A stretch of 24,632 nt of DNA from a virus, in the IMG/VR virus record IMGVR_UViG_3300025712_000421, positions 1 to 24,632 of that record; one strand, written 5' to 3'. The first letter of the stretch is position 1, and the number at the start of each line of letters is the position of its first letter. Of the stretch, positions 1-24,632 are shown piece after piece. The notes under the pieces were generated by a model. That model saw nothing but the letters and a program-made list of their open reading frames with translations. It was not told the DNA's origin and ran no database searches. The position numbers and the translations under genes were made by a program.

Positions 1-608
1 CCATGTCGAAGAAACTGGACGAAGTCTACGTGGTTACGGATGATGACCGAATTGAGAACTACTGTAATGACAATGACCTGAATGTAATCAGGATAGATGA
101 CGATGTAGAAACGGGGACTGACCGAATTGCACTTACACTTGATACACTTGATGCAGACATATATGTTAACATCCAAGGTGACGAACCCCTGATTGACCCT
201 GATGCAATTGATAGAATGGTTGAATACTTCAATCCTAATATCGGAACTGTAAATGCATATGTCAAGATTACCGAACCTTATAAGGTTATGGATAACGATG
301 TAGTGAAGGTAGTGTTCAATGCACATCATTGTGCAATGTATTACTCACGTCTCGGTATACCCTTTCCACGACATGAGAATGGAAACGTTTATCAACAACT
401 AGGACTCTATGCATTCTCTAAAGAACGACTTAAACTATTCAGAGAACTACCTATGCAGAGTTTAGAGAAATCTGAGAGTGTAGAGATGTTGAGATACTTA
501 GAGAATGGTTATGATGTACAGATGGTGCATGTATATGATGTGGGTTTGTCTGTAGACTCTCCTAAAGATATAAAGTTAGTAGAGGAATACTTAAATGGAA
601 ATAATTAA
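1..608 (+). CDS. kdsB: CMP-KDO synthetase (3-deoxy-manno-octulosonate cytidylyltransferase), 5' partial
   Basis: Activates KDO to CMP-KDO for lipopolysaccharide inner-core synthesis in the cytoplasm. Family motifs are seen in order: TDDDRI, the ETGTDRIAL segment, the nucleotide-binding VNIQGDEPLI near residues 55-64, SRLGIPFPR, GLYAFSK, and a C-terminal VDSPKD matching the usual VDTPEDL. The reading frame is open to the window edge. The N-terminal P-loop-like region (about 40 residues, including the PARxxSxRLPxKPL motif) is absent, so the first Met at base 3 is probably internal and the gene starts upstream. It overlaps the next gene by 14 bases. Phage-borne KDO genes are known in marine T4-like phages; remodelling of host LPS is inferred. 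Confidence 0.9.
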   Translation, partial: MSKKLDEVYVVTDDDRIENYCNDNDLNVIRIDDDVETGTDRIALTLDTLDADIYVNIQGDEPLIDPDAIDRMVEYFNPNIGTVNAYVKITEPYKVMDNDVVKVVFNAHHCAMYYSRLGIPFPRHENGNVYQQLGLYAFSKERLKLFRELPMQSLEKSESVEMLRYLENGYDVQMVHVYDVGLSVDSPKDIKLVEEYLNGNN

Positions 609-1221
609 ACACTTACACACTCAAAAGGATATAGATGAACTCAGAGTCATCTTTGACGAGTTTCATGTTAGACCTAAGTTAGTAACACTAGGTGAAGCAC
701 TTGAAAATAAATGGGAACGTAAACCTGATGCACATATCACGTATGCAAAACATCTACTGAAACACAAAGACTTAGAACCAGTTGTTGCAGAAAACTTCAA
801 AGAGAAGATGGATATTCATGAATACAATCAGAACTTCCATGCAACTAAACTCATATGGTTAATCAATGAGATTAGAACTAAGGGATTGTACTCAACTCCA
901 CAAGCTTACATGAAAGATGATAAGTGGATTGTACATCCAGGCACCCATAGAGTTCATGCACTTATACACTTGAATAAGTTAGACCAAGAGTTTGTGTTAT
1001 GGGATGTGTCAACCTTTCGTAATGAATCAATAGACTTTGATACTTGGTTAGAGTTGTATTCTAAAAGTGGTAATAGTTTATTTGCAGTTGAGACACCCAA
1101 CATGATTGAGATGCATGTTCAAGAGGATAGACCTGACATGTATGCAAACAGTGAAAGAGTTATGAATACGATAAAAGAGATTGAGTTTACAGAAGAGTCT
1201 GTACTAGATTATCAGTTTTAG
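595..1221 (+). CDS. Conserved phage protein, possible ParB/sulfiredoxin-like fold
   Basis: 208 residues, function not recognised. The start is supported by an AGAGGAA ribosome-binding site about 8 bases before the ATG and by a 14-base overlap with the end of kdsB, which suggests translational coupling. The segment near residues 115-132 (WIVHPGTHRVHALIHL) resembles the ParB-type motif in which a Gly/His-Arg pair precedes an alpha helix, but the rest is not diagnostic. No membrane segment or signal peptide is seen. It ends only 6 bases from the end of the convergent tape-measure-like gene, with no visible terminator between them. Since it follows kdsB, a role tied to surface-sugar synthesis is possible but unproven. 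Confidence 0.75.
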   Translation: MEIIKHLHTQKDIDELRVIFDEFHVRPKLVTLGEALENKWERKPDAHITYAKHLLKHKDLEPVVAENFKEKMDIHEYNQNFHATKLIWLINEIRTKGLYSTPQAYMKDDKWIVHPGTHRVHALIHLNKLDQEFVLWDVSTFRNESIDFDTWLELYSKSGNSLFAVETPNMIEMHVQEDRPDMYANSERVMNTIKEIEFTEESVLDYQF

Positions 1222-1227
1222 TCTTTA

Positions 1228-3120
1228 TTAATTAGGGTTGTTTGTGTTGCCTGAATTCATACCAAATGTCACAACACTACTATTATTACTAACACTAGAA
1301 CTTGAAACAATATTGTTCATCTGACCTGCTTCACCAGCAGTTTTATTATTTGCAATATCTCTAGTCAACTGTCGTATCTGTTCAAGTGCCTCTTTATTAC
1401 CATTAGATGCCTCATTAATTAGGTCTACTATTGGTGGATGATTCATTGCAATTTTTACTAATTTGTCACTCTCGTCATTAAACCAACTTTCATCAATGGT
1501 ATTTTCTTTTCCATATCCTGAAGCATCAGTCTGACCCATGAGAGCTCTCTCAAGATTATCTAAAGCTTTGGTGGCCTCGTTATTACCTTCTGCATCTTTT
1601 CTATTTTGTTTATATTGTTCTTCAGCATCTTTTAACTGTATTTTTGAAAAGTTCTTTGCAAATTGTTCTTCATAAGTACCATAGTCAAATGTACTAGAAC
1701 TTTCTCTTCCATGCCAGTCGCCAGGCATTGCAGCGACCATAGTCTCTGTACCAGTTTGATAACCATAAGTTTGAGTCTCCTCATCAAACTTCATTCTCAT
1801 TGCCTTAACAAACTCATCAACACTACCAAGAAGTTTACTTCTATCAGTATATTCTTTAATCTGTGCTTCCGTAAGTCCCTCAAAGGTGCCCTTTTGATTG
1901 GTCAATGATATTGAGTCACTTTTATACTTATCATTTTCGTTTAATTCTCTGATGGTTCTATCTAAAGCACCAACATTCATATCTGTAATTATATCTTCAG
2001 CCGTACCAAGTATAGTAGACTTGTGTGCATCAATTAGGTTGGTGACACCATCTTGTAAAGATTTATCAAGCTTAGAAACCATTAGGTTCCAAGTTTCATC
2101 ATTTAAATCTACTTCAAATCCTTCGTTTTCAAATATTGATTTCAACCCCTCAGTAGTTTTAAATGCATCACCACTCTTATTCAATTCCTCTATTTCACCA
2201 CCATAATATTTTTCTATGTAATCGGTCTCTCTTTTAGAAATTCGTTTTTTGATTTCTTTATCACCTTCTTTGCCAGTAAAGAACATCTTAAGTCTATCTA
2301 CAGCGTTAGCCATCGTGATACCAAGTCGGTCTAGTTTTTTTCCTAGGAATTTCTTCATCAATATTATTCCTACTACTATTGCACCAATAGCACCTAAAAC
2401 CATTAGTGACCTAGTCTTTAACATCTTCCAAACGAATGTGACTGTCTTACCTAATAACCTTAAAGCTTTAACTGGAACTATCTTTCTAATTCCCTTTAAC
2501 ATCTGTTGTAGTCTTGCAGTACTTTGTCTTTTCGATACTGCCTGGTTTTTCATTAAGAAACCCTGACCATCTTGTTTTCTTTGACCCTTAACTCTCTTGT
2601 CTAACTTACCACTCTTTGTAAAGACTCTACCAGTAGTATCATAACCAAGGTCTTTATTCATAAATGATTTTAATTTAGACCCCTGAATAGATGCCTTTCT
2701 TCCGATAGTCTGACCGAGTTTAGAGTTCTTGAGTAAATTACCTGTCTTACCTAAAAACCCAAATGCACTTTGAGCTCCAAGACCTATTCCCTGTATACTT
2801 CCTTTTAGTAAACCGAAAGCTGCTGTAACCTTTTTAGTTGCATCTTTTATCTGAGAACCACCAATAGAACCAAAAAGTTCATCAAAGTCTGATTTCATTT
2901 GACCTGAAATCGTCTTTGTTGTTCTGACTATCTTCTCACCTTCTTTCTCGTACTCTGTACCAAACTGTTCTTGGAATGCATTCCCAAGAGACTTTTTGAA
3001 AGGCTCAAACTTTTTGAGCAGCTGCTTGAGAATTCGATTGCTTTCACGAGCAGTATCAAATTGTGCTTCACCATATCTTTGTTGAGATTTGATTACATCA
3101 TTAAAGGTTGCTTCTGCCAT
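1228..3120 (-). CDS. Tape-measure-like tail protein with one membrane segment
   Basis: 630 residues, close to the length of T4 gp29 (about 590). The N-terminal third is alpha-helical and very basic, with many Lys-rich stretches (residues 130-215). There is one strong hydrophobic segment at about residues 238-256 (LMVLGAIGAIVVGIILMKK), as is common in tail tape measures. The C-terminal half is acidic and ends in a Ser/Asn-rich tail. Its position just downstream of a gp26-like gene with a likely frameshift extension is the usual place of a tape-measure gene in long-tailed phages. The start has an AGGA site 8 bases upstream. The assignment rests on context and composition, not on a diagnostic motif; another virion or tail-tip protein remains possible. 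Confidence 0.6.
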   Translation of the reverse strand: MAEATFNDVIKSQQRYGEAQFDTARESNRILKQLLKKFEPFKKSLGNAFQEQFGTEYEKEGEKIVRTTKTISGQMKSDFDELFGSIGGSQIKDATKKVTAAFGLLKGSIQGIGLGAQSAFGFLGKTGNLLKNSKLGQTIGRKASIQGSKLKSFMNKDLGYDTTGRVFTKSGKLDKRVKGQRKQDGQGFLMKNQAVSKRQSTARLQQMLKGIRKIVPVKALRLLGKTVTFVWKMLKTRSLMVLGAIGAIVVGIILMKKFLGKKLDRLGITMANAVDRLKMFFTGKEGDKEIKKRISKRETDYIEKYYGGEIEELNKSGDAFKTTEGLKSIFENEGFEVDLNDETWNLMVSKLDKSLQDGVTNLIDAHKSTILGTAEDIITDMNVGALDRTIRELNENDKYKSDSISLTNQKGTFEGLTEAQIKEYTDRSKLLGSVDEFVKAMRMKFDEETQTYGYQTGTETMVAAMPGDWHGRESSSTFDYGTYEEQFAKNFSKIQLKDAEEQYKQNRKDAEGNNEATKALDNLERALMGQTDASGYGKENTIDESWFNDESDKLVKIAMNHPPIVDLINEASNGNKEALEQIRQLTRDIANNKTAGEAGQMNNIVSSSSVSNNSSVVTFGMNSGNTNNPN

Positions 3121-3130
3121 CTGTTAAGTC

Positions 3131-3511
3131 CTAGTTAGGGTTAGTATCCCCATGTTCTTTAGCTGCACTTGAAGTGTATAGTCCAAACCATGCCGCACCA
3201 GCACCGACCAATACAGATATTAAACCTGACTGTTCTAGTGTTGGGTCTGCTAAGTCCATAAACCAAAATGTTGCGTAGTAAAGAAGATACATGTATATAC
3301 CTAAGAATGCTCTTGGTATAATTCTCCATGCATCAATTGTTTTTGCAGCGAAAATCCATTTCTGCCATGGATTCTTTCTGTCTTCGTTTGTCAATTCAAA
3401 AATTTCTTGTTTAAGTTCGCCAATCTCTGATACCATTGCCATGAACTTTTTCAAGTCTATTTCAACCTCGTTACGACTCATGTCCCCCGAGAATTTATCT
3501 ATATCGCTCAT
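3131..3511 (-). CDS. Small two-helix membrane protein, holin-like
   Basis: 126 residues. The N-terminal half is hydrophilic and partly coiled. Two hydrophobic segments follow at about 66-86 (AFLGIYMYLLYYATFWFM) and 96-113 (GLISVLVGAGAAWFGLY). The second, with Gly/Ala and a final Trp-Phe-Gly, resembles the last helix of three-TM-type phage holins, but the assignment is weak and it could instead act in tail assembly or DNA entry. The start has a clear AGAGGA site. A late-promoter-like GATAAATA box lies about 26 bases upstream, inside the end of the 57-residue ORF. It sits between the gp26-like unit and the tape-measure-like gene. Confidence 0.6.
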   Translation of the reverse strand: MSDIDKFSGDMSRNEVEIDLKKFMAMVSEIGELKQEIFELTNEDRKNPWQKWIFAAKTIDAWRIIPRAFLGIYMYLLYYATFWFMDLADPTLEQSGLISVLVGAGAAWFGLYTSSAAKEHGDTNPN

Positions 3512-3535
3512 TAGTGTGTCCTCTAATTTAGTTAG

Positions 3536-3709
3536 TTATTTATCTTGACGTAATTTTTCCTCTTCTAAATGATTGATGAGAAGTTTAGTGTATATCTCTC
3601 TTTCCCAAGGTATCATGTTTTCTAATTCCGTCAATGAGTATTTATGATGTTGCATCAACTGAAAGTTAGTTTGATAGTAATTAATTATACTTTCATGAGA
3701 AAGAGCCAC
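3536..3709 (-). CDS. 57-codon ORF, likely -1 frameshift extension of the gp26-like protein
   Basis: This reading frame opens with GTG at 3707-3709, which overlaps the TAG of the gp26-like gene (TAGTG). It contains the characteristic segment HHKYSLTELENMIPWEREIY, a pattern I associate with small ORFs after gp26/tail-chaperone genes in T4-like phages. No ribosome-binding site precedes the GTG. The frame is -1 relative to the upstream gene, and the junction is a run of eight T residues that reads T-TTT-TTT in the zero frame, a standard slippery heptamer. A slip would add 58 residues to the 237-residue protein, giving about 295. This mirrors the G/GT tail assembly chaperone pair of lambda. The alternative is weak GTG re-initiation. 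Confidence 0.7.
   Translation of the reverse strand: MALSHESIINYYQTNFQLMQHHKYSLTELENMIPWEREIYTKLLINHLEEEKLRQDK
3537..3544 (-). promoter_or_regulatory. Weak late promoter-like box GATAAATA
   Basis: One mismatch to TATAAATA. It lies about 26 bases before the ATG of the small membrane protein gene at 3511 and upstream of its AGAGGA site. It could be chance, since it also encodes the Asp-Lys-stop end of the 57-codon ORF. Confidence 0.3.
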
Positions 3710-4422
3710 TAAAAAAAAGCTTGGATTCCCTCTAATATCATTGTCTGTTTTTCATCTGTTCCACAAACAGGACAAGTATATTCACACTCTGCTCTTAGAA
3801 CAGGCATGTCTTCAAAGAATTCAGTTATCTTTTCTAACTGCTCAAGGGTAAGACTATCTACAAATTCCCTGATTTCTCTATCAGGTGTTTCAGACATCTC
3901 AAAGACTGACTCAGAATTGAACACTTGTAACATACACTTAGTCATCATTTCTAGTGTGTCAATTGCATCGACACTAGATAAAGATAACTCTGTTGCATCT
4001 TTAACAGTGGGATGTTTTAATACAATACCCATATCTTCTGTCAACATAACTCTATTATCTACACTTTGTGCAGTGTCTATCATTACTTTTTCAAGATTAA
4101 GTACATGTTCTATGGGAGCATGTTCAGAATTCTTTTGACATGGGAATGAAAGTTTAACAGTTTCACCAACTGACTTTCCTCTAACCTTTAAGAAAAGGTA
4201 TTCAATATCATAAGTTGGTAGACTCATGTAGTCCAATTCAGTAGATACCACGTCCTTTAAAAGATTAATTATCCCATCTAATGATGCAGCTTCTTCGTCA
4301 TCATCCTTAATCATAAGAAGATTTCGTTGTTCTTTAACTAGGAATGGTCTGTATTCAATCTCAAGTCCATTACTTGGTAGGTTAGTTTTATACTTGGGAG
4401 CCGATTGTATCGGTAATGCCAT
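3709..4422 (-). CDS. 26: T4 gp26-like baseplate hub/tail assembly protein
   Basis: 237 residues, matching the T4 base plate protein family typified by gp26 (about 208 residues). The N terminus MALPIQSAPKYKTNLPSNG and the segment EYRPFLVKEQRNLLM are typical of the family. A C-terminal cysteine cluster (C213, C217, C220; CxxxCxxC) may bind zinc. The T4 homologue is needed for hub assembly, but no gp26 density was assigned in the T4 baseplate structure, so a chaperone role is plausible. The start has a GGAGA site. The gene ends at an eight-T tract next to a -1 frame ORF. The downstream neighbours are a membrane protein and the tape-measure-like gene. Confidence 0.8.
   Translation of the reverse strand: MALPIQSAPKYKTNLPSNGLEIEYRPFLVKEQRNLLMIKDDDEEAASLDGIINLLKDVVSTELDYMSLPTYDIEYLFLKVRGKSVGETVKLSFPCQKNSEHAPIEHVLNLEKVMIDTAQSVDNRVMLTEDMGIVLKHPTVKDATELSLSSVDAIDTLEMMTKCMLQVFNSESVFEMSETPDREIREFVDSLTLEQLEKITEFFEDMPVLRAECEYTCPVCGTDEKQTMILEGIQAFF
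3711..3718 (-). promoter_or_regulatory. Putative -1 ribosomal frameshift site (U8 tract)
   Basis: The - strand reads GC, eight T, AGTG. Zero-frame codons are GCT TTT TTT TAG. A -1 slip of the two UUU codons restores perfect pairing and continues as TTA GTG GCT into the 57-codon ORF. The stop codon directly after the tract would make ribosomes pause there. No obvious downstream hairpin was found, which is also true of several known tail-gene frameshift sites. Confidence 0.6.
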
Positions 4423-4438
4423 AATATTTCTCCATATT

Positions 4439-5191
4439 TTAATCGAAGATACTTGAAATCCTATTCAACCTATCATCGTATTTTTTCAATTTATCGTCTA
4501 AACTTTTAAGTTTGTTTCCAAACCTTCCAGCGACTTTTCCAGTTTCAAGGAGACCATCTAATATTCTCCTACCTTTATTTAGTAAGGATAATTTAGGTGC
4601 ATCTACATACTCAGTTGAAAATGTTTCAAATGACCAATTAACTTCAAACTTCATTATCTCGTCTCTTGAAGCAGTACCATGTTGCATCTGACCAAATGAT
4701 ATTGGGAATGCATTATGGAGTGTAGTTTTCATTGCATCCTTACCATCCTTTCTCATAGATATTATTTCTACTGTACCAACATACTCATCTTGATATGCAA
4801 AGGTAGGTCTAAGACTACTACCTGTATCCTCGTGATAATTACCAAAGGGTGCAGTAAAGATATAGGACTGCCATGCATCTATTATAAATCTATCTGCAAA
4901 GTGTACATCACATAAAAATGTCATAGGAATTCTTTGACCATCCATTGTTATGTTATTAGGAATGTTCCTAACAGGCCCGTACGCAGACCATTGAGATGAC
5001 TCTAATTCTCTAGAAGGCATAGTTGCACTCTCACATCTCCATCCTTCGATACTTAAACCTAGGTTAGGACAAAAGATATTAACCATGAATAAGTTTGACC
5101 TAGCACCAACATCAAAGTTGTACTTCAATTTATCTATCTGAAGATTTTCATCTCCCGATTTAAGACCAATTAATCTATCTAATATGCTCAT
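4439..5191 (-). CDS. Tail-tube-fold baseplate protein (gp54/gp48/gp19-like)
   Basis: 250 residues. The core resembles the T4 gp19/gp54 tail-tube fold: an N-terminal NLFMVNIFCP strand, TMPSRELES, the FADRFIIDAWQSYIF helix, a YVGTVEIISM strand, the AFPISFGQM motif, and an FEVNWSFETF strand near residues 180-190. gp19 itself is about 163 residues; the extra C-terminal part (about 200-250) is basic and coiled-coil-like (KLKSLDDKLKKYDDRLNR), which fits gp54 (baseplate-tail tube initiator) better than the tube subunit. The ATG overlaps the upstream stop as ATGA. A TATAAATA box lies about 38 bases upstream, so late expression is likely. The exact paralogue (54 versus 48) cannot be settled by eye. 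Confidence 0.7.
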   Translation of the reverse strand: MSILDRLIGLKSGDENLQIDKLKYNFDVGARSNLFMVNIFCPNLGLSIEGWRCESATMPSRELESSQWSAYGPVRNIPNNITMDGQRIPMTFLCDVHFADRFIIDAWQSYIFTAPFGNYHEDTGSSLRPTFAYQDEYVGTVEIISMRKDGKDAMKTTLHNAFPISFGQMQHGTASRDEIMKFEVNWSFETFSTEYVDAPKLSLLNKGRRILDGLLETGKVAGRFGNKLKSLDDKLKKYDDRLNRISSIFD

Positions 5192-5805
5192 ATGATTTTT
5201 TCTCTAGTTTCCCTGTAAACTGTGTTAGTATTTATACTTCCTTTCTCACTTGTAAACTTAGAAAGTGGTAATAAAGGAACAAAGTCCCATTGACTTGGTT
5301 CCACTTTAACTATCTTAGAGTCCAAGTGTTCAAATAGATATTGTTTAATACATGGTTTTGCAACTCTTAGATTGGATGCTGTTGCAAGTGATTGGTATCT
5401 CAATCCTAACCTAACAGAATCATCTGCAACACTCTCATCATCATAGTCATTAGAGTATGCATATAAGTTCTCTAGTAGTCCTACTCTAAGTCTAGGGTGT
5501 AGATAGTGTAAGTTAAGTCCTAGGAACCCAGTCTTGTATCTCTCTAACATAAAGATTAGAGGGAACCTGTCGTAATAGGGAAGGGTATCTTTGTGTTTTG
5601 CATCATACATAAACATGTACATCTCTCCTACTATCATTTCTGTAGGTATGATATCTTGACCTGCTTGGTTTAAAACCTTATCGGGTTTTGCATATGACTT
5701 GATTGTCTTGAGGTTTGATTTAAACCAGTCTAAGGACTCCTTTTGTCTTTCTTGGAGTTCTACGGGTTTAAGTAATTCTATTTCTTTGAAGGTGAGTCGA
5801 GACAT
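5188..5805 (-). CDS. Conserved T4-like phage protein (LPYYDRFPL family), function uncertain
   Basis: 205 residues. The segments GEMYMFMYDAKHKDTLPYYDRFPLIFM and GFLGLNLHYLHPRLRVGLL (in parts) belong to a family widespread in marine T4-like phages. I have a weak memory of annotations as DNA end protector (gp2-like) for this family and do not rely on it. The C terminus has KIVKVEPSQWDFVPLLPLS. No Shine-Dalgarno sequence is visible; instead a TATAAATA late promoter box ends 5 bases before the ATG, which would place the transcript start on the A of the start codon. The next in-frame Met is more than 50 codons in, so the start is likely correct. The gene sits directly upstream of the tail-tube-fold gene. 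Confidence 0.75.
   Translation of the reverse strand: MSRLTFKEIELLKPVELQERQKESLDWFKSNLKTIKSYAKPDKVLNQAGQDIIPTEMIVGEMYMFMYDAKHKDTLPYYDRFPLIFMLERYKTGFLGLNLHYLHPRLRVGLLENLYAYSNDYDDESVADDSVRLGLRYQSLATASNLRVAKPCIKQYLFEHLDSKIVKVEPSQWDFVPLLPLSKFTSEKGSINTNTVYRETREKII
5229..5236 (-). promoter_or_regulatory. T4-type late promoter box TATAAATA
   Basis: An exact match to the T4 late promoter consensus on the - strand, inside the end of the 205-residue gene. The expected start of transcription is 6 bases downstream, giving a leader of about 30 bases with an AGAGAA-type site before the tail-tube-fold gene at 5191. The match and spacing are seen; activity is inferred. Confidence 0.55.
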
Positions 5806-5810
5806 ACTAC

Positions 5811-5818
5811 TATTTATA
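5811..5818 (-). promoter_or_regulatory. T4-type late promoter box TATAAATA abutting a start codon
   Basis: An exact T4 late consensus on the - strand, overlapping the last codons of the 65-residue gene. With T4 spacing (box at -13 to -6) the predicted +1 is the A of the ATG at 5805. This would give a leaderless message for the 205-residue protein. Confidence 0.5.
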
Positions 5819-6011
5819 GTATTGGGTCTGACTTCTTCCTATTATATTTTGTTTTGTCCGAATGGACTTTTGATGCACCATGACTTGGTGTTTCTTTTCT
5901 TACCTTAACTACAGGTTTCTTTTTGCCGAATGCAAGTTCCCATCCATCAGCATAGGCTTCTTCGTTTGAGTTCCTTCTCTTAGAACCCTTTCCACCATGC
6001 CAATTACTCAT
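5814..6011 (-). CDS. Small conserved basic phage protein (NWHGGKGS family)
   Basis: 65 residues, very basic. The N terminus [16 protein letters not shown] followed by a Tyr-Ala-Asp-Gly-Trp segment and GKKK is a pattern found in many marine T4-like phages, where the function is unknown. Its start overlaps the end of rpsU (stop at 6011) and its end overlaps the late promoter box before the next gene. The charge suggests nucleic-acid binding, but there is no direct evidence. Confidence 0.75.
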   Translation of the reverse strand: MSNWHGGKGSKRRNSNEEAYADGWELAFGKKKPVVKVRKETPSHGASKVHSDKTKYNRKKSDPIL

Positions 6012-6247
6012 TATCTTATCTTTCTATAGTTTGCGTTATTACGTCTTTTAAGGTCTAACTTTTTCTTTCTCTTTAAATCTTGGTTCTTCTGATTCTTAGT
6101 ATCGTTAGGTTTCTCGTGATACTTTCTATCTCTAACCTCTTGTACGATACCTGCGTTATCACATTCTTTTTTAAATCTACGAAGAAGTTTGTCGAATGGT
6201 TCTTCCATTCTATTCTTCGGATTCAATCTTGGTTTAACACTTGGCAT
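6011..6247 (-). CDS. rpsU: Ribosomal protein bS21
   Basis: 78 residues; the bacterial family is about 70. The bS21 signature is clear: [19 protein letters not shown] at about 15-33 (host consensus NEPFDxALRRFKKxxEKAG), then [11 protein letters not shown] (host ExRRRExYEKP), then a Lys/Arg-rich tail. It has about 10 extra N-terminal residues before the EPFD motif. bS21 is a small-subunit protein near the anti-Shine-Dalgarno region and affects initiation; phage copies, including in SAR11 phages, have been reported. The start has an AGGA site about 8 bases upstream. The 190 bases before it hold a candidate structured RNA that may control it. A phage S21 could favour translation of phage messages. 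Confidence 0.9.
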
Positions 6248-6261
6248 ATTTATTTTCCTAA

Positions 6262-6423
6262 AAAATGTGAAGTCACCCCACGCTTTACAGCAACCCGTTC
6301 TTCACCGACCAATCCGCTATCTGCTATTGACCTTTCCCTTACTGAATACCCCCAATCTTTTTCCACGGCCTCAGTTCGTAGTCGTCTTATTTTCAAGGAC
6401 ACATTTTGAATAAACACGACTAC
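6262..6423 (-). ncRNA. Candidate structured RNA / cis-regulatory leader upstream of bS21
   Basis: A gene-free stretch between gp32 and rpsU, visibly richer in G and C than its surroundings. On the - strand RNA: helix A GUAGUCGU (6416-6423) with ACGACUAC (6378-6385), 8 perfect pairs. The loop of A holds AAAAUGUG (6400-6407), which pairs perfectly with CACAUUUU (6262-6269) far downstream, making a pseudoknot or long-range helix B. Other helices are ACUGA/UCAGU (6371-6375 with 6341-6345), GGUCAAU/AUUGGUC (6326-6332 with 6307-6313, with G-U pairs), and a GCU-GUAA-AGC hairpin. GUGAAG (6300-6305) pairs with CUUCAC (6267-6272), which shares bases with helix B, so the two are mutually exclusive. The Shine-Dalgarno of rpsU follows directly. 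No match to a known class is recognised. Confidence 0.6.
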
Positions 6424-6438
6424 CCCATTGTAAGAAGA

Positions 6439-7341
6439 TTAGCTGTCTTGAGCTAACTTCTTAAAGTAATCCATCGCATCGTCTTCCTCTACTTGTGGTG
6501 AGGTTGCTTCTGCTGATGAGATTACAGGTTCTTCTGCAACAGTTTCAGTGTTCACATTAGACCATGGCACTTCTTCCATATCTTCTGCAACTGACTCTGC
6601 TGTAGAGTTACTTACTGAACCTTGTAAACCTAATACTCTATCGAGTTTCTCTTTGAGTTCCTCGTAAGATTTAAATTCACTTGGTGCAATAATACCACTT
6701 AGACTATGGACACTCTTATATATGTCGTTTAGTCTATTTTCATCAGTAAATAATGGTGCAGCTGAATCAAATTCAGATTTATCATAATTCCAGTAACCAT
6801 CAACCTTACGGATTTTGATTTTGAAATTAGCACCTTCATCTCTTAAGTCAAAAGGATTGATTGCTTTCTCATCTTCAAACGCTGGTGAGATTGCTTCCTT
6901 AAGTGCTTCAAAGATTTTTTTACCAAATCTATATTTGAATACTTTACCTTCGTTGTCGGGATTTTTAGGGTCTGAAACAACATAGACATTAGACACATAA
7001 TGTAAACGTCTTTTCTGTTTACGTGCAATCTCTTTGTTTGCTTCAATACCTGTATTCCACAACTGGGTATTATATTCACTGACAGGGTCTTGTTTATTAA
7101 GAGTCGTTAAAGACTTCTCAATATACCAACCACCTGGCCCTTGGAATCCATGGTCGAAGTATGATACCCAAGGCATCTCTTCTCCATCGGGAGTCGGCAA
7201 GAAACGAACTACTGCATAACCATTACCACTCTTATCGAGTTCGGGTTTCCACATAGTATCGTCATTGTAGGATTTTTTTGCACCATCAGATGGTGAAGCT
7301 GTTTCCATTGCAGCTCTTAGTTTATCTAAACTACTTGACAT
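6439..7341 (-). CDS. 32: T4 gp32-like single-stranded DNA-binding protein lacking zinc cysteines
   Basis: 300 residues (T4 301). It coats single-stranded DNA and organises replication and recombination. Matches to T4 gp32: WKPELDKSGNGYAVVRFLP, HGF...GGWYIE near 64-75, and VVSDPKNPDNEGKVFKYRFGKKI, the most conserved block. The C-terminal 50 residues are acidic, as in T4, where this tail recruits partners such as gp59. His64 is kept, but the T4 zinc ligands Cys77, Cys87 and Cys90 are missing (the CPVC segment reads DPVS) and the whole protein has no cysteine. An AGGAGA site precedes the ATG. The leader contains a repeated AU-rich element that may be an autogenous operator. Confidence 0.93.
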   Translation of the reverse strand: MSSSLDKLRAAMETASPSDGAKKSYNDDTMWKPELDKSGNGYAVVRFLPTPDGEEMPWVSYFDHGFQGPGGWYIEKSLTTLNKQDPVSEYNTQLWNTGIEANKEIARKQKRRLHYVSNVYVVSDPKNPDNEGKVFKYRFGKKIFEALKEAISPAFEDEKAINPFDLRDEGANFKIKIRKVDGYWNYDKSEFDSAAPLFTDENRLNDIYKSVHSLSGIIAPSEFKSYEELKEKLDRVLGLQGSVSNSTAESVAEDMEEVPWSNVNTETVAEEPVISSAEATSPQVEEDDAMDYFKKLAQDS

Positions 7342-7352
7342 TGTATTCTCCT

Positions 7353-7386
7353 ATTTTATTACAATTATATCGCATTTTATTACAAT
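7353..7386 (-). promoter_or_regulatory. 13-base direct repeat in the gp32 leader, possible gp32 translational operator
   Basis: On the - strand ATTGTAATAAAAT occurs twice (7374-7386 and 7353-7365), 21 bases apart start to start, just before the AGGAGA site of gene 32. T4 gp32 represses its own mRNA by binding an unstructured A/U-rich tract at the ribosome-binding site. The repeat is seen; the operator role is inferred. Confidence 0.45.
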
Positions 7387-7387
7387 T

Positions 7388-8122
7388 TTATAAAGATACT
7401 TCAGATGGGTGACCCACCCCAAGTATCCACTTTTCACTATTCTCATAGTTAAGTACATTATAGTCTATCTTCACTAACCCGTCAAGGGGTTTTTTCCAAT
7501 AAACATTAATGTTTTCATACTCTCGTAAGAGAGCAAGAAACTGTTGTTGTTGAGTTTGAAAGACTCTATCGTCTTCTGTATAATCAACTTTGTATTTATA
7601 TAGGCCTGACTCACTAAATACATTACTGGGGTCATTATATTCAAGTGCATCGAATCCTATTAAACATATATCTTTATATCCGTTTTCGATTGCATATCCT
7701 AATGCACTCATTCCACCAAATAGGTTCTTGAGTTTAGGATTATTATACATAACTATGTTATTCCCATAGTCCCCATTAATACCTATAAAGAAACATTCCT
7801 TTCCATCATAACTTCCTTGGACTGAAAACTCTGTATCTCCGTCCTTCCTAATCTCGTGGAATTTTTCATATTCCCCAATACCCATCTTCATCATATCCCA
7901 CATTTCAATCGGGACAGTATCGAACTCGGCAAATGCAACTTTGTTAGTCTTGTAGTATTCTTGTTCTACAATTCCTGCTTGGACTTCTATATCAATTGCA
8001 AACAATAAGTCGGGTTTAACAGTGTTAAGTGACACTGCATTAAAACCCCACCACTCTTTATCTTTGTATTCTTCCCAATCTATATTTTTCTGACTTGGGC
8101 CGTTACCTATTAAGTAGAGCAT
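7388..8122 (-). CDS. Protein with N-terminal GNGPS motif, possible MptE-like/DUF115-type or glycan-related
   Basis: 244 residues. It begins MLYLIGNGPSQKNIDW, then WWGFNAVSL and PDLLFAIDI; later FGGMSALGYAIENGYKDICLI followed by GFDALEY. The GxGPS loop plus a late GFD segment is the layout of MptE-like/DUF115 and some sialyltransferase-like proteins found in surface-polysaccharide loci. Catalytic assignment is not possible by eye. It overlaps gene 59 by 13 bases and lies between genes 32 and 59, which are adjacent in T4, so it looks like an insertion into the replication block. Soluble, no membrane segment. Confidence 0.65.
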   Translation of the reverse strand: MLYLIGNGPSQKNIDWEEYKDKEWWGFNAVSLNTVKPDLLFAIDIEVQAGIVEQEYYKTNKVAFAEFDTVPIEMWDMMKMGIGEYEKFHEIRKDGDTEFSVQGSYDGKECFFIGINGDYGNNIVMYNNPKLKNLFGGMSALGYAIENGYKDICLIGFDALEYNDPSNVFSESGLYKYKVDYTEDDRVFQTQQQQFLALLREYENINVYWKKPLDGLVKIDYNVLNYENSEKWILGVGHPSEVSL

Positions 8123-8703
8123 ATTTCGATTAGTTTCTTCTTGTATTTCTTTTGGTCGTATGTTATAAACGACTTGTATTTGTTAATCTTTATGTGTAGG
8201 TCGGGATACACTACCTTCTCTGTTATAAGTGTTTCCCAATCCTTAGTGAAACCTATTATCTCATCCATGATGCAGATGGTTTCTAAACTTGTTTGTTTAC
8301 TCATATATGATTTAAGTAAACGAGGGTGTTGACCATTGACCACTTTAAGTTGAGTATCTATCTTATACTTTCTCATTAAGTCTGATACTTCTGTTTCAAA
8401 CATATATCCAAGTTTCTGATTCCTCTTCTTCCATTCCTTATATCTCTTATCACACTCTTTGTCTAATAAGTCACCTGCCCAATAATCTTTAAAGGATAGG
8501 TTTGCAATGTAGAAGTCTTGCAGTTCTTGTTTATATGTTCGGAACAATTTACCAAAGTGATATTTGTCTTTACGTTTTAAGAAGGAATTGATATCTGACT
8601 TTACCTTTCCGTTGTACTTAACGAAATCATAATCCTTGGAATAGAAGTGTAACTTTATCCCAAGGTATAATGTGTAAGCATCGTATCCTTCTCTAGAAGT
8701 CAT
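8110..8703 (-). CDS. 59: T4 gp59-like replicative helicase loader
   Basis: 197 residues (T4 217). gp59 loads the gp41 helicase on gp32-coated forked DNA. Matches to T4 gp59: DAYTLYLGIKLHFYSKDYDFVKYNGKV at the N terminus (T4 SVYKLYLMIKQHMNGKYDVIKYN), KRKDKYHFGKLFRTYK, FYIANL...DYWAGDL, and a C-terminal domain with LHIKINKYKSFI and two Lys-rich helices. Gene order 32 - (insert) - 59 - (insert) - 33 keeps the T4 order. It starts in a TAATG overlap with the gene upstream. Confidence 0.88.
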   Translation of the reverse strand: MTSREGYDAYTLYLGIKLHFYSKDYDFVKYNGKVKSDINSFLKRKDKYHFGKLFRTYKQELQDFYIANLSFKDYWAGDLLDKECDKRYKEWKKRNQKLGYMFETEVSDLMRKYKIDTQLKVVNGQHPRLLKSYMSKQTSLETICIMDEIIGFTKDWETLITEKVVYPDLHIKINKYKSFITYDQKKYKKKLIEICST

Positions 8704-9014
8704 TAAGTAATAATCTTCTTCTCTGCTGGTACATCAATCAAAGGTGCATCTTTTTCACCTGTTGATATTGCATGTGCCTCAACGACCTTATCGTTGGATG
8801 GAACTACGAACACTACATTGTGGAATGTTGCAATAGGTGGATTCTCCACCCCAGTTGCAGCGATACCTTTTGCAAAACCCATTGACCCATCTTGTGGGTT
8901 GGATAGAATCATCCTAGGGTTCTCAATCGTAATTGCACTATCTTCTTGAGAGAGTAGTTTTCCAACATACTCTCCACTAATTGTAACTACTGTTACTACG
9001 TCACCTGTTTGCAT
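8703..9014 (-). CDS. Small beta-rich conserved phage protein (Sm-like appearance)
   Basis: 103 residues. MQTGDVVTVVTISGEYVGKLLSQEDSAITIENPRMI looks like a five-strand Sm/SH3-type barrel start: a Gly-Asp loop, alternating hydrophobic residues, then NPRMI. FHNVVFVVP forms a further strand. Proteins of this type are common next to genes 59 and 33 in marine T4-like phages; function unknown. The Sm resemblance is a fold guess. TAATG overlaps join it to gene 33 upstream and to gene 59 downstream, so the three are likely translated together. Confidence 0.7.
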   Translation of the reverse strand: MQTGDVVTVVTISGEYVGKLLSQEDSAITIENPRMILSNPQDGSMGFAKGIAATGVENPPIATFHNVVFVVPSNDKVVEAHAISTGEKDAPLIDVPAEKKIIT

Positions 9015-9256
9015 TATTTCTCCGTTACTGCAAAGAATCCTTTTAGGGAACTCTGCGAATGATTACCTCTATTTACCATATTGAGTCCAGTTGCTTCTGC
9101 TTCTAGTTTCTCTTTTAGAGGTTGAGATAATAACCTCTTTGCTGACTCGGGTTCGATGTTATTCATTTCACATACTTTTACACATGCATCCATAACTTCC
9201 GTCCCTCTCATAATCAATTTTTCAACTTGTTCAGTGAATTCTTTACGTGATATCAT
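9014..9256 (-). CDS. 33: T4 gp33-like late transcription coactivator
   Basis: 80 residues (T4 112). gp33 bridges the sliding clamp and host RNA polymerase to activate late promoters. The pattern VMDACVKVCEMNNIEPESAKRLLSQPLKEKLEAEATGLN, split over two helices, follows the T4 layout (YLEATTAFLEENSIP...IIEKIQSEA). The end SSLKGFF resembles the clamp-binding hydrophobic LDFLL of T4 gp33, though here six residues follow it. The T4 N-terminal extension is missing. The position beside gene 59 supports the call. The start overlaps the upstream stop as ATGA. TATAAATA boxes elsewhere in the window are its expected targets, together with a gp55-like factor not in this window. Confidence 0.78.
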   Translation of the reverse strand: MISRKEFTEQVEKLIMRGTEVMDACVKVCEMNNIEPESAKRLLSQPLKEKLEAEATGLNMVNRGNHSQSSLKGFFAVTEK

Positions 9257-9588
9257 CGGTACAGTGCCTCTCCGTCTTTGATAAACGAATGTGTAACTTC
9301 TGTAAAACCTTTTCTATCTGAAATCCAATCCTCTTCATCATCAAATGTTTCTGAATACTCGATGAGTTCTCTAATAGCATCATCAACATGATAACCATTG
9401 AGGTGTGCATAGTGTGGGTCAATTACGTTTTCTATTTCAAACCCAACTTCAACTTCTCCATCCTCGATGAACTCTTCAATCATGGTATCACATATACCTA
9501 AAACTTCTAGTGCTTCTGCACTGATTCTCTTTTCTTTTATTAATGAAACATGATGTCCTTCATGCACTCTTATTCTGATATCTTCCAT
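9253..9588 (-). CDS. Acidic conserved hypothetical protein
   Basis: 111 residues, strongly acidic, with many Glu/Asp (for example a run EDGEVEVGFEIENV). It contains HEGHHVSL near the N terminus and two possible helices. No family recognised. An ACGGAG-type site lies about 8 bases before the ATG. It precedes gene 33 with an ATGA overlap and follows the nuclease gene by one base, so it is co-transcribed with the replication genes. Confidence 0.7.
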   Translation of the reverse strand: MEDIRIRVHEGHHVSLIKEKRISAEALEVLGICDTMIEEFIEDGEVEVGFEIENVIDPHYAHLNGYHVDDAIRELIEYSETFDDEEDWISDRKGFTEVTHSFIKDGEALYR

Positions 9589-9589
9589 T

Positions 9590-10270
9590 CTATACTCCGT
9601 ATATATTTTTATATCTGACTCGTAAGTCGTTTAACTCATCTACATAGTCCCTAGGGTCTGCTGTAAATATTTGAAAGGCATTGTGTCCTTCCACCGCTAC
9701 TAATGCAGTAATCTCTTCGATTGCCTGTCCCGTAAGTTCTTCTACCATAATTGCATATGCAGTCATTTGTATATACCATGGTTTTGCCATGTATTCTTCT
9801 TTATACTTTGCACTGGTTTTAAAATCTATTATACTTAACTGGTCGTCAAAGATACCAACACAATCGACACGACCAGCCATTTGTAATACGTTTGAATAGA
9901 GAGGTGCTTCAATTGCAATCGGTATGACCTCGTCTAATACTGGTTGCATTGCCTTAAACATACCTTCCTGTAAAACGTTATCAAACTCTATAAACTCTTT
10001 TTCTTTTCTTAAATAATCTTCTACTAAGTTATGGAAGGTAGTTCCACGTTTAGTTGCTTGTGCAGTAATCTTGTTTGCAGTCTCTTCACCTACACGTTTT
10101 CTCCATAGTTTGATATGGTCACGTGATAGTAGACCAGTTACACTCGTGACACTTGGGTAGTAAAAACTTTCGTCTGTATCCGTATAGTATCTCTTACCAT
10201 CTTTGTTAGTTGTTTTTAAGTCTAGATGTTCAAGTTCATGTAACTCTACTAAGTTGGTTTTTAATTTCAT
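9590..10270 (-). CDS. PD-(D/E)XK exonuclease (RecB/Cas4-like)
   Basis: 226 residues. Motifs of the RecB/Cas4 nuclease fold are in order: RGTTFHNLVEDYL with His80, EAPLYS with Glu121, GRVDCVGIF with Asp136, LSIIDFKTSAK with Asp149 and Lys151, and the helix WYIQMTAYA with Gln168 and Tyr172. These are the metal-binding and catalytic residues of the family. Such single-domain nucleases are common in marine T4-like phages and probably act in recombination or host DNA breakdown. No cysteines for a Cas4-type Fe-S cluster are arranged around the domain, so plain exonuclease is preferred over Cas4. Confidence 0.85.
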   Translation of the reverse strand: MKLKTNLVELHELEHLDLKTTNKDGKRYYTDTDESFYYPSVTSVTGLLSRDHIKLWRKRVGEETANKITAQATKRGTTFHNLVEDYLRKEKEFIEFDNVLQEGMFKAMQPVLDEVIPIAIEAPLYSNVLQMAGRVDCVGIFDDQLSIIDFKTSAKYKEEYMAKPWYIQMTAYAIMVEELTGQAIEEITALVAVEGHNAFQIFTADPRDYVDELNDLRVRYKNIYGV

Positions 10271-10279
10271 AGTTCTATT

Positions 10280-10591
10280 TTACTTCTTTCTTGACTGAAT
10301 GTCTAGGTGTTTTTTGACTATTTCTTTAGTCTTTACTTCTTTGACCCCACGTTGTCTATGTCTGTCCATAGGTGAGCCTGGGTTTGCAGAAGAAATTTTA
10401 TTGAGGACATCTTTGAATCCACCATCGGGTTTTACCCTGTCACCATGTCCACCAACAATACCTGGCGTTCCAAGTATAACTTGTTTGAGGTGTGGGTTAT
10501 CTTCTTTGAATTGGTCGAGTTTGGTATAGGACATGTTATGTTCTTCAACTTCACCTGTCTCATTATTTAAAAAATCATATAAGGGCATCAT
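10280..10591 (-). CDS. Conserved phage protein, FmdB-like start without zinc cysteines
   Basis: 103 residues. The start MMPLYDFLNNETGEVEEHNM resembles the FmdB zinc-ribbon family (MPxYDYxCxxCG) but both CxxC pairs are replaced, so no zinc ribbon can form. The middle segment DGGFKDVLNKISSANPGSPM is shared by a family of marine phage proteins of unknown function. The C terminus is Lys-rich. It is preceded by an ATGA overlap with the 179-residue gene. Confidence 0.7.
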   Translation of the reverse strand: MMPLYDFLNNETGEVEEHNMSYTKLDQFKEDNPHLKQVILGTPGIVGGHGDRVKPDGGFKDVLNKISSANPGSPMDRHRQRGVKEVKTKEIVKKHLDIQSRKK

Positions 10592-11127
10592 GCTACCATA
10601 AATTGTGGGACTGGTCTATCAGTCCATCTTGCAAAGTCTTTCTTGTAGACTGCATAGTATTTATGGTATGCATTTAAGACACTTTCACACTTAACATCAT
10701 CAGGCATACACTGGGGTGGTACTTTCCACTGACCCAATGTAATGTTGTTTGGTATTTCATTGAGTACATCTCTGAGTTTTTCATCAGTCATATGTACACG
10801 ACCATAACGATAAGTGTATTCGTCACATAGTGCAACAAACATATCATACATGTATTGGTATTGAATTGCATTCTCACGAACCCATATTGCACTTGGGTGT
10901 TTGATGTGAGATGCTTTGTATAAAACATTTTCTTTGACAGAGTCTTGCATTTTCCATCGTCTGATATTTCTACCTAGTTTAGTTTTACCTTGATATTCTG
11001 TACCATCTAAGATACGATGTGCAGTAGACAATAGTTGTGCATACTCAATGACCATTTTGACTACATGTTTGTCACAATGCAACTTTGCAGATTTGACTGG
11101 GTCGTCATGTAAATAAAATATATTCAT
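10588..11127 (-). CDS. Conserved marine-phage protein (NIFYLxxDP...CDKHVVKM type)
   Basis: 179 residues. The N terminus MNIFYLHDDPVKSAKLHCDK followed by HVVKMVIEYAQLLSTAHRIL is strongly conserved in phages in my experience, with invariant-looking Asp, His and Lys residues that suggest an enzyme. The middle HPSAIWVRENAIQYQYM and the C terminus YHKYYAVYKKDFARW also recur. Some databases link such proteins to DNA-damage glycosylases; I could not confirm that from sequence, so the function is left open. Joined by ATGA overlaps to both neighbours. Confidence 0.75.
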   Translation of the reverse strand: MNIFYLHDDPVKSAKLHCDKHVVKMVIEYAQLLSTAHRILDGTEYQGKTKLGRNIRRWKMQDSVKENVLYKASHIKHPSAIWVRENAIQYQYMYDMFVALCDEYTYRYGRVHMTDEKLRDVLNEIPNNITLGQWKVPPQCMPDDVKCESVLNAYHKYYAVYKKDFARWTDRPVPQFMVA

Positions 11128-11387
11128 AGTTGTTTAATCTCCAATAAGAACTCTTCGACATTCTTCCATGTCAAGTGTCCGATAACATCTTCGGTTATAC
11201 CACTAGTATAACATATTTCACCAGTCTTGTCCATAGAGTAATCTAAAACTGCAAGTTCCCATAACCCACTCTTACCACCATAACTAAAATCGTGTTTGAC
11301 TACACTTGCACCATAGTTATTTGGAAACTGATAGACGTGTTGCACTCCATCGTTAACATAATTTGTTTCTGTTTGATATTGATTCAT
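11124..11387 (-). CDS. Small conserved phage protein
   Basis: 87 residues. The central part YQFPNNYGASVVKHDFSYGG, then GLWELAVLDY and ITEDVIGHLTW, is a widely recurring phage pattern without known function: beta strands, a Gly-rich turn and a C-terminal helix. No catalytic motif is seen. Linked by ATGA overlaps to the 179-residue gene downstream and to the cell-wall hydrolase upstream. Confidence 0.7.
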   Translation of the reverse strand: MNQYQTETNYVNDGVQHVYQFPNNYGASVVKHDFSYGGKSGLWELAVLDYSMDKTGEICYTSGITEDVIGHLTWKNVEEFLLEIKQL

Positions 11388-11887
11388 TTGTAAAATATAT
11401 GGTCGTTAATAATTACAGTCTCATTCAATGAGTCTGCCCAATAAGGGTGAACTGTATTTGCATGATAGTGGGTTGCACCTTCAGTGATATCTCCGTATCC
11501 ACCTTGCACTACGTTCCTTGCAATGTTGAGTGAAGATAACCACGTTGGACTATCCACTGGGTCGTCTGACTTACCATCACAAAACCAACTGAACTGACAC
11601 ATGTTTAACACTGGAACACTTGAACCTTTCCAGTTAGTTCTCCACTTTGCATCGTATATAACATCACATGCAGTAGATGGATAGTTAGGATGTGCCATTC
11701 TATTCTGAACTACTTGTGCAACTGCAATCTTACCTGCTAGAGGTTGGTTACCACTCTCAAAGTAAATGTTCTGTGCCATACAATAAATCTCATTGTTTGC
11801 ATCTGAAGCTTCAACCTTCATTACCATTGCACCACATAGGAAACCTAGGAATGCACCTAGTGTAAAACTTATATATCTCATCTTCAT
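11384..11887 (-). CDS. SleB/CwlJ-type cell-wall hydrolase with N-terminal signal anchor
   Basis: 167 residues from the chosen start. An N-terminal hydrophobic segment (ISFTLGAFLGFLCGAMVM) is a signal peptide or anchor ending near a VEAS cleavage-like site. The catalytic domain follows: YCMAQNIYFESGNQPLAGK with the expected catalytic Glu, AVAQVVQNRM, CQFSWFCDG, and the C-terminal GATHYHANTVHPYW and HIFYK, all hallmarks of the SleB domain (lytic transglycosylase or amidase). It probably acts as an exported endolysin. I chose the ATG at 11887 because it overlaps the upstream stop as ATGA; an in-frame ATG six codons earlier (11905) is possible. Confidence 0.88.
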   Translation of the reverse strand: MKMRYISFTLGAFLGFLCGAMVMKVEASDANNEIYCMAQNIYFESGNQPLAGKIAVAQVVQNRMAHPNYPSTACDVIYDAKWRTNWKGSSVPVLNMCQFSWFCDGKSDDPVDSPTWLSSLNIARNVVQGGYGDITEGATHYHANTVHPYWADSLNETVIINDHIFYK

Positions 11888-12084
11888 GATTTGTACTCTG
11901 TCCATGCTTTAAATATTGTTTGTGCTTGTTCTTTAGAGAACCCAAATGTATCTTGTAACCACCTAGGAGCTCCGAACATATTCATCTTACCACTTTCCTG
12001 TAGTGCATCTAATTCGGGGAACCACTCTGCAGATTCAAATGGAATTTGATTTTGATTTAATCCTTCGTACATATTAACACCCAC
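11884..12084 (-). CDS. Small conserved phage protein
   Basis: 66 residues. The segment FGAPRWLQDTFGFSKEQAQTIF resembles a small helical domain common in phage proteins (a Gly-Ala-Pro-Arg turn, then two helices). The N-terminal half is acidic and aromatic (SAEWFPELDAL). No known function. It overlaps the gene before it by 11 bases and its stop overlaps the hydrolase start, so it could regulate or be coupled to lysis; that is speculation. Confidence 0.6.
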   Translation of the reverse strand: MGVNMYEGLNQNQIPFESAEWFPELDALQESGKMNMFGAPRWLQDTFGFSKEQAQTIFKAWTEYKS

Positions 12085-12280
12085 TCGTCATGTGTGCATA
12101 TGCATCGGGACAATCTTTAACCCCACACATACATGTATCTTCAAACATGTCACCTTGAAAAGGATTCATGTCTTGTGCATTGGTTGTTCCATAAGTTGCA
12201 AGATTTATAACATCATCTGCTGATAACTTACCCTCAGTACATTGTGCAATTAGTTTTGCACTTTCATAATTAAGCTGCAT
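12074..12280 (-). CDS. Small hypothetical protein with Cys-rich C terminus
   Basis: 68 residues from the ATG at 12280. This start is preferred over an upstream in-frame one (12328) because GGAGA lies 5-9 bases before it and the longer version would overlap the 129-residue gene by 59 bases. The C-terminal part has CMCGVKDC and a final Cys, four cysteines plus a His that may bind a metal. No family recognised. Confidence 0.6.
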   Translation of the reverse strand: MQLNYESAKLIAQCTEGKLSADDVINLATYGTTNAQDMNPFQGDMFEDTCMCGVKDCPDAYAHMTSGC

Positions 12281-12659
12281 ATCTTTCTCCGTTGTGGTTT
12301 TCACCATTTCTATTAAAGTTGTCAACAATCATGTCAACAACATCTGTTGCATTGTAAGAAGTTCCACCAATATTCCATTGACATTCTTCTAGAGGGACAT
12401 ACCCATACTTCCATGCATAGATAGTGACTGTTTCATATTCCCAGTCGTCATAATCAATCTCGTCAACATTGTTTGCATCATAATACTTTGCATCAATGAC
12501 CCACTCACATGACACTTTGTCATATGGGTCTGCACTAGTAAACGTTGGAGGCCCCAACACTGCGACTAACCTGTCATAGGTTGTCGTCTTATATCCCTTA
12601 AGGGAAGTTCCACCCGAACACATATCGGGAGAACATACTTCGTAATCTTTTATTATCAT
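12270..12659 (-). CDS. Conserved phage hypothetical protein
   Basis: 129 residues, acidic and aromatic-rich. It shows YDRLVAVLGPPTF, DKVSCEWVIDAKY and TVTIYAWKYG, then WNIGGTSYNATDVVDMI. This strand-turn-strand pattern (LGxP..dK..xEW....iY.WK..w.IGG) recurs in many phages without assigned function. The start lies one base after the stop of the 171-residue gene. No ribosome-binding site of note; probably translated by coupling. Confidence 0.7.
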   Translation of the reverse strand: MIIKDYEVCSPDMCSGGTSLKGYKTTTYDRLVAVLGPPTFTSADPYDKVSCEWVIDAKYYDANNVDEIDYDDWEYETVTIYAWKYGYVPLEECQWNIGGTSYNATDVVDMIVDNFNRNGENHNGERYAA

Positions 12660-12660
12660 A

Positions 12661-13176
12661 TTATGCCACCTCTAAATTATCTAAATATTCTTGAAGTCCT
12701 TTCTGACCAACACATCTCTGTCCATCAGTCATTTCGAAAACAGAGTGGTAGGACTTCACTTTCCCATCTGCAGTATAAAACCAAGTTTGTCTTTGGTTTG
12801 CAATCTCATTCCTTAACCAACCATCTGTAGTATTGTCGGTGAACTTAGACATTGTCCAAGCAATCTCTGACATAGGTTTACCACCTTTGATTAACTTGTA
12901 AGGAGTATCCCACTCATCCCAAGGATTCTCATCATGGTCAACTAGTTCCCAATCAATGACATAACACTCGGAAGCAGGGTTAGAGTAAACAAAGATAGGT
13001 GACACTTCGTCAACCAAACCTTGTAGATACTCTGTATTGATAAAATCAATATCCTCAATCACATAAACAGAACCACCTTTGAATTTCCAGTATGGTTCAG
13101 AAACACCATGTTCATAACCTTCGTCATGAGCTGCATAGTTTTCTTTGTATTGTGTGTGAATTACTAATTTTAACAT
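12661..13176 (-). CDS. Hypothetical early protein, first gene after promoter P1
   Basis: 171 residues. I chose the ATG at 13176 because AAAGGAGA lies at ideal distance before it. An in-frame ATG at 13203 is rejected because it lies upstream of the predicted transcript start. The protein begins LKLVIHTQYKENYAAHDEGY and has KFKGGSVYVI, a Trp/Asp-rich middle (NPWDEWDTPYKLI) and an alpha-helical end. No membrane segment. Similar proteins occur in marine T4-like phages; function unknown. It heads the operon that runs down to at least the SleB gene. Confidence 0.7.
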   Translation of the reverse strand: MLKLVIHTQYKENYAAHDEGYEHGVSEPYWKFKGGSVYVIEDIDFINTEYLQGLVDEVSPIFVYSNPASECYVIDWELVDHDENPWDEWDTPYKLIKGGKPMSEIAWTMSKFTDNTTDGWLRNEIANQRQTWFYTADGKVKSYHSVFEMTDGQRCVGQKGLQEYLDNLEVA

Positions 13177-13185
13177 ATTGTCTCC

Positions 13186-13233
13186 TTTTTTCATTATATA
13201 CATAGTATACTAAAAAGTGAGGGGCATTGTCAA
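13186..13233 (-). repeat. 48-base promoter repeat, copy 1
   Basis: It matches 13746-13793 at 45 of 48 positions by eye, covering -35, spacer, -10 and about 18 bases of the transcribed leader (TATGTATATAATGAAAAA on the - strand). The differences lie in the spacer and -35 region. The third promoter (14140-14169) shares only the promoter core. Confidence 0.8.
13204..13233 (-). promoter_or_regulatory. Sigma70-type promoter P1
   Basis: On the - strand TTGACA (13228-13233), an 18-base spacer, and TATACT (13204-13209). The -35 box matches the consensus exactly. The predicted transcript begins near 13197 and leads into AAAGGAGA-ATG of the 171-residue gene. The -35 hexamer sits in the loop of the terminator hairpin at 13220-13238. 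Confidence 0.75.
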
Positions 13234-13238
13234 CCCCT
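13212..13238 (-). terminator. Intrinsic terminator overlapping promoter P1
   Basis: AGGGG (13234-13238), a 9-base loop containing TTGACA, CCCCT (13220-13224), then CACTTTTTAG. It starts within the TAG stop of the 132-residue gene, the expected place to end the upstream operon. The stem is short (5 pairs). Confidence 0.5.
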
Positions 13239-13635
13239 ACCTTAAATAATCTGGCCCATAAATCCTTGCAGAATTTGGGTCGATTGAATAACCATCAAAT
13301 AGGTTACCTCGTGGTTGATTGATAGCAGGAGTTTTCCACCCTGCTGACTTTAAGACATCACCACTTTCAAATTTAACATTACCTTTGGTAAACTCTAAGA
13401 TGTTGATGAATCCCCAACAAGATGATGGTTGACCATTCTCTACTGAATAGACACGAATGTATTTTTTTCCGATTGAAAAATCGTGAGTTGTATTTCCACG
13501 AGTGTGTTCCCATCTATCGTTCATTGCATCAGTCAAGTCTTCACATAGTTTCTCAACTGCAGTACATAGGTTGTCTGCTTTTTCTAATGCAACTTGTTCT
13601 GCATTGACTTCGTTTACTAGTTCTGATAATTTCAT
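13237..13635 (-). CDS. Conserved marine-phage hypothetical protein
   Basis: 132 residues. An N-terminal helix is followed by a compact domain with GKKYIRVYSVENGQPSSCWG, FINILEF, FESGDVLKSAGWKTPAINQP and RGNLFDGYS, ending YGPDYLR. The GDVLKxAxWKTPAxNxxRGN pattern is very common among T4-like marine phages and looks like a small enzyme or nucleic-acid-binding fold, but its function is unknown. Its ATG overlaps the stop of the 31-residue membrane peptide (TAATG), and its stop lies at the base of the terminator/P1 element. Confidence 0.75.
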   Translation of the reverse strand: MKLSELVNEVNAEQVALEKADNLCTAVEKLCEDLTDAMNDRWEHTRGNTTHDFSIGKKYIRVYSVENGQPSSCWGFINILEFTKGNVKFESGDVLKSAGWKTPAINQPRGNLFDGYSIDPNSARIYGPDYLR

Positions 13636-13730
13636 TATGATGTCACTCCAATAATTAAAGCAAATGCAAATACTGACAATCCTTGTAGGAAGTCTGCATC
13701 TAGTAATCCAAGTTTTTTTATTTTATTCAT
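13635..13730 (-). CDS. 31-residue single-span membrane peptide
   Basis: It starts MNKIKKLGLLDADF, then a hydrophobic stretch LQGLSVFAFALIIGVTS to the end. It has an AGAGGA site 7-8 bases before the ATG and a TAATG overlap with the next gene, which argues that it is translated. It is the first gene after promoter P2. The function is unknown; small inner-membrane peptides of phage early regions can affect superinfection or host membrane proteins. Confidence 0.65.
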   Translation of the reverse strand: MNKIKKLGLLDADFLQGLSVFAFALIIGVTS

Positions 13731-13745
13731 AATGTGTCCTCTTTG

Positions 13746-13793
13746 TTTTTTCATTATATACATAGTATACCAAAAAGTGAGGGACATAGTCAA
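13746..13793 (-). repeat. 48-base promoter repeat, copy 2
   Basis: Second copy of the promoter repeat (see 13186-13233). Unlike copy 1, the -35 box is TTGACT and the bases upstream do not form the GGGG arm, so no terminator hairpin is present. Confidence 0.8.
13764..13793 (-). promoter_or_regulatory. Sigma70-type promoter P2
   Basis: TTGACT (13788-13793), an 18-base spacer, TATACT (13764-13769) on the - strand. It lies between the two tiny membrane-protein genes and drives the 31-residue peptide and the 132-residue gene. Confidence 0.72.
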
Positions 13794-13796
13794 GCT

Positions 13797-13874
13797 TTAT
13801 CCAATAAGAATTATGTATGCACTAGTTAGTAATAACCCACATATTCCGAACCACATCATTCTGTCGTCTTTCAT
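13797..13874 (-). CDS. 25-residue single-span membrane peptide
   Basis: MKDDRMMWFGICGLL followed by LTSAYIILIG: a charged start and one hydrophobic span. It has a near-ideal AAAGGAGA site before the ATG, and its ATG overlaps the upstream stop as ATGA. Both features argue for real translation despite the length. The function is unknown. It ends just before the -35 box of P2. Confidence 0.62.
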   Translation of the reverse strand: MKDDRMMWFGICGLLLTSAYIILIG

Positions 13875-14113
13875 AGTTTCTCCTTTAATTCTAAATATTG
13901 TTTTACTGCACTCTTTTCTATTGCAGAGAGACAATCTATCCCTGTAAACTTTGACCATACCATTCCATAAGACACAAACTTATTTCCTGCTGTTACAGCT
14001 GCATTCCATAGTGTTAGAGACTCTTCATCGTCTCCACCAAACAATCTATTCTGTTCACATAGTGCTATAAGTTCTCGTCCTATATTGACATAGGTTTTTT
14101 CAATTTCATTCAT
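13871..14113 (-). CDS. Small hypothetical early protein
   Basis: 80 residues, mainly helical: MNEIEKTYVNIGRELIALCE, then LTLWNAAVTAGNKFVSYGM, and a C-terminal helix SAIEKSAVKQYLELKEKL. No family recognised. AAGGAAA precedes the ATG. It is the first gene after promoter P3 and is coupled by ATGA to the 25-residue membrane peptide. Confidence 0.65.
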   Translation of the reverse strand: MNEIEKTYVNIGRELIALCEQNRLFGGDDEESLTLWNAAVTAGNKFVSYGMVWSKFTGIDCLSAIEKSAVKQYLELKEKL

Positions 14114-14139
14114 TAGATTTCCTTAATTTGTTAGAGTAT

Positions 14140-14169
14140 AGTATACAAAAAAATGGGGGTCATTGTAAA
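14140..14169 (-). promoter_or_regulatory. Sigma70-type promoter P3
   Basis: TTTACA (14164-14169), an 18-base spacer, TATACT (14140-14145) on the - strand. The same spacing and the TTTTTTTG-TATACT context as P1 and P2 make this a third member of the set. The predicted transcript leads into the AAGGAAA-ATG of the 80-residue gene. Confidence 0.68.
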
Positions 14170-14174
14170 CCCCC
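14147..14174 (-). terminator. Intrinsic terminator overlapping promoter P3
   Basis: GGGGGT, an 8-base loop, ACCCCC, A, then seven T on the - strand. It lies about 28 bases after the stop of the 404-residue gene. The T-tract is the promoter spacer and the -35 box lies largely in the loop. Confidence 0.65.
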
Positions 14175-14201
14175 TTTTCAACTATTTTTGGTAAAATGCA
14201 A

Positions 14202-15416
14202 TTAAATAACCATTGATGGTAGATTCAATGCTTCATCAAGATTTACACTTGATACTACACCATTAACATCCACTCTTTGAAGAAGTTCTGATGACTCTGA
14301 TGAGTGTTGTGACCAGTAACCTAAGATTACTACATTGTCTATGTATGATTGTTTGATACCCACTTTTTTAAATCCAGCTATTGCACTTGCAGCTGACGAG
14401 AGTATTTTCGGATTATGTGCGGCATCTTTCCTACTCTCATTTAACTTATCTACTGATATAGTAAAATCGGAAACATTTACTCTCATAATGAGATATAGTT
14501 TATTTCCAGTCCCAGCTAATTTAACAATGTTGTCATATAGATACCTATCAATCATACCCTTTTCTACAGTTATGATATCGTCTCTCTTGTCTGTACCTAG
14601 AGCAGCTGCTTGTTTTAAAGTCTCTCCATCAGATGTCATGGTTTTAAACATTCCTCGAATCTGACTTCCTTCACTCAATTTTATTTGTACATTTTTTAGA
14701 ACTGTTTTTAATGCAGTTGAGGTAATAGGTTCTTTGTATGATTTAATGAATTCATAACATTTCTTTCTATCAAATGTACCTTTCTTTGGATTGAACATAT
14801 CAGTTAATTGAGTATCTCTACAAACCATCTCATAGACCAATGCAGTCACTTCTTTAGTTTTCATTGAAGTTTGATGTGGATGGTTGTTACTGTTAGACGA
14901 AATCATCTTATAGATTGCAAAATCTTCTGTGTTTGTTAAATCTAATTCTATAACATCAGTGATATCATACTTCCATCCAAGTTTCTCTTTGGCTGCAAAT
15001 CTATTGTCACCAATTACTAACACATCTTTTAAGGATGCTGGATTAGTTACCACCATAGGACATGGTGAACTATATAAAAATGTACCACCTTCTCCGAGAA
15101 CCTCTTGCAATATTTTTACATCTTGTTGACCAGCAGAATATGCTTTGGTTTGTAAATCTTTTACTGCAGCTGAATTGATATTGTCTATCTCAGTAAACTG
15201 TCTTCCACGATATTTACTTAAGATATCATAATCTTTATTAACTTGTCCTGTTTTTATTGCACCATCTAGTACCTTAAGAAGAAACTCTTTAGTCTTTTCT
15301 TCAGAATACTCTCTCAGACTTCTTGATAAGTCTAGTTGGTAATGTGGGTTGTTGTTGAATGTCGTTTGTTGTTGAAACAGTACGACTTTTTTAAAAGCGT
15401 TTTTTGTTGCTCTCAT
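14202..15416 (-). CDS. Large protein with ParB-like segment, function unknown
   Basis: 404 residues, soluble. Residues 124-148 (TNPASLKDVLVIGDNRFAAK, then EKLGW) followed by N...HPHQTS at 175-184 resemble the ParB/Srx domain of partition proteins, DndB-like proteins and some phage nucleases (usual motif GxHRxxAAKxxG, then N..R). The key His of GEHR is Asn here. The N terminus is Gln/Asn-rich and the C-terminal half is mixed alpha/beta. An AGAGGAA site precedes the ATG. It stands alone between promoter P5 and terminator P3, so it is regulated separately. It could act on host DNA or nucleotide metabolism; unproven. Confidence 0.7.
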   Translation of the reverse strand: MRATKNAFKKVVLFQQQTTFNNNPHYQLDLSRSLREYSEEKTKEFLLKVLDGAIKTGQVNKDYDILSKYRGRQFTEIDNINSAAVKDLQTKAYSAGQQDVKILQEVLGEGGTFLYSSPCPMVVTNPASLKDVLVIGDNRFAAKEKLGWKYDITDVIELDLTNTEDFAIYKMISSNSNNHPHQTSMKTKEVTALVYEMVCRDTQLTDMFNPKKGTFDRKKCYEFIKSYKEPITSTALKTVLKNVQIKLSEGSQIRGMFKTMTSDGETLKQAAALGTDKRDDIITVEKGMIDRYLYDNIVKLAGTGNKLYLIMRVNVSDFTISVDKLNESRKDAAHNPKILSSAASAIAGFKKVGIKQSYIDNVVILGYWSQHSSESSELLQRVDVNGVVSSVNLDEALNLPSMVI

Positions 15417-15483
15417 GGGTTTTTCCTCTTTTTAAATACTCGGAACATTGACAATTAAGTCGTTCTTTGTATCGACTCACCAT
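15391..15483 (-). CDS. Possible 30-residue leader ORF
   Basis: MVSRYKERLNCQCSEYL, then a basic tail; two cysteines in CQC. It overlaps the start of the 404-residue gene by 26 bases in another frame. No good ribosome-binding site is seen, so it may be spurious. If translated it would be the first product from promoter P5 and could couple to the large gene. Confidence 0.3.
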   Translation of the reverse strand: MVSRYKERLNCQCSEYLKRGKTHESNKKRF

Positions 15484-15517
15484 GGTATCTTTCGAAATAG
15501 GTTTGTCTGTTTTAAAG

Positions 15518-15540
15518 TTAAAGGAGTAAATCTCCTTTAA
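15518..15540 (-). promoter_or_regulatory. Perfect 9-bp hairpin in the 404-residue gene's leader
   Basis: TTAAAGGAG, loop ATTTA, CTCCTTTAA on the - strand. It hides an AAGGAG sequence in a perfect stem about 15 bases after the -10 box of P5. There is no T-tract, so it is not a terminator; it could stabilise the 5' end of the RNA or bind a regulator. The same bases encode an 8-codon ORF. Confidence 0.5.
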
Positions 15541-15555
15541 TCATTATAAGTATTT

Positions 15556-15584
15556 AGTATAACAGAAAGTCTATGTTCTGTCTA
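15556..15584 (-). promoter_or_regulatory. Sigma70-type promoter P5
   Basis: TAGACA (15579-15584), a 17-base spacer, TATACT (15556-15561) on the - strand, overlapping the TAG stop of the 81-residue gene. ACAGAA and TTCTGT form an inverted repeat between the boxes. Confidence 0.5.
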
Positions 15585-15827
15585 GAGGTTTTTTTGAATT
15601 AAGTCTAATTCTTCTATCTTTTTGTTTATGATTTCTACTCGGTTGGGCCAGTAGATGTATTCCTTATCGGAATCCTTTGCAAGGTTCTCAAGTAATGGTC
15701 TGATGAAATCATCAAGGTTCTTAATTACCTCTACTGCAGAGGTAGTCTTTGCAACTATCTTTGTATCTACAGATGCAAGTTCATCTGCATCCATAGCGGT
15801 GAAACCGAAATCGTTATAATCTGTCAT
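15582..15827 (-). CDS. Small conserved T4-like phage protein (FGFTAxDxDEL...YIYWPNR family)
   Basis: 81 residues from the ATG at 15827. The longer in-frame version (15899) would overlap the SDR gene and is rejected. MTDYNDFGFTAMDADELAS at the start, a coiled middle, then LLENLAKDSDKEYIYWPNR and a C-terminal helix. This is a very common small protein in marine T4-like phages; function unknown. It begins 5 bases after the stop of the SDR-type gene. Confidence 0.72.
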   Translation of the reverse strand: MTDYNDFGFTAMDADELASVDTKIVAKTTSAVEVIKNLDDFIRPLLENLAKDSDKEYIYWPNRVEIINKKIEELDLIQKNL

Positions 15828-15831
15828 ACTA

Positions 15832-16413
15832 TTATTTAGTAAATCTCTCCATGTCTCTGAGAGTTTCTTTATCACTCTGAACACTTTGGTAGTTTGCATG
15901 TGCTTGTAGTGTCACATCTGCAATCTCATACTCGGGATACGAAGTAATGAGTTTATAAATCAATCCTGCGACATCTTGGTGTTTGACACTAGGTAGATTC
16001 TCATTGTTAAGAAGACCCAAATTGATTGTAGTCATTTTGTATCTCTTCTTAGAGTTGTATTGATAATTGTTTGCAAGGTGGTTGAGTTGTGCTTTCTCAC
16101 TTGCATACTTATAACCTTTTGATATGTTTGGTTGACTTGCACGACTAGAGATATTGATAATGTATTTTGTCTTCTCACCTTCCCATGCCTCATGAGCAAT
16201 AGATAGAATCTCTGATTGGTCTTGGTGTGCAAGATTGATTAGAACATCACAAGGTTGATACCCACTGAATATCCAACAGTTCCTTCCATTCATTGTTATG
16301 TCTTCACAACGAATTGGGTCTACTTTAAAAGTGTTCCCTAAATGTGGTGTTGCTTCAAGTGTTCTTTTAATTATCTCTGCGAGACCACTACTTCCTGTTA
16401 TTGCTATTCTCAT
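15832..16413 (-). CDS. SDR-type NAD(P)-binding enzyme, short
   Basis: 193 residues. It begins MRIAITGSSGLAEIIKRTLE, a Rossmann TGxxGxx loop. VLINLAHQDQ matches the inner NNA-like strand, IINISSRA holds the catalytic Ser, and YKYASEKAQL holds the YxxxK pair (Tyr103, Lys107). This is a short-chain dehydrogenase/epimerase layout, shorter than the usual 250 or more residues, with a reduced substrate domain. AAGGAG lies 5 bases before the ATG. It overlaps the radical SAM gene by 26 bases, so the two enzymes are probably made together and may act on one pathway (sugar or cofactor chemistry; inference). Confidence 0.8.
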   Translation of the reverse strand: MRIAITGSSGLAEIIKRTLEATPHLGNTFKVDPIRCEDITMNGRNCWIFSGYQPCDVLINLAHQDQSEILSIAHEAWEGEKTKYIINISSRASQPNISKGYKYASEKAQLNHLANNYQYNSKKRYKMTTINLGLLNNENLPSVKHQDVAGLIYKLITSYPEYEIADVTLQAHANYQSVQSDKETLRDMERFTK

Positions 16414-17317
16414 AATACTCCTTCACTATGTCAAATGATTGTTTACCAAATAAACTCCCATCGACACTACACTTATTACAAGGGGACATAGACCTGTCAC
16501 CCTTCATTAATTTCTTTCTAATCTTATTCATAGGTTTACTAAACCATACATTATGTAGGGTCTCTGATAATAGATTACCTACAACATGTTCTCTACCCCA
16601 GTCATTGGAACAGAATAAAACATCACCATTCCAATCAACAAACATTTTGTAGAAGGGGTAGTGACACACTTTACCTTTTAGGTTCTCTATGGTGTCGTCT
16701 TCTATTCCGACCCAGTCCATAACTCCACTACGATTGTTTAATATCAATCCATGTGTTTCGAAATCACCCCAGTGCATTCTGTATTTGTATTTACTTTCGT
16801 GAATAGTTTTCATTATCTCATCGAAGTGTTCAATCTGTTCGACTCCGTCATAGAGATTGATGTAGAGTAAATCTAATCCACTGAACTCGAATAACTCTTC
16901 TGCATATTCTCTAGTGAGTTTATCTCCGTTAGTGTTACACTCTAGTGTTGCATAAGGAACTGCTGACCTAAAGGTATGAACGATTTCTCTGAACCTTGGG
17001 TTAAGTAGATTCTCTCCGTAACCACTTAAAGATATCTTCCCTCTAAATCCATTCTTATGTAATTCATCTCCAATGGTCTTTGCAGCCTTGGGTGTCATAT
17101 GTAAATTTCTATTTGGAAACACTTCGGGATTTGCACGTGGACAAAATGAACATGTCCTGTTGCATAACTCTGTAGTGTTAACTTCGACTGTAAGAATAGA
17201 ACTAAGTTCGTTTAGTTCTTCCATGTCCTGTCTATCCCAGTGTAGAGCTTCTTGTTTCCTACGATGTTCTAGGAAGTCATGTTGGTCAACTGCAGTGATT
17301 GGGATGTTACGTGACAT
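16388..17317 (-). CDS. Radical SAM enzyme with SPASM-type C-terminal domain
   Basis: 309 residues. The radical SAM cluster motif is CNRTCSFC (Cys52, Cys56, Cys59; CX3CX2C), followed by PRANPE, the GGE-like LSGYGENLLNP and ECNTNG. The C terminus has GKVCHYPFYKMFVDWNGDVL, FCSNDWGRE, VGNL and CNKC, a SPASM/twitch layout that binds an auxiliary Fe-S cluster. Such enzymes modify peptides or act in polysaccharide and cofactor loci; no peptide substrate gene is evident beside it. It needs Fe-S clusters, and an IscA-type gene lies about 5 kb away in the same window. It overlaps the SDR gene downstream by 26 bases. Confidence 0.88.
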   Translation of the reverse strand: MSRNIPITAVDQHDFLEHRRKQEALHWDRQDMEELNELSSILTVEVNTTELCNRTCSFCPRANPEVFPNRNLHMTPKAAKTIGDELHKNGFRGKISLSGYGENLLNPRFREIVHTFRSAVPYATLECNTNGDKLTREYAEELFEFSGLDLLYINLYDGVEQIEHFDEIMKTIHESKYKYRMHWGDFETHGLILNNRSGVMDWVGIEDDTIENLKGKVCHYPFYKMFVDWNGDVLFCSNDWGREHVVGNLLSETLHNVWFSKPMNKIRKKLMKGDRSMSPCNKCSVDGSLFGKQSFDIVKEYYENSNNRK

Positions 17318-17753
17318 GACAAGTCACATGACGTTCTACGTCTTCTGTTTCATGTACGTAAGTGTAAGTGATGTTGTCACCTACTTCAAAGACCTCTGCA
17401 AAGTATTTTGGAATAACAAAGAATTGTGAATCATTAGGTTCATCAAACATGCAAGACCTAGGGTCTCCATCTTCTTTGAATAGATAAGGTCGTAACTTTA
17501 TGGGTTGTTCTATGTCTTGTTCTAAGACACTAAACACTAGGGTGTTATCTTTTAGATATAGGTTGACGGAAGAAACATCGAACTCCGTTCCTAGTTTTAC
17601 TGATAATTCTTTTGGGAAATCAAAACGAAGGACATCATCTTCAATGTCCTTCATTCGTTCTTCGTATCTGTAACTTACTTCTGTTAGTTTGAGTTCTCTA
17701 ACAATGGAAGGTTTACCCGAAGTATCCACCATCCCGTACATCATCTTTGACAT
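17307..17753 (-). CDS. Hypothetical protein
   Basis: 148 residues. Mixed strands and helices: YGMVDTSGKPSIVRELKLTE, DDVLRFDFPKELSVKLG, VNLYLKDNTLVFSVL, and a C-terminal strand-rich part with several His residues. The N-terminal Met cluster gives several possible starts; the first is chosen because AGAGGA precedes it by 8 bases, although this overlaps the upstream gene by 41 bases. No family recognised. It precedes the radical SAM gene with an 11-base overlap. Confidence 0.65.
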   Translation of the reverse strand: MSKMMYGMVDTSGKPSIVRELKLTEVSYRYEERMKDIEDDVLRFDFPKELSVKLGTEFDVSSVNLYLKDNTLVFSVLEQDIEQPIKLRPYLFKEDGDPRSCMFDEPNDSQFFVIPKYFAEVFEVGDNITYTYVHETEDVERHVTCHVT

Positions 17754-19161
17754 CTTTGTTTTCCTCTGAACTTACAAACTCACCACTGTCCTCTAGTCTT
17801 TTAATAAATGCTTCTGTTTCACTTTCAAACATATCAATCATCTGACCTTTACTTATGGATGTTGGGATATTGAATTCAAACATTGATGCTTGTTCTAAGA
17901 TTGCTTCTCTAGACATTGATTCTAAATCTGCTCTATCGGGAATAGTTACCTCTTCAGTTTCGTCTTCGAATGAATCGTTGAATTGTTCTTCATCGATTTC
18001 ATCTTGAACCTGTTGGTCAATCTTTGCTTGTGCAGCTGCAAGTAATTCCTCTTCACTATCATACGTTGGTATGACCTTAGTAGGTTCCTCTTCTTCTGCT
18101 TCTGCAAATGCCTGTTTGGTTTCTTCTACCTTTGCAACAAAGTCTTCATCTGTTGAGATTGGTGCTTCAATATTCTCGGGTTCACTAACTACTGCTTTGA
18201 TATTACCACTGGTTGCAATTGGTTGTGTTTCAACATCTTCTTCTGCAACATTGAATAGAGGTGTAGGTTCAGTATAAGTTCCTTCAAATTCTTCCTCTAC
18301 TTTATCTACTTCATCAAAGAATGATTCTAAGTCGTCACCTTGTGAGATGATTGGTTCATCCCATGAATCCTCATCCATGTCTGTAATGTCTTCAGTGACA
18401 ACTGTAGGTGCAGTTTCTAAATCTGCAATACTAGGTTCATGTGTTAATGGAACATCTTCAGGCCCTTGTAAGATTTTCTCTTTAAGGGAATCTACTGGAA
18501 TGGTAGGTTCTGAAATGGTTGGGACATCTACTTCTACTGGGTCTACTGGGTTCATTGCACGTGCAAGACCCATGTTTCCTTTACGTTGTTGTTTCTGTTG
18601 GGGTGTTGCAAGAGGTGTTTGTGCCTTTACAATATTATCAACTTGTTGTTGTTCTTGTGCAGTGAGTTGTACAAACCCATCTTGTCCAAGTGTTCCTTCT
18701 TTGACACCGATGACTCCGTCACCATTCAAGTCCATAGAAATTCCGTGAGACAAAAGAACTGCTTCCATTTGTGCAACTCGACCTTCTGCCTTCTTACGTC
18801 TTTGACGTTCTTCTGCTTCTTTCTGTTGACGTGCTTGTTCTTGTTCAGCAAGTTGTTGCATCTTGACTTGTTGGTCTTGTTCTACCAACTGTTGCATTCT
18901 TGCATTTGCATTAGTAACTTGTTGTTGATAATCTGCAAGACCTGTAGTGATATCATCCCTTACAGTAATGAATGCTTCTAGGTCTGATGCTTTCACCATA
19001 CCTTTTTCTAATTGCATTACCAACATAGCGTTGACTACGTTTGCTGTATTAGGTTTGAGTGGTACTGTATAATTTGCTATACGTTCTTGTACCAATTCCA
19101 GTTCTGATTTTACTGGGGGTGTTTGCTCACTTGAAAAATTACTTTTCACTTCTTCTGCCAT
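17713..19161 (-). CDS. Long acidic coiled-coil protein with an EF-hand loop
   Basis: 482 residues from the ATG at 19161, chosen because GGAG lies 6 bases before it (an in-frame ATG at 19173 has none). The N-terminal quarter is a Gln-rich coiled coil (about 78-130). Then DLNGDGVIGVKE at about 144-155 is a canonical 12-residue calcium-binding EF loop with Asp, Asn, Asp, Gly and final Glu in place. The middle (about 215-420) is very acidic and low in complexity. A SAP/LEM-like helical motif (SREAILEQASMFEFNIPTS) lies near the C terminus. It resembles large proteins of marine T4-like phages with unknown role. A virion or scaffold-like function is possible. Confidence 0.7.
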   Translation of the reverse strand: MAEEVKSNFSSEQTPPVKSELELVQERIANYTVPLKPNTANVVNAMLVMQLEKGMVKASDLEAFITVRDDITTGLADYQQQVTNANARMQQLVEQDQQVKMQQLAEQEQARQQKEAEERQRRKKAEGRVAQMEAVLLSHGISMDLNGDGVIGVKEGTLGQDGFVQLTAQEQQQVDNIVKAQTPLATPQQKQQRKGNMGLARAMNPVDPVEVDVPTISEPTIPVDSLKEKILQGPEDVPLTHEPSIADLETAPTVVTEDITDMDEDSWDEPIISQGDDLESFFDEVDKVEEEFEGTYTEPTPLFNVAEEDVETQPIATSGNIKAVVSEPENIEAPISTDEDFVAKVEETKQAFAEAEEEEPTKVIPTYDSEEELLAAAQAKIDQQVQDEIDEEQFNDSFEDETEEVTIPDRADLESMSREAILEQASMFEFNIPTSISKGQMIDMFESETEAFIKRLEDSGEFVSSEENKDVKDDVRDGGYFG

Positions 19162-19265
19162 TTTAAACTCCATGGAGTAGAACTCAACTATTTTAAAACT
19201 TGTTAGAACTAATTACTAAGTTCCCTTTATAATATGTATAGTCTCTGTCTACTGTTTATATTTAT

Positions 19266-19784
19266 TTATTTGATTACTTCGGGGAAGGCTTTCATTGCAA
19301 CATCTTTAGTGATGTTCTTGAATGGCCATACTCCGTCTTTAACTAAATCTATTAGTTTTGCTTCCATTACTGGAATACCTTCTAACATACCAATCCACAT
19401 ACTCTCTCTTTTAGAGGGTGGAATTTGTTCTGTTACATAATACTTAAACAACTTGTGTTCAAATCTTAAACTTGTTTGTGCAAGGTCTGATGCTGGTGCA
19501 TCATTGTCACCATAAGGAGTTGTTCCTTCGGGTAACTTAGATGTAATACTGTCATTGAATACCCACTGTAGGATTGGTTTGATTGCACCATTCCTATCGT
19601 TGTAAACTTTCAGTCCTTGAGCTGCAAGGTCAACACTGTCTGCACCAACGATATCTGCTTGACATAGTATTTCGTATACGTCTGCATCATTGGTTAGTGT
19701 TTGTCTTTCAGTGATTAATTCTAACTTTGGTTTATTAGGAGCTCCTTTTGGTCTACCCCTTCCTTTTTTCTTTTCTATTGTCAT
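19266..19784 (-). CDS. Conserved marine-phage protein with AT-hook-like start
   Basis: 172 residues. The start MTIEKKKGRGRPKGAPNKPK contains GRGRPKG, an AT-hook-type minor-groove motif. The rest follows a family of unknown function in marine phages: WVFNDSITSKLPEGTTPYGD, a helical part LRFEHKLFKYYV, RESMWIGMLEGIPVMEAKL, and KDVAMKAFPEVI at the end. It begins in the stop of RNase H (ATGA), so it belongs to the replication unit. A DNA-binding role is plausible. About 100 bases without a gene follow before the next gene; they hold an AATAAATA box and no convincing promoter. Confidence 0.7.
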   Translation of the reverse strand: MTIEKKKGRGRPKGAPNKPKLELITERQTLTNDADVYEILCQADIVGADSVDLAAQGLKVYNDRNGAIKPILQWVFNDSITSKLPEGTTPYGDNDAPASDLAQTSLRFEHKLFKYYVTEQIPPSKRESMWIGMLEGIPVMEAKLIDLVKDGVWPFKNITKDVAMKAFPEVIK

Positions 19785-20623
19785 AGTGTAAAATCCTCTA
19801 CATGATTTAATAACTCATTCAACCTATGGGTTCTTAAGTAGTCAAACACTTTACCTTTTACTGGTGCAGTATTGTCATACTCAGAAATAATACTTTCCAC
19901 TACGTGGGGTGGAATAAACTCAAGGTCGATTAGAGTTTGATTTCTTAAATAGTTACGATAGTATTTATCGTCCTTTTCAATGGTGATTCTGAGATACTTA
20001 TCCTTTACGGGTTTTCTCAAAGGTGTTTGTCTTATTCCTAAATCAAAACAATCATCACTAGATAGAATGTTTGGAACACCATCTGACTTATCACCTGTAA
20101 GAATATGTTCTCTTAGGAATAGGTCGGGGTCTTCACACTTAATCATTTTATTTAGATTAGGAGACCACTGTTTCACGTTAGGGTATTTATGTAGTTGTTG
20201 AAAGTCTTTATCACCACTGACAATTAATACTTTCTCATGAGGTGCATACTTCTTAACTAGGATTGCAATGATATCATCTGCTTCACAATTCTCTACGTAC
20301 ATATATCTGTACGGGAAGTTATCACGTATCTCATCCTTAACTGTTTGTAGTGTATCAAAGATTAGTTTCCAATCCATGTCGGATGCTTCTCTAGTCTTCT
20401 TTCTGTTTGCTTTGTACAGTGGATAGTAATCACGTCTCCAAGGATGGGCTGCATCGGTACAGAGTGTTATCTCTCCATACTCGGGTGCATATCTCTTTTG
20501 GTAGTTTCTGACAGAGTTTAGAATCATGTGTCTCAACATGTCCTCATTAACTTCTCCACCATTCATCTTTAATTGTGCCATCATCCCTGCGATGATTGTT
20601 TGTGTAAAATCTATAAGTATCAT
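19781..20623 (-). CDS. rnh: T4-type RNase H (5'-3' exonuclease, FEN family)
   Basis: 280 residues (T4 305). It removes RNA primers and adjacent DNA from the lagging strand. Metal-binding acidic residues: Asp5 in ILIDF, Asp57 in CTDAAHPWRRDYYPLYKANR, Glu113-x-Asp115-Asp116 in CEADDIIAI, Asp137 and Asp139 in SGDKDFQQL, and Asp177/Asp180 in TGDKSDGVPNI, which also holds the start of the helix-hairpin region. The C terminus ends in a helical tail. It is linked by ATGA to both neighbours. In T4 rnh is near the 32-59-33 cluster; here it lies about 10 kb away. Confidence 0.92.
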   Translation of the reverse strand: MILIDFTQTIIAGMMAQLKMNGGEVNEDMLRHMILNSVRNYQKRYAPEYGEITLCTDAAHPWRRDYYPLYKANRKKTREASDMDWKLIFDTLQTVKDEIRDNFPYRYMYVENCEADDIIAILVKKYAPHEKVLIVSGDKDFQQLHKYPNVKQWSPNLNKMIKCEDPDLFLREHILTGDKSDGVPNILSSDDCFDLGIRQTPLRKPVKDKYLRITIEKDDKYYRNYLRNQTLIDLEFIPPHVVESIISEYDNTAPVKGKVFDYLRTHRLNELLNHVEDFTL

Positions 20624-21318
20624 TTAATCACTTTTATTAATAATGTATTTTTAGTAAGTAAATCGTTTCCGTCTTTTAATTTAGAACGAGGTATCTCGTC
20701 TATAAAATTCTTTGCAATAATATTACCACCTTTATATATTCTATCAAGTAACTTCACATCTGTCAAGGTCTTTTCTTCACATACATCATAATCGACAATA
20801 CGAGAACCTTTAACTGATAGACCACCATAGGTTTCAAACTTCGTAAACTTTTTACTTGCAATGTTATAAGTAAACAACATCCTTGCACGAATAATTTCTT
20901 CGGGGTCAATCGAATGATACTTTCCATGTTGTTTTAAATGTGGAAGTTTACTGACTAACTGTTTTGGTGATTTAGGTTTACGTGGTTTCTTAATAGGTTT
21001 GTATTCATCGACATATTTGTCTATGTCCTTTTCAATACTTTCTAACCATTTAACAAAACGTTTCTTAGTTGTCTTGTTCATAAAAGAATAAGCTTCTTCT
21101 AATTGTTCACAACCTTCTTCGTTTTTAACTTCTAATATCTGTTGTGCAAGTTCACCTCTTAGATAACTAATGACCTTACCACTATAATCTAATTGACGAA
21201 GATACTTGTACATTGAGAAATCAGACTTACCTTTGTCACAGAACATATCAATCTGAACCTCTACTTCCGTAAAGGCATCGAGTGCTTTGTTCTTCATTCT
21301 TTCTTGTATCATATTCAT
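20620..21318 (-). CDS. Conserved T4-like phage protein, basic, unknown function
   Basis: 232 residues. A helical N-terminal half (YLRQLDYSGKVISYLRGELA, RFVKWLESIEKDIDKYV), a Lys/Pro-rich hinge (KPRKPKSPKQLVSKLPHLK), then a beta-rich end with FTYNIASKKFTKFETYG and LSVKGSRIVDYD. The family recurs in marine T4-like phages; function unknown, nucleic-acid binding plausible. The start is uncertain: promoter P4 places the transcript start almost on the ATG at 21318, with no ribosome-binding site, so either the message is leaderless or translation starts at the eighth codon (Met, 21297). It ends in ATGA with rnh. Confidence 0.7.
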   Translation of the reverse strand: MNMIQERMKNKALDAFTEVEVQIDMFCDKGKSDFSMYKYLRQLDYSGKVISYLRGELAQQILEVKNEEGCEQLEEAYSFMNKTTKKRFVKWLESIEKDIDKYVDEYKPIKKPRKPKSPKQLVSKLPHLKQHGKYHSIDPEEIIRARMLFTYNIASKKFTKFETYGGLSVKGSRIVDYDVCEEKTLTDVKLLDRIYKGGNIIAKNFIDEIPRSKLKDGNDLLTKNTLLIKVIK

Positions 21319-21325
21319 AACAAGT

Positions 21326-21361
21326 ATTATATATCTTTTTGGTAGTCACTGTCAAGTGACT
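21326..21361 (-). promoter_or_regulatory. Perfect-consensus sigma70 promoter P4 within a palindrome
   Basis: TTGACA (21350-21355), an 18-base spacer, TATAAT (21326-21331) on the - strand; both boxes are exact. The -35 hexamer is flanked by the perfect inverted repeat AGTCAC / GTGACT (21356-21361 and 21344-21349). It lies in the last codons of the small nuclease gene and drives the 232-residue gene and rnh. Confidence 0.72.
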
Positions 21362-21689
21362 TATTATGAAGTGTTACAAAATGTTCTGCATCCACTAGGA
21401 CGAGAGGTTTACTTCTGTTACGTTTTATGACTACGAGAGGTTCGTAACCTTTGCAATTAGATTCTGCTTGTTCGTATGCTTTCCATACGTTGACTGCTTC
21501 TTGATTTTTACATTCGATAGAGTAGGGGAACTGTTCACGAGACTCACGTCCCATAATGATATCCTCACCTTGGGAACCCATAGGTCTTGATTCTAAATCT
21601 TCTTCGTTTAGATTGAGTCCTTCAATAAGGACTTTGGTAAACCACTGTTGAAGTTTTCTACCCTTTGCTTTTGCTGACGATGTCTTCAT
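21327..21689 (-). CDS. Small PD-(D/E)XK nuclease, resolvase-like
   Basis: 120 residues. The start MKTSSAKAKGRKLQQWFTK is a basic helix; SRPMGSQGEDIIMG holds Asp43, and YSIECKNQE holds Glu59 and Lys61, giving the D-(x)n-ExK signature of the fold. A Gln/Glu helix (VNVWKAYEQAESN) and a strand VVIKRNRSKPLVLV follow. It resembles small phage endonucleases of the Hjc/VRR-Nuc kind and could act in junction processing or host DNA breakdown. It overlaps iscA by 32 bases, and its last codons carry promoter P4. Confidence 0.78.
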   Translation of the reverse strand: MKTSSAKAKGRKLQQWFTKVLIEGLNLNEEDLESRPMGSQGEDIIMGRESREQFPYSIECKNQEAVNVWKAYEQAESNCKGYEPLVVIKRNRSKPLVLVDAEHFVTLHNKSLDSDYQKDI

Positions 21690-21990
21690 TAAATGTAATA
21701 CTCACTCCACATCCACAGGATGCGACTTCATTTGGATTTTGAAATGTAAACGTTTCGTTTAGGCCTTCTTTAATATAATCTAATGTCATACCTTTTAAAA
21801 GGGGTTGACTCATTGTATCTATAAGAAAAGAGAAGTTACCATAATCTTCGACATGGTCTCCTTCTCTAATGTGGTCTTCTACAAAAACATATTCGTAACC
21901 ACTGCAACCACCACCAGTAACACCCAGTCTAACTGAGTCTACTTTCTTCTCTATGAGTTTTGCAATTGCAATGTCGGTTACTTCAATCAT
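21658..21990 (-). CDS. IscA/SufA/ErpA-type Fe-S cluster carrier
   Basis: 110 residues (family about 107-120). It carries and inserts Fe-S clusters. The three conserved cysteines are present: Cys29 in VTGGGCSGYEY, and Cys92 and Cys94 in NPNEVASCGCGVSI. The hydrophobic strand pattern between them (FLIDTMSQPLLKGMTLDYI) is typical. Phage copies are known in marine phages. Possible clients in this window are the radical SAM/SPASM enzyme (two clusters expected) and host enzymes used in replication. It is joined by ATGA to the carbamoyltransferase C-terminal gene upstream and overlaps the nuclease gene downstream. Confidence 0.92.
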   Translation of the reverse strand: MIEVTDIAIAKLIEKKVDSVRLGVTGGGCSGYEYVFVEDHIREGDHVEDYGNFSFLIDTMSQPLLKGMTLDYIKEGLNETFTFQNPNEVASCGCGVSITFNEDIVSKSKG

Positions 21991-22595
21991 TGTTTTTGTA
22001 TTTCTTTTGTGTTCTTTGGTCTAATCATTTCATAAGGTATGTCAATCTCTTGGTCTATTGGAACATAGAGTTGATTAATCATTGAACGATTACAAGTGTC
22101 GATTGCATCATAGATTGTTTCTACTAATGATTCACCACCTAAGTTAAATGAAGTGTTAAACAAGATAGGAGTTCCAGTCTCGTCACCAAATGCTTTTATT
22201 AGATTATAATAATTAGGGTTCTGTTCTTGGGTTACTGTTTGGATTCTACATGTTCCGTCTGCATGAACCAGTGAAGGAATCTCCTCGTATGCCTTTTCTT
22301 TTGCTTGAATAGCAAATGACATCCATGGGGATTCTTCTAATTGTAACATCTCAAAATATTCAGATGCATTTTCTTTTAATACAGTACATGCAAAAGGTCT
22401 ATAGTCCTCTCTCTGTTTGACCTCGTTGACGATTTGTTTTGCTTCTTCATGTCTAGGGTCAAATATAATAGAACGATTACCTAATGCACGAGGGCCCCAC
22501 TCAGAGGCATTCTGAAACATACCAATGATTTGTTTGTCGTCAATTAAACTTCTGACCACTTCTTCTTGGTCTCTTAATATATTAGTCAATAACAT
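21987..22595 (-). CDS. Carbamoyltransferase, C-terminal domain as a separate gene
   Basis: 202 residues from the ATG at 22595. Contains GMFQNASEWGPRALGNRSII (about 25-44), the hallmark of the carbamoyltransferase C-terminal domain, then DPRHEEAKQIVNE, REDYRPFACTVL, and TGTPILFNTSFNLGGESLV at the expected places. The start is preceded by GGGAG about 9-13 bases upstream and lies inside the end of the N-terminal gene (14-base overlap, different frame). Together the two cover a full NodU/TobZ-type enzyme without missing residues, so it is a two-gene form or a programmed frameshift product. An in-frame start at 22706 is possible but would deeply overlap the N-terminal gene. Confidence 0.82.
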   Translation of the reverse strand: MLLTNILRDQEEVVRSLIDDKQIIGMFQNASEWGPRALGNRSIIFDPRHEEAKQIVNEVKQREDYRPFACTVLKENASEYFEMLQLEESPWMSFAIQAKEKAYEEIPSLVHADGTCRIQTVTQEQNPNYYNLIKAFGDETGTPILFNTSFNLGGESLVETIYDAIDTCNRSMINQLYVPIDQEIDIPYEMIRPKNTKEIQKQ

Positions 22596-23766
22596 TTTCT
22601 GTTTCTCCCTCTTTGATATTTCTGTATAATATAGATGATGCACCAACACTTGTCCCACCATCATGTGGAATTGGGTCGACAAAGAATTGTTTGTCGGGGA
22701 ATGCAAGAAGGTACTTATAATTGTTAGTACAATTTAATGCAAACCCACCACTCAATACAATATTATTTATTTCGGGATTTAAATCAATTGCTTTCTGTAT
22801 TAAATCACATGTATGACCAAAGGATTGTAACTCAAGTTCTTGTGCTACTGTAAACTTATTAAAAACATTAGATGAGAGACCTTGTGACCCATAGGAAGCC
22901 ATTCCCATGACCTTACCTGCGGCACGACCTTCATCATCACAACCAAGTGCATAGGACATGTTAGAGAAGTTCATACCCATACTAGGTAAACTACTAAAGA
23001 CACATTCAACACCATCAATGGTTTCTGTTAAATCAGTATGACATGTGAAACAATCTTCCATGTAATTACTGAAAGACTGATTGTGCAACTCACCACAAAA
23101 TCTATGGTTAGAGAATTTCTGAAATTGTGGGACGGGTGTAGTGTTCGGACTACACTTCCATATACCTTCTATCTCTTGATAATTAGGATGGGTATCATAA
23201 TGTTTCTGAGCACCACCACCATCAAAGGTAATTGCAATTGCATCTTCGGTGTCTTTCCAAGGACTTAAAATATAACCACACTCTGCGTGATACAGGTGAT
23301 GTTCGTGTTCAAAGAAATATTCTTCAATACCAAGTTGTTCCGCAACCGATTCACAAATTGCAAAGTCGGGTTCCGCCATACCATGGTCACTGTCTTCACA
23401 AACATTGTCTGAAACATTAAACCATTGTGGGTGTTCTTCTTTTATCTCTTCAATTCTATCAGCAGTAAGTTGGGATTCTGTAAAGACTTCCAACAGTTCG
23501 TCTTGGTTCTTACGTTTAAATCTCATCAAGTCTTCGTTAAACTCTATTGAGAGTTGTCGTCTGTCAAAAGATGCAAAGACAACTTCATCGGGTGTCTCCA
23601 ATTGTTTATGTTCAACAAGAACAAGACCCGTGTCCCATTCCTTTTCACCTATTGTAAAGTATTTCTGTCTACGACTACGTTCTTCTTCAAAGACATCTTT
23701 TATAACACCATCATCGTTCACACAAAGTGCAGTGTCATGGGATGTATTAACTCCATATATTTTCAT
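22582..23766 (-). CDS. Carbamoyltransferase (NodU/TobZ type), N-terminal Kae1-like domain
   Basis: 394 residues. It begins MKIYGVNTSHDTALCVNDDG (actin/Kae1-like phosphate loop). FFEHEHHLYHAECGY has the His cluster that binds iron and phosphate in the Kae1/YrdC-like fold (His154, 156, 157, 160). ITFDGGGA follows, then NNIVLSGGFALNCTNNYKYL and DPIPHDGGTSVGAS at the end of the domain. These enzymes make carbamoyl-adenylate and transfer the carbamoyl group to sugars or antibiotics. It stops right where the domain linker begins, and the C-terminal domain continues in an overlapping frame. Glycan or nucleoside modification is the likely role; the substrate is unknown. Confidence 0.85.
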   Translation of the reverse strand: MKIYGVNTSHDTALCVNDDGVIKDVFEEERSRRQKYFTIGEKEWDTGLVLVEHKQLETPDEVVFASFDRRQLSIEFNEDLMRFKRKNQDELLEVFTESQLTADRIEEIKEEHPQWFNVSDNVCEDSDHGMAEPDFAICESVAEQLGIEEYFFEHEHHLYHAECGYILSPWKDTEDAIAITFDGGGAQKHYDTHPNYQEIEGIWKCSPNTTPVPQFQKFSNHRFCGELHNQSFSNYMEDCFTCHTDLTETIDGVECVFSSLPSMGMNFSNMSYALGCDDEGRAAGKVMGMASYGSQGLSSNVFNKFTVAQELELQSFGHTCDLIQKAIDLNPEINNIVLSGGFALNCTNNYKYLLAFPDKQFFVDPIPHDGGTSVGASSILYRNIKEGETENVID

Positions 23767-23773
23767 AATTTTC

Positions 23774-23956
23774 CTATGTTTTAGTTTCTTGTTTATTTAG
23801 TTTGTAAAATTCGACTAATGTTTCGGGTGTAAGTAAACCATCATCCATCATTTGTTCGACCATGTTTTTTCTACCATGTTTGAAACCTTGATACCAACAT
23901 GAACCAACCAAACAAACAATAAAACCAACGTGTATTAATATTAATGTGTTACTCAT
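23774..23956 (-). CDS. Small membrane protein
   Basis: 60 residues from the ATG at 23956, which overlaps the upstream stop as TAATG; the earlier in-frame start would be TTG and is rejected. One hydrophobic span (LILIHVGFIVCLVGSCW), then a basic segment (GFKHGRKNMVEQ) and a short acidic/polar tail. Topology is likely N-out. It sits just before the carbamoyltransferase gene, a possible membrane partner, but this is speculation. Confidence 0.6.
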   Translation of the reverse strand: MSNTLILIHVGFIVCLVGSCWYQGFKHGRKNMVEQMMDDGLLTPETLVEFYKLNKQETKT

Positions 23957-24153
23957 TATTGAACACCATTTTCCCAATCGATATCATCTTCGATTGGTTT
24001 CTTTTTTCTACGTGAACGGATTGCATTCATTGTCCACTCACTACAGTCGTGTTTCTTCCACTGATGATGAATACTGATAAACAACACACTCCATAATCCC
24101 AATGAAAATATATATTTAAATAATACCCATGGTAATAATATTAAATCACTCAT
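23956..24153 (-). CDS. Small membrane protein
   Basis: 65 residues. One long hydrophobic segment at the N terminus (LILLPWVLFKYIFSLGLWSV), then a basic cluster (RSRRKKK) and an acidic end (EDDIDWENG). Predicted single-span protein with the charged tail in the cytoplasm. No family recognised. Coupled by TAATG to the next small membrane protein and by an 8-base overlap to the 53-residue gene upstream. Confidence 0.6.
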   Translation of the reverse strand: MSDLILLPWVLFKYIFSLGLWSVLFISIHHQWKKHDCSEWTMNAIRSRRKKKPIEDDIDWENGVQ

Positions 24154-24307
24154 CTAAAAATCCTCTTATTTGTTCTAAATTATAATATAATGAACTATAT
24201 AGTTGGAACGACCCGTCTACACATTCAACGATATACCGAGGTACACCACATGGAGACCTATCTTTGAAGATACGATTCCCATAAACAGTTTCTAAATACA
24301 ATCTCAT
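24146..24307 (-). CDS. Small hypothetical protein
   Basis: 53 residues from the ATG at 24307, which overlaps the stop of the 25-residue ORF as ATGA. A longer version from a GTG at 24340 lacks a ribosome-binding site and is rejected. Contains VYGNRIFKDRSPCGVPRYIV and SSLYYNLEQIRGFL. No family recognised. Confidence 0.55.
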   Translation of the reverse strand: MRLYLETVYGNRIFKDRSPCGVPRYIVECVDGSFQLYSSLYYNLEQIRGFLDE

Positions 24308-24381
24308 ACACGCACATCCACATACACACCGAGACGACACAAGGGAAATCCATACTTCAACCTTCTGTATCTACTCAACAT
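24304..24381 (-). CDS. Possible 25-residue basic peptide
   Basis: MLSRYRRLKYGFPLCRLG followed by a short hydrophobic end. Its start lies inside the last codons of the 31-residue membrane peptide and its stop overlaps the next ATG (ATGA). The chain of overlaps is the main support; no clear ribosome-binding site is seen. Confidence 0.35.
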   Translation of the reverse strand: MLSRYRRLKYGFPLCRLGVYVDVRV

Positions 24382-24466
24382 GACTTATTAACCAACCTAT
24401 TAAACTTAAGTAAGTGATTATCATAATCACCACACCAATAAACAACCATTTAAATAAACGTTTCAT
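24371..24466 (-). CDS. 31-residue single-span membrane peptide
   Basis: MKRLFKWLFIGVVIMI then TYLSLIGWLIS: a positively charged start and a long hydrophobic span, likely N-in. AAGGA lies about 8 bases before the ATG. An in-frame ATG 13 codons earlier (24505) directly after the upstream stop also has a GGGAAG-type site, so a 44-residue form is possible. Function unknown. Confidence 0.55.
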   Translation of the reverse strand: MKRLFKWLFIGVVIMIITYLSLIGWLISHVE

Positions 24467-24506
24467 AACTTTATCCTTATATACGAGATGCTCAAAGCCA
24501 AACATC

Positions 24507-24632
24507 TTAATCTTCCCAATCCATATTAATATTCACACGTATGTTTTCGTCTGTTTGGTGAACACATGAGTGTTGCATACTTCCATCAAAGATGTACATA
24601 GTGTTTGCAATACTAGGACACTCAGTCCCATC
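24507..24632 (-). CDS. C-terminal end of a probable 2OG-Fe(II) oxygenase, partial
   Basis: 41 residues to the stop, open to the window edge (the 5' part lies outside). The end TMYIFDGSMQHSCVHQ, then RVNINMDW, looks like the last strands of a 2OG-Fe(II) oxygenase, where a phage copy carries GxxxHxV...R.S.N. The HxV His and the R would be the last iron and 2-oxoglutarate ligands. Such oxygenases are frequent in marine T4-like phages. Too short for a firm call. Confidence 0.45.
   Translation of the reverse strand, partial: DGTECPSIANTMYIFDGSMQHSCVHQTDENIRVNINMDWED

Follow-up and report, generated by a model that had tools for sequence, protein, structure and literature searches.

In T4-like phages, tail assembly chaperones (TACs) were identified by Vladimirov, Gautam & Davidson 2022 (Virology 566:9-15), as cited in PMC10274946 and PMC12846349. 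According to PMC10274946, which cites that study, some T4-like phages encode the short and the long form in two different genes, and poly-T -1 frameshift signals in T4-like TAC-N genes are reported in PMC12846349 (2025), also with reference to Vladimirov 2022. The first-pass annotation of the DNA analysed here knew of no description of such frameshifting for T4-like marine phages, a statement which these citations of Vladimirov et al. 2022 show to be wrong.

Here we describe the TAC locus of a T4-like marine myovirus in the IMG/VR virus record IMGVR_UViG_3300025712_000421, which was analysed over all of its 24,632 bases (the window). The short and the long form of the chaperone are, with high probability, produced from one gene by -1 slippage. 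A frameshifted T4-like chaperone is very well supported at this locus and is a kind of system that has already been described, to which the present analysis adds stimulator-like elements, the scale of the locus set and a group of loci that lacks the heptamer.

Anatomy of the junction

The 237-aa ORF of the window (Table 1) matches the Pfam family PF12322 (T4_baseplate; E 4.2e-51, 174.1 bits with a curated cut-off of 24.5) and the PHROG baseplate hub family phrog_150 (E 3.6e-56). This gp26-like gene ends in the codons GGA ATC CAA GCT TTT TTT TAG, and the final T of its eight-T run (3718..3711) is the T of the stop codon. When the sequence is re-read from 3712 in the -1 frame, it yields LVALSHESIINYYQTNFQLMQHHKYSLTELENMIPWEREIYTKLLINHLEEEKLRQDK, 58 codons followed by a stop at 3536-3538, and the peptide of the putative long form that spans the slip site reads ...IQAFFLVALSHE... 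Direct reading of the sequence thus agrees with the first-pass annotation on the gene end with its eight T, on the 58 open codons and on products of 237 and 295 aa. In PHROG, the extension matches phrog_634, the family of the baseplate hub assembly catalyst, with E 2.1e-26. It also matches phrog_150 at columns 236-278, the C-terminal part of that profile (E 2.8e-6), thus some deposited members of phrog_150 already hold the joined product.

Table 1. Features of the TAC locus and the genes following it in the window, in order of transcription.
Feature	Position	Strand	Basis
TAC-N, short form (237 aa) of the gp26-like tail assembly chaperone	3709..4422	-	ORF, PF12322, phrog_150, good Shine-Dalgarno (SD) sequence upstream
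SD-like AGAGGGA in coding sequence, 9 nt from last G to heptamer	3727..3733	-	anti-SD energy, synonymous resampling
Slippery heptamer T_TTT_TTT within T8 run 3711-3718	3712..3718	-	sequence, conservation, synonymous constraint
Short-form TAG stop directly after heptamer; overlaps GTG without ribosome-binding site	3709..3711	-	sequence, anti-SD energy
TAC-C, -1 frame extension, 58 codons and stop, giving the putative 295-aa long form	3536..3712	-	phrog_634, phrog_150, T4 gp51 homology, constraint
Weak 5-bp stem-loop CTTTC-TCAT-GAAAG, 8 nt downstream of heptamer, possible stimulator	3690..3703	-	-2.8 kcal/mol
126-aa ORF with hydrophobic segments, between chaperone and tape measure candidate	3131..3511	-	ORF
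630-aa ORF, tape measure candidate	1228..3120	-	position and size (590 aa in T4 gp29)

Homopolymer runs are error-prone, and the frame break might in principle reflect a sequencing error or a decayed gene. The T8 tract is the same in four IMG/VR contigs (L001-L004) and is therefore not an error of a single assembly; as these contigs are independent and identical, and as the same architecture recurs in 247 loci, this explanation is already refuted and its probability is next to nil.

The AlphaFold model of the 237-aa short form is confident (pLDDT 90.7). Compared with the PDB, the predicted fold had no significant match (HK97 chaperone 2ob9 over 60 columns, E 2.8), and sequence searches found no solved relatives of the chaperone core. 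Fold matches in BFVD are chiefly named gp26-type baseplate hub proteins, along with several unnamed proteins.

Conservation of the slip site and the extension

The locus set consists of 269 scorable loci including the window, obtained from phage-record regions and from five viral-contig scans, one of which, with the Vibrio 6E35.1a protein as query, gave no match. This set leaves out T4, Thanatos-2 and Pectobacterium phage PM2, as they encode gp26 and gp51 as separate genes. Outside the Ackermannviridae-type group, every one of the 247 loci has a gp26-like gene that ends with an in-frame T_TTT_TTN, and a -1 frame ORF carrying the extension motif lies adjacent to this gene and is joined to the heptamer; in two of the loci this ORF is clipped by the contig end. 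The last base of the heptamer is C in 215 loci, T in 27, A in four and G in one. Elsewhere in the homologous genes an in-frame T_TTT_TTN occupies only 7 of 19,374 other positions, so its presence at the gene end of all 247 loci is not due to chance.

Codon statistics were based on 83 non-redundant representatives (<80% amino-acid identity). The first Phe codon is TTT in all 83, compared with 63% elsewhere in the same genes (P 3e-17), and the codon preceding it always ends in T (log10 P -20.9); the values 3e-17 and 10^-20.9 overstate independence since the sequences are related, but there is still no exception among the 83. For the second Phe, 72 of the 83 representatives use TTC, although TTT is preferred elsewhere. 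These patterns bear on RNA polymerase slippage on the T8 run, which could generate mRNAs of altered length and hence both forms without ribosomal frameshifting. Such slippage would be in keeping with the eight T of the window and with the T_TTT_TTT of the 27 loci, but the T_TTT_TTC of the 72 representatives is a short run for polymerase slippage and uses TTC against the general preference, and the SD-like and hairpin elements described below act on ribosomes. We therefore regard polymerase slippage as very improbable and favour ribosomal frameshifting.

The extension is under protein-level constraint in the -1 frame only, with an amino-acid identity of 0.61 in this frame compared with 0.35 and 0.30 in the other two, zero stops and mostly third-position changes. 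Furthermore, the spacing between slip site and extension motif is fixed at 24 codons in 76 of 78 scorable representatives. The fixed spacing, the constraint and the 247 loci support the earlier proposal that the gp26-like family represents a frameshifted tail chaperone, and the check suggested along with it, whether T-tract and -1 ORF are joined in homologues, gave an unbroken association in those loci. Relatives were also inspected for the features named in advance as speaking against a shift, i.e. a second ORF with its own ribosome-binding site and start, separated from the first gene or in a frame that slipping cannot reach, and none of these went against frameshifting.

Stimulator-like elements

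Signals for -1 frameshifting of the E. coli dnaX type combine an SD-like element upstream, a slippery heptamer and a stem-loop downstream. In the window, the 8-mer AGAGGGAA pairs with the anti-SD sequence at -6.3 kcal/mol, which exceeds all 665 other 8-mers of the gene. Among the representatives, the 8-mers that end 7-8 nt before the heptamer reach a mean of -6.4 kcal/mol against a background of +0.1, and none of 500 synonymous-codon resamplings of the group was as strong as observed (z -9.2). The SD-like element upstream of the heptamer thus exceeds what the protein sequence imposes.

A stem-loop located 3-8 nt downstream of the heptamer is present in many lineages, being strong in many relatives and weak in the window. 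For the group, the folding z-score of 45-nt windows peaks at -1.76 where these begin 6 nt past the heptamer, whereas controls taken 60-300 nt upstream have a mean of about -0.15. The hairpins found at this place differ by lineage (S-PM2, P-HM1, S-H9-1, S-H34 and Cr30), and about 18 of the 83 representatives have no single downstream hairpin. Covariation support for the hairpin is limited to one compensatory pair, which in the S-PM2 group is changed from C-G to U-A in 4 of 12 sequences (covariation, 1/500 shuffles). The SD-like element, and in many relatives the downstream stem-loop, probably raise the slip rate. No mention of these stimulators for T4-like phages was found in the literature examined, in which Vladimirov 2022 is represented by the papers citing it; they may still have been reported.

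Separate gp51 annotations in cyanophages

Alternatively, the second ORF could be a separate small gene, the gp51 of cyanophages, translated by termination-reinitiation at an overlapping GTG (TAGTG) or from a later start. Many cyanophage records do annotate a separate gp51 with internal starts, some ATG, GTG or TTG lies within the first 12 extension codons in 49 of the 83 representatives, and in the window a GTG, which is the sole start-like codon at the junction (TAGTG, 3709), overlaps the stop. However, the anti-SD energy upstream of this GTG is +0.1 kcal/mol, compared with -6.4 kcal/mol at gp26, -5.8 at the 126-aa gene and -3.9 at the 630-aa gene, which corresponds to no ribosome-binding site at the GTG, in line with the first-pass annotation. 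Moreover, the remaining 34 representatives contain no such codon, only 7 of the 83 have one with a plausible SD (<= -5), the annotated starts are placed at inconsistent points, the corresponding stretch of S-H9-1 is unannotated, and a separate gene would leave the T6 and spacing constraints unexplained. The separate-gene explanation consequently retains very little probability, and a -1 extension of the gp26-like gene is preferred.

Cyanophage gp51 has been described as lacking the first ~200 residues, in a paper that does not mention frameshifting (Sullivan et al. 2010, PMC3037559). It seems truncated because its domain is very probably reached by frameshifting from gp26, and the simplest reading of the separate cyanophage "gp51" is a C-terminal domain that gp26 acquires through the frameshift; if so, hundreds of public annotations share one error. 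The locus set also offers a large and statistically clear basis for testing how internal SD elements and hairpins tune -1 frameshifting in marine phages.

In the S-H9-1 record, the TAC-C stretch (L098:3714-3890) carries no annotation, while the internal starts given to other cyanophages are arbitrary.

A group without the heptamer

A -1 ORF of the same type is present without the heptamer in 22 of the 269 loci, which belong to Ackermannviridae, to IMG/VR relatives of this family and to Vibrio phage K483, which is unclassified (L089, L091, L093, L096 and L259-L276). The -1 TAC-C ORF of this group has the motif ..YSIFEIxExMPWHL.., the T6 heptamer is absent, and with the exception of Kuja (L089) and Vibrio K483 (L096) the loci have the junction GA[AG]ATTTTCAT[TC]TAAT in common. 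The comparison thereby reveals a sister group in which the usual slippery heptamer is missing and the long form is apparently retained.

Relation to T4 gp26 and gp51

T4 gp26 (208 aa) matches PF12322 with E 8.8e-64, as do residues 1-201 of T4 gp51 (249 aa; E 3.9e-52), of which residues 147-246 match phrog_634. The extension aligns with residues 206-243 of T4 gp51, a model built from the extension recognises gp51 but does not recognise gp26, and in the alignment the end of T4 gp26 coincides with the slip-site position in the marine proteins. Since T4 gp26 and gp51 share PF12322 and the remainder of gp51 is the extension domain, T4 has two genes for what marine phages very probably obtain as both forms of one gene. 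The tree unites the gp26 and gp51 proteins of T4-type phages in one group, with support values of 94/82 and a very short stem. This is insufficient as proof that a duplication took place within the T4-type lineage.

Downstream genes

The tape-measure-like gene that the first-pass annotation placed downstream has a candidate in the 630-aa ORF, but the 126-aa ORF, residues 55-120 of which match phrog_10198 (function unknown, E 3e-19), intervenes, and the identity of the candidate is not backed by a sequence match. The 630-aa ORF had zero matches in Pfam and in a tblastn search of 50,697 phage records, weak matches only in PHROG (best E 0.0077) and no alignment with its counterparts in Cr30 and Melnitz; in IMG/VR it was found in two near-identical contigs only. 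Cr30 has a small ORF at the corresponding place, and the next gene carries the annotation tail tape measure. From its position, size and features we infer that the 630-aa ORF is the tape measure.

In S-PM2, the protein following the chaperone (L081:4886-8389) begins with a region resembling ADP-ribosyltransferases (PF01129, E 1.3e-5) and also contains a phage tail lysozyme domain (PF18013). Elsewhere in the window, two overlapping ORFs share a split carbamoyltransferase-like gene (21987..23766, minus strand). Since the second ORF has its own ATG at 22595 after AGAGGGAG, the split looks like a real division into two genes and not an error.

Proposed mechanism and comparison with known systems

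We propose that most ribosomes halt at the TAG and release the 237-aa TAC-N, the counterpart of gp26. A minority, with tRNA-Phe in both the P and the A site on U_UUU_UUU, would slip back one base and read 58 further codons, resulting in a 295-aa TAC-NC with the C-terminal domain that T4 gp51 carries. Slippage would likely be boosted by AGAGGGA, which lies 9 nt upstream, and by the stem-loop that many relatives have 3-8 nt downstream. If lambda G/GT is a guide, the short form would be abundant and the long form scarce, and both could act as chaperones, coating the tape measure protein and delivering it to the tube protein. A broader scheme is tentative and, taken as a whole, possible rather than probable. 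In this scheme, T4-like TAC genes would carry a full compound signal (internal SD, T_TTT_TTC and a hairpin that varies by lineage), which would set the ratio of short to long form for tail length. The Ackermannviridae-type group, whose -1 TAC-C ORF has no canonical heptamer, would shift at some other or undescribed site, and T4 would have replaced the shift by gene duplication.

Among known systems, the T4-like TACs of Vladimirov 2022, as described in the papers citing that study, share with this phage the gp26/gp51-type TAC-N and TAC-NC and the poly-T -1 signal; this phage differs as a deep-branching marine member, with 37% identity to the nearest isolate, S-H9-1. T4 itself has PF12322 in both gp26 and gp51 and a gp51 C-terminus homologous to the extension of this phage, but encodes the short and long forms as two genes on opposite strands, with no T6 ending gene 26. 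In Vandenendeviridae and Andersonviridae (phage Adele, PMC12846349), the TAC locus has a conserved -1 frameshift at a GTTTTT motif ending TAC-N, although these are other phage families with another heptamer. In the lambda G/GT system, compared here by gene arrangement, -1 slippage close to the 3' end of one gene yields both forms, as proposed for this phage. The lambda gene lies ahead of the tail-length gene, an arrangement that this phage would share if the 630-aa ORF is its tape measure, and the heptamer differs. The dnaX-type signal, finally, has the layout that is suggested for this locus and its relatives, whereas the heptamer is T-based here and not A-based, and the hairpin is lineage-dependent.
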